Shown: one piece after another, positions 1 to 64,000 of the stretch
Layout: the number at the start of each line of letters is the position of its first letter
How positions within the stretch are numbered: the first letter of the stretch is position 1
Source: an uncultured Fodinibius sp.
GTDB lineage: Bacteria; Bacteroidota; Rhodothermia; Balneolales; Balneolaceae
Assembly (NCBI GenBank): GCA_913057775.1
Contig: CAJXOG010000001.1
Coordinates: forward strand, 434,001-498,000
Length of the DNA stretch: 64,000 nt
Direction of reading: 5' to 3'
Notes under the pieces: generated by a model
What the model saw: the letters and a program-made list of their open reading frames with translations, nothing else
Database searches by the model: none
Told to the model about the DNA's origin: nothing
Translations under genes and position numbers: made by a program

Positions 1-1405
1 TTGCACTCAAATCAGAAACTGCTTTGTCCAAACTAAATCCGTTTCCTTCCAGCCGGGCACTGAAATTAAGAGCAGTAGTATCTATGCGCTCAGCAAAGAA
101 AGGACCAATATCTAATCCTTTTCCAACCAATGTTCCCTTATAATTAAATGGTTCTATAAGCTGTGTCTCTCCCTCAACCTCAAGCGATCCAAGTGCGCTC
201 GAAAGCGAAAATTCTCCATTAATATGTTGCAAGCTGCCATTGGCCTGACCAGAAATTGCCAAACTTTGGAGTTCCTCGTTATTGGGAATAGCCAGCGAAT
301 CTAATAACTGGGAAAGGTCTTCATTTCGTAGATTTAATCCTTCAAAACGCAGTTCATATGATAGGTTTTGACGGTCAATTATATTCTTAATAAGACCACT
401 AAAATTTACAAAACTTTCACCAATACCCAGCTCTGCACGATCTATCCAAAGGGAATCAGCAGGTCCCTCTGTCCTAAAATCAATGCTTAGAGACTTTTCA
501 AGATCCGGGGTATAGTCCGTAAAATCAGCGATATCCTGTAGGTCGATGTCACTGGAACGAACATCCAAATCATATTGGGCAGCTTTAAACTGCTTGGTTA
601 CATCAGGCTCTAAGAGATTTACGCCATCCACTTCACCATTAAAAACAAATCGGGAACTGCCTAATGTTAGATAAAAAGAATTAAACTCCAGGAAACGATG
701 ATCGTTGTAAACCTGTCCCGATGCAGAAATATTTTCCACTTGTAGATTTTCAGACTCAGCCATAAACGATTCGATATCCAAATACCTCTGCATTTCACTC
801 CAATCCACAAAAAGCGAAGCATTAATATTAGTCAGTGAAAATGATGACGGAAGATTGCCAATTTGATGATTGTCCGATTCGGCTTCCAGATGAACGTTGC
901 CATTTTCGATTTTCACATTGGGAGCAATAATTTCAATTCTACTCAACCAAGGATCACCGTCTAGGCGCTGGCGTTTTTTAGTTTCCGGTCTTCCTTCAAG
1001 CAATACCAATCTTCCATTTTTATCTGATCGAAGGTTAACTTCAGGTGAATGCAAAGAAAAGCCAACAATCGACAGCTTATTTTGAAGCAATCCCCAAACA
1101 TCAATTTCACTGTCAATCTGCTGAACAGATACCAACGTATCAGTATCGGTCTCACCACTGCGCAGCAAAGCAACATCGTACAAGCTCATTTGAAAAGGTA
1201 AAAAACCATCGACATCCCCAATGTTGAGTTCTGCCTTATATGTTTGTTCTATTTGCCGCTCTATACGGTCCGCCAAATAGTCTTTGGTTACATCAAGCTG
1301 TAAGATACCAATAACAATACCCGAAAGGATAACAGCGGTAAGCAATAGTACAAAGACTATCCTCCAAAAGTATTTCCAACTTTTATATAACCAGCGATAA
1401 AACAC
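1..1405 (-). CDS. TamB/AsmA-like translocation and assembly module protein (C-terminus outside window)
   Basis: A continuous frame runs leftwards from a GTG at 1405 off the window edge, giving about 468 residues. No ATG start is evident, so simple ORF callers miss it. The N-terminus has a basic stretch and one membrane helix (about residues 15-33), then a periplasmic region rich in short beta-strand repeats. An early G-x-L-P-F...L-x-D-V-x-L pattern (about residues 60-75) is typical of TamB N-termini. TamB-family proteins form long hydrophobic beta-taco conduits between inner and outer membrane, for lipid traffic or outer-membrane protein assembly. It follows aroB by 13 bases and looks like the last gene of the NFACT-aroK-aroB operon. 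Family assignment is inferred from architecture; the diagnostic C-terminal TamB domain lies outside the window. Confidence 0.72.
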   Translation of the reverse strand, partial: MFYRWLYKSWKYFWRIVFVLLLTAVILSGIVIGILQLDVTKDYLADRIERQIEQTYKAELNIGDVDGFLPFQMSLYDVALLRSGETDTDTLVSVQQIDSEIDVWGLLQNKLSIVGFSLHSPEVNLRSDKNGRLVLLEGRPETKKRQRLDGDPWLSRIEIIAPNVKIENGNVHLEAESDNHQIGNLPSSFSLTNINASLFVDWSEMQRYLDIESFMAESENLQVENISASGQVYNDHRFLEFNSFYLTLGSSRFVFNGEVDGVNLLEPDVTKQFKAAQYDLDVRSSDIDLQDIADFTDYTPDLEKSLSIDFRTEGPADSLWIDRAELGIGESFVNFSGLIKNIIDRQNLSYELRFEGLNLRNEDLSQLLDSLAIPNNEELQSLAISGQANGSLQHINGEFSLSSALGSLEVEGETQLIEPFNYKGTLVGKGLDIGPFFAERIDTTALNFSARLEGNGFSLDKAVSDLSA

Positions 1406-1418
1406 GTGCGCTCAACAT

Positions 1419-2510
1419 TTATGTATTAAATTTATCAAGGGTGTAGCTCCAACTTTTTTTGAGCAACGAATGATCTTCACAACTGTAAAGATACGGCGAT
1501 CCCCATTCATTCAACAACACTAAACGAATAGTATTATCTTTTACTTTTTTATCAGATTTCATTGCTTCCAAAAGGGCTTTAGTATCTACCGTCAACGGCG
1601 ACATCTGTTTTTTATACAACGATAGGAAAGGGGAAAAACGTGCATCACTAACAGGATGTCCCAGTTCCTTCGAAAAGTGACAGGCCGCAATCATCCCAAT
1701 AAAAACGGCCTCTCCATGGGTAATTTTCCCATAGCCTGATGTCTTTTCAAGAGCATGACCGAAAGTATGTCCAAAATTCAAATACGCTCGTTTACCCGCC
1801 TCAAGCGCATCTTCCTGTACAATATCAGCTTTAATTCGGACACTTTCTTCAACAACTTCAACCCAGCGCTGTTTTGGTGTTAAGGGCTGATGAATCAGCT
1901 CTTTCAACACATCAAATAGCTTGGGATTTCGGATAGCCGCGTATTTCAATATTTCTGCCATCCCTGTAATCCACTCCTTTTGTTCGAGTGTTTCCAGAAA
2001 TGTGATATCCGAAAACACGGCATCAGGCTGATAAAAACTGCCAATCAGATTTTTGCCTGTAGTATGATTAACGCCCGTCTTACCACCGATTGAGCTATCC
2101 ACCATCGCTAACAGCGTGGTTGGCATATGGATAAGCGGTACCCCCCGCAACACTGTGGCAGCAACGAACCCCGCAAGATCACCCGTTACTCCTCCTCCAA
2201 CAGCTAAGATTGGCGTCGATCGCTCTATCCCTATTTCTAATATCTTATTCGTTAAATTGTTCCATTCCGTGACTGACTTTGAAGATTCCCCCTCCGGAAC
2301 TTCAATAAGGTGAATATCTTTAAAATAACTGACTAGCTTTGATACCTTTTCGCTATGCAGTCGGTTTACATTCTCATCAATTAGAACAAAAATTCTATTT
2401 TGATTGTAGTGTGCCTCGCAATACGCTTTAAAGGATTGGCCCAACTGCTGACCAATAGTAATTTTATACTTCTGATTCAACGAAATGCCAACATCAATAA
2501 TATTCGACAT
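1419..2510 (-). CDS. aroB: 3-dehydroquinate synthase
   Basis: Second enzyme of the shikimate pathway, converting DAHP to 3-dehydroquinate with NAD+ and a divalent metal in the cytoplasm. At 363 residues it is full length. The NAD-binding GGGVTGD motif is at 105-111 and the substrate-binding SSIGGKTGVN segment at about 139-148. Metal ligands are visible as E186 (GMAEILKYA), H248 (NFGHTFGH) and H265 (HGEAV). The ATG at 2510 lies inside the 3' end of aroK (17-base overlap), so the two are probably translationally coupled. No SD precedes it. Confidence 0.96.
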   Translation of the reverse strand: MSNIIDVGISLNQKYKITIGQQLGQSFKAYCEAHYNQNRIFVLIDENVNRLHSEKVSKLVSYFKDIHLIEVPEGESSKSVTEWNNLTNKILEIGIERSTPILAVGGGVTGDLAGFVAATVLRGVPLIHMPTTLLAMVDSSIGGKTGVNHTTGKNLIGSFYQPDAVFSDITFLETLEQKEWITGMAEILKYAAIRNPKLFDVLKELIHQPLTPKQRWVEVVEESVRIKADIVQEDALEAGKRAYLNFGHTFGHALEKTSGYGKITHGEAVFIGMIAACHFSKELGHPVSDARFSPFLSLYKKQMSPLTVDTKALLEAMKSDKKVKDNTIRLVLLNEWGSPYLYSCEDHSLLKKSWSYTLDKFNT

Positions 2511-3054
2511 GGTTTCTAATCTTTTTCAGTAATTTTTCGACAATATCCTCAACACTTTTATTACCGTCATTGTGTATTTGAATCACCGCTTGCTCGTATA
2601 ACGGAAGTCGTTCTTCATACAAAGTCGTCAATTCATTTTTTAGCTGTTTTCTACTCTTAGGATTTCCCTGCTCATCCAAAAGTAGCGGCCGGTTTTCGTC
2701 CTGTGATATGCGATCTAAAATAACAGAAATAGGCGTTTCTATAAAAATAAGCAGTCCATTTAATTTCACGTGGTCAACCATATGCTGATTTTGCAAGCTT
2801 CCCCCGCCAAGTGATACCACGCCGTCAAACGCTCTAATCACTTCCAGCAATGCTCGACGTTCAGCAACCCGAAAAGTTGATTCACCAGATTCCCCAAAAA
2901 TTTCGGGGATTGATTGCCCGGTTTGTACTTCGATTTTATTATCCAGATCTAAAAATGATACTTCCAACACCTTGGCTAATTTTCTGCCAATCACTGATTT
3001 TCCGGCACCCATAAATCCGCATAAAAAAATACGATCCGGTAAATTTGAAATCAT
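2494..3054 (-). CDS. aroK: Shikimate kinase
   Basis: Phosphorylates shikimate with ATP, the fifth shikimate-pathway step. 186 residues, normal for the family. The P-loop GFMGAGKS is at 13-20, shikimate-binding acidic residues are in the D-L-D segment (36-38), a GGGS turn is near residue 85, and the lid-region arginine is in ENRPLL. It starts 2 bases after the NFACT gene ends and overlaps aroB by 17 bases, so aroK and aroB are made from one transcript. AroK versus AroL cannot be separated from sequence; aroK is the default. Confidence 0.95.
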   Translation of the reverse strand: MISNLPDRIFLCGFMGAGKSVIGRKLAKVLEVSFLDLDNKIEVQTGQSIPEIFGESGESTFRVAERRALLEVIRAFDGVVSLGGGSLQNQHMVDHVKLNGLLIFIETPISVILDRISQDENRPLLLDEQGNPKSRKQLKNELTTLYEERLPLYEQAVIQIHNDGNKSVEDIVEKLLKKIRNHVEYY

Positions 3055-3056
3055 AG

Positions 3057-4649
3057 TTATACACTTTTAGGCTTCATTGGAGGTACCATTTCAACTTGTT
3101 CATCACGTTCAATCACAACTGCTCCAGGAGCGGCCCCCTTGGGCTTGCGGACATATTTAACTTTGGTATACATAACGGGAGCCGATTTCATGCCGCGCGC
3201 CTTTGAAAAATAAGCCGCATAGCTGGCCGCTTTCAATAGGACGTGCTGCGGCGGATAATCCTTGCGATTCCCCATCCGAATAACCACGTGCGATCCCCCC
3301 ACGCCCCGGGCGTGCAACCAGATATCCTCTTTGTGTGCATGGCTGGTAAGCTGATCGTTGCTTTTTGCACTTTTACCAATCCATATTTCAAATTTTCCCT
3401 CCTTGAATTTCCGAAAGGGCGAAGTAGCCTGATTGTCATCCCCACTGCCATACCCAAAATCTTCGAGCTTCTGCTTATTGTCTTTCACCCAGCTATTCAA
3501 ATCAGGCAAGTGATCAATTTTTCCGATTTCATCCAACAGCTCCTCAACCTGTTCAAGTTCCTTTTTTACTTTTGGCAGACGCTCCCTGGCATTTTGATAC
3601 GATTTCTTGGCATCCTTCGACTTTTCATAATAGTACTCGGCATTATCAGGAATTGATTTATTTTCTTTCAAGGGGATCGTAATCTCTTCATTTTCTTCAT
3701 AAAAGTCCTCAATCGTAATTTCTGTCGTTCCCTCCGTAACCTGCTCATGAGCATGGGCCATCAACAGGTGGCCGTATTTCTCATACTCTTCAGCCCGTTT
3801 TAGACTTTTCTCGGCCTGCTGTAGCTGTGTTATTAAACTTTCTTTTTGGGATTTACTTCGCTCTAAAAACTGAAGAATATCCTCTTTGTTTTCATACAGC
3901 CGACGCAAATGCACTGCATTTTTATAGGCAAAGGCAACACAATCATTGACCTCGTCACACTCTTTTTCGCTGACAATATTCAACCACTCTTTTGACCAGA
4001 GGCAAAAGTCTCCCGTTTTTAAGACTCGGGGATGCGGATCATCCAACAACGCTTGAGTAATCTCATTTGTAAACTCCTTTACTTGTTCCGGAGACATCTC
4101 ATCAACATCGTGTTCCTCGATCAAATACGGCAACAAATTACGAGGCAGAAGCGGATTCACTTCTGTCATCTGATTTTTGGCTGATCGGCGGGGACTCACC
4201 TCCTCCATAAATGTAGGCGCTTCCGGTTTGGGAGGAGCCTCTCCTCTTACTTCAGTAGGATTCTTAAAAGCATCAACAATTAGATCCTCCTCGACCAGAA
4301 AAACATTTGGATTCCCACTGAAAAGCTTAAAAAGCAGATGCTGTCCATTCTCAAAATAGATAGATACCAACCGATCTTTATCCGCCAATTTTATATTGAT
4401 AATCTTTTCGCCTTCAAGCGACTCAAAAAAGTCGATTACATTACTTTTTTTGGGCGGTCGATAGAAATCCAAAAACAGCGCTGTCTCTCTCGGATTCGCA
4501 CTAAAAATCAGTCGCGAAGTCTCGTCATCCCGGCCAATGTACATATGGAGTACATCTTTGTGGGGAGAAATAGCAAAACTAAAAAATGCACCCTCAATTT
4601 TTTCTTTTATCTCGCGGTTTAAATATATTAGCGTGTAAAAGTTGTTCAT
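3057..4649 (-). CDS. NFACT / RqcH-like ribosome quality control protein
   Basis: 530-residue NFACT protein. The N-terminal NFACT-N (fibronectin-binding-A-like) region spans about 1-190 and includes an Asp-Arg pair (D92-R93), equivalent to the tRNA-binding DR motif of Rqc2/RqcH. A long charged coiled coil lies at about 265-390. The C-terminal NFACT-R (DUF814) domain spans about 415-530, with the hallmark DIWLHARGVGGSHVV motif. In Bacillus, RqcH binds obstructed 50S subunits and recruits tRNA-Ala to add alanine tails to stalled chains; the same role is inferred here. It heads the aro operon on the minus strand, is divergent from the gene at 4703, and has no SD. Confidence 0.88.
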   Translation of the reverse strand: MNNFYTLIYLNREIKEKIEGAFFSFAISPHKDVLHMYIGRDDETSRLIFSANPRETALFLDFYRPPKKSNVIDFFESLEGEKIINIKLADKDRLVSIYFENGQHLLFKLFSGNPNVFLVEEDLIVDAFKNPTEVRGEAPPKPEAPTFMEEVSPRRSAKNQMTEVNPLLPRNLLPYLIEEHDVDEMSPEQVKEFTNEITQALLDDPHPRVLKTGDFCLWSKEWLNIVSEKECDEVNDCVAFAYKNAVHLRRLYENKEDILQFLERSKSQKESLITQLQQAEKSLKRAEEYEKYGHLLMAHAHEQVTEGTTEITIEDFYEENEEITIPLKENKSIPDNAEYYYEKSKDAKKSYQNARERLPKVKKELEQVEELLDEIGKIDHLPDLNSWVKDNKQKLEDFGYGSGDDNQATSPFRKFKEGKFEIWIGKSAKSNDQLTSHAHKEDIWLHARGVGGSHVVIRMGNRKDYPPQHVLLKAASYAAYFSKARGMKSAPVMYTKVKYVRKPKGAAPGAVVIERDEQVEMVPPMKPKSV

Positions 4650-4702
4650 GCTTTAAAGAGACGTTCTGGAACGTAAAATTTTGAACTTAATAGGTTGAAA
4701 TA

Positions 4703-5353
4703 ATGACATATCCGATATTCAACTCTGTAGTAAACCGGATAGAAAGTGACTTAAATGAGAGAGACTTAACTATTAATACCTTTCGCACTTGGAATGAAGA
4801 TAGAATAAATGCAACGGGACTGGAAATTGAATTTGATCTCAAACCAAAATCCGATTTTCTAAAAGCATTATCCATAAATTTTGACTGGGATCGATTCCGG
4901 GAAACGGTGTTGGCAAAACAGCTGCAAGGTATGGAAGAACATCCCTTTTTACAGGAAGATAAAATGGTTAGCGCATCCATTTCGCCAGCAATCGATATTG
5001 AAATCACCTGGCTGTTTGATGAAAAAGCTCCCCATCCTACATTGGCAGCCCATAACGGTCACCATCGCTTAGAAGATGCCAGCCAGTGGATGGAGCAAAT
5101 AAGCAAGGAAGTCAACGAATTATTGTCCGATGATGACATCATCACGCGTTGGCATGTTGAGGTTGAAGGATCTGAAAGCGGCAAATATCTATCCGCTGTT
5201 AACCTGATATCCTACTTCCAATATACCCTTCAAGATATGAATAGCCTCAACGATGTGCACGATTTTGTGAGTCGCTGCCTGCAAGAACTGCTCGTAAAAG
5301 CAAACCGCGTGTTACGAATTGCAGACCAAACGCTGGAATCACAAGCTGCATAA
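4703..5353 (+). CDS. Hypothetical cytoplasmic protein
   Basis: 216 residues, not recognised. There is no signal peptide or membrane helix. It is acidic, has a mid-protein His/Trp-rich patch around residues 115-130 and predicted alpha/beta character, and ends in a helical segment. It is transcribed divergently from the NFACT gene across only 53 bases and ends just before a strong bidirectional terminator, so it is probably monocistronic. ATG at 4703 is the only sensible start. Reading frame quality (652 bases without a stop, normal composition) supports it as real; no function can be assigned. Confidence 0.72.
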   Translation: MTYPIFNSVVNRIESDLNERDLTINTFRTWNEDRINATGLEIEFDLKPKSDFLKALSINFDWDRFRETVLAKQLQGMEEHPFLQEDKMVSASISPAIDIEITWLFDEKAPHPTLAAHNGHHRLEDASQWMEQISKEVNELLSDDDIITRWHVEVEGSESGKYLSAVNLISYFQYTLQDMNSLNDVHDFVSRCLQELLVKANRVLRIADQTLESQAA

Positions 5354-5380
5354 ATTACGTAACTACAACTTGATTATATA

Positions 5381-5413
5381 AAAAAAGCCTTCAGAAAATA
5401 TGAAGGCTTTTTT
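5381..5413. terminator. Bidirectional intrinsic terminator
   Basis: A perfect 12-bp inverted repeat (arms 5381-5392 and 5402-5413, loop of 9) has A6 on one side and T6 on the other, so it can terminate both the plus-strand gene ending at 5353 and the minus-strand mini-gene ending at 5433. Confidence 0.9.
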
Positions 5414-5432
5414 GCAAAATCTTATCTTAACA

Positions 5433-5522
5433 CTATTTCTTTTTGTGTCGATTTTTACGCAACCGTTTTTTGCGCTTATGCTTAGCAATTTTTGATCGTT
5501 TTCTTTTCTTTCCACTTGGCAT
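5433..5522 (-). CDS. 29-residue basic AURKAIP1/COX24-like (mS38/bS22-type) putative ribosomal protein
   Basis: A tiny gene encoding MPSGKKRKRSK...RHKKK, 29 residues with about 19 Lys/Arg/His and no acidic residue. The K-K-R-K-R-x-K-x-x-K-H-K-x-K-K-R spacing resembles the AURKAIP1/COX24 C-terminal signature of mitochondrial mS38 and mycobacterial bS22. Very small, very basic ribosomal proteins are also known in Bacteroidota. A textbook SD (GAGGTGA, 5528-5534) sits 5 bases before the ATG, and the terminator at 5381-5413 follows. It lies about 120 bases downstream of HU on the same strand. The family call comes from recalled consensus; ribosome association is inference. Confidence 0.75.
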   Translation of the reverse strand: MPSGKKRKRSKIAKHKRKKRLRKNRHKKK

Positions 5523-5527
5523 AATAA

Positions 5528-5534
5528 TCACCTC
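5528..5534 (-). promoter_or_regulatory. Strong Shine-Dalgarno of the 29-residue basic protein gene
   Basis: Read on the minus strand this is GAGGTGA, 5 bases from ATG 5522. It fixes the start, and it is unusual here because nearly all neighbouring genes lack an SD. Confidence 0.8.
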
Positions 5535-5643
5535 AATTTTTTTATTCGTCGATACCATTGGCATCCGGGATAATAATAACTAATCAAGATACGAATATCC
5601 CCAGAATAAAACCCAAAAAATAAGACTCAAATAAAACGGCTGT

Positions 5644-5943
5644 CTATCCCTCCTCATCTTCCATAACCGATTCATTAACAGCCTCTTTAAAATCTTTCGA
5701 CATTTTTAGCACAGGCACGTACTGCTCTGGCACAATCACTTCTTCGTTTGTCTTCGGATTTCGGGCCACACGTTGAGCTCGCTTTACTACCTTAAAGGTC
5801 CCGAATCCTCTCAACTCTATATGTTCGTTGCGTTTCATTGCATCAATAACCGTTTCCATAAAGCCGTTAACTACAGCCTCGGTTTCAACCTTTGTAAGTC
5901 CTGTTGAAGATGCAATTACATCAACAATGTCTGCTTTTGTCAT
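5644..5943 (-). CDS. HU-family nucleoid DNA-binding protein
   Basis: 99-residue HU/IHF-type protein that bends and compacts DNA as a dimer. Helical N-terminus (MTKADIVDVIA...), then the core GFGTFKVVKRAQR at about 46-58 and the DNA-contacting arm with R-N-P-K-T-N-E at about 61-67. It has a slightly longer acidic C-terminal tail (VMEDEEG) than the 90-residue norm, in keeping with an acidic, halophilic proteome. AAAGGTGA (5950-5957) is a strong SD 6 bases before the ATG. Upstream DNA is AT-rich, as expected for a strongly expressed gene. Confidence 0.95.
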   Translation of the reverse strand: MTKADIVDVIASSTGLTKVETEAVVNGFMETVIDAMKRNEHIELRGFGTFKVVKRAQRVARNPKTNEEVIVPEQYVPVLKMSKDFKEAVNESVMEDEEG

Positions 5944-6159
5944 ATAACGTCACCTTTTTATAATCACTATTAACCATTGTTCCTTTTAAATATAAGTACA
6001 TTAATCAACTATAACGATTGCACTTACATATAATCATTTTAACGTTTTTTAATGGTTTGTCATAGCAGATTATCAATTAAACTTAAAAAATTCGAAAATC
6101 TTTTTATACCTTCCGCTTGATTGTTTCTAAAAAATAACCACAAGAATATTTATTAAAAC

Positions 6160-7830
6160 ATGGAAACATTTGATCAAATTATAAGCTGGCTTGTAGATCT
6201 CATCTGGAATACTCCCGAAGCCATGCCCGCCATGGTGGTCATATTATTGGCCTTCGGAATCTATATAACAGTACGTTTAGGCTTTATTCAAATTCGAAGA
6301 TTCGGTCACGGACTCAAAGTTGTAACCGGCTTTTATGATGATCCTGAAGACGAGGGGGACATTAATCACTTTCAAGCTCTAACCACAGCCCTGTCGGCAA
6401 CGGTAGGTATTGGTAACATTGCGGGGGTAGCACTTGCCATACACTACGGTGGACCGGGCGCATTATTCTGGATGTGGGTAACAGCTTTATTTGGAATGGC
6501 GATCAAATTTACCGAGGTAACACTGGCTCAAGAATATCGAGGATCAAATCCTGATGGTACCGTCTCAGGCGGACCGATGTACTATATTGAAAAAGGACTT
6601 GGAGAAAACTGGAAATGGTTGGCTATAGCATTTGCCATTTCTGCTGCTATTTGTGCATTTCTTACCGGTAATGCCGTACAGGCCAATACGGTTGCCGATG
6701 TTATGAAAACGGATTTTCAAATTCCCGTTTGGATAACAGGACTTATTACAGCCAGTTTAGTTGCAGCTGTTGTTCTTGGCGGTATTAAACGAATTGGAAA
6801 AGTAACATCGCGCCTCGTCCCATTTATGGGCATTATCTATGTATTAGGCGCTTTAGTTATTCTTATGATCCACTACGATGCTGTCATTCCTTCACTTGTG
6901 GCTATTGTCAGCAACGCTTTTAATCCAACAGCCGGAGCCTTGGGCGTTGGCTCGGGAGCGCTGATATTTACACTGAGCTACGGTGTTCAGCGAGGCTTAT
7001 TCTCTAACGAAGCAGGCCAGGGATCAGCTCCTATTGCCCACTCGGCAGCAAAAACCGACCAGCCTGTTCGCGAAGGTGTTGTTGCACTGCTCGAGCCTTT
7101 TATTGATACCCTTGTTATCTGTACAATGACCGGACTGGTAATTATTTCTACCGGTGCTTGGGATATGCAGCATAAATCATCCATTGATCCCACTGCTGAC
7201 ATTGTCTCCTACACCTACACCCAAACAACGGATGGCACAGAACAGGCCGAAGATGCGCCCGTGCTTTATTTTGAAAACGGAGTACCTACCAATGGAGAAA
7301 TGACACACTATGAGGCTCCTGTTGACACAATGTTTACTGATGAAGCCTACACTACGCCATTTAACGGTCGTATTGAATTGTCGCCACGACAAAACAACGA
7401 CAGCTATCAAGGGACTGCCGTATATTCTTCTGATGATTCTCAATTGAATAATCTCCACGGTGGAGTCGTTCAAAACGGTGCCCCACTGACATCAGCCGCT
7501 TTTGAACGGGGATTAGCACCTATTTTCCCGGGTGGCGGATATCTGGTGACTTTTGCCGTGCTTCTGTTTGCTATATCAACTTCCATAAGCTGGAGTTACT
7601 ACGGCGACCGTGCCGCGCAATATCTGTTCGGCTTTGAGTCCATCTTCTGGTACCGCCTCGCTTTTGTAGGAATGCACTTTTTCGGCGCTATTGTTACTCT
7701 CACGACCATCTGGGCGTTCGGTGATGTGATGCTGGGTCTGATGGCCTTCTTCAACATCATTGCACTTTTTGCTCTGTCAGGAGTTGCTTACAAAATCACC
7801 AAGAAATACTTTGAAAATCCAGATGTATAA
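6160..7830 (+). CDS. Sodium:alanine/glycine symporter (AGCS family) with large extracytoplasmic insertion
   Basis: Na+-coupled amino-acid importer of the inner membrane. The AGCS signature is clear: ALSATVGIGNIAGVA at about 81-95, GMAIKFTEV at about 114-122, SGGPMYYIEKGLG at about 136-148, and SNEAGQGSAP near 285. At 556 residues it is about 100 longer than usual. The excess is one hydrophilic, acidic block at about 338-432, between a helix ending STGAW and the resuming GGVVQNGAPLTSAAF segment, so it is probably an extracytoplasmic loop. The gene starts an apparent operon; upp follows after 11 bases. Substrate is inferred from family. Confidence 0.93.
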   Translation: METFDQIISWLVDLIWNTPEAMPAMVVILLAFGIYITVRLGFIQIRRFGHGLKVVTGFYDDPEDEGDINHFQALTTALSATVGIGNIAGVALAIHYGGPGALFWMWVTALFGMAIKFTEVTLAQEYRGSNPDGTVSGGPMYYIEKGLGENWKWLAIAFAISAAICAFLTGNAVQANTVADVMKTDFQIPVWITGLITASLVAAVVLGGIKRIGKVTSRLVPFMGIIYVLGALVILMIHYDAVIPSLVAIVSNAFNPTAGALGVGSGALIFTLSYGVQRGLFSNEAGQGSAPIAHSAAKTDQPVREGVVALLEPFIDTLVICTMTGLVIISTGAWDMQHKSSIDPTADIVSYTYTQTTDGTEQAEDAPVLYFENGVPTNGEMTHYEAPVDTMFTDEAYTTPFNGRIELSPRQNNDSYQGTAVYSSDDSQLNNLHGGVVQNGAPLTSAAFERGLAPIFPGGGYLVTFAVLLFAISTSISWSYYGDRAAQYLFGFESIFWYRLAFVGMHFFGAIVTLTTIWAFGDVMLGLMAFFNIIALFALSGVAYKITKKYFENPDV

Positions 7831-7841
7831 CCACAACTATT

Positions 7842-8477
7842 ATGTCTGATTTCAAGAATGTAACGCTAATAAAACATCCCGTAGTAAACAGAGATTTAAC
7901 GATACTGCGGGATGTAAATACTAACATCTCTGAATTCAGGGCAGCTATTAAGCGTATAGCTATGATTCTGGCTTATCACGCGCTAAAGGAACTGCCCCAA
8001 ACTACCTTTGAGGTCGAAACACCGATCCAAAAAACAACCGGATACGATATTGATCAGGGGGTGATGGTGGTTCCGATATTACGTGCCGGTCTCAGCCTTT
8101 CTGACGCCCTCCTTCAATTTATTCCAGATGCCCGCGTTGGCCATCTGGGTATGGAACGAGATGAGAAAACACATCAGCCGGAAGACTATTATTCCAACAT
8201 TCCAGATGGCGTTGAAGATGACATGGTGCTTGTGGTAGATCCCATGTTGGCAACCGGGGGCAGTGCCCACGATGCCCTCTCCTTTTTAGAAGATAAGGGA
8301 GCACAACATTTACGGTTTGTGTCATTAATTTGTGCGCCTGAGGGATTGAAAAAACTCGAAGAAGAACATCCCAATGTACATACCATAACCGCAGCTATCG
8401 ATGATCATTTAAACGATGATGCCTTTATCGTACCCGGATTAGGTGATGCAGGTGACCGATATTTTGGAACAACATAA
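7842..8477 (+). CDS. upp: Uracil phosphoribosyltransferase
   Basis: Pyrimidine salvage enzyme converting uracil plus PRPP to UMP. 211 residues, full length. The PRPP-binding loop VVDPMLATGGSAHDAL is at about 129-144, the substrate-proximal GVMVVPILRAGL segment at about 71-82, and the C-terminal uracil-binding PGLGDAGDRYFGT motif is intact. It sits 11 bases after the symporter gene, and its 3' end overlaps the predicted lptC start by about 30 bases. Confidence 0.96.
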   Translation: MSDFKNVTLIKHPVVNRDLTILRDVNTNISEFRAAIKRIAMILAYHALKELPQTTFEVETPIQKTTGYDIDQGVMVVPILRAGLSLSDALLQFIPDARVGHLGMERDEKTHQPEDYYSNIPDGVEDDMVLVVDPMLATGGSAHDALSFLEDKGAQHLRFVSLICAPEGLKKLEEEHPNVHTITAAIDDHLNDDAFIVPGLGDAGDRYFGTT

Positions 8478-9027
8478 CAAGCTTCTTTCCTTTTTCTTAT
8501 GCTTGCTAATTATAGCGGGCATTTCCTCGTGTGGTGATCTCTCGCAGGAGGAGTCACAGCAGGTTGACAAAGCCCTAAAAGATTCACTCACCTCTTCCAC
8601 AGAAACCTGGGATGTGGATATGGAGATTATGGAAAATGGGCAAAAAAAGGTCCGGCTATGGGGATCTTATGCAGCTACTTTTTCTAACGATGACAAAAAC
8701 GAGACCCGGATTAAGGGCCCGGTTACTGTTCACGTTTTCGATTCTGTTGGAGCTGTAAAAACAAAAGTATATTCAAACAGGGCAGTATATAAACCCGAAG
8801 ATACGATTTTTGAACTGTTTGGGGATGTTCAGGTCGAAACAAGAGATAATCGCCATCTCAACTCGGAATATTTAGAATGGAACCAATCCACTAATAATAT
8901 CAGTACACCCAAATTTGTCATAATTAAAACACCTACCGACAGCATTGCGGGTACCGGTTTCGAGGGTGATACAGACTTAGTGGACTATACCATAAAAGAA
9001 CCAAAAGGACGCGTAATCGTTGATTAA
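8446..9027 (+). CDS. lptC: LPS export protein LptC-like lipoprotein
   Basis: LptC-family (DUF1239) periplasmic protein, about 193 residues, expected to bridge the LptBFG transporter and the LptA-like bridge. The N-terminus is hydrophobic (LLSFFLCLLIIAGISSC) with an I-S-S-C lipobox, so it is probably lipid-anchored, as in many Bacteroidota. The body is a beta-jellyroll with conserved G-D-V-x-V-E-T-x-D-x-x-x-L-x-S-E-x-L-x-W, typical of LptC. The start is uncertain: ATG 8446 is used, but GTG 8452 or TTG 8464 would give a more canonical signal peptide and shorten the overlap with upp. The next gene starts directly after the TAA. Confidence 0.85.
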   Translation: MQVTDILEQHNKLLSFFLCLLIIAGISSCGDLSQEESQQVDKALKDSLTSSTETWDVDMEIMENGQKKVRLWGSYAATFSNDDKNETRIKGPVTVHVFDSVGAVKTKVYSNRAVYKPEDTIFELFGDVQVETRDNRHLNSEYLEWNQSTNNISTPKFVIIKTPTDSIAGTGFEGDTDLVDYTIKEPKGRVIVD

Positions 9028-10512
9028 ATGATCTACAAAACTATCCAGATATCACCTAAAATTATTGTTCTGCTACTTTCTTTTTTAGCAGTTCAATGGG
9101 TTGGATGCAATCAGGATGTGCAAGCACAAAATCAGGTTAATATTTTAGAAGCCGATAGTATTCAGGGTGGACAGTACGAAGGCGAAAGAGTGCAAAAAAT
9201 CTTGGGGGATGTTCATCTGCAAAGCAAAAATATGGAAATGTATTGTGACAGCGCCTACCAGTTTGTCAATAAAAATGAGATCCGCGCTTTCGGTAATATT
9301 CAAATTGAAACCGAAACCGAAAAAATTTGGGCCGATACCCTAAGATACTACACCAACATTGATTTTAGTCAGTTGCGTGGACGAGTTATTATTGAAGCAG
9401 ACAGCACTACCCTCTTTGGGAACAGCGTTGATTACCGCTTTACGACCAAAGTGGCCAATTTTCTTGATGAGATCCGACTCGAAGATCAACGTGGTACATT
9501 AGTAGCAGATTCAGGATTTTACTATCGAGAACCCGATAGTGCTAAATTCTATGGAAAAGTACAGATATCCGACTCTCTTCAATATCTTGAAGGGGATTCC
9601 CTGTTCAGCAATCGAGAAACAAAGTATTACGAACTCTACGGCGATGTTTTTGGGGATGACCAAGAAAACGACTCAATGATTATGGGACAATATCTGGAAG
9701 CTGATTCTACCGGTCAGCGGTTGCTTGAGGGCAATGCATGGCTTAAGAGTTTTCAACACGATACTGCCGATACCGCCAACGCCGATACTACGCACATCAG
9801 GGCCAAAACCATACTATCAAAGGAGCAGCGCACGCCAACCGATACTACGGCTATCGTATTTGGATACGACAGCGTGCGCATCTGGTCCCCCTCTTTTGCA
9901 TCCGTATCAGACACCTCAAAATATACCGACAGCAAAGAAACGTTTGAACTTTGGTCCAACGCCAAATCATGGCATAAGCAGGTTCAACTAACGGGACCTT
10001 ATATCAGAGCTAAAATTATAAATGGCGATATTGACAGCTTAATTTCTCATCCCAGGCCCTTTTCTGTTCAGCAAGACACCAGTATTGGTCGCTTAAATCA
10101 GATTACGGGAGATACTCTTCATGCTGATTTTAAAGATGGTGCATTAAACGAAATTTACGTTTTTGGAAATTCCAAGCTGCTACGCTTTACTAAAAATGAT
10201 CAGGATGAACCTGACGGGGCTGTGGATCTATCTGCACCAAATATTCGCATCTTTTTTGAGGATGGACAGCTTGCAAGAATGAAAGCTATTGGTGCCGTAA
10301 ATGGTTCGTACCTGCCGGAAAGCGACAAGACCAAAAACCGCCGCCTTGATGGATTCAGCTGGAATCCAGACCAGCGGCCACAGCGTCCCGAAGAAAAAAT
10401 GCAGCGCCGTTTTCCGCCGATTCGAGAAGAACTCTTTTTTGAATTGCCGCGTCGATTTATCCTCCACCTCAAAGAGAATCATCCCAAAAGCAAGTGGCTG
10501 AAACAGAATTAA
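9028..10512 (+). CDS. OstA-like (LptA/LptD N-terminal-type) LPS transport protein
   Basis: 494-residue exported protein with a hydrophobic signal segment (about residues 10-27) and repeated LptA/OstA beta-strand units through about residue 400, such as G-D-V-H-L-Q-S-K-N-M-E-M-Y-C-D-S-A and L-E-G-D-S-L-F-S-N. These units build the periplasmic bridge that carries LPS to the outer membrane. It is much longer than E. coli LptA (about 185 residues), matching the OstA-like proteins of Bacteroidota. ATG 9028 directly follows the lptC stop, so the two are co-translated. The C-terminal 60 residues are Arg/Pro rich. A 15-bp hairpin follows. Confidence 0.87.
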   Translation: MIYKTIQISPKIIVLLLSFLAVQWVGCNQDVQAQNQVNILEADSIQGGQYEGERVQKILGDVHLQSKNMEMYCDSAYQFVNKNEIRAFGNIQIETETEKIWADTLRYYTNIDFSQLRGRVIIEADSTTLFGNSVDYRFTTKVANFLDEIRLEDQRGTLVADSGFYYREPDSAKFYGKVQISDSLQYLEGDSLFSNRETKYYELYGDVFGDDQENDSMIMGQYLEADSTGQRLLEGNAWLKSFQHDTADTANADTTHIRAKTILSKEQRTPTDTTAIVFGYDSVRIWSPSFASVSDTSKYTDSKETFELWSNAKSWHKQVQLTGPYIRAKIINGDIDSLISHPRPFSVQQDTSIGRLNQITGDTLHADFKDGALNEIYVFGNSKLLRFTKNDQDEPDGAVDLSAPNIRIFFEDGQLARMKAIGAVNGSYLPESDKTKNRRLDGFSWNPDQRPQRPEEKMQRRFPPIREELFFELPRRFILHLKENHPKSKWLKQN

Positions 10513-10545
10513 GATATACGGCACTTTGGAAGTGCCGTATATCTT
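10511..10545. terminator. Hairpin between convergent ostA-like and EF-G2-like genes
   Basis: Perfect 15-bp inverted repeat (10511-10525 with 10531-10545, 5-base loop) beginning at the stop codon of the plus-strand gene. There is no immediate T-run on the plus strand, but a T-rich stretch lies at 10556-10569. Probably stops both convergent transcripts. Confidence 0.7.
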
Positions 10546-10574
10546 GAAGTATCCTATTTTTTTTGTTTTATGAT

Positions 10575-12701
10575 TCAAGCCTCCTGCATATCCATCGTCT
10601 CTTCCATTACGCGCTGTTGGATATCGTGCGGTACCTGGTCATAATGCGAGAACTCCCGACTATATCGAGCACTGCCTTGCGTTATAGATTTAAGCCGTGT
10701 AGCGTAATGATCTAACTCCTCGAGCGGAACCTGGGCTTTAATTTTCTGGATAGATCCCTCCGAATCCATTCCCATAATCTGTCCACGCCGTGTGCTGATA
10801 TCACTCATTACATCTCCCATATAATTAGCCGGCACCGTAACTTCAATATTATAGACAGGTTCCATTAACTTGGGTTTTGCATCCATAAATCCCTTTTTAA
10901 AAGCCATAAGCCCCGCAGTTCGGAATGCCGCATCATTGGAATCCACGGAATGCATATCCCCATCATACACCGAAATACGCAGATCACGAACGCGGCAGTT
11001 ACTGAGTGGACCGGTTTCCATTTTCTCCATAATACCCTTTAGAATCGCCGGCATAAAACGGTTATCTATCACGCCGCCCACAATACAATTTCGAAAGATT
11101 AGCTTACCGCCCCATTCCAGATCTATTTCCTGCGTATCGCGTACCTTCAAATTGTCGTGTTCGGGCATGTTATCCGTTAGCGGTTCCATCAGCATCGACA
11201 CCACAGCGTATTGCCCTGCTCCGCCCGACTGCTTTTTATGTTTGTATTCTGTCCGAACGGATTTTGTAATCGTCTCACGATACGGGATTTTTGGCTGGAT
11301 GTATTCCAGTTCCAGACCAAACCGTGTTTTTAACGCATATTTGATCACTGCCAGATGCTCCTCTCCCTGTCCGTGAACAATGATCTGTTTCAACTCGGGG
11401 CTGTGCTCAATTTGCATTGAGGGATCTTCGCGCTGCAGCTGATGCAAAGCGTTACCCAGCTTATCTTCCTCTCCCTCATGTTTTAACTTGATAGCCGTAC
11501 GAATGACAGGCTCAGGAAAATGAATCGGCTCAATCTCTATTTCTCCGCCTTTAGGGTGCAGCGTATCATTAACACCAGTGTTCTTCAATTTTACTGCAGC
11601 TGCCAAATCTCCGGTCGGTATCTTATTAGCCTCCCCGCGTTTATTCCCATTTACCCAGTAAAGTCCGGAGAGGCGTACACCACTTCCCGTAGTGTGATTG
11701 ATAAGATCCTGCCCCGATTTTACGGTCCCTCCGTAGGATTTAAAATAGAGCATATCTCCCACATGCGATTCCGAACTATTCTTCCATATAAACATCAACG
11801 GATCGCCATCCGTATTCGGCTCAATATCTTCACCATCAACAGATTTGGGCGGATTTGCTTCAAGCGGATTCGGTGCTACATTTCCGAGAAATCCCATTAC
11901 GCGACCAGTACCCATATTACGTTTGGCACAGCAGCAGAAAAGCGGAAATATATCCCGGTTCAACAGGGATTGATGCAGTCCTTCTCGCATCTGGCTTTCC
12001 GTAAGCTCTCCCTGCTCCAAGTACAAATCCAAAAGCGTCTCATCATTTTCAGCCACCGCTTCTACCAATTCATTATGCAACAGCTCAGCCTGCGATTTAT
12101 GCGAATCCGGAATGGGCAATTTATCGGGCTTTCCGCCATCCTCCGGAAATTCGTACATCGTCATTTTCAAAACATCAATAATAGCATGAAAATCTTCGCC
12201 CTCACTGTAGGGATATTGAACCACAACTACTCCACGACCGAATCGCTCTTTAGCCATATCCACCGTCTTCTGGAAATCGGAATAATCGTTATCCGGTTTA
12301 TTTACAATAATAAGCGAAGGAATGTTATACTTCTCAGTGTATTTCCAATGCAGTTCAGTACCCACTTCCACCCCATATTCGGCATTCAACGCAAATATAG
12401 CCATGTCGGCCACTCGTAACGGTCCAACGACTTCTCCGATATAATCAGCTGTGCCTGGCGTATCGATTAGATTTATTTTACTCCCCCTCCAATCCAGATT
12501 TAAAAGGCTTGAAAACACCGATTTTTCTTTTTCGTGTTCAACTTCATGATAATCCGAAGAAGTATTTCTCTGCTCAATAGAACCACGCCTCTTTTTACTT
12601 CTGGATTCAAAAAGCATCGTTTCTGCCAGCGTGGTCTTACCCGATCCGGCATGGCCCAGAAGCACTACATTTCTAATTTTTGATGGCTTGTAAACATTCA
12701 T
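10575..12701 (-). CDS. Elongation factor G paralogue (EF-G2 type), catalytic histidine missing
   Basis: 708-residue translational GTPase with all five EF-G domains. G1 is GHAGSGKTT (16-24). The switch-I region reads EHEKEKSV where EF-G has a conserved E-R-G-I-T. G3 is D-T-P-G-T-A-D (80-86), so the catalytic His of DTPGH is Thr84. G4 is NKPD (134-137). These differences mark the EF-G2 paralogue class rather than housekeeping fusA. In Bacteroides thetaiotaomicron an EF-G2 supports translation without GTP hydrolysis and matters under carbon limitation; a similar stress role is inferred here. A strong SD (AGAGGT, 12707-12712) lies 5 bases before the ATG, and a palindrome with an embedded TATAAT lies about 50 bases upstream. 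Confidence 0.9.
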   Translation of the reverse strand: MNVYKPSKIRNVVLLGHAGSGKTTLAETMLFESRSKKRRGSIEQRNTSSDYHEVEHEKEKSVFSSLLNLDWRGSKINLIDTPGTADYIGEVVGPLRVADMAIFALNAEYGVEVGTELHWKYTEKYNIPSLIIVNKPDNDYSDFQKTVDMAKERFGRGVVVVQYPYSEGEDFHAIIDVLKMTMYEFPEDGGKPDKLPIPDSHKSQAELLHNELVEAVAENDETLLDLYLEQGELTESQMREGLHQSLLNRDIFPLFCCCAKRNMGTGRVMGFLGNVAPNPLEANPPKSVDGEDIEPNTDGDPLMFIWKNSSESHVGDMLYFKSYGGTVKSGQDLINHTTGSGVRLSGLYWVNGNKRGEANKIPTGDLAAAVKLKNTGVNDTLHPKGGEIEIEPIHFPEPVIRTAIKLKHEGEEDKLGNALHQLQREDPSMQIEHSPELKQIIVHGQGEEHLAVIKYALKTRFGLELEYIQPKIPYRETITKSVRTEYKHKKQSGGAGQYAVVSMLMEPLTDNMPEHDNLKVRDTQEIDLEWGGKLIFRNCIVGGVIDNRFMPAILKGIMEKMETGPLSNCRVRDLRISVYDGDMHSVDSNDAAFRTAGLMAFKKGFMDAKPKLMEPVYNIEVTVPANYMGDVMSDISTRRGQIMGMDSEGSIQKIKAQVPLEELDHYATRLKSITQGSARYSREFSHYDQVPHDIQQRVMEETMDMQEA

Positions 12702-12743
12702 AGGCTACCTCTGTTTTTAGATGAAGGGAAACACCAAAGCTCT

Positions 12744-12763
12744 TTGGCATTATACCATGCCAA
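12744..12763 (-). promoter_or_regulatory. Palindrome overlapping a TATAAT-like -10 upstream of the EF-G2 gene
   Basis: 7-bp perfect arms (TTGGCAT / ATGCCAA, 6-base centre). On the minus strand the palindrome contains TATAAT (12754-12749), 48 bases upstream of the EF-G2 ATG. It looks like an operator placed on a -10 element; no regulator can be named. Confidence 0.45.
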
Positions 12764-12931
12764 CGGTAATTTTTTGAAAGGCTAACTTGTAACATGGCTT
12801 TTTTAACCATTGCTCACTCCGGTGTGTTGGATTGTCTTTAGACAAGTAAGGCAAAAAAAGATTTGAACTCAATACTTTGTACGAAATTTGGTAACATTAG
12901 CTGCGAAAGAAATCTAAACTTGATCTCATTC

Positions 12932-13930
12932 ATGAAACGTATTTTACTTATCCAGACGGGCGGCACTATTGCCATGGATGCCAGCGACAATGAAAAACCT
13001 ACGCTGAATCCCGAAAAGTGGACCGAGCTGATGTACCAAGCTATTCCCGAACTTTCAGAAATTGCTGATATAAAAATGGAGCGGCTCTTTTTTGAGGACA
13101 GCTCCGATATCAACAAAAAACACTGGGCAGCATTAGCAGAATTCATCCGCAACAATTATGAAGAGTATGACGGATTTGTAATTCTACATGGCACCGATAC
13201 CATGGCTTATACGGCATCTGCGCTATCATTTTCGCTACAGGGATTGGATAAACCCATCATCCTGACCGGAAGCCAGGTACCCATGAGCAACATCCGAAGC
13301 GACGCCCGTCGCAACTTGGTTAATGCTATTGAGATGGCAACCCTGTCTCTGCCCGAAGTAGCGATCTGTTTCAACGATTTTGTGTACCGCGGCAATCGGG
13401 CGACCAAAATGAGTATCGGCGATTTTGATGCCTTTGCATCCCCCAACTATCCGCCCCTGGCAGAAATCGGACTAAATATTGAGATCCGTGATCATCTACA
13501 GGCTCCTTCAAATTCGCTGGAAGTTGCAACCAATTTTTCTGATCAGGTTTTTCTCTTGAAGATCTATCCCAATTTGAATCCTAATTTCCTGAGTCAAATT
13601 GATTTTGGTGACAATCGAGCACTCATTATTGAGGCGTTCGGGAGCGGAAACTTTCCCATCCATGGCGAACAAAGTTTGTTGCCTTTCTTCCAGAAGTGTC
13701 TTCAAGATGATATCTTATTGATAATCACTTCGCAGGCCGCCTACGATGCAGTGGAGCTCAATAATTACGAGAGCGGACGCAAAGCACTGGAGCTGGGAGC
13801 ACTTAGCGCAAAAGATATGACGACCGAAGCAACGCTCACAAAAATAATGTATCTTCTTGCCAAGCATGACGATAATAAAACAGTAGCCGAGCAGTTTAAC
13901 AGGAATTTAGTTGGAGAAATGACGGAGTAA
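12932..13930 (+). CDS. ansA: Type I L-asparaginase
   Basis: Cytoplasmic asparaginase hydrolysing Asn to Asp and ammonia, 332 residues from ATG 12932. The first catalytic Thr is in TGGTIA (9-14) and the second catalytic Thr-Asp pair in HGTDTMAYT (about residues 86-94). The TGSQVPMSNIRSDARRN segment is type I-like. There is no signal peptide, supporting the cytoplasmic type. An upstream in-frame ATG at 12863 would add 23 residues with no family counterpart and was rejected. The exonuclease gene follows after 2 bases. Confidence 0.93.
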   Translation: MKRILLIQTGGTIAMDASDNEKPTLNPEKWTELMYQAIPELSEIADIKMERLFFEDSSDINKKHWAALAEFIRNNYEEYDGFVILHGTDTMAYTASALSFSLQGLDKPIILTGSQVPMSNIRSDARRNLVNAIEMATLSLPEVAICFNDFVYRGNRATKMSIGDFDAFASPNYPPLAEIGLNIEIRDHLQAPSNSLEVATNFSDQVFLLKIYPNLNPNFLSQIDFGDNRALIIEAFGSGNFPIHGEQSLLPFFQKCLQDDILLIITSQAAYDAVELNNYESGRKALELGALSAKDMTTEATLTKIMYLLAKHDDNKTVAEQFNRNLVGEMTE

Positions 13931-13932
13931 TT

Positions 13933-14640
13933 ATGTTTTTTGTTTTTGATGTTGAAACCATCCCCGATTTTGAATTTGTACGTCAGGTTATCGACAATCC
14001 TGAGACCAATGATGATGAACTCCTGATACAAGCCAGCGAAGATTTAGCGCGCAACTCGTCGGGATTTTTACCGCCAATGTACCACAACATGATCTCTTGG
14101 GTGGGCTTGTGGATCGAAAACAATGGCATGCCCAAGCAAAAAGTGGGCTGGCACGGCACGAATGAAAAAGAGGGACTCGAAAAGCTTTTTGACGCCCTCA
14201 GCACCTACAAGGATTTTGGATTGGTACATCACAACGGACGCGGTTTTGATTTACCGCTACTCACCTATAGAGCCCTTAAGCATGGGCTACAGATGCCAAA
14301 GCGCCTGAATCACTATGATATCAAATATCGCTATAGCAACGACAATGTAGATCTGCTGGATGAATTCAGTAATTACGGGGCAAGCTCGTGGCCCAAACTT
14401 AAGCATTTGGGCTACCTTATCGATATCCCCTTTAAACAAACCGGTGAAGGAAACGAGGTGCTTAAGATGTTCCGTGAAGATAAACTGGCTGAAATTGAGC
14501 ACTATTGCTACGAGGATGTAATGGCAACCTATGTCGTTTGGCTACACCTAAAATATACAGTCGGCGATATTGACAAGGAGCTGTTCGATAATCTTAATGA
14601 GCGTGCCATGAATAAGCTCAACGAAATTCAGGACGGATAA
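13933..14640 (+). CDS. Predicted 3'-5' exonuclease, PolB-like (PF10108 type)
   Basis: 235-residue DEDD-superfamily nuclease resembling the free-standing relatives of the PolB proofreading domain. Exo I is FDVET (4-8), Exo II is HHNGRGFDLPLL (about 97-108) and Exo III is HYCYEDVMATY (about 191-201), all acidic residues present. Nearest known relatives are the DNA_pol_B_exo2 proteins, whose role in repair or RNA processing is poorly defined. It starts 2 bases after ansA, so it is co-transcribed; a functional link to asparagine breakdown is not evident. Confidence 0.8.
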   Translation: MFFVFDVETIPDFEFVRQVIDNPETNDDELLIQASEDLARNSSGFLPPMYHNMISWVGLWIENNGMPKQKVGWHGTNEKEGLEKLFDALSTYKDFGLVHHNGRGFDLPLLTYRALKHGLQMPKRLNHYDIKYRYSNDNVDLLDEFSNYGASSWPKLKHLGYLIDIPFKQTGEGNEVLKMFREDKLAEIEHYCYEDVMATYVVWLHLKYTVGDIDKELFDNLNERAMNKLNEIQDG

Positions 14641-14679
14641 TATAGGTTTTACTCTATACTCATTACTTCCAGCTCAGTA

Positions 14680-15951
14680 CTAAATCTTTGTACCATCTTC
14701 AATTACTTCCCCTTTGGGAATAATTACAATGCCATCTACAACATGGTAGTGCTCATATTCCCCGTCTTCGAGATGATCACCACCAGCTATTCGGACATCA
14801 TCACCGATTTTGACATTTTTGTCGATAATGGCGTTGCTGATAAAACAGCGCTGGCCAATACCCATGGGAGGATTATCATCCGTACTTTGTTCGATCTCTT
14901 CCTGTGACTGAAAGAAATCGTTACCCATAATAATAGAATGTTCTATCGTGGTCCCCTTGCCTATTCGTGATCGAATACCAATAACGGATCGCTCAATACG
15001 ACTGGCCTCAACCAGGCAACCTTCGGCCAATACCGAATGATCAAAGGTTGTTCCCGACAATTTAGATGCAGGGAGCATGCGAGCATGGGTGTAGATAAAG
15101 TCCTCGTTATCGTACAGGTTAAACTGAGGCAGATCATCGGTAAGGGCAAGGTTCGCTTCAAAGAATGATTTTATTGTCCCGATGTCAGTCCAGTACCCGT
15201 CAAACTCATAACTTTGTACCTGGTAGTCCTCCTTAATAGCCTCGGGAATAATCTCCTTTCCGAAATCGGTAGCATCTTCGTATTCATCAAACAGATCATT
15301 GAGAATATCTTTTTTAAAGATATAAATACCCATTGAAGCCAAATATTCCCTTCCATCCTTTTTAAACTTATCAGTGGTATCTGACTTCCATTTATCTAAC
15401 TCTTCGTAATCAGGTTTTTCAACAAAGCTTTCGATAAAGCCTTCCTTATTAGTTTTCATGATACCAAAGCCCGTAGCATCCTCCGCTACAACGGGAATAG
15501 TACCAATGGTAATATCCGCATCATTATCTTCGTGCTTTTTCATCATCTTGCGATAATCCATCTGGTAGAGCTGATCTCCGGATAAAATAAGCACATGCTC
15601 GTGACTGTGGTTTTCCATATGATGGATGGATTGCCGAACCGCATCAGCCGTACCCTGATACCAGTTTTTACTGTGCGGTGTCTGCTCGGCAGCCAGAATA
15701 TCCACGAAGCCTCTGCTGAACACATCAAAATTATAGGAGTTTTTGATATGCCGATTTAATGAGGCGGAATTAAATTGTGTAAGCACGTAAATACGACGGA
15801 CGCCAGAGTTAATACAGTTCGAAATAGGAATATCAACCAACCGATACTTACCCGCCACCGGTACCGCCGGTTTTGACCGCATCTTGGTTAATGGAAATAA
15901 TCGTGTTCCCTGTCCACCGCCTAAAATAACTGCAATTACTTTTCTACGCAT
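14680..15951 (-). CDS. glgC: Glucose-1-phosphate adenylyltransferase (ADP-glucose pyrophosphorylase)
   Basis: Makes ADP-glucose from glucose-1-phosphate and ATP, the committed step of glycogen synthesis. 423 residues, full length. N-terminal nucleotidyltransferase loop GGGQGTRLFPLT (about 11-22) with the following KMRSKPAVP, substrate-binding FVEKP (about 175-179), and a C-terminal left-handed beta-helix with hexapeptide repeats carrying allosteric regulation in this family. It follows glgA after 24 bases on the same strand. Confidence 0.95.
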   Translation of the reverse strand: MRRKVIAVILGGGQGTRLFPLTKMRSKPAVPVAGKYRLVDIPISNCINSGVRRIYVLTQFNSASLNRHIKNSYNFDVFSRGFVDILAAEQTPHSKNWYQGTADAVRQSIHHMENHSHEHVLILSGDQLYQMDYRKMMKKHEDNDADITIGTIPVVAEDATGFGIMKTNKEGFIESFVEKPDYEELDKWKSDTTDKFKKDGREYLASMGIYIFKKDILNDLFDEYEDATDFGKEIIPEAIKEDYQVQSYEFDGYWTDIGTIKSFFEANLALTDDLPQFNLYDNEDFIYTHARMLPASKLSGTTFDHSVLAEGCLVEASRIERSVIGIRSRIGKGTTIEHSIIMGNDFFQSQEEIEQSTDDNPPMGIGQRCFISNAIIDKNVKIGDDVRIAGGDHLEDGEYEHYHVVDGIVIIPKGEVIEDGTKI

Positions 15952-15975
15952 AAATATTGTTTTTCTATAAGTTTA

Positions 15976-17415
15976 TTACTCTTCAATCAGCTCGGTATAC
16001 ATTTTAATATATTCTTTGGCCGAGGCATTCCAAGAAAAATCCAAATTCATAATTCTTTTACGGATACCCGCCATTTTTCGACCATCTTTAAATAAATCTA
16101 TCGCCCTTTGTACGGCATCCTGCGCGGCATGAAAGGTAAAATCGTTGAATGTTATTCCATAACCATCATCTCTGCTGATATCCACCACGGTATCCTTCAA
16201 CCCCCCAACATTACGCACAATCGGTACAGTTCCGTAGCGCATGCAATACATTTGATTTAATCCGCAGGGTTCAATGCGCGAAGGCATAATCATAAAGTCG
16301 CTGCCGGCATAAATCTGATGCGCCAGCGGCTCATTATAATCCAACGTAGCATCGAAATAACCGATAAAACGATTACTCATAGACTCAAACTGATGGTGTA
16401 GCTCGCGATCACCGGTGCCCAAAATTATAAAGTTAACTGACTGTTCGGACTCCAAATATGAACGAAATAGATCAGGCAACAGATCCGCTCCCTTTTCATA
16501 TACCAGCCGACCAATAAATGATATAGTCGGATACTGGGGGTCCAGACCGAACTTTTCGCAAAGTACCTTCTTGTTTTGTCGCTTTCCGTCAGCAGTCTTG
16601 CGCTTATTATAAGAATGGGCAATCATCGGGTCGTTATCAGGATCCCAGACATTGTTATCAATACCGTTGATAATACCGCGTGACTTCTGCTGCTCATCTT
16701 GAAACAGCCATTCTAAACCGTTGCTATTGTATGACAACTCTTTCATATATGATTCAGAAACTGTGGTAATCTGCCAACAAGTTTTAAGTCCCGCTGCAAG
16801 ACAGTTTAATTTACCATCCCAATCGAGCAGACCAAAATTGCGCTCATCAAAGTTCGGCAATAAATGGGCTTTCCCACGATCGTACGCACCGTGATACTCC
16901 GCATTATGGACTGTAAGTACTGTGGGAATATGTTTTAAATCATTATAACGATAACACTCGGTGAGCATAAAGGGCACCAGCCCGGTATGATGATCATGGC
17001 AGTGCAGCAGATCCGGCTTATCTTTCATCCCGCTAAACCAGTCCAACACAGCGATTTGAAAACTGGCAAAACGCTCAAAATCATCCCAATAGCTGTTGCC
17101 CGTATCAGCATCGGTATAAATGCCGGGACGATCGAAGCGGCCGGGAATATCTACCACATATAGCGGAAATCCGAGCGTATCTTCCGTTTCTCGCTCGATC
17201 GAGAAATCGAACTGCCAATCTCCCAGCGGTGCACTGCCTTTCAACACGATCTCAAACGTGTGATTGTCTATCCATTCATTGGCATATTTAGGCATCACGA
17301 CCGACGCTTCGGCTACTTCTTTATTGAGATATTTTGGCAGCGCCCCGACCACATCGGCCAACCCGCCTACTTTTGCAACGGGATAACATTCGGCACTTAG
17401 ATGAAATACTTTCAT
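15976..17415 (-). CDS. glgA: Glycogen (starch) synthase
   Basis: Transfers glucose from ADP-glucose to glycogen; GT5 family, 479 residues, normal length. The ADP-binding KVGGLADV motif is at 15-22, an internal HNAEYHG segment at about 168-174 matches GT5, and the C-terminal E-P-C-G-L-x-Q motif is at about 384-390. First gene of the glgA-glgC operon; about 160 bases separate it from the divergent ABC gene at 17579. No branching enzyme or phosphorylase gene is in the window. Confidence 0.95.
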   Translation of the reverse strand: MKVFHLSAECYPVAKVGGLADVVGALPKYLNKEVAEASVVMPKYANEWIDNHTFEIVLKGSAPLGDWQFDFSIERETEDTLGFPLYVVDIPGRFDRPGIYTDADTGNSYWDDFERFASFQIAVLDWFSGMKDKPDLLHCHDHHTGLVPFMLTECYRYNDLKHIPTVLTVHNAEYHGAYDRGKAHLLPNFDERNFGLLDWDGKLNCLAAGLKTCWQITTVSESYMKELSYNSNGLEWLFQDEQQKSRGIINGIDNNVWDPDNDPMIAHSYNKRKTADGKRQNKKVLCEKFGLDPQYPTISFIGRLVYEKGADLLPDLFRSYLESEQSVNFIILGTGDRELHHQFESMSNRFIGYFDATLDYNEPLAHQIYAGSDFMIMPSRIEPCGLNQMYCMRYGTVPIVRNVGGLKDTVVDISRDDGYGITFNDFTFHAAQDAVQRAIDLFKDGRKMAGIRKRIMNLDFSWNASAKEYIKMYTELIEE

Positions 17416-17578
17416 TTTTGAAATAGAGTTAGAAATAAGCTGTAAAACTCTTTGCAGAACAATATTTTACCGCAGTAATATTATGTTGAAATAATCAAAA
17501 CTTTATGCTTCAATCAAAATCTTTCTTTATCTAAAACTTTATCCTACTTTCAGTGAAAAATAATTATCTATCACGCAT

Positions 17579-18499
17579 ATGGCTGTAATAGAAGTAAAGA
17601 ACATTTCAAAATCGTTTGGCGATACACGAGCCGTTGATAATGTGAGTTTTGAAATTCCAAAGGGCCGCATTTTTGGCTTGCTCGGTCCAAATGGCGCCGG
17701 CAAGACAACGGCTATCCGTATTATCAACCACATACTCATTGCCGACAGTGGTACAGTAACTATTAACGGCTATCCCGTAAGTTCAAAGACGCAAAGCATG
17801 ATTGGCTACATGCCCGAAGAGCGCGGGCTATACAAAAAAATGAGAGTGGGTGAACAGCTCATCTACCTTGCACAACTCAAGGGACTATCATACGAGGAAT
17901 CTAAAAAGAAAATCCGCTACTGGCTGGATCGTTTTGAAGCGGCTGCCTGGTTCGATAAAAAGGTCGGGGAACTCTCCAAAGGAATGTCTCAAAAAATTCA
18001 GTTCATCGCTACCATTGCGCATAATCCCGATATCTATATCTTCGATGAACCGTTTAGCGGCCTCGATCCCATTAACAGCGAAATGCTTAAAGAGATTGTC
18101 ATCGAACTGCGCGACAATGGTAATACCATTTTATTTTCAACGCACCGCATGGAACAAGTCGAACAGATGTGTGATGATATCTGCCTTTTTAATAATGGAA
18201 AGGCCGTACTGAATGGAAAACTACGCGAGATAAAGCAGCGCTATGGCAAAAACACTATCAATATTGAGTTTGAAGGTGACGATGCTTTTCTCGATGAACT
18301 ACAAGATGTGCGCATCAACAATCGATCAGCTAATTACGCCGAAATTCGAGTACTCAACGGGCAATCCATGCAGGAGATCCTCAAGAAAGCCATGAATCAC
18401 GCCGAAATTTATAAATTTGAGCGCGTCGAACCTTCCCTTACCGAAATCTTTATCTCCACCGTTGGCGAAGATAATATTAACCCAAAAGAATTGAGCTAA
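17579..18499 (+). CDS. ABC transporter ATP-binding protein (NatA-like, DUF4162 C-terminus)
   Basis: 306-residue ATPase. Walker A GPNGAGKTT (36-44), a divergent signature LSKGMSQK (about 137-144), Walker B IYIFDEPFSGLDP (about 157-169) and the H-loop STHRMEQ. The C-terminal 80 residues match the DUF4162 tail common in Na+/drug-type ABC-2 exporters. It is followed after 3 bases by its permease. Probably exports ions, drugs or a peptide; the substrate cannot be read from sequence. Confidence 0.92.
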   Translation: MAVIEVKNISKSFGDTRAVDNVSFEIPKGRIFGLLGPNGAGKTTAIRIINHILIADSGTVTINGYPVSSKTQSMIGYMPEERGLYKKMRVGEQLIYLAQLKGLSYEESKKKIRYWLDRFEAAAWFDKKVGELSKGMSQKIQFIATIAHNPDIYIFDEPFSGLDPINSEMLKEIVIELRDNGNTILFSTHRMEQVEQMCDDICLFNNGKAVLNGKLREIKQRYGKNTINIEFEGDDAFLDELQDVRINNRSANYAEIRVLNGQSMQEILKKAMNHAEIYKFERVEPSLTEIFISTVGEDNINPKELS

Positions 18500-18502
18500 T
18501 TC

Positions 18503-19807
18503 ATGAGTTTGCGTCAGATTTTACTCGTACTCAAGCGGGAATATATAACCCGTATACGTTCTAAAGCCTTTATCCTTGCTACTCTTTTAATTCCATTGGG
18601 GATGGTCGTCTTTTTTGGAATTGTAGTGGGCATTTCACTGTGGGATTCCGATACCGAGCAGACCATCGGTATAGCTGATAGAACTGAAGTGCTTTATCCG
18701 CGCCTGCAAGAAATCGCTTCCGAACGCTATCAAAACTTATCTGATCTTGCCGAAGATTCTTTACAGGCATTAGTCCAAGGCGAAGAAATCGATGGATTTA
18801 TCGTTCTTGAAGAAACTCATATAGAAGGACAAAAAGATCCGGAATATATTTCAAGTGGCAGTGGCGGTCTCAAACTGCAAAATACCTTGCGTACTGATTT
18901 GCGGGAAGTTATTCGTAATGAGCGGCTTGCTCGGGCCGACGTATCTGAAGATGTTCAAAAAATTTATGAGAGTGATATCACCTTAACGACAACAAAGCTC
19001 ACCGAATCAGGCGAAGAAACCGAAGACGATACCGGCTTTTTAACCATTGTTGGTTTTATTATGGGAGCTATTATTTTTGGTGCCATTTCAGGATACGGCG
19101 GTCTTATTACACGAAGCGTAATAGAAGAAAAAACCAATCGAATTATTGAAGTGATTGCCTCATCAGTAAAACCTATCGAACTGCTTTTTGGAAAATTGGC
19201 AGGAATAGGAGCTTTGGCTCTTACTCAAATGACTTTTTGGATAGCTTCTCTGCTTGGATTTGCCGCAGCAGCGGGACCGTTGGCGGGAATATTTCTCTCC
19301 GAGCAGATGTCAAATATGCCCGAAACAGCCCAAACGGCACAAGCCCCACAAGGTATTGACCCCGAAATGTTTTCAATTCCCGCTATTGAAACCTCACTGA
19401 TTATCTACTTTGCTATCTTTTTTATCCTCGGATATCTGATTTACGCTTCCATTTTTGCGGCTATCGGCTCGGCCGTAGATTCTGAGGCCGATACCCAGCA
19501 ATATGTCCTTCCTGTTATGGTTCCTATTTTTGTGGCCTATATCATCATGTTCCAAACAATGAACAATCCCGATGGCACGCTTTCAGTCATTGGCTCACTG
19601 ATACCCTTCTGCACGCCCATTGTTATGATTACTCGTATTGCCATTACCGATGTTCCCTTTTGGCAAATCTCTCTCTCAATTTTGTTGATGATCGGTACCT
19701 TTTTAGGAACGATGTGGCTGAGTGCTAAAATCTACAGCGTGGGGATACTCAGTTATGGTAAGAGTACCAACTGGAAAGAGCTCATGAAATGGGTTCGTCA
19801 GGGGTAA
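18503..19807 (+). CDS. ABC-2 type permease (NatB-like)
   Basis: 434-residue membrane subunit. First helix at about 22-45, then an extracytoplasmic domain of about 130 residues, then a cluster of five helices from about residue 180 to the C-terminus. The G-x-I-T-R-S-V-I-E-E-K-T-N-R-I-I-E-V motif at about 200-220 is characteristic of NatB/ABC2_membrane_3 permeases. Paired with the upstream ATPase (3-base spacing), forming a two-gene exporter. Confidence 0.9.
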   Translation: MSLRQILLVLKREYITRIRSKAFILATLLIPLGMVVFFGIVVGISLWDSDTEQTIGIADRTEVLYPRLQEIASERYQNLSDLAEDSLQALVQGEEIDGFIVLEETHIEGQKDPEYISSGSGGLKLQNTLRTDLREVIRNERLARADVSEDVQKIYESDITLTTTKLTESGEETEDDTGFLTIVGFIMGAIIFGAISGYGGLITRSVIEEKTNRIIEVIASSVKPIELLFGKLAGIGALALTQMTFWIASLLGFAAAAGPLAGIFLSEQMSNMPETAQTAQAPQGIDPEMFSIPAIETSLIIYFAIFFILGYLIYASIFAAIGSAVDSEADTQQYVLPVMVPIFVAYIIMFQTMNNPDGTLSVIGSLIPFCTPIVMITRIAITDVPFWQISLSILLMIGTFLGTMWLSAKIYSVGILSYGKSTNWKELMKWVRQG

Positions 19808-19876
19808 ATTTAGGATTGCATAAATCATAGAGCATATTTACTAAAAGTTGGACAGATTTTTTATCACTTCCACACC

Positions 19877-22213
19877 TTATAAGATATCCTGTATTTTCTG
19901 ATGAACGCGAGCATCATACTCATCCTGCCTGTAATCCAACAGAAACCCTTGTATTTCGTCATTTACATTCTGCTCCATTCCCCGTACAACCAAGAACCTA
20001 ATCCGCGGATCTGCCTCTTCAAGTAACTCCTGCCCACGAGTCAACCAGTTAGACGCCGCATGGTCATGCTGAATTAAAACCTGCAGCGCTGCACTCCGGA
20101 TATCATAGGAATACTGACTTTCTGTAAACAAATTCGCCTGCTCAACGGCATCTTCAATTTGCCCCATGTTGGCCAGCTGTTTAATACTAAATATAGACCG
20201 GCGCCCCACAGTATCTGACTGAACAACAGATTCTACAAATCCACTGAATGATTCCTCAGCCATCACCACCGTCAATACTTGGGTAGCTTTTTTAAATAAG
20301 GGCAGTTCATCAGCTCGTTGTGCCACCGCCTGTACCGTATTAACGACTGTACTGTTCTGAGGATAATTTTGCAGTGCCATTAATCCCGCTTCACGAATAA
20401 CTTGATGATCACTCTTCAATGCATCCAAAAATACTTGCTCAGTACCGGATGCCCCTTCCGTAATATCCGCCATTGAAAGCAGCAGTCCTGCCTCTACTTC
20501 GGGCTCCAGATCTTGCTTCATAAAATCCTGAATAGCCAACTGCAGATCTGGATTATCGCTGTGATATCCCAGTTTTCGGGCGGCTTTTGCACGTTCCTCG
20601 ACCGTTTCTCCATTCCGAAGATCATCGATCAAAAATGACGACGGTTTAAACTCGTCGAGTTTCAGTGTCGGATAATCTTTATAGGATAATTGCAGGTTAT
20701 TAATCGTCGGCTGTACCTGCAGTACAATGGAATCCTCCTTACCGGTAAACGTTACTTCTGAGGTATCTACTTCTCCCGGATATACCGCATACGCTTCTAT
20801 CGTAGTAAGTTCGCCAAAATAACCCTGCGTAGCCTCAAATCGCAGTTTAAGCGTTCCATCTGCTTCATTGAAATCATAATAAACGTCATAGGCTACCGAA
20901 TCTGTTTGGGATGATGATTCTGCAGCATCAGAAGAAAATTGCGGATGGTCAAATAACGGTTGGCCAATATGATCGTACCAAAAATTCGCATATTCTTCCC
21001 AGCTTATTACCCCTCCAAGATCCAGCATCTCAGATAACGAATCTCGCATAAATGCTTTTATGGATCCACTTTGCCACTCACCAATACCCTTTTGCCAGCT
21101 ATTCCAGCGCTCTGATCCAAATTGTGAATATAACGAATACTCAAATTCCTTGGGGTAATCTTTACTACTCAATGTGCTATCACCTGCCATCAACTCCCGA
21201 AGCAACAACGTCTGACTCAACGTAATAGCATCGGCCTGGCTCCACTGCCGCTCACGCTGCTGCACCCCAAACCACTGGCCAATTATGCCGCGCATCAATT
21301 GGGTATTCAAATCTCCACGGTTCTTGTACACAAATACCGTTGATGCACCCCACGATTTTGTCTCTCCGTTGTGATCTTCCAGCACCACCACCTGCAGCTG
21401 CTCAAAAGGATATTCAAGCTGTAGCTTCTCCTCTACCGATCCCAGATAATCTTGCGCACTCTGTAGTAATGCTTGCTGATTAATCTCACTATCCAGTGGC
21501 TTTTCAACCGCCAAATTTATTTTCTTTTCCCTGTAACTGGTCGATTTACTCTTAAAACCTCCGATTGCAAATGCCAAACTCGAAGCCGGCACCTCTTTTT
21601 CTGATGCAAACTGATAACGCATGGCATCCACCGAAAGCACCTCTTCACCTACTTTTGCTCCGGTAGCCCAAACCTGTACACCTGACGGGGCGGAAATATT
21701 AAATTTTGTTTTCAACGTTACCTGCGGATGATCTACAATGGGAACCCAATGGCGTTGTGCCCTTGGCAGCTGAGAACTCCACATCGTTTGATTACGATTT
21801 TGTAGTACGCCAAACTGCGGACGTCCCGAATACCGAATATTTACCTCGTACTGCGATCCTGCTGTGGCTGAATCATCCACAGGGATAAACAGGGAATCAT
21901 TTTGGAGCGAAAAGTCCACCGCTTCTCCATCCACCGAAACATTACTGATATCTAAGTGAGAAGCATACAGCGTCAGCGTATCGGCTCCACTAATATTTGG
22001 CTTAACCTTATATTTCGCTTCTCCATCAATACGCAGGTTTTGAGGTTGAACACCCAAGTTTAGCTCTAAATAGACGAAGTCGAAATCCAATTTTGGATAA
22101 GGTTCATGATCAAAGGACTGAGCCTTTAAATCAGATACCGATAGCATCATAAGAACCATAACACCAGCTAAAAAGAGAGCACGGGGAAGGGAATCAATAC
22201 GATTTTTACGCAT
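19877..22213 (-). CDS. Exported M1-aminopeptidase-like pseudoenzyme with HEAT-like repeats
   Basis: 778 residues from ATG 22213; a TTG 12 bases upstream is in frame but less likely. There is a signal peptide, then an M1-type beta-sandwich N-domain and a gluzincin-like domain with the F-A-I-G-G-F landmark. The active site is gone: where M1 enzymes have H-E-x-x-H-Q-W-F-G this protein has R-G-I-I-G-Q-W-F-G (about 308-316), and the G-A/G-M-E-N loop reads S-W-G-A-S-T. The C-terminal 240 residues look like HEAT/armadillo helical repeats, as in the C-domain of M1 enzymes. Loss of zinc ligands and catalytic Glu is seen directly. A binding or scaffold role in the periplasm is inferred. Confidence 0.82.
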   Translation of the reverse strand: MRKNRIDSLPRALFLAGVMVLMMLSVSDLKAQSFDHEPYPKLDFDFVYLELNLGVQPQNLRIDGEAKYKVKPNISGADTLTLYASHLDISNVSVDGEAVDFSLQNDSLFIPVDDSATAGSQYEVNIRYSGRPQFGVLQNRNQTMWSSQLPRAQRHWVPIVDHPQVTLKTKFNISAPSGVQVWATGAKVGEEVLSVDAMRYQFASEKEVPASSLAFAIGGFKSKSTSYREKKINLAVEKPLDSEINQQALLQSAQDYLGSVEEKLQLEYPFEQLQVVVLEDHNGETKSWGASTVFVYKNRGDLNTQLMRGIIGQWFGVQQRERQWSQADAITLSQTLLLRELMAGDSTLSSKDYPKEFEYSLYSQFGSERWNSWQKGIGEWQSGSIKAFMRDSLSEMLDLGGVISWEEYANFWYDHIGQPLFDHPQFSSDAAESSSQTDSVAYDVYYDFNEADGTLKLRFEATQGYFGELTTIEAYAVYPGEVDTSEVTFTGKEDSIVLQVQPTINNLQLSYKDYPTLKLDEFKPSSFLIDDLRNGETVEERAKAARKLGYHSDNPDLQLAIQDFMKQDLEPEVEAGLLLSMADITEGASGTEQVFLDALKSDHQVIREAGLMALQNYPQNSTVVNTVQAVAQRADELPLFKKATQVLTVVMAEESFSGFVESVVQSDTVGRRSIFSIKQLANMGQIEDAVEQANLFTESQYSYDIRSAALQVLIQHDHAASNWLTRGQELLEEADPRIRFLVVRGMEQNVNDEIQGFLLDYRQDEYDARVHQKIQDIL

Positions 22214-22415
22214 GAGCAAGATCAAAAAATTAAGTATTTAAAAGTCACTTCTAATTTTTAGTCACAAAATAATGTAACGCGATAATATAAGGAGTCTTAC
22301 ACTTTCCGATAAATCTAAGTGAAGCTTTTTTAATTTGTTCCATCAAACGCAAATGATTCGCCATTCATTTCTGTTAATCTGATGTGCAAAAAGTTTAACA
22401 CTAAAATATTTTCTT

Positions 22416-23429
22416 ATGAGCTCTATGAAAGCAATGCAAGTATCAGAACCGGGTTCGGATTTTGAACTCGTTGAAAAAGACATTCCCACTCCTTCTTCGG
22501 ATGAAGTATTAATTAAGGTTCAAGCCTGCGGTATCTGTCACAGCGATGCCTTTGTGAAAGACGGAACCATGCCGGGTATTGAATATCCGCGCGTTCCGGG
22601 CCACGAAGTGATTGGAATCATTGAATCAGTCGGTAATAATATGTCGGAATGGAATGAAGGGCAGCGCGTAGGCGTAGGCTGGCACGGCGGACATTGCCAC
22701 GATTGCGAAGCATGCCGCAAGGGCGATTTCATCAATTGTGAGAATGCCCGGGTAACAGGACTCAGCTTTGACGGCGGCTATGCTGAGTATATGACAGCTC
22801 CGCAAAATGCACTTGCCGATGTCCCCGAATCGCTGAATTCTTCCGAAGCAGCTCCCCTGCTTTGTGCCGGTATTACCACTTTTAACGCGCTACGTAATAG
22901 CGACCTTAATCCCGGTGATCTGGTAGCTGTTCAAGGTATTGGCGGACTTGGCCACCTGGGCGTACAGTATGCACATAAGTTCGGATGTGAAGTTGTAGCG
23001 CTGTCCCGTGGCACCGATAAACGTGAACTAGCTTATGGATTAGGCGCCGATCACTTTATTGATACCGAAGCCACCGATGCCGCCGAAAAACTGCAAAAGC
23101 TCGGCGGTGCAAAAGTCATACTGGCGACCGCTCCCAACAGTAATGCCATTTCGTCTGTTATTGATGGACTCGGTACTGACGGTACGCTGATGATTGTAGC
23201 TGCTACACCGGAACCAGTCGAAGTGAGTCCCTTTCAATTAATTATGGGACGTAAATCTATTCGCGGATGGCCCAGCGGTACGGCAAAAGATTCAGAAGAT
23301 ACCCTTGACTTTAGTGCATTAACAGATATCACGCCTACTATCGAAACCTATCCCCTTGAGGAAGCAAATGAAGCCTACGATCGAATGATCAATAATGAGG
23401 CTCGATTTCGCGTAGTATTAGAGATCTGA
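22416..23429 (+). CDS. Zinc-dependent alcohol dehydrogenase
   Basis: 337-residue medium-chain dehydrogenase. Catalytic zinc ligands are in GICHSD (C41) and PGHE (H63/E64). A structural zinc lobe is marked by C94, C97, C100 and C108. The nucleotide fold has G-I-G-G-L-G-H-L-G at about 174-182, and the S-R-G segment after the second strand hints at NADP(H) preference. Resembles AdhA/AdhT-type enzymes acting on primary alcohols and aldehydes; exact substrate unknown. Monocistronic, followed by a strong terminator. Confidence 0.92.
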   Translation: MSSMKAMQVSEPGSDFELVEKDIPTPSSDEVLIKVQACGICHSDAFVKDGTMPGIEYPRVPGHEVIGIIESVGNNMSEWNEGQRVGVGWHGGHCHDCEACRKGDFINCENARVTGLSFDGGYAEYMTAPQNALADVPESLNSSEAAPLLCAGITTFNALRNSDLNPGDLVAVQGIGGLGHLGVQYAHKFGCEVVALSRGTDKRELAYGLGADHFIDTEATDAAEKLQKLGGAKVILATAPNSNAISSVIDGLGTDGTLMIVAATPEPVEVSPFQLIMGRKSIRGWPSGTAKDSEDTLDFSALTDITPTIETYPLEEANEAYDRMINNEARFRVVLEI

Positions 23430-23471
23430 TAAATTGTATTACTCGGGAGTACAACTCCTTCGCAACTTTGG

Positions 23472-23502
23472 GGTCGCAATGTTTTGCATTGCGACCTTTT
23501 TT
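23472..23502 (+). terminator. Intrinsic terminator after the alcohol dehydrogenase gene
   Basis: Perfect 10-bp stem (23472-23481 with 23487-23496), 5-base loop, then six T residues. It reaches the stop codon of the convergent hisN-like gene. Confidence 0.88.
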
Positions 23503-24277
23503 ATTGATTACTTTTGAATACTTCTAAAACTTCTGGCAACAATTCTCGGCTGCAAGAAAAGCCATTTCCCGATTCGATGGTTTCATTGCCTTCAGTATCA
23601 CAAAAAGTACCTCCCGATTCCTGAAGTACGGTTAACAGCGGTGCCGCATCCCATATATTCAATACCGGATCAAACATTAGGTCCGCCCTTCCCGTAGCCA
23701 CAAGCATGTGTCCGTATGCATCACCCCAAGTACGGTGAATGCGCGTTTTTTCGACCAGAGCATCAAACGCATCCCCATAGCCAAACTCGGCCGAATTATA
23801 GACATCCGTACTCATAAAGCTAGCTTCGGATAAATCATCGCAAGAACGTACCCTGCACGACTTGCCATTAAGGCGCGCCCCCTTTCCTTTGGCCGCATCA
23901 CAGAATTCATCCAGCGCCGGAGCGTAGATAATACCAATCACCGGTTTTCTATCTACCACCATTCCAATAAGCGTGGTGTATAGCGGTACCCCGTGAATAA
24001 ACGACTTCGTGCCATCGATAGGATCCAAAATCCACTGAACGCTGCTCTCGGGGTTGCGATCCTCGTATTCCTCTCCTACAATGCCATGCTCGGGAAAACG
24101 GCTTATGATCTCCTCCCGCATAACCGTTTCCGCCTCCCGATCAGCAACTGTTACCGGAGAATTATCAGACTTACGCTCCACGTCAAATGATTTATTAAAA
24201 TAATTGAGCGTATGATCACCGCCCTTTTTTGCAATTTCAATGGCAGCCTCATGAACACTATTCAAATCAAAATTCAT
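23501..24277 (-). CDS. hisN: Inositol monophosphatase family; probable histidinol-phosphatase
   Basis: 258-residue Mg2+-dependent phosphatase. Metal-binding motifs are seen: GEEYE (about 68-72), the core WILDPIDGTKSF (about 82-93) and W-D-A-A-P (about 210-214). The sequence around the core, with I-H-G-V-P-L-Y-T-T-L-I-G-M, is close to HisN-type histidinol-phosphatases rather than CysQ or SuhB, but substrate assignment within this superfamily is uncertain. No other his gene is nearby. Confidence 0.82.
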   Translation of the reverse strand: MNFDLNSVHEAAIEIAKKGGDHTLNYFNKSFDVERKSDNSPVTVADREAETVMREEIISRFPEHGIVGEEYEDRNPESSVQWILDPIDGTKSFIHGVPLYTTLIGMVVDRKPVIGIIYAPALDEFCDAAKGKGARLNGKSCRVRSCDDLSEASFMSTDVYNSAEFGYGDAFDALVEKTRIHRTWGDAYGHMLVATGRADLMFDPVLNIWDAAPLLTVLQESGGTFCDTEGNETIESGNGFSCSRELLPEVLEVFKSNQ

Positions 24278-24390
24278 GTGTACTTATAGTCTTAGTGTGG
24301 TTATTTTCAGCAAGTCAAATATAGGACTCTGAATTCAAGATTCAGAATCCTTAAGATTCAAATTTAGTGTTAAGCTTTTATTCTCATTAC

Positions 24391-26565
24391 ATGACTGATT
24401 CACAGATTTTTAGCAGTATTGCGCAGGAATTGAATTTCAACTCGAAGCAGGTTAAAAGCGTCGCTGACTTTTTGGATAGCGGGGCCACCGTTCCCTTTTT
24501 GGCCCGCTATCGCCAAGAGGCCACCGGTGGACTTGATGAAGAGGATATCCGGAATGTGCGCAACAAACTGGAGTTCCATCGTACGCTCGACGATCGCAAG
24601 CAGACGATCCTCAAAACCATCGATGAGCAAGATAAACTGACCGACGAGCTTGAGAAAAAGATTAAGTCGTGCACCGACCTGAATTCGCTGGAGGATCTCT
24701 ACCTGCCATACAAACCAAAACGCCGTACCAAGGGCGATATGGCCAAGGAGAAAGGTCTGGAGCCGCTGGCCGAGCTTATCTGGGCGCAGGAGATTGAGCA
24801 AGGCGATCCCATGGAGCCCGCGGCCAAATTTGTGGATGAAGAGCAGGAAGTCGAATCTGCCGAAGAAGCCATGGACGGGGCCCTTGATATTGTTGCCGAA
24901 TGGATTAACGAGTCGGCCGATGTGCGCGAAAAGCTACGCGAGATCTTTCAGGAGCATGCCGTAATTAAGACCGAGAAAAATCCCGCTGTGGAAGAGCGCA
25001 CAAACTTTGAAGATTACTACGAATTTTCACAGAAGGCTAAGAATCTAAAACCGTATCAAATTCTTGCCATCAACCGAGGGGAACGCGAAAACGTGTTATT
25101 TGTAAATGTAGAGCTGTGGGATGACATCACACTCGAAAACATTGACGATGTGGTCATTAAAAACAATATGAGTATTTTTGTCCCCCATATTCAGGACGCG
25201 ATTGAAGACGCCTATAAACGACTGCTGTTCCCCTCACTTGAACGCGAGCTGCGCAATCAGCTCACCGAAAAAGCTGACCAGCACGCTATCGAAACCTTTG
25301 CTACCAATCTTTCTAATTTACTGATGCAACCACCGCTCGACCATAAAGTGGTTATGGGCATAGACCCCGCCTACCGGAGCGGCTGTAAGGTAGCAGTGGT
25401 GGACGAGACTGGTAAGTACCTCGAAGGAACGACTACCTATCCCACACCGCCACAAAAAAAGGTGGCTGAAGCCGAACAAGTTTTTGACAAACTTATTGAT
25501 AAATACGATGTGAATCTTATTGCGATCGGCAACGGAACCGCGAGTCGGGAAACTGAGCAGATTGTAGCCAACTTCATCCAAAAAAGAAAAGAGAAGCATC
25601 CCGATGAAGAACTCAATTATATGATTGTCAACGAGGCCGGCGCTTCGGTCTATTCAGCATCAAAAGTAGCTGCCGAAGAATTTCCGGAATTGGATGCTCC
25701 TCAGCGGGGCAACATTTCCATCGCCCGGCGGGTTCAAGATCCACTGGCCGAACTCGTGAAAATTGATCCAAAGTCGATTGGCGTGGGATTGTATCAGCAT
25801 GATGTAAATCAAAACCAGCTGGCCCAATCGCTCGATGATGTCGTTGAAAGCTGCGTAAATCAGGTGGGTGTGAACCTAAATACGGCCAGTGCTCCGCTAT
25901 TGTCCCATATTTCCGGTCTAAGCAGTAGAGTGGCCAAACGCATAGTAGAACATCGCGAAACCGAAGGAACGTTCTCAGATCGACAAGAAATCAACGAAAT
26001 TAAAGGAGTTGGAGAGTTTCGCTTCCAGCAGGCGGCCGGATTTATGCGTATTCCCGAATCTAACAATCCACTTGATAACACGGCCATCCACCCGGAAAGC
26101 TATGAGTCCACCGAAAAACTGTGTAATCTTTTCGATATTAATCTGGATAAACTTAATCAGCAAACCGAAGCGATTTCCAATAAGCTAGAAGATATTGACA
26201 AGAGGGAAGTCGCCGAACAGATTGGCGTTGGTGTGCCAACTCTTGAATTGATCATAGAAAATTTACAGAAACCGGGACGCGATCCGCGGGAATCCCTGCC
26301 CAAGCCAGTACTTCGAAATGATATCATGAAGATGGAAGATCTAAGTGAAGGCCAGGTGCTCGAAGGCACCGTTCGCAACGTGGTTGACTTTGGAGCTTTT
26401 GTGGATATTGGAGTTAAGCAAGATGGGCTTTTACACATCTCAGAAATGGCCGATCGCAAGGTCGAAGATCCCCATGATATTGTGGCGGTTGGAGACATCC
26501 TCGAACTCACCATTGTATCGCTCGATCTGGAGCGCGGGCGCATCGGATTATCGCTTTTAGATTAG
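24391..26565 (+). CDS. tex: Tex-family RNA-binding transcription accessory protein
   Basis: 724 residues from ATG 24391; an in-frame GTG at 24367 was rejected as lacking family conservation. N-terminal helical region with the conserved V-P-F-L-A-R-Y-R-x-E-x-T-G-G-L-D-E motif (about 31-48), a YqgF-like RNase H fold starting G-I-D-P-A-Y-R-S-G-C-K-V (about 325-336), helix-hairpin-helix repeats (about 490-560), and a C-terminal S1 domain (about 650-722) with G-x-V-R-N-V-V-D-F-G-A-F-V-D. Tex binds nucleic acid and affects transcription and stress tolerance in several bacteria. Longest uninterrupted housekeeping frame in this part. Confidence 0.95.
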   Translation: MTDSQIFSSIAQELNFNSKQVKSVADFLDSGATVPFLARYRQEATGGLDEEDIRNVRNKLEFHRTLDDRKQTILKTIDEQDKLTDELEKKIKSCTDLNSLEDLYLPYKPKRRTKGDMAKEKGLEPLAELIWAQEIEQGDPMEPAAKFVDEEQEVESAEEAMDGALDIVAEWINESADVREKLREIFQEHAVIKTEKNPAVEERTNFEDYYEFSQKAKNLKPYQILAINRGERENVLFVNVELWDDITLENIDDVVIKNNMSIFVPHIQDAIEDAYKRLLFPSLERELRNQLTEKADQHAIETFATNLSNLLMQPPLDHKVVMGIDPAYRSGCKVAVVDETGKYLEGTTTYPTPPQKKVAEAEQVFDKLIDKYDVNLIAIGNGTASRETEQIVANFIQKRKEKHPDEELNYMIVNEAGASVYSASKVAAEEFPELDAPQRGNISIARRVQDPLAELVKIDPKSIGVGLYQHDVNQNQLAQSLDDVVESCVNQVGVNLNTASAPLLSHISGLSSRVAKRIVEHRETEGTFSDRQEINEIKGVGEFRFQQAAGFMRIPESNNPLDNTAIHPESYESTEKLCNLFDINLDKLNQQTEAISNKLEDIDKREVAEQIGVGVPTLELIIENLQKPGRDPRESLPKPVLRNDIMKMEDLSEGQVLEGTVRNVVDFGAFVDIGVKQDGLLHISEMADRKVEDPHDIVAVGDILELTIVSLDLERGRIGLSLLD

Positions 26566-27935
26566 TCTGATTCTAACTACCAATTATTCGTCGTTGGGAT
26601 TTAGATTTTGTGTTCTAAATAAGCACACAATACAGATTCAAACAAAGGCTAAATGAACAGAAAAATTACCGACCCTTTAGCCCGTTATTTTTGTCTTTGT
26701 TCAGATTAAAAATCAGCAAAGATCGTTATCTGTAGCAAAATCTGTAATTCCCATCATTGGCATTTCTCCATTCTAAAAAAAATTAAGTGGCCATACCTAC
26801 TTTTGCACAATGTTAATGATCTTCACATCGTCAACTACTTTTCAGTGGGAAACCTATTTTAAATGATAATGATACTATTTAGGAAATATAATGCACATAA
26901 TTATATAAATTTAACATAAGATTATTACTATATTTTACTGCATTACAATTACTTACATAAATAATAAAATCCTATGAAAAATTGTCTTGATCATATTTTT
27001 AGCCATTAACTTAAATAATTAAGGGCGATACCATTTGTGTGGAAGGACATTCTAAAACAAATTATTACACCCTATAAACTATTGATATTTATAGCTTTAT
27101 ATATTATACCTTCTATTTTACGGGTCCTACTCCAAAAAATGTGATAAGCAGCACCTAAATAAATTAGGTGTCGCACAATTTGAGCACTATTCCCTCCCTA
27201 AAGTATTTTATAAGTAAATGCTTTAATTCATTATACTCCAGATTAATTCACCCATTTATGTTAAGTATATCGCTACTCTTGACAATCTTATTATATAGTT
27301 CCTTTCTGCATAAGACCCGAATATCTAAATATAATAGTAGCCAACGCTCTAAGTCATTGTCAGCCAATATAATAATGGTACAGCCTACCCAACTCAGCTC
27401 TTTCTCTCTATTTTTATGCCAAATTGCCACATTTAACCATTATCTGTTTCTGAATTAATTATTTGCTCTCATCAACCAAAAAATAAAGACGCTTTCTCCT
27501 CCCCACTCCACTAGAATATCTGAATATAACCTAGGGTATAATTGGGCTTTTGTTTACTAATTTATCAAGCATAATGAATACTCATATTTTCCTCTTTTAA
27601 AATTCCCATTTACTTGATAATAAATCGTTGTTATTCTACCTAAAAATTTTCTACTGGAAGCCAGTTAAAACTTTCTTTTTATTGCAATGAATAATTTTAA
27701 ATCCACCCTCTATAATGGAGCCTACTTCAGGTCATTATTAACGCCCTTAAATCAGAGAAGTTTTGGCCAGTAATCTTTCTATCTGATAAGGTCTTCTCAA
27801 CAGTAAAGGCCCTCCCCCTTCTTGGCTTTTTCGTTTCATACTTCCCTAATATTTTTATTACTATAGGTGATCATGTCAGGTCAACAAATTTAGTTGTGTA
27901 AGTCCAAAATACGTAACACTCAATCTCCTTAGTCA
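26566..27935. other. Long AT-rich intergenic region without a secure gene
   Basis: 1,370 bases, visibly poorer in G+C than its neighbours. Contents seen: a long-loop inverted repeat (26647-26653 with 26676-26682) that could help end tex; a GATAATGATA string at 26865-26874; a possible 35-residue hydrophobic peptide frame at 27037-27144 followed by a hairpin at 27152-27170; and an open but start-less minus frame at 27727-27870. No transposase, RNA gene or terminal repeats recognised. Could be a decayed island. Confidence 0.6.
27037..27144 (+). CDS. Possible small hydrophobic membrane peptide (speculative)
   Basis: A GTG-initiated frame of 35 residues: charged start (VWKDILKQ), one hydrophobic segment of about 18 residues (LLIFIALYIIPSILRVLL), then QKM and a stop. 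The shape resembles small single-span membrane peptides, including type I toxins, but no homologue is recognised, no SD is present, and the frame is short enough to be chance. A 7-bp hairpin begins 7 bases after the stop. Confidence 0.18.
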   Translation: MWKDILKQIITPYKLLIFIALYIIPSILRVLLQKM

Positions 27936-29114
27936 ATGAACTTTCAGCAGCTCACCGAACAATATCATCTGCCTGTTTACAACCGTTATCCCATTACATT
28001 AACCAAAGGTAAGGGGGCCTATGTTTGGGATGATAAAGGCAACAAATATCTCGATGCCCTGGCGGGTATTGCAGTCAATAGTTTGGGACATTGTCATCCC
28101 AATGTTGTGGAAGCAGTACGCGATCAAGTTGGACAGTTAATGCATATCTCCAACTTTTACTACAATAAGCCGCAGGCTCAATTGCTCGAGCTGTTATCCA
28201 ACATTACGGGCCTGGATAAAGGTTTTATATGTAACAGCGGTGGAGAAGCAATGGAAGCTTGTCTTAAAGCGGCTCGCAAATACGGGCAAGCCCACCAGAA
28301 AAAAGGTCCCATATTAACCGTTAGTAATGCCTTTCACGGACGTACAATGGGTACAATATCGATGGGGATGGATAAATATTCAGAGGGCTATGATCCGCTA
28401 TTAGGCGGTTTTCAGCAAATTCCTATGAATGATGTAGGAACGTTGAAACAGAACTTCGATAACGATACGCTTGGAATTGTTATAGAAACTATTCAGGGAT
28501 CGGGTGGACTTCACGTTGCTTCCCAAGAATTTATGGATCTTATTCAACAGCTTTGCAATCATCACAATGCGCTCTTAATTGTTGATGAAGTACAAACCGG
28601 TATTGCACGCACCGGCAAAATGTTTGGCTTTGATCATTATGGAGTACAACCTGATATCATTGGGATGGCCAAAGCAATGGGTGGGGGGTTCCCCATTGGA
28701 GCAATGGTTTGTTCCAATAACGTTGCAGAGACCATGAGTTATGGAGATCATGGGAGCACATATGGGGGAAATCCGTTGGCTTGCGCCGCTTCGTTGGCAG
28801 CATTAAATACTGTTGTTGATGAAAACCTAACGGAACAGGCTGCTGAAAAAGGCAATTTTCTGAAGCAAAAAATAAAAGACTTAAGTACCGACGTCTCCGA
28901 AATTACTGATATTCGAGGACGAGGCCTGATGATTGGCGTAGAACTCTCCTTTGAAGGACGACCGGTTGTAGAAGAGATGATGCATCAGGGAGTGTTATCA
29001 AACTGTACACAAGGTAACGTCATGCGATTAGTGCCACCTCTGGTGATCAAAGAAGAAGGTTTATCAACCTTAGCCGCAGTATTAATCTCAGCAATCAAAA
29101 AAACATCCCCATAA
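27936..29114 (+). CDS. argD: Acetylornithine/succinyldiaminopimelate-type aminotransferase
   Basis: 392-residue class III PLP aminotransferase, full length. Landmarks are G-H-C-H-P at about 51-55, the PLP-phosphate-binding C-N-S-G-G-E-A-M-E-A segment (about 99-108), the D-E-V-Q-T-G-I motif (about 219-225), and PLP Lys in G-M-A-K-A-M-G-G-G (about 248). In family terms it uses glutamate and acts in arginine and/or lysine synthesis. No other arg gene is adjacent, so ArgD versus a related omega-aminotransferase is unresolved. Confidence 0.87.
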   Translation: MNFQQLTEQYHLPVYNRYPITLTKGKGAYVWDDKGNKYLDALAGIAVNSLGHCHPNVVEAVRDQVGQLMHISNFYYNKPQAQLLELLSNITGLDKGFICNSGGEAMEACLKAARKYGQAHQKKGPILTVSNAFHGRTMGTISMGMDKYSEGYDPLLGGFQQIPMNDVGTLKQNFDNDTLGIVIETIQGSGGLHVASQEFMDLIQQLCNHHNALLIVDEVQTGIARTGKMFGFDHYGVQPDIIGMAKAMGGGFPIGAMVCSNNVAETMSYGDHGSTYGGNPLACAASLAALNTVVDENLTEQAAEKGNFLKQKIKDLSTDVSEITDIRGRGLMIGVELSFEGRPVVEEMMHQGVLSNCTQGNVMRLVPPLVIKEEGLSTLAAVLISAIKKTSP

Positions 29115-29176
29115 GGAAAACAAAATGGCGATATTTTTGTTATAGTTACTGCACCAAGAATAATTTAACTACAGCG

Positions 29177-29611
29177 ATGCATCTTAGTAAGTTTTTAATG
29201 GTAGTTTTTGTGGGCGGATGGCTATTGGGAGTACCACTGGTAGGCGCCGCCCAGGAAACCGATACCACACGAATTTCTATTGAACAGGATGAGGAGGCCG
29301 AAGCTCCTCTACAACTGGATCAGCAATACAGCAGATCGGTCTCGGGCGGAGCACTTACCGACATGGGTACCTATAACGTACCTAATTCCACGCAGTATTA
29401 TCACGCTCCCTTTGAGGCGCAAAATGAACTGGATCGGGCGGTGGAAGCCTATCGCAAAGAGATGGAGAAGAACTGGTATTGGCACTTCTTGAGGGCCGTT
29501 AGCCCTTATATTCGGCTACATCTGGGTGTTCGTGATTTTAACAGCCTGCAGATTGTGGGACGTGATAACCCGCTTTTCCAATCCTATCAAAGCAATGAAA
29601 AACGGCAATGA
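29177..29611 (+). CDS. Exported hypothetical protein
   Basis: 144 residues with a signal peptide (hydrophobic about 6-24, cleavage near G-A-A-Q-E). The mature part is acidic at first, then has a helical E-L-D-R-A-V-E-A-Y-R-K-E-M-E-K-N-W-Y-W-H-F segment and a hydrophilic end. No known domain recognised. It lies 62 bases after the aminotransferase gene on the same strand and 10 bases from the end of the convergent threonine aldolase gene. Periplasmic or outer-membrane-associated location is inferred. Confidence 0.75.
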   Translation: MHLSKFLMVVFVGGWLLGVPLVGAAQETDTTRISIEQDEEAEAPLQLDQQYSRSVSGGALTDMGTYNVPNSTQYYHAPFEAQNELDRAVEAYRKEMEKNWYWHFLRAVSPYIRLHLGVRDFNSLQIVGRDNPLFQSYQSNEKRQ

Positions 29612-29621
29612 TATATTGGAA

Positions 29622-30641
29622 TCAGCCAAATAATTGATCAAACACACTCTTTACTTTGTCAAGATCTTCATCCGTGATCTGAAAGTGAAAGGTAGCTCGA
29701 AGCGTTTGAGGCCCAAATGGAACAAGCTTTATGCCTTGCTTAGCCAGCTTTTTTACAGCTTCCCGGGCTGATACGTTCTTGACATCAAAGATCAAAATAT
29801 TGGTTTCTACAGATTCCAAATCGATCGAAAGCCCAGAACATTCATCGATAACTTTTGCCAACTCTTGAGCTCTGCGGTGATCCTCTTTTAGCTTAGGCAG
29901 ATGATACTCTACAGCAAAATCTGCAGCGGCAGCTAAAATTCCGATTTGCCGCATACCTCCGCCCCACATTTTTCGCATGCGTCGTGCCTCGGTAATATTT
30001 TCTTGAGATGAAAGTATCATTGATCCTACCGGTGCACCGAGTCCCTTGCTGAAACAAACAGACATGGTATCAGCAATACGACTATAAAATCTGGGCTCTG
30101 TTTGCGTGGCAGTCATTGCGTTCCAGATACGGGCTCCATCAAGATGCAAAGCCAGATCATTTTGAGTGGCAAAGGCACTAATTGATGCTAACTCTTGCTC
30201 GGTGTAACAGCATCCTCCCCCCTTGTTAGTTGAATTTTCGAGCGCAATAACTTTTGTCTTTGGTTCCCATTCCTGTTGTCCGCGGATGATATCCTGTAGC
30301 AGATCCGCAGAGAGTTTGCCCTTATTTCCTTTCAACGGTCGAAGCAATACCGATGAAAGATGGGAAGCTGCCGTGGATTCATAGTTAAAAATATGACCTT
30401 TTTCCTCAATCAGCACTTCATCACCCTGATTCGTGAGGAGATTAACAGACAACTGGTTCGCCATCGTGCCGCTGGGCGTAAAAAGTCCGGCCTCGAAACC
30501 AAACATATCAGCAATCTTCTCCTCAAGGGCATTCACGGTGGGATCCTCCCCAAACACATCATCCCCAACCTCAGCCTCGGCCATCACTTCCCGCATTTGG
30601 GGCGTTGGAGTCGTTACCGTATCACTTCGTAAATCAATCAT
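29622..30641 (-). CDS. ltaE: Low-specificity L-threonine aldolase
   Basis: 339-residue PLP enzyme cleaving L-threonine or allo-threonine to glycine and acetaldehyde. Starts with the family hallmark [10 protein letters not shown]-x-P-T. The [10 protein letters not shown] motif is at about 27-36, and the PLP Lys is in C-F-S-K-G-L-G-A-P (about 201). It follows the threonine dehydratase gene by 54 bases on the same strand, suggesting joint control of threonine catabolism. Confidence 0.93.
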
Positions 30642-30695
30642 AATTCAAATAGAAATTATTGCGTATTTCTTGGAGTATTTACAGTGCGAGCTCTC

Positions 30696-31682
30696 TTATT
30701 TTGTCTTCTCCAGTATGCTGTAAAAGCTCTCCGTATCAATGTTGGTACCACAGACGATAATTCCGACATTTTTATCCATTACTTCATCGGCAAGGGGACC
30801 TGTTGCTGCTGCCAGTGCAGAGGCTCCGGCTGGTTCTACGGCCAGTTTCAGCTCCTCAAACATCATGCGCATGGTCTGTGCCATCTTCAAATCAGTAATA
30901 GTAACAACTTCATCCACAAAGCGCTGGCAGAGTCCAAAGCTATATGGAGCGGCATGTGGAGCCCCCAGACTATCGGCAATAGTATCAACCTCATCAATTT
31001 CGACCGGCTCTCCTGCTGCAAGGCTTTTGCTCATGCTATCAGCACCCACCGGTTCTACCCCATATACCTTGCAATCAGAAATCATCTGTTTAACGGCTGC
31101 TGATATTCCGGCACATAATCCTCCACCACCGATGGGAATAATCACGGCATCTAATTCCGGGACATCCTGGGCAAACTCAAGTCCCACAGTTGCGGTACCC
31201 AGCGCTGTTTGTTCTCCCTCAAAGGGATGAATAAATGCACGATTTTCTTCTTTTTCGATCTCCTTCACGCGATGAAAAGCCTCATGCACATCATCTACCA
31301 ACTCAACTGTTGCGCCATGTGATTTACACTTTTCAACTCGAAATGAATTGGCGGTTTTGGGCATCACCACCTTGGCCGTTGTGCCGAGTGATTTTGCCGC
31401 ATAAGCAACGGCAATGGCATGATTCCCTGCACTTACAGCGGTAACTCCTCTTTTAAGCTGCTCTTCCGTGAGATCCAGCATATTCATCAGCGCGCCGCGT
31501 GGTTTAAAACTACCGGCATACTGGAAGAGCTCCAGCTTCAAAAACAAATTAGTTTCCCTACTCAACAGTTGATCCTTGACATCGCTCTGCCACTGCCAGA
31601 CAGGCGTCCGCCGAACTTTTCCGCCCAGTTTTTCTCGCGCCTGTTCAACCTGTCTCGGAGTTGGAATTTTAATCGTTTCCAT
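30696..31682 (-). CDS. Threonine/serine dehydratase (PLP-dependent ammonia-lyase)
   Basis: 328-residue fold-type II PLP enzyme with PLP Lys in S-F-K-P-R-G-A (about 58-64) and a glycine-rich phosphate-binding loop G-G-G-G-L-C-A-G (about 181-188). It lacks the C-terminal ACT domain of biosynthetic IlvA, so a catabolic TdcB-like enzyme, serine dehydratase or hydroxyaspartate ammonia-lyase are all possible. First gene of a likely two-gene unit with the threonine aldolase. GAGGT directly abuts the ATG, too close to act as a normal SD. Confidence 0.87.
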
Positions 31683-31889
31683 ACCTCAATAATTTTTTAA
31701 GAGTTTATCAGTTTTAGGAACCCATATAAAACCTACTAAAAAAAGCTCAAAGGGAGTTTTACTCCTGTTAAAAGGATTAAACAGTCGGTGCTACAACCAT
31801 CTTGAAACGAAACCTGTGTTTTTAATAAACTATGAGATCTCTCAAATACCTGACAGATTGAAATATCAGTCACTTATCAGTCCTTACAT

Positions 31890-34800
31890 TTACTCTTTTA
31901 TACCGGGCAAACCTCCTGCCGGCTTATCATTGCCCCACCATCGCTCGGGAGCTTTACGTTTACGCGGATAAATCTCATCGAGTGTTTCTCCATTATACAA
32001 ACGGCCATTTTTCATTACCCAGCGGACCGAGTTGGTATTACGGATTTCATTCAACGGATTTTTATCTAAAATAACCAGATCCGCCAACTTACCTTTTTCT
32101 ATAGATCCCAGATCCTGATCTAAACCTAACGACTTTGCTCCAAGTATCGTCGCTACTTTAAGAGCATTGTGATTCGTCATTCCACCGGAATGTACAGCCC
32201 AAAGCTCCCAGTGATATCCGAGTCCCTCCAGCTGACCGTGACTTCCAATACCGCCCCAGCCTCCGGCATCTACAAGATCTTTCATAAACTCTGCGTGCTT
32301 GTAAAAAGCATGCTCATCTTTGGTTGCCCAGAATCCTCGTCGCCGCGATTTCGATGCCAACTCTGCATAAGGAGTAAAGAACGACAACTTGGAATCTTTA
32401 TACGGCTCTTCATTGGCATAAAACCATTCTTCGGCCCATGGACCGCCATAGGTAACCAACAGCGTAGGCGTTACTGCCATCTTGGATTCAGCAACAACCT
32501 CTACGACTTCATCATAAATCGGATACACCGGGAAGTTGTGCTCATGACCGGGATAACCGTCAATAAGCTGATTGAGATTAATTTTCCAGTCCAGTGCTCC
32601 TTCCGTTGTCGGGAGTATTTTCTGCTCTTTGGCCGCCATCAAAATCCACTGGCGCTGCTGGCGGTTACCTGCAATATACATCTTGATATATTTGGTATGA
32701 TAGTACTCACTATATTGCCGCATTACGTCCTTCGCGTGATCCAGATCACGAATATCATATGCCCAATATCCAAGTCCCGGCCCCGTAGAATACACACGCG
32801 GACCAAGCATTTTTCCGGCATTCACCATATCGCTATATGAAAGAACATCCGTAGTGGAGGTCTGCGGATCTCGGGTTGTGGTCACTCCATACGCCAGATT
32901 TGCCCAGTAATTCCAGATCTCATTTTTGTGGATCCCCCACGTCGGCCACATATGCGCATGCGTATCGACCAAGCCGGGAATTATGGTCTTGCCGGAAACA
33001 TTAATACTTTCTGCTCCGGACGGTACATCGAGCGTTCCGGTCATTCCCACCTCGTTAATGCGATTATCTTCAATCAGAATGTCTCCTTTTTCAATGACTT
33101 CACTACCATCCATTGTTATGATGCGAGCTTCTCGCAAAAGCACCACACCTTCGGGCATATCCTGTTCATAAGTAACTTCTATGGCATATTCTTTTGGACT
33201 ATATTCTTCCGGTTCTTCCTCTTCATCCTTCTCGGGCTTTTCTTCCTCGGATTTTTCCTCATCCTTTTCGGCTTCTTTTTCTTGCTCTTCCTCTGCTTTT
33301 TGAGCCACTTTTACGCTGTCTTCAAAGGCTTTGGCCTCATCCAGATCATACACAAAGTGTCCGTTACCGATGGACCAGTGCACCTTACGTCCGCCCGTAT
33401 CCCAGTGTGGAAATTGACCGCCAATCTCAGTGAGTTTTCGAGCGGGAAACTGCGCATTATCAGGATTTGCAACCGATATATCGATTTTTTCACCGACCTC
33501 AGGTACTGTAGCTACATATACTTCATTATTAATCTGCGCCAACGCTTGGTCCCCTTCCGGCGCCATTGTAATCAGTGAGGCTTCGCTTGGCGGATTGTTT
33601 TCCTTTGCTGAAACCGGATGCAAAATGCGCTCTTGGTGCGGCATGCCATTTTGATTCCCAAAACCAGCCGTCGTGATACCAGTCATCTCCAGATACTCTT
33701 TCTCATCGGTGCCGTCCCAACGAATCGAAACCAGCGTATTATCGTCATTGAGATAAATCCGGTCATTATCCTTAACAAAATGCGGGTTAGTTTGGCCGTC
33801 TGCTTTAGCAACCAATGTTGCCTCTCCGCCATCAACGGGAATCCATGAAATTTCATCCAGTGAACCAAAATAAGCACCGGGGCCGAGGCCATCGTGATAA
33901 TCTTCTGCGGCCCCTTTCAGAAAAACAATTCGGTCACTATTGTACGACCATGCCGGGTTTCCGTAAACAGCTGCCTGCTCGGTAAGTCGCTGCAAATTTC
34001 TCCCGTTAGGCCTAACCTTATAAAGATGTCCGCCCTCATCTTCATCCCAGGTTGCAAAAGCAATCCATCTGCCGTTGGGCGACCACGTAGGATGCGCCTC
34101 GGTAACATCCATATCCGTAACGCGACGCGGCGTACCATCGGGAAAGTCCATTACATACAGCTTATTCATAACCGTAAAGGTCAGCTGCTCTCCATCGGGC
34201 GACGGCTCGGCGTCTCTTATTTGCGTTGCGATGGCCTCTTTATCATCGTTGATGGGATAATCGAAATCCAGACGCGGACCAAGCTCAATTTCAGTATCAA
34301 CTGTAAACGGAATCTCTTTTGCTTCTCCGCCATCAATCGGAATACGCCATATTTTTCCACCGTAATAGGCTACCAGCTCTTCGCTATCCGGGGTAAATGA
34401 CATGCCGGGATAAACCCCCATCGTGGCACGGGATTCCTGATCATCGCGCTGAACCGGATACGCCAACCAGCGCTCATCACCATTATCGCGGTTCCGAATT
34501 ACCAGCCCGGTTTGATCTTCATAACGAGATCCGTATACCAACCATTTGCCATCAGGCGAAACAACAGGTGTAAATGCCGAGCCGTATCGAGATGTGATCG
34601 TACTCGTTTCTCCATTTTCGCGGTCATAAACACCTACCTGAAACTGTGGGAGCTGCGCATTGTAATTCCACGCTCCCATCCGCTGTGAATAGTAGATAAA
34701 ACGTCCGTTGGGACTTACCGCCGGATCTATCGTTCGCAAGTTTTCCGGTTCATCAATAAGCTGTACGCCACTTCCCCCATCTTTATGATACATCCATAAT

Positions 34801-35333
34801 TTGTTGGTCAATCCCCCTTTGGCTGCAATGATATAATCACCGTCAGAGGTCCACTCAGCAGAAGGATAACGATTATCCTTGCCCTTGGTAACCTGGTGAA
34901 GCTCTTCTGTCTCCAAATTCATGTACCACACCTCATCCGATCCGTCCCGATCGGAAGTAAAAAGGAGGTTTTTACCATCGGGACTAAACCTCGGATGGGC
35001 ATCAAAGGCCATTCCATCAGTAAGCTGCTCAGCTTCGCCGCCCTTAAAAGGCATCTTATAGATATCTCCCATTAGGTCAAAAGCTATCTGCTGGCCATCC
35101 GGACTCACATCCACTGATATCCAGGTACCTTCTGAAGTGCTTATGTCAATAAGCCGTTCCGCTTCAAGCGGCAGATCAGCCTCTTTCGTCGTAGCAGTAT
35201 CAGTCGTATCAGACTGCAGCGTTAAAAGTGAACTATACGTTACATTCACTGTTTCGAAGCCATCGGCCTGAGCATTCGAAATAGCGACCATCATGCAAAA
35301 AACAATGAGAAGAAGTGATTTAAAAGTATTCAT
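31890..35333 (-). CDS. Secreted beta-propeller/amidohydrolase fusion
   Basis: 1147 residues. Signal peptide (about 1-23), then two TolB/PD40 (WD40-like) propeller blocks (about 50-640) with repeated D-G-x-x-I-x-F and P-x-x-S-P-D-G-x-x-L/I units. A linker at about 675-712 consists almost only of Glu, Lys and Asp. A metal-dependent amidohydrolase domain (about 730-1120) has the metal-binding G-L-V-D-T-H-A-H-M motif and C-terminal G-S-I-E-K-G-K-L-A-D-L-V-I-L-D. Such fusions occur in Bacteroidota and are often annotated as imidazolonepropionase-like or peptidase-like hydrolases; true substrate unknown. Monocistronic on the minus strand. Confidence 0.9.
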   Translation of the reverse strand: MNTFKSLLLIVFCMMVAISNAQADGFETVNVTYSSLLTLQSDTTDTATTKEADLPLEAERLIDISTSEGTWISVDVSPDGQQIAFDLMGDIYKMPFKGGEAEQLTDGMAFDAHPRFSPDGKNLLFTSDRDGSDEVWYMNLETEELHQVTKGKDNRYPSAEWTSDGDYIIAAKGGLTNKLWMYHKDGGSGVQLIDEPENLRTIDPAVSPNGRFIYYSQRMGAWNYNAQLPQFQVGVYDRENGETSTITSRYGSAFTPVVSPDGKWLVYGSRYEDQTGLVIRNRDNGDERWLAYPVQRDDQESRATMGVYPGMSFTPDSEELVAYYGGKIWRIPIDGGEAKEIPFTVDTEIELGPRLDFDYPINDDKEAIATQIRDAEPSPDGEQLTFTVMNKLYVMDFPDGTPRRVTDMDVTEAHPTWSPNGRWIAFATWDEDEGGHLYKVRPNGRNLQRLTEQAAVYGNPAWSYNSDRIVFLKGAAEDYHDGLGPGAYFGSLDEISWIPVDGGEATLVAKADGQTNPHFVKDNDRIYLNDDNTLVSIRWDGTDEKEYLEMTGITTAGFGNQNGMPHQERILHPVSAKENNPPSEASLITMAPEGDQALAQINNEVYVATVPEVGEKIDISVANPDNAQFPARKLTEIGGQFPHWDTGGRKVHWSIGNGHFVYDLDEAKAFEDSVKVAQKAEEEQEKEAEKDEEKSEEEKPEKDEEEEPEEYSPKEYAIEVTYEQDMPEGVVLLREARIITMDGSEVIEKGDILIEDNRINEVGMTGTLDVPSGAESINVSGKTIIPGLVDTHAHMWPTWGIHKNEIWNYWANLAYGVTTTRDPQTSTTDVLSYSDMVNAGKMLGPRVYSTGPGLGYWAYDIRDLDHAKDVMRQYSEYYHTKYIKMYIAGNRQQRQWILMAAKEQKILPTTEGALDWKINLNQLIDGYPGHEHNFPVYPIYDEVVEVVAESKMAVTPTLLVTYGGPWAEEWFYANEEPYKDSKLSFFTPYAELASKSRRRGFWATKDEHAFYKHAEFMKDLVDAGGWGGIGSHGQLEGLGYHWELWAVHSGGMTNHNALKVATILGAKSLGLDQDLGSIEKGKLADLVILDKNPLNEIRNTNSVRWVMKNGRLYNGETLDEIYPRKRKAPERWWGNDKPAGGLPGIKE

Positions 35334-35511
35334 AAAGATCCCGTATTCAATAAGAGTTTAGACGTCAACAAATAACAAGAATATGATAAAAATGGAAACG
35401 AGAAACATTTTTTTACACCTTAGTTACCATTCTGAGCAGTTAAATGTACTATAAAGGCATCCTTTTATTTATCAAAAAGTTTTAGAAACTTACCTTATGA
35501 ACATTAAATAA

Positions 35512-35838
35512 TTGCTATTGAGTGAGAACGAATTACATATCGACGAGCGAAATCACGAACGGGTGCCCACCGTAACCGAACGACTCGCTCATGCTTTGTT
35601 TAGTGCATTTCTCGGATTTGCGCTCATTAATATTATAGCTTTCTGGATGTTCCCCGGTGTTGGCCTTGGAGCAATCTATATGTTTTCCGGTATCCACGCT
35701 GTAACATCAATAGCCAGTAGTTTAACTACGGTTCTTATTTACACGCTCCTAATCTTATTTTTTGTATTCGGATGGTTCCAGGGCAAAAGTTTCACAAACC
35801 GCCTCAAGCATTATATAAACTCGTGGAAGTTTTGGTAG
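35512..35838 (+). CDS. Small two-helix membrane protein, TTG start
   Basis: 108 residues with two membrane segments (about 27-52 and 63-87), a charged N-terminus and a basic C-terminus; no domain recognised. The start is odd. An in-frame ATG at 35497 is followed four codons later by TAA (35509-35511), and the open frame resumes with TTG at 35512 and TTG at 35518. Either a TTG is used or a nonsense change has separated the original start from the gene. Ends 8 bases before a strong terminator shared with the convergent dehydrogenase. Confidence 0.6.
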   Translation: MLLSENELHIDERNHERVPTVTERLAHALFSAFLGFALINIIAFWMFPGVGLGAIYMFSGIHAVTSIASSLTTVLIYTLLILFFVFGWFQGKSFTNRLKHYINSWKFW

Positions 35839-35846
35839 GAAAAATT

Positions 35847-35880
35847 AAAACCCTCAAGAGTTTAAAGTCCTGAGGGTTTT
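35847..35880. terminator. Bidirectional terminator
   Basis: 10-bp perfect stem (35847-35856 with 35871-35880), 14-base loop, A-run before and T-run after. Serves the small membrane protein gene (+) and the 3-hydroxyacyl-CoA dehydrogenase gene (-). Confidence 0.85.
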
Positions 35881-35901
35881 TAAATCTATAAAAACGGTGT
35901 C

Positions 35902-36756
35902 TTAATCGTGCTTGTAGAACCCTTCTCCGGATTTATCACCGAGCTTGCCGGCATCAACCATCTTAACCAGCAACGGACACGGTCGATATTTGGGATCTTT
36001 AAAACCATCATGAAGGACATTTAAAATATCCAGGCAAACATCCAGACCGATAAAATCAGCCAACCGCAGCGGCCCCATCGGATGAGCCATACCAAGCTTC
36101 ATTACCTGATCTACATCCTCGGGTTCAGCCACGCCTTCATAAACACAATAGATCGCCTCGTTAATCATAGGCATTAACACGCGATTAGATACAAAACCGG
36201 GATAGTCAGCTACTTCAACAGGATTTTTATTTAACAGCTTTGCTGTTTCTTCTATAATCTCAACAACATCTTCATCCGTATCCAAACCACGAACAACCTC
36301 TACAAGCTTCATCACCGGCACAGGATTAAAAAAGTGCATCCCAATAAATCGCTCAGGACGAGAAGTAGTTGCACCTAATTTCGTTATAGATATGGAGGAG
36401 GTGTTGGAAGCCAATATGGCCTCTTCCGGCGCTGCTTTATCCACATCAGTAAACACCTTTTTCTTTAGCTCAAAATTCTCCGGAACAGCCTCTACAACCA
36501 GATCTACATCTTTGACTGCCTTACTCGTAACGGTATGCGTCTCAATATTTTCCAGCGTCTGTACTTTTTGCTCGGCATCGATCTTCTCTTTTTTTACCAT
36601 GCGTTCCAGGTTTTTATCGATGGTCGCAAGCGCCTCGTCAGCCAGCTCTTGATTCATCTCTACCAAATTCACCGGAATGCCGTTCATGGCAAAAACATGG
36701 CTAATGCCGTTTCCCATAGTACCGCCGCCAATAACTGCTACTTTTTTAATATCCAT
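35902..36756 (-). CDS. hbd: 3-hydroxybutyryl-CoA dehydrogenase
   Basis: 284-residue NAD(P)-dependent 3-hydroxyacyl-CoA dehydrogenase, the typical stand-alone length. Rossmann motif G-G-G-T-M-G (10-15), acidic E33 after strand 2, the S-N-T-S-S segment (about 116-120), and the catalytic H-F-F-N-P-V-P-V-M-K-L-V-E-V-V motif (about 140-154). Interconverts 3-hydroxybutyryl-CoA and acetoacetyl-CoA in fatty-acid or storage-polymer metabolism. No thiolase or enoyl-CoA hydratase gene is adjacent. Confidence 0.93.
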   Translation of the reverse strand: MDIKKVAVIGGGTMGNGISHVFAMNGIPVNLVEMNQELADEALATIDKNLERMVKKEKIDAEQKVQTLENIETHTVTSKAVKDVDLVVEAVPENFELKKKVFTDVDKAAPEEAILASNTSSISITKLGATTSRPERFIGMHFFNPVPVMKLVEVVRGLDTDEDVVEIIEETAKLLNKNPVEVADYPGFVSNRVLMPMINEAIYCVYEGVAEPEDVDQVMKLGMAHPMGPLRLADFIGLDVCLDILNVLHDGFKDPKYRPCPLLVKMVDAGKLGDKSGEGFYKHD

Positions 36757-36945
36757 ATCACTAAAAATTTATTGCAATTAGATGTTGATTAATGATGAAA
36801 GAGAGTATCGATTTTCTGAAGCATTTTCAACGATTCACCCAGTAAAATAACGCAACTGTATGGCATCACTATTCTAGTAAACGCACTTTTACATGAATAC
36901 ATCAACTATTGAAACATAACCTTTTTTCGGTTACTCATTAATTAC

Positions 36946-36962
36946 TATGTTTGCTACATTTG
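36946..36962 (+). promoter_or_regulatory. Two Bacteroidota-type -7 elements upstream of the penicillin-acylase gene
   Basis: TATGTTTG (36946-36953) and TACATTTG (36955-36962) each match the Bacteroidota TAnnTTTG consensus exactly, 30-46 bases before ATG 36992. No clear -33 TTG box stands at the right distance, so this is a candidate only. Confidence 0.4.
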
Positions 36963-36991
36963 CGTTCTATCATCAATTTTCAAGCTGACTT

Positions 36992-39433
36992 ATGAACAAA
37001 TTTTTACGCATTGCCCTTTTTGTACTCATCTTGATTGTCGGAATCGGTAGCCTGGCCGTCTACTGGACGTTCTATCGTCCGCTTCCCGATTATCAATCCA
37101 CCCAAACGCACGATACCATTCAGCAACAGATTGATATTCACTGGGATACTCATGGTGTTCCGCATATTTATGCTGATAATAAGCATGATTTATATTACGC
37201 TCTCGGATACGCCCACGCCCAGGATCGTCTCTGGCAGATGACCTTGAGCCAGATGGCAGCCGAAGGTCGATTTGCCGAATTTCTGGGAAAAGACCTGCTT
37301 CCCTACGATAAACTACAACGTACCCTTGGCTTTTGGGATATAGCGCAACAGATTGCCCCTACTCTCTCCGACTCAAGCCAAAATTTACTTCGGGCTTATT
37401 CAGCCGGCGTGAACTCCTATGTCAAAAAGAATCCCAAAAGTCTGCCTATACAGTTTACGCTAGCCGATATGGAACCCATTCCATGGACACCAACGCATTC
37501 TATCGCGCTGTCACGGATGATGGCCTGGGAGCTAAACTTGGCCTGGAAATCGGAATTAAACTACGCATATTTTGCTAATATTCTTTCAGAGGATAAATTT
37601 TCTCAACTGTTGCCCGATAACAGGTTTCTTTCATCAAATTCAAAAACCGATTCCAGCTGGGCACAAACGCTGATGCCGCTGGTCGAAAAAAATGAAACTC
37701 TTAATAAAATCATGGGCCAGCAGGGCTCGCACGTGGGCAGCAACGCATGGGCGGTCAATGCTGAAAAATCATCCTCCGGCGCACCCCTGTTGGCAGGTGA
37801 CCCCCATCTCGGGTTAAATATGCCCGGTAAATGGTACGAAGCGCATTTTAACGTCAATGGAAGAAATCTTTCAGGCGCTACCCTTGCCGGTGCGCCCATC
37901 GTTATTTTAGGTCAAAATGATCATCTTGCCTGGTCACTGACCAACATCATGCTCGACGACACCGATTTTTTTGTGGAAGCGGTAAACCCCGAAAATTCCA
38001 ACGAATATGTCATTGATTCGCTGGCAAATGAAGCGATTTATGATGAGTTCAAAATCCAAAAAGAGGTTATAAAGATTAAAGGAGCAGATGATACGCTCTT
38101 CACCCGTAAAGTTACCAATCACGGACCTGTGATCTCTGATGTATATCCCGAGCAGGAGTACACCAAAAACCGCGTTATATCTATGCAGTGGACCGGCTAC
38201 GAGGTAACCAATGAGATAGAAGCACTGTTAACCATGAACTGGGCACAATCTTTTGAGGAGTTTCAAAAAGGAGCCTATAACTTTAAGGTGCCGGGCCAAA
38301 ATTTTATCTATGCAGATAAAGCAGGCAACATCGCCCAACTGTCGATGGCAAATATTCCCATTCGGGATGAGAATCCGGTTTTACTGCGTCAAGGCTGGAA
38401 TAATGAACACGACTGGCAGGGTTATGTGCCTAATGAGCAGCTGCCAGCGATCATTAATCCCGAGCGCGGATGGGTGGCCAATGCCAACACTGCTCCTGTC
38501 GGCAACAATTATCCCTACTATATTTCGGTGTATTGGGAACCGGGTTCCCGCATCAACCGAATCGAACAATACTTGACGGAAAATAAACAGCTGTCCCCAC
38601 AACTGTTCCAGCAGATGCAAAACGATACCTATTCCAAATTCTCGCGCGATCTTTCAAAGCTTATTCTTCCGGTATTAAAAAACAACGGTCAACAAAAGTT
38701 TGAGCCCGCCATTTCGTACCTGGAAAACTGGGATTTTAGTTATGGTAAGTCAGAAACGGCCGCCTCTATTATGGATGTCTTTTTACTTCATCTTGCAAAA
38801 AACACTTTTATTGATGAAATGGGAGAAACGGGTTATCAGAACTTTGTGCGATTCTCTTCGATGCCCATCCGCACGCTCAGCCGCTTTCTACGAAACGGGA
38901 GCACCTTTTTTGATGATATAAGTACCGAAGATACAACCGAAACCCGGAACGGCATGATCAGGAAAAGTATGAGAGAGACAATCAATTTTCTGCAGCAAAA
39001 CTATGGCGACGAGCCGTTTGAGTGGCGATGGGAGCAGTTACACACCATCACGTTTAAGCCTCAGCTATTTGGAGAAGCCGCAGAAGATCCCAACGCCCCA
39101 CAAGCATTAAAACTGATCGTCAATAACTTACTCAATAATGGTCCACACCCCGTAAGCGGACATGACATGAGCGTCAATAACGGAGAATACAGCTGGAATG
39201 ATCCATATGAAATGGTACTGGGACCTTCAATCCGACGTATTATTGATTTTTCTGATCTAAGCAAAACCTGGTCCATAAATCCCACCGGTCAATCAGGGAA
39301 TCCCCTTTCACAATATTATGGAGACCAAACCGAGAGCTGGCTCAACGGTCAATATAAATTCTTATACCAGGACAGTACTTTTTTTGATGAAAATCAGTTT
39401 AAGACTATGACCTTCATACCTGAGGACAAATGA
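36992..39433 (+). CDS. Penicillin acylase family Ntn-hydrolase (exported)
   Basis: 813 residues with an N-terminal membrane or signal segment (about 5-27). The A-subunit carries G-V-P-H-I-Y-A and Y-A-L-G-Y-A-H-A-Q-D-R-L-W-Q-M (about 55-90). The G-S-N-A-W-A-V motif at about 249-255 supplies the nucleophile, S250, exposed by autoproteolysis in this family. The L-L-A-G-D-P-H-L-G motif follows. Members cleave amide bonds of beta-lactams or acyl-homoserine lactones; either substrate class is possible here. Periplasmic. No SD. Confidence 0.9.
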   Translation: MNKFLRIALFVLILIVGIGSLAVYWTFYRPLPDYQSTQTHDTIQQQIDIHWDTHGVPHIYADNKHDLYYALGYAHAQDRLWQMTLSQMAAEGRFAEFLGKDLLPYDKLQRTLGFWDIAQQIAPTLSDSSQNLLRAYSAGVNSYVKKNPKSLPIQFTLADMEPIPWTPTHSIALSRMMAWELNLAWKSELNYAYFANILSEDKFSQLLPDNRFLSSNSKTDSSWAQTLMPLVEKNETLNKIMGQQGSHVGSNAWAVNAEKSSSGAPLLAGDPHLGLNMPGKWYEAHFNVNGRNLSGATLAGAPIVILGQNDHLAWSLTNIMLDDTDFFVEAVNPENSNEYVIDSLANEAIYDEFKIQKEVIKIKGADDTLFTRKVTNHGPVISDVYPEQEYTKNRVISMQWTGYEVTNEIEALLTMNWAQSFEEFQKGAYNFKVPGQNFIYADKAGNIAQLSMANIPIRDENPVLLRQGWNNEHDWQGYVPNEQLPAIINPERGWVANANTAPVGNNYPYYISVYWEPGSRINRIEQYLTENKQLSPQLFQQMQNDTYSKFSRDLSKLILPVLKNNGQQKFEPAISYLENWDFSYGKSETAASIMDVFLLHLAKNTFIDEMGETGYQNFVRFSSMPIRTLSRFLRNGSTFFDDISTEDTTETRNGMIRKSMRETINFLQQNYGDEPFEWRWEQLHTITFKPQLFGEAAEDPNAPQALKLIVNNLLNNGPHPVSGHDMSVNNGEYSWNDPYEMVLGPSIRRIIDFSDLSKTWSINPTGQSGNPLSQYYGDQTESWLNGQYKFLYQDSTFFDENQFKTMTFIPEDK

Positions 39434-39532
39434 TTTCTAATCAAATAGGTTTTTCTCTGATGTTGATTCCGCAACGGCATTCATCTATGTTATCATCAAT
39501 CTAGGATCGGCATATATTATTTTTGAAAATCC

Positions 39533-42502
39533 ATGGCTAAACAATTGAAGATCTCTACTAAAAACATATTACTGCTGGTTATAAGCAGTACGGTTTTACT
39601 TTTCTCAACCCAATCATGCTCTGCATCCCAAAAAACGACTGCAACCTCACCGCCGGTTGGGAGTATTAAGCAAGAAAGTGTACTGAATAATATTACTAAA
39701 CACAGGCTGAATACAGAAGAAAGCCAAACGGCTGACCTGAATAAAAAGGTAGCGGATCCCATAACTGTTGATTCATTGCTTGCGGAGATGTCGCTTAAAG
39801 AAAAAATCGGGCAGCTGTTTTTTATTCGCACTTATGGAGATTATAAAAGCAACGACAGTCAGTCTTATCAACAATTGCTACGCCACATCCAAGAGTACAA
39901 AATTGGCGGACTCGTGTTCTTCAACGGCACCGTTTACGGACAGGCCGTTTTAACCAATAAACTCCAGCGCGCCTCAAAAATTCCGCTGTGGATCACCCAG
40001 GATATGGAATATGGCGCTGCCATGCGGATAGAAGGTGCAACGCGATTTGTACATGCCATGGGGGTAGCAGCAACCCAAAATCCCGACTATGCTTACTGGA
40101 TGGGGAAAATAACGGCACAAGAAGCTAAGGCACTTGGGGTAAACCAGATTTTTGCCCCAGTTATGGATGTAAATAACAATCCAATGAATCCGGTAATTAA
40201 TGTACGTTCATTTTCGAGCGATCCCGCTACCGTCTCGGAATATGGAAATAAATTTATCGAAGGCGTACAATCTGAAGAAGTGATCCCAACAGCTAAACAT
40301 TTCCCTGGTCACGGCGATACGGATATCGATTCTCATCTGTCATTACCTGTAATCAAGTACGATTATACCCGCCTTGATAGTCTCGAACTGGTGCCTTTTC
40401 GTTCGGCCATTGATAATGGAGTCAATAGTATAATGAGTGCCCATATCTCATTCCCAAAAATTAGTTCCGACTCTGCATTACCTGCTACAATGGACGCCAA
40501 CATACTAAATCGAATACTCAGAGATACCCTAAATTTTGAAGGAGTAGTTGTAAGTGATGGGTTGGATATGCGTGGGATCTCTTCCCATTTCTCCCCGGGC
40601 GAAGCCGTTGTGAAAGCCTTGAAAGCAGGCGTCGACCTCATGTTGCTGAGTCCAGACGAATTAACAGCTCTTCACGAAATTGAACAAGCTGTCAATTCGG
40701 GTAAAATCTCAGTAAAACGCATTGACAGTTCTGTTCGTAAGCTCTTGAAATGGAAAAAGCAGAAAGGACTCTTTGAAGACAGGGAAATAAATATTGATTC
40801 CTTAAGCGCTAATATTAACACTCGAAACAACCAGTTAATTGCTGAAGAAATCAGCAGAAAATCACTGACACTGCTTAAAAATAACGGTGATATTTTACCT
40901 ATCCGGGCATCGGAATATCCTAAAGTAATGGTTGTATCGGTATCTGATGGTAAGAGTGGATATACCGGCTCTTCTTTTGTCTCACAGCTCAGGGATTATC
41001 ATCCCGATGTTAGCAATTACCTTTTGGATCAACGTACAAGTAAAGAAGACAAGCAGGAGATGATCGAAGAAGCCCAAAAAGCAGACCTCATCATCATTGG
41101 CTCATTTATTTATGTCAAATCTGGGCAAAAAGTCCAGCTCAACAATGAGCAGCTGCCATTTCTAAAGAAATTAATTCGCAACGAACCCTCCGTTTTAGCC
41201 GCTTTTGGAAATCCTTATGTGGTTCAGGATTTGCCGAATACGGATGTACAGCTTTTGGCTTGGTCGGCCAATGGTAATCAAGTAAAAAGTGCGGTGCCCG
41301 CGCTGTTTGGCGGATCGGAAATTAGCGGGCGGCTCCCCATCAGCATTCCGGGCATGTATTCCATCAATCATGGATTATATTTGCCACAAACGGCTGTGCG
41401 TTACGACGAACCTGAAGTATCGGGTTTGTCACGTGATTCACTTCGCAATATCGATAACATCATGAACGATGCAATATTTGATTCCACCTTTCCCGGTGGG
41501 GTAGTCACCGTCGTTAAAGACGGCAACATTGCCTACCAAGAGGGATTTGGATACGAAACATACGAAAAGCTTAACCCGATAAAAGAAGATGCAGTTTATG
41601 ACTTGGCTTCACTCACAAAAGTAACAGCTACTACGGCTGCAGTGATGAAGCTGGTGGAAGAAGAAAAAATCAGTCTTAAAGATAAGATTGGGAAATATAT
41701 TCCTGAATTTTCTGAGGGTAAAAAAAAGAATATCACCATAGAAAATTTTCTGTTGCATAATTCGGGGCTCCCTCCTTTTAGGGTCTATGTTGATTCCCTG
41801 AAGTCAGAAAAAGAAATCATCGAGGCTATAAAGAATGAACCGTTGACTTATGAAACCGGAACCGATTATCGATACAGCGATCTCGGGTTTATACTGCTTG
41901 GAGAAATTATTGAACAAGTTACCGACCGGTCGCTTGATCAATATCTCAGAGAAACATTTTATTATCCTCTGGGTATGTCTTCCACTTTTTTCAATCCAAA
42001 AAAAATAGGTGAATACTTTATCGACCGTATCCCTCCTACCGAAATAGACACGGTTTTTCGGGATACTACGGTCCATGCAGAAGTGCATGATGAACGATCC
42101 TATTTCTTAAATGGTGTTGCCGGTCATGCAGGATTATTTTCGAGCGGCAGAGATCTGGCTATCTTTTGCCAGATGCTACTGAATGATGGATGGTATGCCG
42201 GTCGCCGCTATCTGGAACCCTCAACAATACAGAAGTTTACCAAGCAACAAGGCAAGCATAGCAACCGAGGCTACGGATTTGACCGCAAAAGCGGAGAAAA
42301 TAGTACGGCTGGATCTATGACCAGTAAAAAAACGTTTGGACACCTTGGTTTTACCGGTACCAGCTACTGGATTGATCCTGAGCGCGATCTGGCAATTATC
42401 ATTCTAACAAACCGAACGTATCCGTACCGATCATACGGTAAAAACATCAGCAACATACGAGCAGAAGTAGCGGATGCGGTTGTTTCATCAATTATTGAAT
42501 AA
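39533..42502 (+). CDS. Fusion: NagZ-like beta-N-acetylglucosaminidase (GH3) + serine beta-lactamase-like hydrolase
   Basis: 989 residues. Lipoprotein-like N-terminus ending S-T-Q-S-C. The GH3 N-domain (about 65-390) carries the NagZ-type K-H-F-P-G-H-G-D-T (about 255) and the nucleophile region V-S-D-G-L-D-M-R-G. A GH3 C-domain (about 430-610) follows. The C-terminal class C beta-lactamase-like domain (about 620-985) has S-L-T-K (S693, K696), Y-S-D in place of Y-A-N, and H-L-G. Probably a peptidoglycan-recycling enzyme pairing glucosaminidase with an esterase, amidase or carboxypeptidase. The TAA and the next ATG overlap by one base. Confidence 0.92.
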   Translation: MAKQLKISTKNILLLVISSTVLLFSTQSCSASQKTTATSPPVGSIKQESVLNNITKHRLNTEESQTADLNKKVADPITVDSLLAEMSLKEKIGQLFFIRTYGDYKSNDSQSYQQLLRHIQEYKIGGLVFFNGTVYGQAVLTNKLQRASKIPLWITQDMEYGAAMRIEGATRFVHAMGVAATQNPDYAYWMGKITAQEAKALGVNQIFAPVMDVNNNPMNPVINVRSFSSDPATVSEYGNKFIEGVQSEEVIPTAKHFPGHGDTDIDSHLSLPVIKYDYTRLDSLELVPFRSAIDNGVNSIMSAHISFPKISSDSALPATMDANILNRILRDTLNFEGVVVSDGLDMRGISSHFSPGEAVVKALKAGVDLMLLSPDELTALHEIEQAVNSGKISVKRIDSSVRKLLKWKKQKGLFEDREINIDSLSANINTRNNQLIAEEISRKSLTLLKNNGDILPIRASEYPKVMVVSVSDGKSGYTGSSFVSQLRDYHPDVSNYLLDQRTSKEDKQEMIEEAQKADLIIIGSFIYVKSGQKVQLNNEQLPFLKKLIRNEPSVLAAFGNPYVVQDLPNTDVQLLAWSANGNQVKSAVPALFGGSEISGRLPISIPGMYSINHGLYLPQTAVRYDEPEVSGLSRDSLRNIDNIMNDAIFDSTFPGGVVTVVKDGNIAYQEGFGYETYEKLNPIKEDAVYDLASLTKVTATTAAVMKLVEEEKISLKDKIGKYIPEFSEGKKKNITIENFLLHNSGLPPFRVYVDSLKSEKEIIEAIKNEPLTYETGTDYRYSDLGFILLGEIIEQVTDRSLDQYLRETFYYPLGMSSTFFNPKKIGEYFIDRIPPTEIDTVFRDTTVHAEVHDERSYFLNGVAGHAGLFSSGRDLAIFCQMLLNDGWYAGRRYLEPSTIQKFTKQQGKHSNRGYGFDRKSGENSTAGSMTSKKTFGHLGFTGTSYWIDPERDLAIIILTNRTYPYRSYGKNISNIRAEVADAVVSSIIE

Positions 42503-43209
42503 TGGATATTAACGACCTTTACGATCACAATTATGTACCCTATTCCAAAAAGGCTACGGCAGCTGTTGTTCGCAGTAAAAGCGGAAAATGGTTTCCCGGT
42601 GTACGTATCGAAAACATTTCTTATCCACTAAGTATCAGCGCCACCCAAAATGCCCTTTTTTACTGCCTTAGCGAGGGGCATAAACCCGTCGAACTTTTTA
42701 CGAATGAAATAAATATGTCAATGATACCAAGCTGGGAAAAAGAATTTGGATTTACGGCCAATTCCCTTGACAGCAATGAACTGCAAAATATCACCTTTGA
42801 AAACCCAGTTTTGGATTCTAATATCAACAAAATGAAACAGCTTAAACAACTGTTGGATATGGCTGTTGTCGGGGAATCGGATTTCCCGGTTTCTGCGATA
42901 GTAGAAACAGAACAGGGATATTTTACCGGGGTGAATATTGAATGTACTTCGTGGAATATGGGACTTTGTGCCGAACGTGTTGCCATTGCAAAAGCCCTTA
43001 CTTTTGGTAGTCAGAAATTAATTAGCCTTGAAATACACACCCGCAAAGGAGAATTCAGCAGTCCATGTGGTGCCTGTCGACAGGTTATAATTGAACACCT
43101 GCCAAAGAAACAAATTCACTTGCATCATGCTGATGATTCCGAATCTATTCACTTTAGCGAAGATCTCCTACCCCACAGTTTTAGTTCTTCATCACTTTCA
43201 AATAGATAA
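42502..43209 (+). CDS. Two-domain cytidine deaminase with dead N-terminal copy
   Basis: 235 residues, between the one-domain (about 130) and E. coli-type (about 290) enzymes. The N-terminal copy (about 8-70) keeps Y-V-P-Y-S and E-N-I-S-Y but reads I-S-A-T-Q-N where active enzymes have I-C-A-E-R, so zinc Cys and catalytic Glu are lost. It also has no P-C-G-A-C. The C-terminal copy (about 125-215) has C-A-E at 156-158 and P-C-G-A-C at 188-192, the full zinc site, but lacks the P-Y-S segment. The copies may complete one another. This is the reverse of E. coli Cdd, where the N-copy is catalytic. Translationally coupled to the upstream fusion gene. Confidence 0.8.
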   Translation: MDINDLYDHNYVPYSKKATAAVVRSKSGKWFPGVRIENISYPLSISATQNALFYCLSEGHKPVELFTNEINMSMIPSWEKEFGFTANSLDSNELQNITFENPVLDSNINKMKQLKQLLDMAVVGESDFPVSAIVETEQGYFTGVNIECTSWNMGLCAERVAIAKALTFGSQKLISLEIHTRKGEFSSPCGACRQVIIEHLPKKQIHLHHADDSESIHFSEDLLPHSFSSSSLSNR

Positions 43210-43225
43210 TTCACTCAATTTTTGT

Positions 43226-43894
43226 ATGAAATACATTGCAGCACTCGATTATGATCATTTAGATAACGGGGTATTTCTAACCAGTCTGGCCCGTTCACTT
43301 TCCCAACAACAAGGCAACTCTGACCTTCGTCCCATCATCATTCATTCCGACAGCGAATACACTGAACGCATTATCCAGACCGGTGTAATGCGGGATGAAG
43401 CTACCGTGCGCAGCATCAAAGATCTCAACAATCGGCTGGTTGCCCTTTTTGCCGATGAAGGCGTATCTGCAATAGGGCTTAATCCCTACCAGCGCAACCT
43501 GATGACCAAGCAAAACGGGACGTTAACCCTCGATCATTCATTTTTAGACACACTACCCAGCCAGTCGGTATTACTGCTCTCCACGCTGGTCCAAAACGCT
43601 GATGAAGATAAAATAGAACCATTACCTCTACCACGTCTTGCTACCTTTTTGTTCGAAGAGTTACAGGCTGATGAGCTATTTCTTTTTTCCAAATCCGACG
43701 AATCGGAAATATTTACGAACGACAAATCCGAAAGCGATCTAAGTTGGGATACGATGGATCCAAAATTCAGAGAAAATCAAATTCCGGATGAGTTCAACGA
43801 TTTTAGTCATCCCGTAAGACTTGCAACTGCCCGAGACTTTAATCAATTACCAGATTTAGGACAGACTACTGCCATCAATAGCAGCAAAAATTGA
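43226..43894 (+). CDS. Degenerate amino-acid-kinase-fold protein (tentative)
   Basis: 222 residues from ATG 43226; upstream in-frame codons overlap the deaminase gene and were rejected. Several stretches follow amino-acid-kinase (acetylglutamate-kinase-like) order: P-I-I-I-H-S-D-S-E-Y-T where kinases have P-V-L-V-H-G-G-G, then L-N-x-x-L-V-A-L-F-A-D-E-G-V-S-A-I-G-L, then R-L-A-T-F-L-F-E-E-L-Q-A-D-E-L-F-L-F-S-K where kinases have A-L-A-x-x-L-x-A-D-x-L-I-L-L-T-D. The N-terminal Lys-Gly-Gly loop and the glycines of H-G-G-G are missing, so catalysis is unlikely. A polar tail of about 60 residues follows. Lies 16 bases after the deaminase gene and is probably co-transcribed. Confidence 0.6.
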   Translation: MKYIAALDYDHLDNGVFLTSLARSLSQQQGNSDLRPIIIHSDSEYTERIIQTGVMRDEATVRSIKDLNNRLVALFADEGVSAIGLNPYQRNLMTKQNGTLTLDHSFLDTLPSQSVLLLSTLVQNADEDKIEPLPLPRLATFLFEELQADELFLFSKSDESEIFTNDKSESDLSWDTMDPKFRENQIPDEFNDFSHPVRLATARDFNQLPDLGQTTAINSSKN

Positions 43895-43935
43895 CATATT
43901 CCCCGAAAATCGATTTTAAATCACCATATTTTTGT

Positions 43936-43970
43936 AAAAAGTCCATTTAATGAATTAAAATGGGCTTTTT
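43936..43970 (+). terminator. Terminator after the NagZ-fusion/deaminase/kinase-like gene group
   Basis: Hairpin with arms AAAAGTCCATTT and AAATGGGCTTTT (12 bp with one G-T pair), 7-8-base loop, and a T-rich 3' side. Confidence 0.8.
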
Positions 43971-43973
43971 TAC

Positions 43974-44004
43974 TTGACACAACAGTTCCATATACATAGA
44001 TTCG
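43974..44004 (+). promoter_or_regulatory. Candidate promoter of the mini-histone gene
   Basis: TTGACA (43974-43979), 17-base spacer, then TAGATTCG (43997-44004), one mismatch from the Bacteroidota -7 box TAnnTTTG. It sits just after the preceding terminator and about 75 bases before ATG 44081. Confidence 0.55.
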
Positions 44005-44080
44005 ACCATTCGATGTATAAAAGAATTCACATCGGGTAAATTTTTTTTAATTATAAACACTAATCAAACGGAGTCATATA

Positions 44081-44272
44081 ATGAGCCGATTCGATGAAAT
44101 GAGTGATATGTTAGACCAATTGGAACCTGACATTAATAAGTTCTACAACAAAGGGAATAAAGCTGCAGGCACGCGCGCTCGTAAAACTCTTCAAGCTATG
44201 AAGAAAAAGGCGCAAGAAATTCGAATGGAAATTCAAGAGTGGAAAAACACTGGAAAGGTTGACGAAATCTAA
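44081..44272 (+). CDS. Histone H1-like (Hc1-type) nucleoid protein
   Basis: 63 residues, helical and Lys/Arg-rich. N-K-G-N-K-A-A-G-T-R-A-R-K-T-L-Q is the signature of the short histone H1-like Hc1 family of Bacteroidota, where residues around G-T-R-x-R-K are nearly invariant. Thought to bind and compact DNA. It has a recognisable SD (CGGAG, 44069-44073) 7 bases before the ATG, a consensus-like promoter and its own terminator, all consistent with strong, independent expression. Confidence 0.88.
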   Translation: MSRFDEMSDMLDQLEPDINKFYNKGNKAAGTRARKTLQAMKKKAQEIRMEIQEWKNTGKVDEI

Positions 44273-44302
44273 TTTCGTTTATCCACTTGCCAAATTTTTT
44301 TT

Positions 44303-44329
44303 AAGGCCGCTTTTCAGCGGCCTTTTTAT
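44303..44329 (+). terminator. Terminator of the mini-histone gene
   Basis: 9-bp perfect GC-rich stem (44303-44311 with 44316-44324), TTTC loop, followed by T residues. The T8 run before it lets it also work in reverse. Confidence 0.88.
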
Positions 44330-44364
44330 TTGCTGCGGATACTATTGAATAGATTTTTTTGCAT

Positions 44365-44395
44365 AAAAAATGCCGCAATAATTTACCCTGCGGCA
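44365..44395 (-). terminator. Terminator of the STAS gene
   Basis: On the minus strand a 7-bp stem TGCCGCA/TGCGGCA (44395-44389 with 44377-44371) with an 11-base loop is followed by a run of six T. It lies 29 bases after the STAS stop codon. Confidence 0.78.
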
Positions 44396-44423
44396 CCTGA
44401 AAAGGCGAAATATTCTATCAATT

Positions 44424-44795
44424 TTATTCCTCTTCACCTTCTTTTCCGATTGGATCTTCTTCAAATGATTCAACAGCTTCTTCAACCTTTCTATAACTGT
44501 TGAATACGGTTATCAGTTTAGTAACCATTAATAAGCTTTCAATCCGTTGATCAGCTCCGGCAATACGCAAGTCGCCACCCGCATTGCGCATGGTTGTAAG
44601 TCCGCCGATTAAAATTCCCAGACCGGAGGAATTCATAAACTTAACACTGCTCAGATCTGCTACTACTTCTTTTTTGTCCTCATCGATCAAATCATGCAGA
44701 TCCTCGTTAAATTTATTGGCATCCGGTCCTCCCATCAGGTTACCACTAAACTCTATCACAATACAGTTATAACGTTCGTTAATCGAATAATTCAT
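44424..44795 (-). CDS. STAS-domain anti-sigma factor antagonist-like protein
   Basis: 123 residues. A single STAS domain (about 1-105) with F-M-N-S-S-G-L-G (53-60). The Ser pair S56/S57 is at the position phosphorylated in SpoIIAA/RsbV proteins, though Asp before the Ser is Asn here. An acidic tail (E-E-D-P-I-G-K-E-G-E-E-E) follows. Such proteins are switched by an anti-sigma kinase and a SpoIIE/RsbU-type phosphatase. The window contains such a phosphatase at 61795 but no RsbW-like kinase. Monocistronic, with a 12-bp inverted repeat spanning its promoter region. Confidence 0.87.
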   Translation of the reverse strand: MNYSINERYNCIVIEFSGNLMGGPDANKFNEDLHDLIDEDKKEVVADLSSVKFMNSSGLGILIGGLTTMRNAGGDLRIAGADQRIESLLMVTKLITVFNSYRKVEEAVESFEEDPIGKEGEEE

Positions 44796-44818
44796 ATGCT
44801 GTTTTTCTTTTTAAGTTG

Positions 44819-44882
44819 TCTCTCAAATTAAATTCAGAGATCATAATATACAAGACTAAGATAAGTATGCTAATTTGAGAGA
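44819..44882. repeat. 12-bp inverted repeat in the STAS-gene upstream region
   Basis: Perfect arms TCTCTCAAATTA (44819-44830) and TAATTTGAGAGA (44871-44882) separated by 40 bases, starting 24 bases before the STAS ATG. Candidate pair of operator half-sites or an mRNA leader stem. Confidence 0.6.
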
Positions 44883-44930
44883 TAAAACTAAAATTAGTAC
44901 TCTAAAAAAAACAAGCAGTTGTAAGAACAA

Positions 44931-45075
44931 TTAAATAGAAAGACCGTAATAGATCAACGAAAAAGCCAATTCTATCAATACCAGACAGAATAAACTCTTG
45001 GCGATGGGCGCCTCGATCTTTTAATGAAACTTATTGGTCAGATCAGCTCCAATCTTGCTGAGACCCTCCCCATAT
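44931..45075 (-). pseudogene. Possible remnant of a membrane protein C-terminus
   Basis: On the minus strand one frame reads Y-G-E-G-L-S-K-I-G-A-D-L-T-N-K-F-H, stop, K-I-E-A-P-I-A-K-S, then a strongly hydrophobic helix of about 20 residues and a stop. The amphipathic-linker-then-helix pattern looks protein-like, but there are internal stops and no start. No parent family identified; chance is possible. Confidence 0.2.
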
Positions 45076-45205
45076 AATTACAGTAGTCAAACTTATCATG
45101 CAGTGCACAGCCAGTTTACTGATATTCATAGTTATGACATTACACTCATTGTTATAAAACGGAATGAAGCGTAAATCTGAAAACTAATATTTCCAAACGA
45201 GTATC

Positions 45206-45790
45206 ATGTTCGAGTTCAAAAAAACTACTATTGCACAAGGCAAATCCTACAAGTACCAGCTTTACAAACAGAAACATCAGCTAAGCTATGCACAATTTTT
45301 AAATTCATTAGCGCAACATTCGGAAGGGTTTCGCCAATTTTTTATTGATCTGTTAGCAAACCTACCTCTTCGTGCCTATCACTGGGAAACTCCGCCTGTT
45401 ACTAAAAGCACTGTCAATCAGCCGTTTGAGTTTGTCGCAACCCGTAGTTCGGGCATTGACTTGCCTCCCGATCCGGGGCCATTTCAGCAATATTTTGAGT
45501 CCGACAAAGATGCTGTAACCTTTGATAATCTTGGCGGCGATGCCAAACTAATTGCACCTACACCCGCTAATCAACAGCTGAACTATTCGCATATTGGCGT
45601 TTTTACCAAGAATGCTCCCAAAGAACAACAACTGGCGTTTTGGCAAATAGTAGGAAACGTAACCAATAATCAAATTTCAGATCAACCGATTTGGCTCAAT
45701 ACAGCCGGTGGTGGAGTAGCATGGCTTCATGTTCGACTGGATTCCAGTCCCAAATATTACCGGCACCATCCCTATACCTCGACAGGCTAA
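45206..45790 (+). CDS. DUF6940-like protein
   Basis: 194 residues. The pattern F-R-Q-F-F-I-D-L-L ... F-x-W-E-T-P-P-like Y-H-W-E-T-P-P-V ... D-N-L-G-G-D-A-K-L-I-A-P-x-P ... Y-S-H-I-G-V-F ... W-L-N-T-A-G-G-G-V-A-W-L-H-V-R-L-D-x-x-P-K-Y-Y matches my recollection of DUF6940 proteins, which have no known function. No signal peptide or membrane helix; cytoplasmic. It is convergent with the propeller operon and only 1 base from its last gene. Confidence 0.7.
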   Translation: MFEFKKTTIAQGKSYKYQLYKQKHQLSYAQFLNSLAQHSEGFRQFFIDLLANLPLRAYHWETPPVTKSTVNQPFEFVATRSSGIDLPPDPGPFQQYFESDKDAVTFDNLGGDAKLIAPTPANQQLNYSHIGVFTKNAPKEQQLAFWQIVGNVTNNQISDQPIWLNTAGGGVAWLHVRLDSSPKYYRHHPYTSTG

Positions 45791-45791
45791 T

Positions 45792-47597
45792 TTATTGCCC
45801 GGTCCACTGGTAATAAATAAGTCCACCACCACGACCTCCTGAAATAATGTCTGCGGCACCATCGGCGTCAAAATCAACAAATTGAGGAGCAGCTAATCGT
45901 GGTGTAGTAATAGAAGTCGGGAGCGGTTCTTTTTCAAATGCAGCATTATTTCCCGCACCTGTATTTCGATAAAATAAAAGTCCTTCAGTTTTGCTCCCGA
46001 TAAATAGATCCAGATCGGCATCACCATCGATATCATATAATGTAGGAGCACTACGGTGGCCAACTTTAACATCAGTAAACGAATCTTTCTCCAGAACAAA
46101 GTCGGGATTCTCGGCTGTTCCCTCATTGCGATAAAAATGAATTTTTCCACCCGATTCTCCCACAAAAAGATCCAGGTCACCATCGTTATCAATATCTGCC
46201 AGTGCAGGCGTACTGTTACTTCCACGCTCCAGCTCTACAAACGATTCGTCTACTTTTTCAAATCCACTGCCGGTATTCCGGTAGTAAGCGATTCGTCCTT
46301 TCCAGGTTCCTAACAGCAGATCATCAAGATCATCCCCGTTTAGATCTCCCAATGCAGGTGCATAATGATAGGCATTCGACAGATCTAACTTTCCGGACTG
46401 ATACAGTGATGGATTTTCCTTCGTACCACGATTTTCGAACTTATACACGATCGAAGATTTACGTCCACCGGGATCAATTTTATTCGCCAGTAACAGGTCG
46501 ATATCGCCATCGCCATCAATATCACCGGTTGCAGGAATACTTTCATTTCCAATATCAATACTGTGCAAAAACTGTTCGGTTTGTTGGCTGAATCGACCAT
46601 TGGCATTCTGCTTATAGAAATAAAGATTCTCAGCCAGCGTTCGACTTGCATTATAGGCTCCCCCCAATACACCAATCAGGAGATCCTGCTTACCATCCTG
46701 TCCCCAATCAGCAAAAGTAGGTGCATTATAGCCGCTGGATTCTACAGGATTGGAAGACGGAAATGGCTGCGGCTCACCCTGTAGACCAGGATTACTGCAT
46801 GATCCCCTGTTCTCAATAAGCAAAAGACTAGGTTCAAAAAAGTCGCCCCAGAAAAGATCCTGATCGCCGTCATCATCAATATCCACAAAGGTAAGCGTGT
46901 TAGCCCCATGCATGGTACCAATTTGTTTGACGATCTCGATACCTTCAAATTTCCTGCTAACTAACTCAAATTGAGGTACGTCTCTGTCATCACGCCCTAC
47001 CGATTCGTAGCGCATGATAGTACCATCCAGTCGCCCGATAAACAGATCAAGCTTGCCGTCGCAATCGATATCCGTAACATTTGGAATATTCTGGCGGTCT
47101 GAAAAGATAGGTTCTCCATTAGTATCCTTTAGGGTATCTGTCACTAACGTGAAATCGGGCTGCTCGGGACTACCATCATTGCGATAATACCGAATATAGC
47201 TGTAAGGCTGCTCGGCCAACAGATCCATGTCCCCATCCTGATCCAGATCAGCAAAACGATACCACTCTCCAATATCGAGATCGTAATATTTGTCGGTTTG
47301 CCAGTTTAAGTCCGAGTCCTCATTCTCAAAAAACATGAGCTCATCCGAATTCTCCTGTATAAAAAGATCCGGATCACCATCCCCGTTAATATCCACAAAC
47401 TGTGGCCGGGGGGCATTAAATCCACCTAAGAAAGGATGTTCCATAGCGATTTCCATGCTGTCATAAACCGGAAATGGGGCAATCTTTTTTTGGAATGTTC
47501 CTGATGCTCCCTCCTGACTCAAAACACCCGATCCGCTACAACTGCCTATTAATATGGCTATAGATACGAGTGCAAAACATAAAAAGCGAGCAGACAT
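45792..47597 (-). CDS. FG-GAP/VCBS-repeat lipoprotein (seven- or more-bladed propeller)
   Basis: 601 residues with a lipoprotein signal (I-L-I-G-S-C, Cys near residue 20). About ten calcium-binding D-x-[DN]-x-D-G-D-x-D-L-x units (for example DINGDGDPDLF, DLDQDGDMDLL, DIDNDGDLDLF) recur every 50-60 residues, each followed by F-Y-R-N-x-G-type strands. This is an integrin-alpha-like FG-GAP propeller on the cell surface or in the periplasm. The last copy keeps D-F-D-A-D-G-A-A-D. Last gene of a three-gene operon whose other members are also beta-propellers. Ligand unknown. Confidence 0.9.
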   Translation of the reverse strand: MSARFLCFALVSIAILIGSCSGSGVLSQEGASGTFQKKIAPFPVYDSMEIAMEHPFLGGFNAPRPQFVDINGDGDPDLFIQENSDELMFFENEDSDLNWQTDKYYDLDIGEWYRFADLDQDGDMDLLAEQPYSYIRYYRNDGSPEQPDFTLVTDTLKDTNGEPIFSDRQNIPNVTDIDCDGKLDLFIGRLDGTIMRYESVGRDDRDVPQFELVSRKFEGIEIVKQIGTMHGANTLTFVDIDDDGDQDLFWGDFFEPSLLLIENRGSCSNPGLQGEPQPFPSSNPVESSGYNAPTFADWGQDGKQDLLIGVLGGAYNASRTLAENLYFYKQNANGRFSQQTEQFLHSIDIGNESIPATGDIDGDGDIDLLLANKIDPGGRKSSIVYKFENRGTKENPSLYQSGKLDLSNAYHYAPALGDLNGDDLDDLLLGTWKGRIAYYRNTGSGFEKVDESFVELERGSNSTPALADIDNDGDLDLFVGESGGKIHFYRNEGTAENPDFVLEKDSFTDVKVGHRSAPTLYDIDGDADLDLFIGSKTEGLLFYRNTGAGNNAAFEKEPLPTSITTPRLAAPQFVDFDADGAADIISGGRGGGLIYYQWTGQ

Positions 47598-47660
47598 TAT
47601 TTCGTTATTGGTTTAAGTTGGATTTAGCAGCCAGTTCTTTACATAAAAATTGCTCTGGAT

Positions 47661-48755
47661 TTACCAACGGGCATTGGTTCCTATTCCAGATGGATATGCT
47701 CCAACCTCAATCACCTTCTCAATTTCATTCGTTTCAGTATTTATCACGGTGATGGTCCCGTTGGGGTCGCCTGACGCCGATGTGTCTTTTGAATCAAACG
47801 TTCCCTTTCGATTATTATTCGAGATATAGAGGTATTTGCCGTCGGCTGATATCGCACTTCCATGCGGCTGTGCTAACCCATTCCCTTCAACAACTGTATC
47901 TACCGAACGCGATTCCATATCAACCACGGTAATCGTGTGTGCCTCCTTATTACCGAAATAGACGTTCTTGCCGTCGGAAGAAAACACCGGATGCCAGGGT
48001 TGAGCATTAACATCAATACTGCCAGTTAGCTTGGGAGATTCTGAGTTACTTATATCGAAGAATAGAAGCTTACTTGATATCTGTCCGGTAACCACCATCG
48101 TGTTCCCATCTGGAGATATAGCGAAGTCAACAAAAACATGGTTTTTGCCATCTATTGTAGTCAGCTCTGTTTCTTCTGTTTCGTTATTGAGTGAGAGGAT
48201 CTGATTTTCTGCCAGACTGGCGATATACGTCCACTTTCCATTGGGTGTGATTGTCAATGCATGCGGACGAGCAAAAAAGGTAGGTACTTCTTTCTGCACA
48301 GTCATATCTGACCGGTTGATAATGCCGATACTTTGCGGAGGATTTACGGCACTCATAGATCGTCCCACAATCAATTGGTCGCGGGTGGGATGCAATACCA
48401 ACAATCCGGGCACCTCCATTTTGGCCTGACCGACGAGTTCGTTGTCCCGGTTAAATTTTAGCACGCTATTTGCGCCAATAAGCGTTACATACCAATATGA
48501 ACCATCCGGTTCGGAAACAGTGTGGTGCGGTTTCGCATTAGCCGAAAACCCCAACTCCTGCAGATCAATATCGTCTACAATCTCATTGCTTTCAACATCG
48601 ATAACTGACAATGTCGCTTCGCCTTGATTACAGACATAAATACGCTGACTCTTTTGGCTTGCACCATCTTGTCCAACAAGTGAATGGGCAGAAAATCCCA
48701 CCAAGAGCAGCGTAACAAGCAGGGCTTTCAGCAAAAAACGTATCCAATTTCGCAT
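47661..48755 (-). CDS. Exported YncE/YVTN-family beta-propeller protein
   Basis: 364 residues. Signal peptide (about 8-28), then about seven YVTN-type repeats: Y-V-C-N-Q-G-E-A-T-L-S-V-I-D, I-G-I-I-N-R-S-D-M-T-V, Y-F-G-N-K-E-A-H-T-I-T-V-V-D, Y-I-S-N-N-N-R-K-G and G-T-I-T-V-I-N-T-E-T-N-E. Proteins of this type are often partner proteins of dehydrogenases or surface binders. The C-terminus ends right after the last blade. It sits between the other two propeller genes (30- and 63-base gaps), pointing to co-expression. Confidence 0.88.
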   Translation of the reverse strand: MRNWIRFLLKALLVTLLLVGFSAHSLVGQDGASQKSQRIYVCNQGEATLSVIDVESNEIVDDIDLQELGFSANAKPHHTVSEPDGSYWYVTLIGANSVLKFNRDNELVGQAKMEVPGLLVLHPTRDQLIVGRSMSAVNPPQSIGIINRSDMTVQKEVPTFFARPHALTITPNGKWTYIASLAENQILSLNNETEETELTTIDGKNHVFVDFAISPDGNTMVVTGQISSKLLFFDISNSESPKLTGSIDVNAQPWHPVFSSDGKNVYFGNKEAHTITVVDMESRSVDTVVEGNGLAQPHGSAISADGKYLYISNNNRKGTFDSKDTSASGDPNGTITVINTETNEIEKVIEVGAYPSGIGTNARW

Positions 48756-48785
48756 TGTTAAATAACTATGGAATTAGATAAAAAA

Positions 48786-51194
48786 TTACTTCGCGCTTGC
48801 CGGACTAACCGGCTGATCTGCATTTTCCAAAATGAACAGTCCTTCGGTAGAGCTCGTCATGATAATGATATCACTCTCAAAATAAGGGTAATTGCTCCAT
48901 GTTCCCGCAAAACCAGGCTCATCTTCGCCAAAAGGCTCAGTATCAAAGTATCCGATTTTCTCGGGATTTTCGGGATCGCTGATGTCAAGCACTTGCAATC
49001 CGCTCACATAGTTCGACTGATACATCGTATTCCCTTTGATATACAGGTTGTGATCCGAAGCAGAATTATCGAACAGGTATTCATCAACAAACTGAGGATC
49101 ATCCAGATCTGAAAAATCCCAAATAAGCGTACGTGTACGATCCACATTACCGGTCAGCTCGTCCAGCTCATCATTCTGGAAAAAATAACGCTGATCTTCA
49201 GTGAACCATCCCTGGTGTACATAAGCGTAATCGGGATATGAAGCCGTTGAGAGCGCCCGTGGATTTTTCTTATCCGATACATTCGCAATACTGATCGCGG
49301 TTTCGTTGGCACCGATACAAATCTCTTCTCCCTGATATTCTTTATCCGGACCTTCATACGTTACACATTGTGCATCGTGAGTATATCCCGTTCCACTTCG
49401 TCCGGTTGATGGATCTGCAAAACAGCCGGCAAAAGTAGGATTTTTAGGATCCTGAATATTGACCATGTGCAATCCTCCGCCGCAGGTTTGACCGCCCCCG
49501 CTGCTGCCTACTGCATAGGCAAAACCTGTATCTTTATTAATTACGATATTGTGAACGCTATGTACATTGTCATAAATAGCGTCTTCTTTCAATGTCATGG
49601 GTGAACCTTCAAAATCTCTGAGCTTGGTTAAATCCAACACCTGAATTCCATGTTCTCCGGCATTGTCAGCAACCACATAGGCATGATTTTTATAAACCTT
49701 AATATCGCGCCAAGCATTAGCTCGTGCGCCTTCCGTCATCGGCAAGTTGGCTACATAAACGGGATTAGTAGGATCACTAACATCGACAAAAGAAGTTCCG
49801 TTAATACGTCCGACAAGTGCATACTCTTTTCCGGTTTTGGGATCGGTCCATCCCCAAATATCGTTCATCTGCACGCCGCGTTCTCCCCCTATTTCTTCAA
49901 TGGGAAGGAACGAAAGAAGATTTACATTGCTGCAACCAAAATGCGAGGCATTGCCGTCGCTACAATTCATTTTGTTACCGGTAATAGGCTCGAGTACAGA
50001 ACTGCTTTCGCTAGCTACCGTTGAAGCTACTGACCAATTTCCGGCATTATCTATTTCCAAAATAGCAGCCGTTCCCGCTCCATAATCAGCACCGGTAAGG
50101 CCAGCCACTGCAATATCTTCATCGACAGCAACAGTACTTGCAAACTGATCACCTTCCTTGCGATCAGGTCCGCCTATCTTGCTTACGCCAATCCATTCAC
50201 CGTTGTCTTTGTTCTGTTCAAACTGATACAAGGCCCCTTTCCTGTCGTCGGCACCGGGTGTACCGACCCAAAGTTTGTCTTTGGCTATGGCCAGCGAAGA
50301 ACCAAAGCCATAACGCGGTTGACCATCAAAAGCCACTAATTTAACAGTCGCATTCCAGGAATCATCAGCATTACGCTCATATACAAATACGGCTCCTGAT
50401 CCTGATGCATCGCGCGGTGCTCCTACAAGTACCTTGTCGTTAAAAATCCCCAGCGTTGAACCAAACTGAGCGTTATCAGTTACCTGATCACTACTCAGCG
50501 TAGTTTCTTTTTCCCACGATCCCTCATTGCCGGATCTATAAACGTGTACTGCCCCTCCTTCTTCCGGTGCTCCAACAAGCAGTTTTGAGCCGTCTACTTC
50601 AAGCGCTGATCCAAAACCAATTCCCTGCACGGTATCAGGATTAGCCAAACGCTGCTGTTGGCTCCACGTTCCTGATTCTGTTTTACTAAAAACATATACA
50701 GCTCCATTGCCATCCGTTTCTCCAGGGGCACCCAGAAAAACCAGGTCACCACTAAGCGCTACACTGCTACCCAAACTGCCTTTTTTACTTGTATCTGACA
50801 GTGCTAACTGGGCTGTCTGGCTCCAAGATCCATCACCGGACTTTGTAAAAAGATAACCTGCTCCTCGTCCATCATCGCGTGCCGGAGCACCGATGAGAAT
50901 TACATCTCCCTCGGTCGTTAATGAAGCGCCAAAACCGTTACCAATTTCTCCGTCGGTTGCCGAAAGCTCTGACTGTTGAGACCATTCATCATCAACACGC
51001 TGATAGACATATACGAGTCCCGGTTGATGTGGATTGGCCGCCTCCCCAATAAAGACCGATCCATCGTTCACCGAAACGGCCCGGCCAAAACCTGCTAAAC
51101 TTTCTATTTCACCTGAACTTGTTGTCTGTGCATCTGCAGAATAAAATGTTGCTGAAAGAAAAAGAGCAAAAAAGATTATCAGTAAACGTTTCAT
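48786..51194 (-). CDS. FG-GAP propeller + choice-of-anchor-B domain exported protein
   Basis: 802 residues. Signal peptide (1-22). Residues about 30-400 have about seven integrin-like units of the form F-G-x-S-L-x-x-x-G-D-x-x-x-V-G-A-P-x-x-x-G-x-G-A-V-Y-V-F. Residues about 410-790 match choice-of-anchor-B proteins, with LVIVD-like repeats (F-V-D-V-S-D-P-T-N-P, V-L-D-I-S-D-P-E-N-P) and the conserved H-D-A-Q-C-V-T-Y-E-G-P-D and S-A-S-D-H-N-L-Y motifs. First gene of the propeller operon. Probably surface-exposed; function unknown. Confidence 0.9.
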   Translation of the reverse strand: MKRLLIIFFALFLSATFYSADAQTTSSGEIESLAGFGRAVSVNDGSVFIGEAANPHQPGLVYVYQRVDDEWSQQSELSATDGEIGNGFGASLTTEGDVILIGAPARDDGRGAGYLFTKSGDGSWSQTAQLALSDTSKKGSLGSSVALSGDLVFLGAPGETDGNGAVYVFSKTESGTWSQQQRLANPDTVQGIGFGSALEVDGSKLLVGAPEEGGAVHVYRSGNEGSWEKETTLSSDQVTDNAQFGSTLGIFNDKVLVGAPRDASGSGAVFVYERNADDSWNATVKLVAFDGQPRYGFGSSLAIAKDKLWVGTPGADDRKGALYQFEQNKDNGEWIGVSKIGGPDRKEGDQFASTVAVDEDIAVAGLTGADYGAGTAAILEIDNAGNWSVASTVASESSSVLEPITGNKMNCSDGNASHFGCSNVNLLSFLPIEEIGGERGVQMNDIWGWTDPKTGKEYALVGRINGTSFVDVSDPTNPVYVANLPMTEGARANAWRDIKVYKNHAYVVADNAGEHGIQVLDLTKLRDFEGSPMTLKEDAIYDNVHSVHNIVINKDTGFAYAVGSSGGGQTCGGGLHMVNIQDPKNPTFAGCFADPSTGRSGTGYTHDAQCVTYEGPDKEYQGEEICIGANETAISIANVSDKKNPRALSTASYPDYAYVHQGWFTEDQRYFFQNDELDELTGNVDRTRTLIWDFSDLDDPQFVDEYLFDNSASDHNLYIKGNTMYQSNYVSGLQVLDISDPENPEKIGYFDTEPFGEDEPGFAGTWSNYPYFESDIIIMTSSTEGLFILENADQPVSPASAK

Positions 51195-51410
51195 AGAAAT
51201 TGTATTTTAAAACTTTCTTTGATTGGCTTCCTTATTTATTAAAATACTTTGTGACAAGCAAAAAATGAACGTAAAAAAGCGTTAAGTAGGAGTCTTCTCC
51301 AATAACAGCCTGACGTATGTATTATTATACCCAAATAATTACATATAATTCTTTTAACAAAGAGAATATGCCCTATTTATCATTCGTGAATCCACTAAAC
51401 TCCAACATTT

Positions 51411-52601
51411 TCACTCATCTTCTTCGTAGCCTGTCATCTCAATAAAACCATTTCCGCTGAGTTGTTCTCCATTCATCCTTCCAGAAACAGACAGAGTTCC
51501 CTCATAATATTGTACCGAAACAGCCATCTCCTGGTCATCAAATAGGGTTGCTAAATCGAGTATTAAACCTGCTTTTGGAATATTCATCCTCCACTCTGAG
51601 GGGTATTCAGAACCGGTATGAGGACTTAGCCAGCTATCCAGCACCTCAATATTAACATCCCCGGGACCCAGCAATATTTTCTCTCCCTGTGGATCGATTA
51701 GTGCACCGGTGGTAAACTGACTAACGGATCCATCCTCATTTCGCAGCTGGTAATACATCAGGTCGTACCCGTTGGAAAGCTGAATGGAAAACCAATCCCA
51801 GCCTTCCTGTCCTTCATCCAAAGCCGAAGTACTCCACTCATGATCCATCCAGCTTGAGCCCGTTACCTCAAGCTGATTTCCATTTATCGAAATCGAACCA
51901 TTGGTCTGCATTCGTGTGAAAGACAAATAATAAGAAGCATTACCCTCTCCTTCTCCCTTACGATCATATCCTTGCTCTCCTTGCAAAATCAGTGGTTTTT
52001 GGGGGATAAGATTCAAATCGACCGATGCCCCATCTTCCATAGCTGCTTTTATTTGCAGCGCAAAATTTTTGTCTGATATACCGATAGAATCAATTCGCTT
52101 AATTTCCCAATCTTCCACCCATATTCTATAAGGCTCTGTCTGCGCACCGGCCAATCCCGCTGCGCCGCGGCTATATCGCTCTTCAAAAACATGTTCTTCC
52201 GCCTGAACATCCGCAATTGCAAAGTGTCCCAGATATAACTGATTTGTATTCCAGTCTTTTCCGTAGGCCAGACTATCTGCATCCCCCTCCGGTGGATTCA
52301 ACTGATTTCTAAAAATGGTAAACTGATAACCGAACTGACGTCCGTTTTCGGTAAAAAGATTCCCAGTATAATACCACCATTCGGTTTTAAATCCCGGATG
52401 TGGCCCATGATCATCCGGAAAAATAAATTCACGAGGCCCTGTAGCCCGCAGATAGCCTTCCTGGTCCCCGCCACCCATAGCCTCAGCCACAGAAACCGAT
52501 GCCTCAATCTTTTCTTTGTTATCACTGAAAACGTACCATAGGCCAATGCCTAATAATACTATCAAAAATAAATTAAATATATATCGTATACCCTTTTTCA
52601 T
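51411..52601 (-). CDS. CrtC/AttH-family lipocalin-like protein
   Basis: 396 residues with an N-terminal membrane anchor (about 7-25). Two lipocalin-like halves. The T-E-W-W-Y-Y-T-G motif (about 73-80) and F-A-I-A-D segment are typical of the carotenoid 1,2-hydratase (CrtC)/AttH family, and S-S-W-M-D-H-E-W-S-T mid-protein is another hallmark. Its position 12 bases after a double FtsX permease and its ATPase matches AttEFGH-type loci, where AttH is the secreted component. Hydratase activity on carotenoids is not supported by context; binding or delivering a lipophilic substrate is the better inference. Confidence 0.85.
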   Translation of the reverse strand: MKKGIRYIFNLFLIVLLGIGLWYVFSDNKEKIEASVSVAEAMGGGDQEGYLRATGPREFIFPDDHGPHPGFKTEWWYYTGNLFTENGRQFGYQFTIFRNQLNPPEGDADSLAYGKDWNTNQLYLGHFAIADVQAEEHVFEERYSRGAAGLAGAQTEPYRIWVEDWEIKRIDSIGISDKNFALQIKAAMEDGASVDLNLIPQKPLILQGEQGYDRKGEGEGNASYYLSFTRMQTNGSISINGNQLEVTGSSWMDHEWSTSALDEGQEGWDWFSIQLSNGYDLMYYQLRNEDGSVSQFTTGALIDPQGEKILLGPGDVNIEVLDSWLSPHTGSEYPSEWRMNIPKAGLILDLATLFDDQEMAVSVQYYEGTLSVSGRMNGEQLSGNGFIEMTGYEEDE

Positions 52602-52613
52602 AATTCGTAACTA

Positions 52614-55166
52614 CTAGTCATTTCTTAGGGCATCGGCCGGATTAGCCTGAGCCATTTTTCGCGATGGATACAATCCTGCAAGCAAGGCCGCTACAATTGC
52701 CAATCCTACCGCCTGTAGCAAGACCTGAGGATCAATCATAAACTGCAGCGTCCAGCCGAACGATCGTAGATTAATTACATATACCAAAATATACGCCATA
52801 AGTATACCCAGCGGTACGGACAAAATTCCCGCCATTACCCCCATTATTCCAGTTTGACTGATAACATAATTCCATAGCTGCCCGGGAGTCATTCCATTCG
52901 CTCGCAGTACCGCCAGCTCACGCGATCGTTCCAACTGAAGCGCCATAAGGGCACTTAAAATACCGATAAATGCTACTATTATAGCCAGCATACGAAGTAC
53001 TATTGTTACTGTAAATGTGCGGTCAAAAATTGCGATAGAGGCTTCACGGAGGCCTTTATTGGATCTAATAAAAACTTCCTGCTTTCCTTGTGTTTTATTT
53101 CTAAGTCTTTCGACCAGCTGATCGACATTTATACCGTCCACTGCATATAGGGCAAGCCCCGAAATCGCCCGGTCATCAAAATATTGGTTATAGATATCGC
53201 GATTCATGGTGATTGTCCCAATATCTGAAGCGTAATCAAAGTTTATAGCCTCGATGGTAAAAGACTGCCGTCCGCGATCAGTAGTTATCAACAGTGAATC
53301 GCCCAGTGAAACATTATTACGGTAGGCATAGGCTTCAGAAATCATCACAATATCTTTGACCATATACTGCTGCCAAAAATTCTCTGAACTTGCTTTAAGC
53401 TGATATGTTTCTTGCGCTTCAACTCCCTGCTCAATAGCTACCAGCTGGTCGGTGCCATAATTAGTTTGTACATCAACACTGCGGACAGTATGCCATCGCG
53501 AAACATCTTCCGTTTCTTTCAGCAGCTCAACGAGCTTTGGTTCCAACTTGGCATCCGCTTTTCGAGATACAGCACTCGGCGGTTGAACGTAGACATCGGC
53601 CTGCAGCTGCGCTTCAAGCCACGAAACGACGGTACCCCTAAAACTGTCGACCATCACCCCTACACCCACTGTCGCGGCCACAGCGACGACCAAGGCTGCA
53701 ATGGCTACTGATGTTCGACTCAGCTCCGTAACAACCCCCCGAACCGACATCTTTCCAATGATGCCATTTAGTTTGCCCATCAATGGACGAAATACCATGG
53801 CCATCCATACAATAATCAGTGGGATCATCAGAGAAAATCCAACAATCATAAACAGTAAGGAGACATATCCCGCAGCAATGCCGCCGTTTGGAATCAAAAG
53901 TACCGCCCCTCCAAGCAATCCAATTATTAATCCAAAACCAGCCAGAGGAAGCAGGCGCCTTGAAATTTTAGATTCATTGGAAGAACGACGCAGTACCGTC
54001 GATACGTCAGCCTGTGAGGCTTCCCTAGCAGGCCAAAATGCAGCAATGATTGTAGCTCCTATACCTAATAAGGCTGCCTTTGCCACGGGAAATAACCCGA
54101 TCGACAGCTCCTGAACCGAAAGCACAAAATAAAGATCATTTATCGATTGGGTGACCAATTTTACTAATCCCTGCGCCATAAATATACCGGCAATTATACC
54201 AAGTACAGTTCCCAAAAAACCAATAAGCAGCGCCTCTTTAAGGATAATTGTCAAAATTTCGTTCTTTGTCGTACCCAATGCTCGTAACCTTCCAATAAGT
54301 TGTCGACGCTGTACCACCGAGAAGGTCATGGTATTATAGATTAGAAACATGCCCACCAAGAGAGCAAGCATGCTCAGCGCCTGTAGATTAAACTCGAAAG
54401 CACGACTCATTTGCGCAACGGTTTCTGACCTGGAATCAGAACGGGTTATTGATGTTCCTTGGGGCAACAGACGATTTATCCGGGAGAGCATTGCCTGTTC
54501 ACCTTTATCCGGGAGGATAAGGTCGATACGCGAAAGCTGTCCCTGCATGTTAAACATCTGCTGGGCGGTGCTTACATCAACCAACAGGACATTTTCGAGT
54601 GCGCGCCGACTTCGGTCGTTGCCGGCCTTTATAACTCCACTCAACCGAATAAGCTGGGTTCGCCCACCTACCGATACCGTCATTGTATCGCCCGCAGATA
54701 ACTGAAGCTGATCAGCCACGTGTTGAGCAACTAAGCCCGTTTTTTCTCCGGTGATAAAATCATCCAGTTCAATACCCGACTGTTGGCTGGCAAAATCACG
54801 GAACGGGGTTTCAGCAAGTGGGTCTACGCCTAAAATCTGGAAGGTTTTGTTCATGCCAGAAATACGCCCGTATCCTTTCACCACCGGTGCTGATTTTCTA
54901 ATCTTTCCCTCTATACGAAGTTTTCTATATACATTTTCATCCAGGTTTTCCGCAGCCCCCATAATCTGATGGGTAGCCTTTCCTGTTACTGCTTCGGTGG
55001 ACAGGGCGAAAGCTTTTTTAGCCGAGTTGTTAGACAAATCGATAGAAACTACCACCGATACACCCAACGCCACCCCTAAGATTGATAATACAAAATGCCA
55101 AGGGTGGCGTAGTAAAAAACGAATACTTGAAAGCCAGAGTAAATTGTTTGATGTCTTGTTTTTCAT
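52614..55166 (-). CDS. ABC transporter permease with two FtsX domains (AttFG/LolCE-like)
   Basis: 850 residues. N-terminal helix (about 20-40) and MacB-like periplasmic domain, first FtsX helices (about 260-370), a pair of central helices (about 405-460), a second periplasmic domain (about 500-710), and a second FtsX helix set (about 720-840). A single chain carries what AttF and AttG provide separately. Start overlaps the ATPase stop by ATGA. FtsX-type systems act from the periplasmic side, moving lipids or lipoproteins rather than importing nutrients. Confidence 0.88.
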   Translation of the reverse strand: MKNKTSNNLLWLSSIRFLLRHPWHFVLSILGVALGVSVVVSIDLSNNSAKKAFALSTEAVTGKATHQIMGAAENLDENVYRKLRIEGKIRKSAPVVKGYGRISGMNKTFQILGVDPLAETPFRDFASQQSGIELDDFITGEKTGLVAQHVADQLQLSAGDTMTVSVGGRTQLIRLSGVIKAGNDRSRRALENVLLVDVSTAQQMFNMQGQLSRIDLILPDKGEQAMLSRINRLLPQGTSITRSDSRSETVAQMSRAFEFNLQALSMLALLVGMFLIYNTMTFSVVQRRQLIGRLRALGTTKNEILTIILKEALLIGFLGTVLGIIAGIFMAQGLVKLVTQSINDLYFVLSVQELSIGLFPVAKAALLGIGATIIAAFWPAREASQADVSTVLRRSSNESKISRRLLPLAGFGLIIGLLGGAVLLIPNGGIAAGYVSLLFMIVGFSLMIPLIIVWMAMVFRPLMGKLNGIIGKMSVRGVVTELSRTSVAIAALVVAVAATVGVGVMVDSFRGTVVSWLEAQLQADVYVQPPSAVSRKADAKLEPKLVELLKETEDVSRWHTVRSVDVQTNYGTDQLVAIEQGVEAQETYQLKASSENFWQQYMVKDIVMISEAYAYRNNVSLGDSLLITTDRGRQSFTIEAINFDYASDIGTITMNRDIYNQYFDDRAISGLALYAVDGINVDQLVERLRNKTQGKQEVFIRSNKGLREASIAIFDRTFTVTIVLRMLAIIVAFIGILSALMALQLERSRELAVLRANGMTPGQLWNYVISQTGIMGVMAGILSVPLGILMAYILVYVINLRSFGWTLQFMIDPQVLLQAVGLAIVAALLAGLYPSRKMAQANPADALRND

Positions 55167-55867
55167 TCTACAGCGGCACTATGTTCAACTTTGTGCAGTT
55201 GGCCACCTTTTAGCTCCACTACGCGATCAGCTATTTGACATATGTCACGATCGTGAGTAGCAATAATCATCGTCCGGCCATTTTTACGCACCAAGTTATT
55301 CAACATATCGAGGATGGTACGACCGGTTTCATAATCCAAATTTCCCGTAGGTTCATCAGCTAAAATCAGCATCGGCTCGTGCGCCAGCGCCCGTGCAATA
55401 GCCACACGCTGCTGCTCTCCTCCCGATAGACGATCTGGATAACTATCCCCCCGATCCCCTAACTCTACCTGATCTAAATACTGCTGAGCTTTATCTGTAA
55501 TACCTTCATTCGATTCTCCTTTTAACTTTAGCGGTAACAGTACGTTTTCAAGAGCCGTTAGTGTAGGTATTAGATTAAAGGACTGGAATACAAATCCGAT
55601 ATGTTTTCGCCTGAAAAGCGTACGATCTTTCTCATTCATATCGGATATATCAGTCCCACCGATATTCACTTCTCCAAAATCAGGTTTATCAATTCCACTA
55701 ACCAAGTTCAGCAGCGTACTCTTTCCCGAACCGGAACGACCCAGCAAAACAATCATCTCTCCTTCATCAACGGAAAGATTTAGCTCATCCAGAACTGAGC
55801 GACTTTTATCTCCCTCTTTGTAACTTTTCGATAAATCTTTGAGCTGTATATGTGCGTTTTGAGCCAT
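55163..55867 (-). CDS. ABC transporter ATP-binding protein (LolD/MacB/AttE-like)
   Basis: 234 residues from ATG 55867; a start 13 codons upstream (55906) is less conserved. Walker [10 protein letters not shown] near 42-50, Q-loop F-V-F-Q-S-F-N-L (about 91-98), signature [10 protein letters not shown] (about 146-155), Walker [13 protein letters not shown] (about 166-177). The set matches ATPases of FtsX-type transporters. First gene of the AttEFGH-like operon; no SD. Confidence 0.93.
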
Positions 55868-56222
55868 GAATATTTTTTCATTTCTGATAGTATGCCGAAC
55901 AAACACAGCTCAAAGTGGATTGGTTCCTGATAAGGGGAGTATTTTCTATAACACAAAAGTCCAGGCTCTGATTAAACTATCCATTACCCTGGGTCAACAT
56001 AGAAAGCTCAAAATCCATGAGCCTAACTATAGGATATAAGTTATTGTAAATATTTAACTTATATATAGGATTCGATTTGTGAAAATACTACATTGGCATA
56101 CCAACTTGATATCCAGGATCCCTCCTTCAGCAAACATTCGCTATAAAAGGTGTTACTGTTCGAGTTCCCCTTCTTATCCAGTTTCCCCAAAACCAAAAAT
56201 GAGTTTAACTACTCAGAGAGAA
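55868..56222. other. Intergenic region with a 10-bp inverted repeat
   Basis: 355 bases between the divergent ATPase and exported-protein genes. A perfect 10-bp inverted repeat (56034-56043 with 56055-56064, 11-base centre) is flanked by two TAGGAT direct repeats. It is well placed as an operator for the gene at 56223. An in-frame GTG extension (from 56079) runs through 56223 but lacks protein-like composition. Confidence 0.45.
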
Positions 56223-56771
56223 ATGATGAAAATTCCCAATAATATTCTAAAGATTATCCTAAGCACAGGCTTACTGTTCTTTAATGTTCTGTTAGTTAAC
56301 GGACAAGTAGCTAACAATAAAGATTGTACCTGTTTGGAGGATACCATTTCCGATCAAAGTGTACTCCTTTCAATTGGGGAGGACGCCTATCCCAACTTTT
56401 TGAATATTTCCGGTTTAAGAAAATATTCAAATATTAATTTTGATGGATTAAATAGCCTCTCTCAAAAAATCAATATTTACACCCTCAAAGGAAGTAGTAA
56501 GAAAGCAGAACTACGGGCCACTTACCATAAAAAGGATGGTCGTCTTATTAATGGTCACTATATCACAGAAAACACCTATTTACCCAAAGTTATATTAATA
56601 GCGTTGGTAGAGGATCGTAAGGGCTGGACCATGACCAGTAATAAAACCATTGTTCACGACTTTGATGCACAACGGACAGAATACGAGGTTAAAATGAGTA
56701 AGAATAACAACAAACAGACCTTGTATTTCGATCATAGTGGCAAACCCATCAAAAAACTCTCTCGAGTTTAA
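56223..56771 (+). CDS. Exported hypothetical protein
   Basis: 182 residues from ATG 56223 (ATG 56199 and 56226 are alternatives). Signal peptide (K-I-I-L-S-T-G-L-L-F-F-N-V-L-L-V-N-G-Q), then a mature part with a C-T-C pair and a G-L-R-K-Y-S-N-I-N-F-D-G-L segment. Predominantly beta, ends in a Lys/Arg-rich tail. No domain recognised. Local base composition is more AT-rich than in the ABC operon to the left. Followed by a clear terminator. Confidence 0.68.
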   Translation: MMKIPNNILKIILSTGLLFFNVLLVNGQVANNKDCTCLEDTISDQSVLLSIGEDAYPNFLNISGLRKYSNINFDGLNSLSQKINIYTLKGSSKKAELRATYHKKDGRLINGHYITENTYLPKVILIALVEDRKGWTMTSNKTIVHDFDAQRTEYEVKMSKNNNKQTLYFDHSGKPIKKLSRV

Positions 56772-56801
56772 AGTGAGTATAGGAAAACAGCAGTATATCT
56801 A

Positions 56802-56836
56802 AGAGGCCATGCAATGCTGCGCATGGTCTTTTTTAA
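56802..56836 (+). terminator. Intrinsic terminator after the exported hypothetical gene
   Basis: 11-bp stem with two G-T pairs (56802-56812 with 56821-56831), 8-base loop and a following T-run. Its position also argues that the FAD oxidoreductase starts at 56914, not upstream at 56809. Confidence 0.8.
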
Positions 56837-56913
56837 CCAAAACATTTTTGCAGATCCATTTATATCGAATATCTGCAATCAAATTACATCAACACCTTAC
56901 CAATAGGATTGCT

Positions 56914-58287
56914 ATGAAACCAGTAATGAGAGATCTATCAAAAGAACTGAATGTAGAGATTATTCGTCCAACCGATGATAATTATGATGAGGCCCGTAAA
57001 ATTTATAATGGCATGATTGACAAGCGGCCTGCCTATATTGCCAAGTGTAAAACCCCAGATGATGTTATAACAGCCGTAAATTTTGCCCAGAAAGAAGAAA
57101 TTGAGGTTTCTATTCGCAGCGGTGGACACAGTGGTCCGGGTCTTGCCTTAACTAATGGTGGTTTAGTCATCGACCTTTCTCCCATGAAGGACATCCAAGT
57201 GGATCAGAAAAACAAAACGGTCCGCGTGGAAGCTGGATGCACTTGGGGGGACGTAGATACTGCTACTCATGAATACGGTATGGCAACAGTCAGTGGTATT
57301 CTATCAACGACCGGGGTTGGCGGCCTAACTCTTGGAGGAGGACACGGATATCTTTCCCGAAAGTATGGCCTGACTATTGATAATTTAATCAGTGCCGAAA
57401 TAGTACTTCAAAATGGAAAACTTGTCCAAACAAACGAAGATGAAAATTCAGATCTTTTTTGGGCATTGCGTGGGGGCGGGGGTAATTTTGGTGTCGTGAC
57501 GTCATTTAAATACCAACTTCATCCTGTTAAAAACATTATTGGCGGCCCCCTGTTCTGGCCCATCGACCAGCTTGAAAACACTATGGAATGGTACCGCGAC
57601 TGGCTCCCTCAAATGCCGCACGATGTGTATGCTTTTTATCTTATAGCGGAAGTAGCGGCAGGTGACCCTTTTCCAAAAGAGATACATGGAAAAAAAGTGT
57701 GTGGCCTTGTATGGTGCTATACCGGACCAAAGGATCAATTTGAAGAAATCATACAGCAGGCCCGTGACGTAGCCAAGCCGTTATTTGAATTTACCGGAAA
57801 GATGCCCTACCCGATGCTACAATCTATGTTTGACGGTCTGTATCCATCAGGAGATCAATGGTACTGGAAAGGGGATTTTGTCAAAGAGTTAAGTGATGAG
57901 GCCATAGAGCAACACGTGCGGTTTTCCAAGGTACCCACGCCTAAATCTACCATGCACCTGTATCCGATCGATGGTGCCGTACACAACACTGGTAAAAACG
58001 AAATGGCCTGGAATAAGCGTGATGCAAAGTGGTCAATGGTTATCGTTGGTGTGGACTCGGATTCTAAAAATGCTAAACTTATTAAAAAATGGGCTCAGGA
58101 TTACTGGAAAGCATTAAATCCCTATACACTTGGAGGATCCTACATCAATTTTATGATGGATGAAGGAACCGATCGTGTAAAGGCATCGTATGGCAGTAAT
58201 TATGAACGTTTGCAGAAAGTAAAATCCAAATATGATCCGAATAACTTTTTCCACATTAATCAAAATATTACACCAAAAACCTCATGA
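56914..58287 (+). CDS. FAD-binding oxidoreductase, BBE (berberine-bridge-like) family
   Basis: 457 residues from ATG 56914. PCMH-type FAD domain (about 35-210) with the S-G-G-H-S motif in which H72 is the usual 8-alpha-histidyl FAD attachment, then G-G-L-T-L-G-G-G-H-G-Y-L (about 131-142). A substrate domain follows, then a C-terminal BBE segment N-Y-E-R-L-x-x-V-K-x-K-Y-D-P-N-N-F-F. The cysteine used for the second FAD bond in bicovalent members is not evident. Members oxidise sugars, alkaloids or polyketides; substrate unknown. No signal peptide. Independent transcription unit. Confidence 0.9.
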   Translation: MKPVMRDLSKELNVEIIRPTDDNYDEARKIYNGMIDKRPAYIAKCKTPDDVITAVNFAQKEEIEVSIRSGGHSGPGLALTNGGLVIDLSPMKDIQVDQKNKTVRVEAGCTWGDVDTATHEYGMATVSGILSTTGVGGLTLGGGHGYLSRKYGLTIDNLISAEIVLQNGKLVQTNEDENSDLFWALRGGGGNFGVVTSFKYQLHPVKNIIGGPLFWPIDQLENTMEWYRDWLPQMPHDVYAFYLIAEVAAGDPFPKEIHGKKVCGLVWCYTGPKDQFEEIIQQARDVAKPLFEFTGKMPYPMLQSMFDGLYPSGDQWYWKGDFVKELSDEAIEQHVRFSKVPTPKSTMHLYPIDGAVHNTGKNEMAWNKRDAKWSMVIVGVDSDSKNAKLIKKWAQDYWKALNPYTLGGSYINFMMDEGTDRVKASYGSNYERLQKVKSKYDPNNFFHINQNITPKTS

Positions 58288-58454
58288 TATATTATAAGTA
58301 AAAACCACTTAAGTAATATTAGCCAAAGTTAAAGAGGCTTTTTTATAATTCTCACCCCAGATAATTTTAATCTATTAGATTGCTTTTGTTTCTCTTAAAG
58401 ATGCCGTTAAGCTCAGTGTATAACCTAATATCACAGCTTTTGAAATCAGTGCTA

Positions 58455-58901
58455 TTAATTGATGATTAAGCGGGGCGGTGAATTACCCACTACCGACTTA
58501 CTCTCAGAAATCACGTAAACTTCATATGGCAAAAGTCCTTGAGGCGCATCATCTTTAAGCGTAAGACGCAGTTTTTTATTCTTTAATATTTTCTGAGTAC
58601 GTCCATCTTCAAACATATTCCCTTCGTATTCAAAATAGCTATCCACGTCATCGGAAAAGATAAAAACCAAGTCTGAATCCTTTGCTTGCCAATTTATGAC
58701 ATCCCCTCTCTCAACACTTAGGGTTCCTTTATTTCTGCCGTTGTTATCTCGTACACGCCAAGTGCCATCCTCACTTTTTTCAATTTTGACATTGAAGGTA
58801 CGCAGCATACCATCAACGCTCTCTGTGTGGGAAACAAGTCCTATAGTCACAAAACTAAATACAGCCAATACAAAAATTAAAATTATCTTGTTAGTGGTCA
58901 T
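58455..58901 (-). CDS. Exported hypothetical protein, possibly cupredoxin-like fold
   Basis: 148 residues with a signal or anchor segment (about 5-24). The mature part has V-E-R-G-D-V-I-N-W-Q-A-K-D-S-D-L-V-F-I-F, the strand-turn order of cupredoxin-like domains, and ends Y-E-V-Y-V-I-S...P-P-R-L-I-I. The copper ligands (His-Cys-His-Met) are absent, so it would be a metal-free relative if the fold call is right. It lies downstream of the kinase gene on the same strand, 148 bases away. Confidence 0.65.
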   Translation of the reverse strand: MTTNKIILIFVLAVFSFVTIGLVSHTESVDGMLRTFNVKIEKSEDGTWRVRDNNGRNKGTLSVERGDVINWQAKDSDLVFIFSDDVDSYFEYEGNMFEDGRTQKILKNKKLRLTLKDDAPQGLLPYEVYVISESKSVVGNSPPRLIIN

Positions 58902-59049
58902 CGGTTTATGATTTTATTTTTTTGTTGTCCTGATAAAATCAGGTTTATAGTAAATACAATATTCTATTTGATAAAATTTTACGCACGCCATGCAATTAAA
59001 ACCTCCTATGTTAGCAACATTCTAACCTAGAAAAGGCAAGGCCCAATAG

Positions 59050-61614
59050 TCACTCCTCATATTTTTTAATCATTTTCTTAAATCTGGCATCACTAGTCAT
59101 GCTATACAGTTCAGGCTGATTTATGATATTCGAAACAGGATAACCTTTACTCATTGCCTGCTCAATCCACTCCAATGCTTTTTCACGGTTTCCCATACGT
59201 TCGTATGCAGCACTGGTATAGAATAGTATTTCGTTATTATTGGAATCTAACGCTAAAGAACGTTTAAGATACTGTAAAGCCTCTCTGTTTTCCCCAATGT
59301 CAGCATAGTACGATCCCAAACTATTAATAATACGAACCTCATTAGGATTTACCTCCAACTGTTTTTTTGCAACGGCAATAGCTTTTTTGTAGTAATTAAC
59401 AGCTAAATCATCATTGCCGATCGCCTCATGAGCTGAGGCGATATTCCCCAAAACAAGGTAAGCACTGGAATTCAATTCATAGGCTGTACTATACCAGTGG
59501 ATTGCTTCACTGTAATTACCCATGTAATAATACGCAACTCCTAAATTCGAAGCAGCGAAATACGTTTCCCTGATACTCATTGATTGCTCTAAAAAATTAA
59601 TAGCCAGCTCAAAGTTTTCTCGGTAAATATTGATAACCCCAAGCCCGGATAGACCAATATAATTTTCAGGAGTCAACGCCAATACTTGCTGATATTGTTC
59701 CTCCGCTTTATTAATATCTCCCCGATATCTCAAATAAAAATTGCCTAAATCACTGTATCCTCTCCAATAGTCTGGTTTTAGCTTGATGGCCACCATGTAA
59801 TTTGCTTCAGCTCTATCCAGCTCGCCTTTTTCAACATAGGTGCCAGCCAGTTGCCGAAAGGCCATAGCATTATTGGGTTCACGGATAATTACTTCTTGAA
59901 AATTCTCAATAGCCTGATCATAATCACCTGTCCCCCGGTTTATCAAACCGAGCGTTGAAATTACCTGTACTAAATCGCTGTTAATTTTCATTGCTTTTGC
60001 CAAAGCATTCTTTGCCTGGTCAACATATACTACCTCTTCGGTATCCTGATATTTTCGCCAGAGCCCTTCTCCCAGCGCAGCATACGCAAGAGCATGATCA
60101 GAATCATCATCAACGGCCTGTTGAAAGTGGCGAATTGCTTTATCCAGATTGTCACCTTTTTCGTACCGTAAAAGATACCCTTGACCCTGTATATAGTGTT
60201 GCGAACTGCGGTTATTATAATTGCCTTCTATTACAACGTCTGTTACTTCGGGCTGCAATTCAATGTTCAGCATGTCCAACAACTCCTCAAAAACACGGGT
60301 CTGTAACACAGAGATGCTATTATCTTCGCTATTGATTTCGCGGGACATCAATTGTCGCAGTGATTTAGTATCGATCAAGTTCATGGTCAGTTGGATCCGA
60401 TCTTCGAGCTTCTGTATGTTACCGGTCACCACTAAATTCACCGAATAATCTTTTCGGGCTTGACCAGGAGACGTAACCCCTTCTTGAATAATTTCACTAG
60501 CAGAAATGACCCATAAGGCTCCCTTATAATTACTTACCTGAGTTAGCCGGCTTGTTACATTCATCATCAATCCATCGGACAGAGCTTCCAGCTCTTCGGA
60601 AGGGGTACTAATATTCTTGAATGGCAAAATGGCCAATCCCCGTTCTTCAGGCAAAGGCATACCTTCCGAGCTCTCCCAGCCAAAATATAGCCTGATTGGC
60701 AAAAAAATTATGAGCAGTAAGAGCAATACAAAAGGCAAGGCTACATACAGATATTTCCCAAACTTTGGCTTAGTGGCCTTCTTCTCGTGCTCAACGGACT
60801 TAACCTTTTTTGGGGATGTCCCCTTCAAATCATGCAATATCTCTCCAAAGTCTTGATATCGAACATCCGGATCTTTTTTTAAACACAGTTCAATAATCGC
60901 TTCAATTTCTTCAGGAATGGATTCCGTTACATTTGAAGGCGGAACGGGAGCTTCTTCTGTAATGGCATACATGATTGCGGCTTCGTAAATCCCTTGGAAG
61001 GGAAGCAATCCTGTAAAAAGTTCATAGAGAACCACTCCATATGCCCAGATATCCGAACGTTTATCAACTTGGTTATTTTTGAGTTGCTCGGGCGACATAT
61101 AAGAAACAGTTCCGATAGTCGTTCCTGTTTTGGTGATTTGCGGAGCCCCTTCTATCCGTGCCAGGCCAAAATCCATGATTTTAACGCTGTTATTAGCCGC
61201 CAACATAATATTACCGGACTTAATATCTCGATGGATAATGCCTTTATTTTGGGCAGCTTGTAATCCTTCAGCTATCTGAATAGCAATTGATTTCTTTTCA
61301 CCAAGGTTAAGTTCAGCCTCATTTATGACCGTTCTCAGCTCTTTACCATTGATATATTCCATCACTATAAATACCTCATCGCCAACCTCCTCAATGGCGT
61401 ATACTTGAGCAATGTGGGGATGATTCAGAGAAGCTGCAGCTCGAGCCTCCTGCAAAAACCGCTCTTTTTCGACTGAATCCAAAGAAATCCGTCTTGAAAG
61501 AAATTTAAGAGCAACCTTCCGATTCAGCTTAGTGTCGTGGGCAAGATAAACTACTCCCATCCCCCCTTCACCAAGTTTTTCAATCACTTCATAGTGTAAA
61601 AAAGAATTTAACAT
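59050..61614 (-). CDS. Membrane Ser/Thr protein kinase with FlgO-like and TPR domains
   Basis: 854 residues from ATG 61614 (a TTG 6 bases upstream is in frame). Kinase domain (about 7-270): G-loop G-E-G-G-M-G (15-20), catalytic Lys37, H-R-D-I-K (128-132), D-F-G (148-150), all present so it should be active. Juxtamembrane basic segment, one membrane helix (about 290-312), then an extracytoplasmic FlgO-like region starting A-I-L-P-F-K-N-I-S, then at least ten TPR units to the C-terminus. TPRs probably sense protein or cell-envelope state. Divergent from the GAF-SpoIIE phosphatase gene. Confidence 0.92.
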   Translation of the reverse strand: MLNSFLHYEVIEKLGEGGMGVVYLAHDTKLNRKVALKFLSRRISLDSVEKERFLQEARAAASLNHPHIAQVYAIEEVGDEVFIVMEYINGKELRTVINEAELNLGEKKSIAIQIAEGLQAAQNKGIIHRDIKSGNIMLAANNSVKIMDFGLARIEGAPQITKTGTTIGTVSYMSPEQLKNNQVDKRSDIWAYGVVLYELFTGLLPFQGIYEAAIMYAITEEAPVPPSNVTESIPEEIEAIIELCLKKDPDVRYQDFGEILHDLKGTSPKKVKSVEHEKKATKPKFGKYLYVALPFVLLLLLIIFLPIRLYFGWESSEGMPLPEERGLAILPFKNISTPSEELEALSDGLMMNVTSRLTQVSNYKGALWVISASEIIQEGVTSPGQARKDYSVNLVVTGNIQKLEDRIQLTMNLIDTKSLRQLMSREINSEDNSISVLQTRVFEELLDMLNIELQPEVTDVVIEGNYNNRSSQHYIQGQGYLLRYEKGDNLDKAIRHFQQAVDDDSDHALAYAALGEGLWRKYQDTEEVVYVDQAKNALAKAMKINSDLVQVISTLGLINRGTGDYDQAIENFQEVIIREPNNAMAFRQLAGTYVEKGELDRAEANYMVAIKLKPDYWRGYSDLGNFYLRYRGDINKAEEQYQQVLALTPENYIGLSGLGVINIYRENFELAINFLEQSMSIRETYFAASNLGVAYYYMGNYSEAIHWYSTAYELNSSAYLVLGNIASAHEAIGNDDLAVNYYKKAIAVAKKQLEVNPNEVRIINSLGSYYADIGENREALQYLKRSLALDSNNNEILFYTSAAYERMGNREKALEWIEQAMSKGYPVSNIINQPELYSMTSDARFKKMIKKYEE

Positions 61615-61657
61615 TACCAAATAAGTGCTAACACTCTACACCCTCTTTATTTAAATA

Positions 61658-61701
61658 ATTAATACTATTAATATTAAATATATTATATTATTAGTATTAA
61701 T
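61658..61701. promoter_or_regulatory. AT-rich dyad between divergent kinase and phosphatase genes
   Basis: 16-base arms (61658-61673 and 61686-61701) matching at 14 positions as an inverted repeat, within an almost pure A/T stretch between the two gene starts. Possible shared operator or DNA-bending promoter element. Confidence 0.45.
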
Positions 61702-61794
61702 AATAAATTTAATAAATTATTTAGGTTTATTTTATTCTCTTGAGCTAGGATCTTCTTGCCGCACAATACAATACTCCTAATTATTTTTACTCAA

Positions 61795-63078
61795 ATGCCT
61801 ATGCAACCGTCCATTTCTGAGGAGACTCGCAGCCTTCAACTGGCTGTAAATGAATTGCGTATTTTAAATGATATTGCAACAACTATATCATCTATTCAGC
61901 CGGTTGAAAAAATTATTGACCAGATCGTCTTCAAATGTATAAAACATCTTGGGGTCGAGGAAGGTACCGTCAGTTTACTTGAAATGGATACCCCTGAAAA
62001 GGAATTTCATACGATGGTACGACATTATGATTCCTCGGTTGAAAAGGTGCCCATAAAACTGGACGACCATCTTAAAGGATGGATGTTAAAAAAACAGTCC
62101 ATTTTATTGAGCAATGATATTCTGAAAGATGATCGGTTTAATTTTCTTCAAAAGACATCATTCTCATTCCGCTCCATCCTCTGTGCCCCACTTATGATAA
62201 AGGGAGATCTTATTGGTTATCTGGCGGTGTTCAATAAAAAAGACGGCTCCCCATTCTCTGATGAAGATCGACGACTAATCTCAATTATCGCGTCCCAATC
62301 AGCTCAAGTGATAGAAAATGCACGCTTGTATGAGGAAGAAAAAGAATTTTTAAGCATGCAGGAAGAAATGAGAATGGCTAGGGACATTCAGTTGCACCTG
62401 CTCCCGGATTCAACTCCCGAAATAGATGGTTTTCAAATCAGCTCCACAAACATCCCGGCTAAGTCAGTTGGTGGCGATTATCTTGATTTTATTGGTTTGT
62501 CAAACAACAAGCTTGGTTTTTGCGTTGGAGATATTACAGGTAAAGGTATGCCGGCCGCAATGTTAATGGCTAACTTACAGGCAACACTCCGCAGCCATGC
62601 GATTATGTATGAGGATTGTGTAAAGTGTCTGCACGGGACAAATAATCTGCTTTACAGAAGTACCGAACCTACTAAATTTGCGACCTTATTTTATGGCATC
62701 CTGGATCCCCAAAATGCTACTATCGAATATTCGAATGGCGGCCACGATGCCCCACTACTTATTCGTAATAATGAAGAACCCATTCATCTTGATTCAACGG
62801 GGTTACTTTTAGGGGTCATACAAGAATCAGAATATCAAATGCGAACCCTGTCAATGCAGCCTGATGATCTGCTTTTAATTTACTCTGATGGAATCACGGA
62901 AGCCATGAACGTCGGAAAAGAAGAGTACGGAATAGAACGATTGAAAGATCAGGCCATCAATAATAAAACTTCTTCATCAAATGAAATGTTAGAAACCATT
63001 TTGCAGGATGTTAAAACTCATGCCACCGGAGCTCCTCAAAGTGATGATATCACCCTTATGGTTATAAAGAAAATATAA
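61795..63078 (+). CDS. GAF-domain SpoIIE/RsbU-type PP2C serine phosphatase
   Basis: 427 residues from ATG 61795; a TTG 13 codons upstream was rejected. GAF domain (about 25-175), short coiled linker, then PP2C_SIIE domain (about 190-427). It has the R-D-I-Q-L-H-L-L-P segment, metal-binding S-V-G-G-D-Y-L-D and G-D-I-T-G-K-G-M-P-A-A, and C-terminal I-Y-S-D-G-I-T-E-A, so it should be active. Such phosphatases usually dephosphorylate STAS antagonists; the STAS protein at 44424 is a possible but distant partner. Divergent arrangement with the kinase gene suggests a signalling pair. Confidence 0.93.
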   Translation: MPMQPSISEETRSLQLAVNELRILNDIATTISSIQPVEKIIDQIVFKCIKHLGVEEGTVSLLEMDTPEKEFHTMVRHYDSSVEKVPIKLDDHLKGWMLKKQSILLSNDILKDDRFNFLQKTSFSFRSILCAPLMIKGDLIGYLAVFNKKDGSPFSDEDRRLISIIASQSAQVIENARLYEEEKEFLSMQEEMRMARDIQLHLLPDSTPEIDGFQISSTNIPAKSVGGDYLDFIGLSNNKLGFCVGDITGKGMPAAMLMANLQATLRSHAIMYEDCVKCLHGTNNLLYRSTEPTKFATLFYGILDPQNATIEYSNGGHDAPLLIRNNEEPIHLDSTGLLLGVIQESEYQMRTLSMQPDDLLLIYSDGITEAMNVGKEEYGIERLKDQAINNKTSSSNEMLETILQDVKTHATGAPQSDDITLMVIKKI

Positions 63079-63457
63079 GTGAATCTATGCTTGAACCACC
63101 TTGAAAATGCCACCAAAATAAATGCAAATTCTATTAAACTATCTTGAAATATCATCCAAAGCTTAGATAGTAGAAATTATTATAGTTGAATATTGACTAT
63201 ATTTTAGCTCTTAAAAAGAGATTGGTAGTTATCATCGTTTTCGGGGGAAATAGCCACCTTTCTAAGTTATTAGATGAATCCGTAATAGCATGCTTTACCT
63301 GAAAGGCTCCATGCCTTGTTGCCTGACTGAGGATTTATACTTACTATTTAATTAATCAACGATTTAATAGTCCGGTTCCAAATGGTAATCGCTTGGCTAT
63401 TGGTTATTTAAATTGAGGGATTCAATAAAAATTTATTCATATAAAATCAGGGAATAT
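63079..63457. other. Intergenic region, nothing recognised
   Basis: 379 AT-rich bases between the phosphatase gene and the terminal lipoprotein gene, both on the plus strand. Several weak promoter-like strings (such as TTGACTATATTTTAG) but no paired elements at convincing spacing, no hairpin terminator and no RNA gene seen. Confidence 0.5.
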
Positions 63458-64000
63458 ATGCTCTTCTTAGAATTTATAAAACGCCCGATAACATATACGC
63501 TGACATTAGCTCTGGCAGTATCAAGTATAGCCCTTTTGACAGCTTGTAACGATGCCAAGAAAGTAGATGAAAGTGTGGTGGAAGTAACTGCTATCCATGA
63601 CACTGAGGAGAATAAGCACTTATTTGAGATGGGTACTGATGAAATCTCATCCGGCTGGACCACTTTCCAATTTGATAATGCCTCCGGATACGACCATTTC
63701 TTTTTGATCTGGCAAGTTCCAGATGAAGGAATTAAAGCTGCAGAAGCTGCCGGTGAACCACTTCTAGATCACTGGTATCAGGGTATTACCGAACCATTTC
63801 AAAAGCAATTTAACCCATATATAGCAGGCGATATGGAGTTTGGTCAATTCACGGATAGTTTGGTAGCTACTATTTCAGAGAAGGCTCCCTGGTTTTTTGA
63901 TCCCGGTGCAAAGCCAATGGGCGGGCCGGGATTTACTGCAGGTGGGAGAACATCTAAAACATCTGTCCATCTGGAACCCGGTGAGTATATCGTTGAATGC
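63458..64000 (+). CDS. Lipoprotein of unknown function (C-terminus outside window)
   Basis: Open from ATG 63458 to the window edge (181 codons). Lipoprotein signal: K-R-P-I-T then a hydrophobic stretch ending A-L-L-T-A-C (Cys at residue 30). The mature part is acidic and has G-W-T-T-F-Q-F-D-N-A-S-G-Y-D-H-F-F, and near the edge G-G-R-T-S-K-T-S-V-H-L-E-P-G-E-Y-I-V-E-C, the order of secreted cupredoxin-like domains. A fair SD-like GGGA lies before the ATG. Confidence 0.8.
   Translation, partial: MLFLEFIKRPITYTLTLALAVSSIALLTACNDAKKVDESVVEVTAIHDTEENKHLFEMGTDEISSGWTTFQFDNASGYDHFFLIWQVPDEGIKAAEAAGEPLLDHWYQGITEPFQKQFNPYIAGDMEFGQFTDSLVATISEKAPWFFDPGAKPMGGPGFTAGGRTSKTSVHLEPGEYIVEC

Follow-up and report, generated by a model that had tools for sequence, protein, structure and literature searches.

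Examination of a 64,000-nucleotide stretch of DNA from an uncultured Fodinibius sp. (hereafter the window) revealed, on the minus strand, a short gene for a basic peptide that lies between an HU gene and a convergent gene (Table 1). Its translation, MPSGKKRKRSKIAKHKRKKRLRKNRHKKK followed by the stop, contains 18 Lys or Arg among 29 residues, or 20 when His is included. The gene is present in a single copy in the window genome, and its Shine-Dalgarno (SD) sequence is predicted by RNAduplex to pair with the 16S rRNA tail at -12.0 kcal/mol.

Table 1. Features of the bS22 locus, with their positions in the window.
Feature	Position	Strand	Remarks
Convergent gene, conserved neighbour	4703..5353	plus	216 aa; nothing above Pfam or NCBIfam cut-off
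Terminator-like hairpin, 13 bp, 7-nt loop, U-rich arm	5381..5413	minus	fold -17.2 kcal/mol
bS22 coding sequence	5433..5522	minus	29 aa; ATG 5522-5520, stop TAG 5433-5435
SD match of bS22 gene, GAGGTGAT	5527..5534	minus	8 nt; ends 4 nt ahead of the bS22 ATG
HU-family DNA-binding protein, upstream neighbour	5644..5943	minus	same strand as bS22; PF00216, E 2.5e-31
SD match of HU gene, AAAGGTGA	5950..5957	minus	-8.2 kcal/mol

A longer open reading frame (ORF) in the same frame begins at 5564, upstream of this ATG. No in-frame ATG, GTG or TTG occurs upstream before a stop in 40 of 50 loci from the order (about 3 kb each, L025 and L026 being contig ends); the window is among the remaining 10, and the 29-residue form is preferred because of these 40 loci. 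The leader is no more structured than its shuffles (z 0.14), and five promoter-like sites were found near the gene against 2.9 expected in shuffles. Neither a tRNA nor any Rfam family reaching its gathering score was found in the window. The hairpin is placed between the stops of the two converging genes and can therefore serve both. It has a z-score of -4.84, and none of 200 shuffles folded as well; the terminator of the first-pass annotation is supported to that extent, but it was missing from a consensus terminator scan, in which the sole other site listed falls inside the coding sequence on the opposite strand.

A search of the solved structures with phmmer listed only three chains matching the window peptide, all of them ribosomal and aligned over 28 or 29 residues: 7jil_5 (E 5.6e-8), 9i5v_10 (E 1.1e-7) and 8fmw_V (E 2.8e-5). 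A profile built from 21 of 45 distinct bS22 peptides, in whose alignment 14 columns are invariant and from which two variants starting on a GTG codon were left out, recovered the same three chains with E-values from 6e-15 to 6.6e-12. On the basis of these matches the window gene was assigned to bS22, a protein of about 28-35 residues of which more than half are Lys or Arg, as is the case here. The chain 7jil_5, named S22 or L38 by its depositors (five entries), comes from Flavobacterium johnsoniae according to PMC9976891, and 9i5v_10 was deposited as an AURKAIP1/COX24 domain-containing protein. These two are 30 and 29 residues long, start like the window peptide with MP(S/N)GKKRKR and align with it over 29 residues; they differ from it by few substitutions, such as S10 and K14 in the window against H and T. 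The Borrelia burgdorferi bS22 (8fmw_V), aligned over 28 residues, belongs to another phylum and has a GUG start, and its gene is described in PMC10618245 as unannotated in its own genome. A literature search on ribosomal protein S22 in Flavobacterium found no paper.

The Pfam model COX24_C (PF08213) scored 13.1 bits on the window peptide against a gathering cut-off of 23, and NCBIfam gave no match. Among the three solved chains, one had a Pfam match, at 11.8 bits and below the cut-off, and none matched NCBIfam. Since solved bS22 chains fail its cut-off too, the COX24_C model does not define bS22, and the window peptide is not classed under it; the limited reach of both libraries may be the reason why the gene gets skipped. 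The first-pass annotation had seen in the product a likeness to mS38/bS22-type ribosomal peptides and a possible overlooked ribosomal component. Its ribosomal idea was right: the resemblance to bS22 extends from end to end, although the PDB searches listed no mS38 chain, and the protein is overlooked by the Pfam and NCBIfam libraries but already known from solved ribosomes (PMC10618245, PMC10085706).

In the phylum, as delimited by the search tool, bS22 was present in 288 of the 296 genomes sampled, and in a closer sample in 31 of 38 (window genome included in both), which refutes a lack of conservation among relatives. Of 100 loci, chosen as best matches or picked from lists and in some cases representing one genome under two handles, 98 showed a bS22-type ORF, with 45 distinct peptides and 92 distinct DNA sequences; the two others, L167 and L168, were weak matches (E 0.41 and 0.49). 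When the 49 distinct coding sequences from the 50 order loci were compared with the window's copy, the codon differences added up to 709 synonymous and 36 non-synonymous cases, and differences at codon positions 1, 2 and 3 numbered 166, 5 and 661. The claims of a real short gene with a perfect start and of a strong SD are thus confirmed, the former by the ATG, the ORF, its conservation and the mostly synonymous change, the latter by the 8-nt match and its pairing energy. One genome, G237, carries two copies (L159 and L169), each close to a contig end, which may be an assembly matter. A search of viral contigs with a degenerate bS22 pattern returned four matches, which reduce to a 145-aa ORF and a 17-codon run; both were rejected on reading and neither is a phage-borne bS22.

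The surroundings of the gene are also conserved. An HU gene lies on the same strand as bS22 in 43 of the 50 order loci, in 33 of them within 300 bp upstream; the 216-aa gene is on the opposite strand in 42, and 36 loci have both. A plasmid search with positions 3057-8477 retrieved 13 records (seven with annotated symporters, five without a feature and one without annotation) at the symporter stretch only, and says nothing on bS22. The frequent company of HU is the one point in favour of a nucleoid or HU-linked peptide, the other possibility raised by the first-pass annotation. It is a matter of synteny, and nothing was found in favour of a nucleoid component: the sequence matches are ribosome chains, and seven of the 50 loci have the peptide with no HU in the stretch, one of these (L026) being a contig end. 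We regard a nucleoid function as very improbable. A chance basic ORF, suggested by the short length, is refuted by the phylum-wide conservation and the synonymous pattern and deserves practically no credence.

We therefore conclude, with a probability of roughly 0.94, that the gene encodes the small-subunit protein bS22, that its place in the ribosome is that of its homologues, and that it is conserved in most of the phylum yet dispensable, with at least two losses, or a loss and a regain, in the genus. By homology, its basic helix would occupy a 16S rRNA pocket formed by h2, h27, h44 and h45, close to both the decoding region and the head's neck, and would touch 23S H67/H68, thereby acting as an intersubunit bridge that gives the 70S ribosome stability. 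This pocket, the bridge and contacts with H67 or H68 are described for Borrelia (PMC10618245) and Cutibacterium acnes (PMC10085706), and bS22 is compared with mS38 in PMC10618245 and PMC6582356. The bS22 of Mycobacterium smegmatis and C. acnes and the mitochondrial mS38/COX24/AURKAIP1 are presented in these papers (PMC10618245, PMC6582356, PMC10085706) as basic helices in the same pocket; they are absent from the PDB matches of the window peptide and of the profile, and COX24_C stays below its cut-off. It was proposed that in mycobacteria the contacts of bS22 with h45 influence the mRNA channel immediately ahead of the anti-SD (PMC6582356), and one study found free C. acnes bS22 to be inhibitory to other bacteria, in both growth and translation (PMC10085706).

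The gene is absent from seven of the 11 other Fodinibius/Aliifodinibius genomes: G001 (F. sediminis), G004 (F. halophilus), G006, G007, G008 (F. salsisoli), G010 and G011 (F. roseus). Each of these genomes keeps HU next to the 216-aa gene on one contig, and no bS22-type ORF was read in the stretch that follows HU (L066 served as positive control for this reading); for four of them the check was extended by tblastn to longer loci. No convincing copy was found elsewhere in the seven genomes with an F. johnsoniae-type query or with the 21-row profile. The sole match of the former, in G010 (E 0.41, L167), was not bS22-like on reading, and the latter gave E 0.49 in G010 (13 positions, with a stop) and E 0.78 in G011 (nine positions). 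The same profile found the gene in six of six control genomes that have it (E 1.2e-14 to 2.5e-12), most of whose peptides are themselves profile rows. Used as a genome probe, COX24_C matched G172 alone, with an E-value of 1.07 and a score below its cut-off; its blanks are uninformative on absence because it missed G003 and G009, which both have bS22.

In a five-protein tree of 20 genomes, some forks of which are weak, the presence of bS22 needs at least two changes, and a single group of the seven genomes without it is disfavoured (p 0.019). In the genus the gene was thus lost twice, or lost once and regained once. It is also missing from G172, G219 and G223, three genomes that represent another genus of this class, probably Salinibacter; G172 contains what is presumably the Salinibacter ruber chromosome. 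In G273 (94% complete) and G313 (88%) no convincing match was obtained, and a literature search on bS22 loss in Bacteroidota found no paper.

Two candidate correlates of these absences were considered and rejected. Salt adaptation is not supported, since the more acidic proteins expected in genomes without bS22 were not seen: median pI was 4.92-5.11 in the seven genomes without the gene and 4.77-5.04 in five with it (homologous 20-kb stretches, 11-14 ORFs each). As to rRNA compensation, a 16S match was not found in the window genome assembly, and 16S genes were found in six of the 16 genomes searched. Among six relatives, three without and three with bS22, only 16S positions 381 and 388 separate the two sets; they fall outside the pocket stretches inspected in these six sequences, and no column of the h27 and h44/h45 stretches separates them.

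The SD of the window gene was compared with a background of 362 ORFs with a minimum length of 80 aa, taken from 464 kb of the window genome at their first ATG after removal of those near edges, the control being a stretch further upstream. Pairing with the 16S tail reached -7 kcal/mol in 38 ORFs against 29 in the control, -8 in 22 against 20, -10 in 11 against 6, -11 in 5 against 0 and -12 in 1 against 0, with the proviso that some real SDs will escape a survey based on first ATGs. When up to three starts per ORF were considered and the best was kept, three ORFs reached -12 kcal/mol. Contiguous matches of at least 6 nt numbered 15 upstream of the ORFs, 4 in the upstream control and 8 in a control inside, and in the window itself, among 42 ORFs of 120 aa or more, none had one. 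The genome sample is hardly enriched for SDs, and that of bS22 is among the strongest. The tail GGATCACCTCC is present in all six 16S genes found; the tail stretch used in pairing follows an assumed numbering. A literature search on Shine-Dalgarno in Balneolaceae found no paper.

In the window's family, 34 of the 35 bS22 genes read reach -7 kcal/mol (median -8.2), the exception being L008 of G015 (-4.7); this value is reached by 5 of 15 genes from the order's remaining families and by 11 of 36 from beyond the order. Neighbouring genes, read in 20 genomes (G026 of the same order besides 19 from the family), seldom reach it: NFACT does so in 1 of 19, the symporter in 0 of 20, shikimate kinase in 1 of 19 and the 216-aa gene in 3 of 19. 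For rpsR it is reached in 2 of 29 genomes (G012 left out). For HU, the SD pairs at least as strongly as -7.3 kcal/mol in all 12 genus genomes, including the seven without bS22, and in one of eight others. Among 29 rpsU genes read (G121 and a second G009 match left out), pairing is -12 to -13 in ten, -7.3 in G007 and -3.1 or weaker in 18, the last class comprising 11 of the 12 genus genomes. The SD of bS22 is thus genuine and unusual, and the family conserves it, but within the genus HU has one too.

Two further observations concern rpsU. In the family it exists in two states (L198-L227), with a strong extended SD, AAAGGA(A/T)GTGA, in 10 of 29 and a weak one or none elsewhere. The second match in G009 (G009:C1:1384831-1384986) is a weaker bS21-family match, E 3.1e-7.

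The SD probably just ensures good translation of a small, abundant protein, with no feedback. The SD of HU, another small basic protein, throughout the genus agrees with this, whereas rpsR and, in the genus, rpsU code for proteins also needed in quantity and mostly lack an SD. Control of bS22 synthesis through its own SD, by which ribosomes short of bS22 would prefer bS22 mRNA, adds to the identification and does not replace it; we consider it unlikely. It is modelled on the autoregulation of rpsU/bS21 in Flavobacteriales (PMC9976891), where a ribosomal protein gene likewise carries a strong SD in a genome with few of them. Consistent with it are the -12.0 kcal/mol of bS22 in a genome sample barely above control, the 34 of 35 family genes, the rarity of comparable SDs at rpsR and the neighbouring genes, the weak rpsU pairing in the genus and the h45 contacts proposed in mycobacteria (PMC6582356). 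Against it, the SD signal is not specific to bS22, since HU has it even where bS22 is absent, and bS22 outside the family mostly lacks it; rpsU itself reaches -12 to -13 in ten family genomes, the leader structure is no better than shuffles, and no text was found stating that bS22 binds the 16S tail. The rpsU system also has 9-13 contiguous pairs, and the criteria of PMC9976891 ask for the strongest SD among ribosomal genes and for less than -13 kcal/mol, whereas bS22 has eight contiguous pairs and -12.0 kcal/mol, the latter value being obtained with another program (RNAduplex) and compared, among ribosomal genes, with rpsU and rpsR only. Because HU has an SD too, control particular to bS22 is a possibility only. 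The wider proposal, that the SD is regulatory in the SD-poor genomes of Balneolaceae, ribosomes without bS22, a subunit close to the anti-SD, favouring its mRNA, and that Fodinibius species which lost bS22 are natural deletions with changed ribosome behaviour, is equally doubtful.

The lead was correct and the protein is a known one, so that the identification is in itself ordinary; it reveals a gap in the Pfam and NCBIfam copies used, which recognise neither this ribosomal protein, present in nearly the whole phylum sample, nor three solved chains of it. The absences inside the genus and the SD pattern are the less ordinary results. The SD pattern opens translational control to testing with a simple reporter, and the absence of bS22 from part of a genus with named, cultured strains offers natural pairs with and without the protein from which its role may be learned.

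Follow-up and report, generated by a model that had tools for sequence, protein, structure and literature searches.

The gene at 42502..43209 of the window, the 64,000-nucleotide stretch of DNA analysed here, encodes a two-domain cytidine deaminase (CDA) of 235 amino acids in which a catalytically dead half precedes a live one; its parts and its two adjoining genes are likewise on the + strand. Directly upstream is a gene encoding a fusion of a GH3 (NagZ-like) domain with a beta-lactamase/PBP4B-like domain (39533..42502), which overlaps the deaminase start codon, the A of the ATG doubling as the final base of the preceding stop codon (TAATG). The downstream gene (43226..43894; 222 amino acids) has weak similarity to amino-acid kinases (17.2 bits, below the cut-off of 24.9). 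A penicillin-amidase gene (680 bits) is also present, at 36992-39433.

To describe the residues of the two halves we use a 29-sequence alignment and a residue census that covers 73 two-domain proteins together with 83 single-domain CDAs and 8 D-CDAs. The D-CDAs (E. coli Cdd and the enzymes of Klebsiella, Vibrio, and Arabidopsis (CDA1); TIGR01355, PF08211) likewise have two domains per chain, one of them dead, whereas T-CDAs (B. subtilis, E. faecium, and human; TIGR01354) have a single domain of 130-140 amino acids.

The N-terminal half (residues ~1-95; 42502..42786) has a deaminase fold in the predicted model but lacks zinc-binding and catalytic residues. It retains P13-Y14-S15 (42538..42546), whose Tyr is equivalent to Y23 of the E. 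faecium enzyme and is the proposed loop-1 donor to a partner's active site. In R35-I-E-N-I-S-Y41 (42604..42624) the loop-2 donor Tyr is kept within E37-N38-I39-S40-Y41, while the ribose-binding Asn of the NxE motif is replaced by R35 (Arg in 70/73 proteins). At the position of the CAER motif is S46-A47-T48-Q49 (42637..42648), which has neither the zinc-ligating Cys nor the catalytic Glu; PCxxC, the pocket Phe, and the C-terminal LLPxxF...L tail are absent as well. P13, S15, G33, and E37 are invariant in the alignment.

The C-terminal half (residues ~106-235; 42817..43206) is an intact tetrameric-type CDA domain. Its S126-D-F128 segment (42877..42885) retains the pocket Phe (72 of 73 proteins), but the Tyr of the PYS motif is gone, G-E-S being found where P-Y-S is expected. 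N145-I-E147-C-T-S-W151 (42934..42954) contains the ribose-binding Asn and Glu and an invariant Trp (73/73), which occupies the Tyr position of ENxSY; loss of that Tyr from the live half is not strict, with Tyr still found in 7 of 53 Balneolales sequences. The first zinc Cys and the catalytic Glu are provided by C156-A-E158-R159 (42967..42978), the second and third zinc Cys by P188-C-G-A-C-R-Q194 (43063..43083), so that both motifs are complete. The tail, L222-L-P-H-S-F227...L232 (43165..43197; Phe in 71/73), is proposed to be donated to the other live half; its equivalents in the E. faecium enzyme, F127 and L132, reach across subunits. N145, E147, W151, C156, E158, and PCGxCRQ are invariant in the 29 sequences. 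Given the invariant residues in each half, the two-copy reading is not a product of chance. The preliminary description of this gene had read it in the same way, as two CDA-like copies in 235 residues, the first keeping P-Y-S and E-N-x-S-Y without zinc Cys or catalytic Glu, the second with a full zinc site but no P-Y-S, in the order opposite to that of E. coli-type CDA; each of these observations holds.

Searching with each half separately, as that description had suggested, gave CDA models for both: the C half matches TIGR01354 (87.6 bits; residues 111-231) and PF00383, and the N half matches TIGR01354 (43.9 bits) and PF08211 (27.6 bits), the family to which the second domain of the E. coli enzyme belongs. 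The whole protein passes the TIGR01354 cut-off (129.4 versus 113.65), a score reached only by summing the two matches, and falls well below that of the D-CDA model TIGR01355 (63.3 versus 275 bits). The summed weak matches hide the architecture, and database models would annotate the product as a plain cytidine deaminase.

The structure of the protein was predicted with AlphaFold2 from a 40-row alignment (pLDDT 95.4, pTM 0.93; a single-sequence prediction gave pLDDT 36). Both halves have deaminase secondary structure, which disposes of the possibility, proposed beforehand as a refutation, that the N-terminal part is not a deaminase fold. The elements of the N half are H3-8 E20-25 E30-34 H47-57 E62-67 H72-82 E85-88, with helix 72-82 occupying the position of PCxxC in the model. 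The C half most resembles the E. faecium and B. subtilis CDAs (Z 19). The whole model superposes on the D-CDAs of E. coli, Klebsiella, Vibrio, and Arabidopsis over 194-198 residues (Z 15-18, rmsd 3.2-3.8), for example on the Klebsiella enzyme (194 residues, Z 17.6, 3.2 A) and on E. coli 1ctt (197 residues, Z 17.2, 3.7 A), which points to an E. coli-like packing of the two halves; Foldseek whole-chain fits are looser (rmsd ~8, TM ~0.6). As the chains align in order, each half falls on its opposite in the E. coli enzyme, the dead N half covering the live domain and the live C half the dead one.

In tetrameric CDAs each active site is built by three subunits (PMC9897663); in the E. faecium enzyme it is ringed by Y23, A48, and F50 from one neighbour and by F127 and L132 from another (PMC11007441). 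In D-CDAs, the defective site of one monomer contributes to the working site of the other (PMC6686228). Single-domain CDAs carry own-site and donated residues in one chain, and the census shows that in the two-domain proteins these residues are partitioned. The dead half keeps the loop-1 Tyr (67/73, otherwise mostly Phe) and a loop-2 Tyr/Phe at position 41 (73/73) but lacks the pocket Phe, ribose Asn, zinc ligands, catalytic Glu, and tail. The live half has all of the latter (pocket Phe, Asn, Glu, zinc ligands, and tail Phe/Leu), and the donor residues are mostly gone from it. The loop-2 Ala is retained in the dead half of all 20 proteins from other orders of the class; in Balneolales it is usually Ile or Val, so this contact may differ there. 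The same partition is found in D-CDAs with the halves swapped. P-Y-S and E-N-x-S-Y of the N copy, previously described as substrate-side elements, are thus better seen as putative donors to a neighbour's site.

We therefore consider the protein to be a housekeeping cytidine/deoxycytidine deaminase of pyrimidine salvage, a two-domain mirror of the D-CDAs, with a probability of roughly 80%; in the likeliest case it does routine salvage work as an obligate homodimer in which the dead halves complete the sites. The homodimer, the donation in trans, and the substrate are what we infer from these comparisons. Two CDA copies would have been fused, the first losing its zinc-binding and catalytic residues but keeping the parts donated to neighbours, and the second retaining all catalysis. 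Two such chains would together supply four domains, arranged much as in a tetramer but with two functional sites. The C half that carries a site would provide its zinc, Glu158, Phe128, Asn145, and Glu147; a dead N half, probably on the partner chain, would contribute Tyr14 and Tyr41, and the second live C half Phe227/Leu232. With A and D as the live domains and B and C as the dead ones, A would receive the loops of C and the tail of D, and D the loops of B and the tail of A. Exchange of tails between live domains only would explain why the dead half has none. Placement of the loop donor in the other chain is suggested by analogy with D-CDAs and by the shared packing. The earlier proposal that the two halves form one complementary site is thus borne out as to their complementarity, but both the geometry of the tetramer and the example of the E. 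coli enzyme argue against completion of a site within the same chain.

That the N half has lost its zinc-binding and catalytic residues could also be taken to mean that the gene is decaying, or that the duplication is neutral and this half has no role. We regard this as very improbable, as all 74 sequences read from the class contain the N half, which, as noted above, has four invariant positions in the alignment.

It is somewhat less implausible, though still improbable, that the dead half serves in regulation or alters the choice of substrate, and that the enzyme acts on a modified nucleoside, a nucleotide, or nucleic acid, as in the two-domain APOBEC3 proteins. The order of a dead N and a live C domain recalls APOBEC3G (PMC10980023), and some tetrameric CDAs accept N4-substituted nucleosides (PMC9897663). 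However, the catalytic and ribose-binding residues are those of a standard CDA, the best structural matches are nucleoside CDAs, and the dead half retains the residues that would complete a partner's nucleoside site. The N domain of APOBEC3G, also non-catalytic, keeps its zinc and binds nucleic acid, whereas the dead half here has no zinc ligand of any kind and is of nucleoside-CDA sequence. ADAT2/ADAT3 tRNA deaminases similarly pair a live subunit with a pseudo-catalytic one, but as separate chains that act on tRNA and belong to another deaminase subfamily.

The genomic context likewise suits a salvage enzyme. The deaminase is the only CDA in this 3.1-Mb Balneolaceae genome; the other two PF00383 matches (frames of 165 and 374 amino acids) are, by size, probably TadA and RibD. 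The genome also encodes a pyrimidine phosphorylase, a uridine kinase (udk), and upp, so a normal salvage route exists. The upp gene (uracil phosphoribosyltransferase) is located in the same window, at 7860-8471 (contig 441860-442471). Ordinary catalytic and ribose-binding residues in the sole CDA of such a genome leave the non-standard substrate considered in the preliminary description unsupported, and we set it aside.

The live half is closest to T-CDAs in both sequence and structure, sharing their three-Cys zinc site, CAER, PCxxCRQ, NxE, and LLPxxF; the difference is that functions combined in a single T-CDA domain are here split over two fused ones. D-CDAs share the division of site residues between halves and, in the predicted model, the overall arrangement of those halves. 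They differ in having the live domain first and the dead one second, in their His-Cys-Cys zinc site (HAE...PCxxC; His in 8 of 8 D-CDA live halves versus three Cys in 73 of 73 proteins here), in having Tyr rather than Arg at the position of the lost ribose Asn, and in lacking the invariant Trp of the live half; the E. coli enzyme also has an N-terminal extension that the 235-residue protein does not.

These likenesses raise the question of common origin. In a tree built from all halves on 68 columns, the dead N halves join the dead C halves of D-CDAs (100/97; 99/97 in a second run), the live C halves join the live N halves of D-CDAs in a 93-row tree (100/97), and Gln is often found at the CAER Arg position in both kinds of dead half. 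It is therefore conceivable, but unlikely, that both architectures descend from an ancient split into live and dead CDA subunits that were joined in opposite orders, either from separate genes, with a heteromeric live and dead pair first, or through one fusion that was later permuted. If this were true, the live/dead heteromer would be older than both the E. coli/plant enzyme and the Balneolales-type enzyme. The dead-half grouping, however, is lost once 16 functional columns are masked, and the N and C halves of the non-Balneolales members then fall together (94/85). When live domains alone are compared over 134 columns, the live halves of the dead-first proteins cluster as a single clade (98/97) that lies within the single-domain CDAs and away from the D-CDAs. 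These halves have the T-CDA-like combination of three zinc Cys with Arg after the Glu rather than the His and Gln of D-CDAs; Arg in place of the D-CDA Tyr in the dead half likewise speaks against shared ancestry.

Constrained topologies gave mixed results: placing N and C halves in one clade was not rejected with 93 rows (p 0.51) but was with 52 (p 0.017), with the masked columns neither N and C halves together (p 0.19) nor dead halves together (p 0.14) was rejected, and the union of the live halves with those of D-CDAs was not rejected either (p 0.22). From the trees, the Cys3 versus His-Cys-Cys zinc sites, the Arg/Tyr difference, and the invariant Trp, we favour, without regarding it as proven, an independent origin with convergence; most likely the arrangement arose once, in the ancestor of the class, independently of D-CDAs.

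The dead-first, two-domain form is widespread in this class. It was found in all 54 Balneolales proteins read and in all 20 read from other orders of the class, some of them named Rhodothermales, whereas all 20 read from other Bacteroidota classes have a single domain. Named relatives are Fodinibius/Aliifodinibius, Rhodohalobacter, and other Balneolaceae. A scan of genome contigs with one pattern gave at least 16 two-domain proteins among the matches listed, from Balneolota, Rhodothermales, or unplaced Bacteroidetes MAGs, the other listed matches being single-domain. The form was not found in the phages or plasmids searched, nor among 8 relatives on viral contigs, judged by match coordinates only. 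In the copy of Bacteroidetes bacterium SW_4_67_19 (L135:359-1246) the live half is matched in two pieces, possibly reflecting an insertion or low-quality sequence, and some Balneolaceae copies (L050, L054, L055) have a linker between dead and live halves that is longer by ~50-60 residues. The searchable literature contains no prior description of a dead-first CDA that we could find, although a deaminase-fold survey could mention it.

The genes flanking the deaminase are conserved within Balneolales: a GH3 or GH3/beta-lactamase gene is directly upstream in 47 of 54 loci, its place being taken by a penicillin-amidase gene in the remaining 7, and 46 of 54 have the kinase-like gene downstream. None of the GH3, penicillin-amidase, or kinase-like neighbours was found in the ~1 kb flanks of the 20 other class members. 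A coupling to a peptidoglycan-type hydrolase had at first seemed unexpected; being common in Balneolales and not found in other orders, the link is probably inherited gene order within one bacterial order.

The architecture of this enzyme is unusual and its chemistry is likely ordinary; the observation itself is well supported. It amounts to a natural mirror experiment, in which a symmetric enzyme has apparently been split into live and donor halves in opposite orders, each time retaining and giving up the same residues, and this makes it testable whether the geometry of the tetramer dictates such divisions of labour. The combination of a three-Cys zinc site with a two-domain chain also helps to separate substrate preferences linked to the architecture from those linked to the zinc site.
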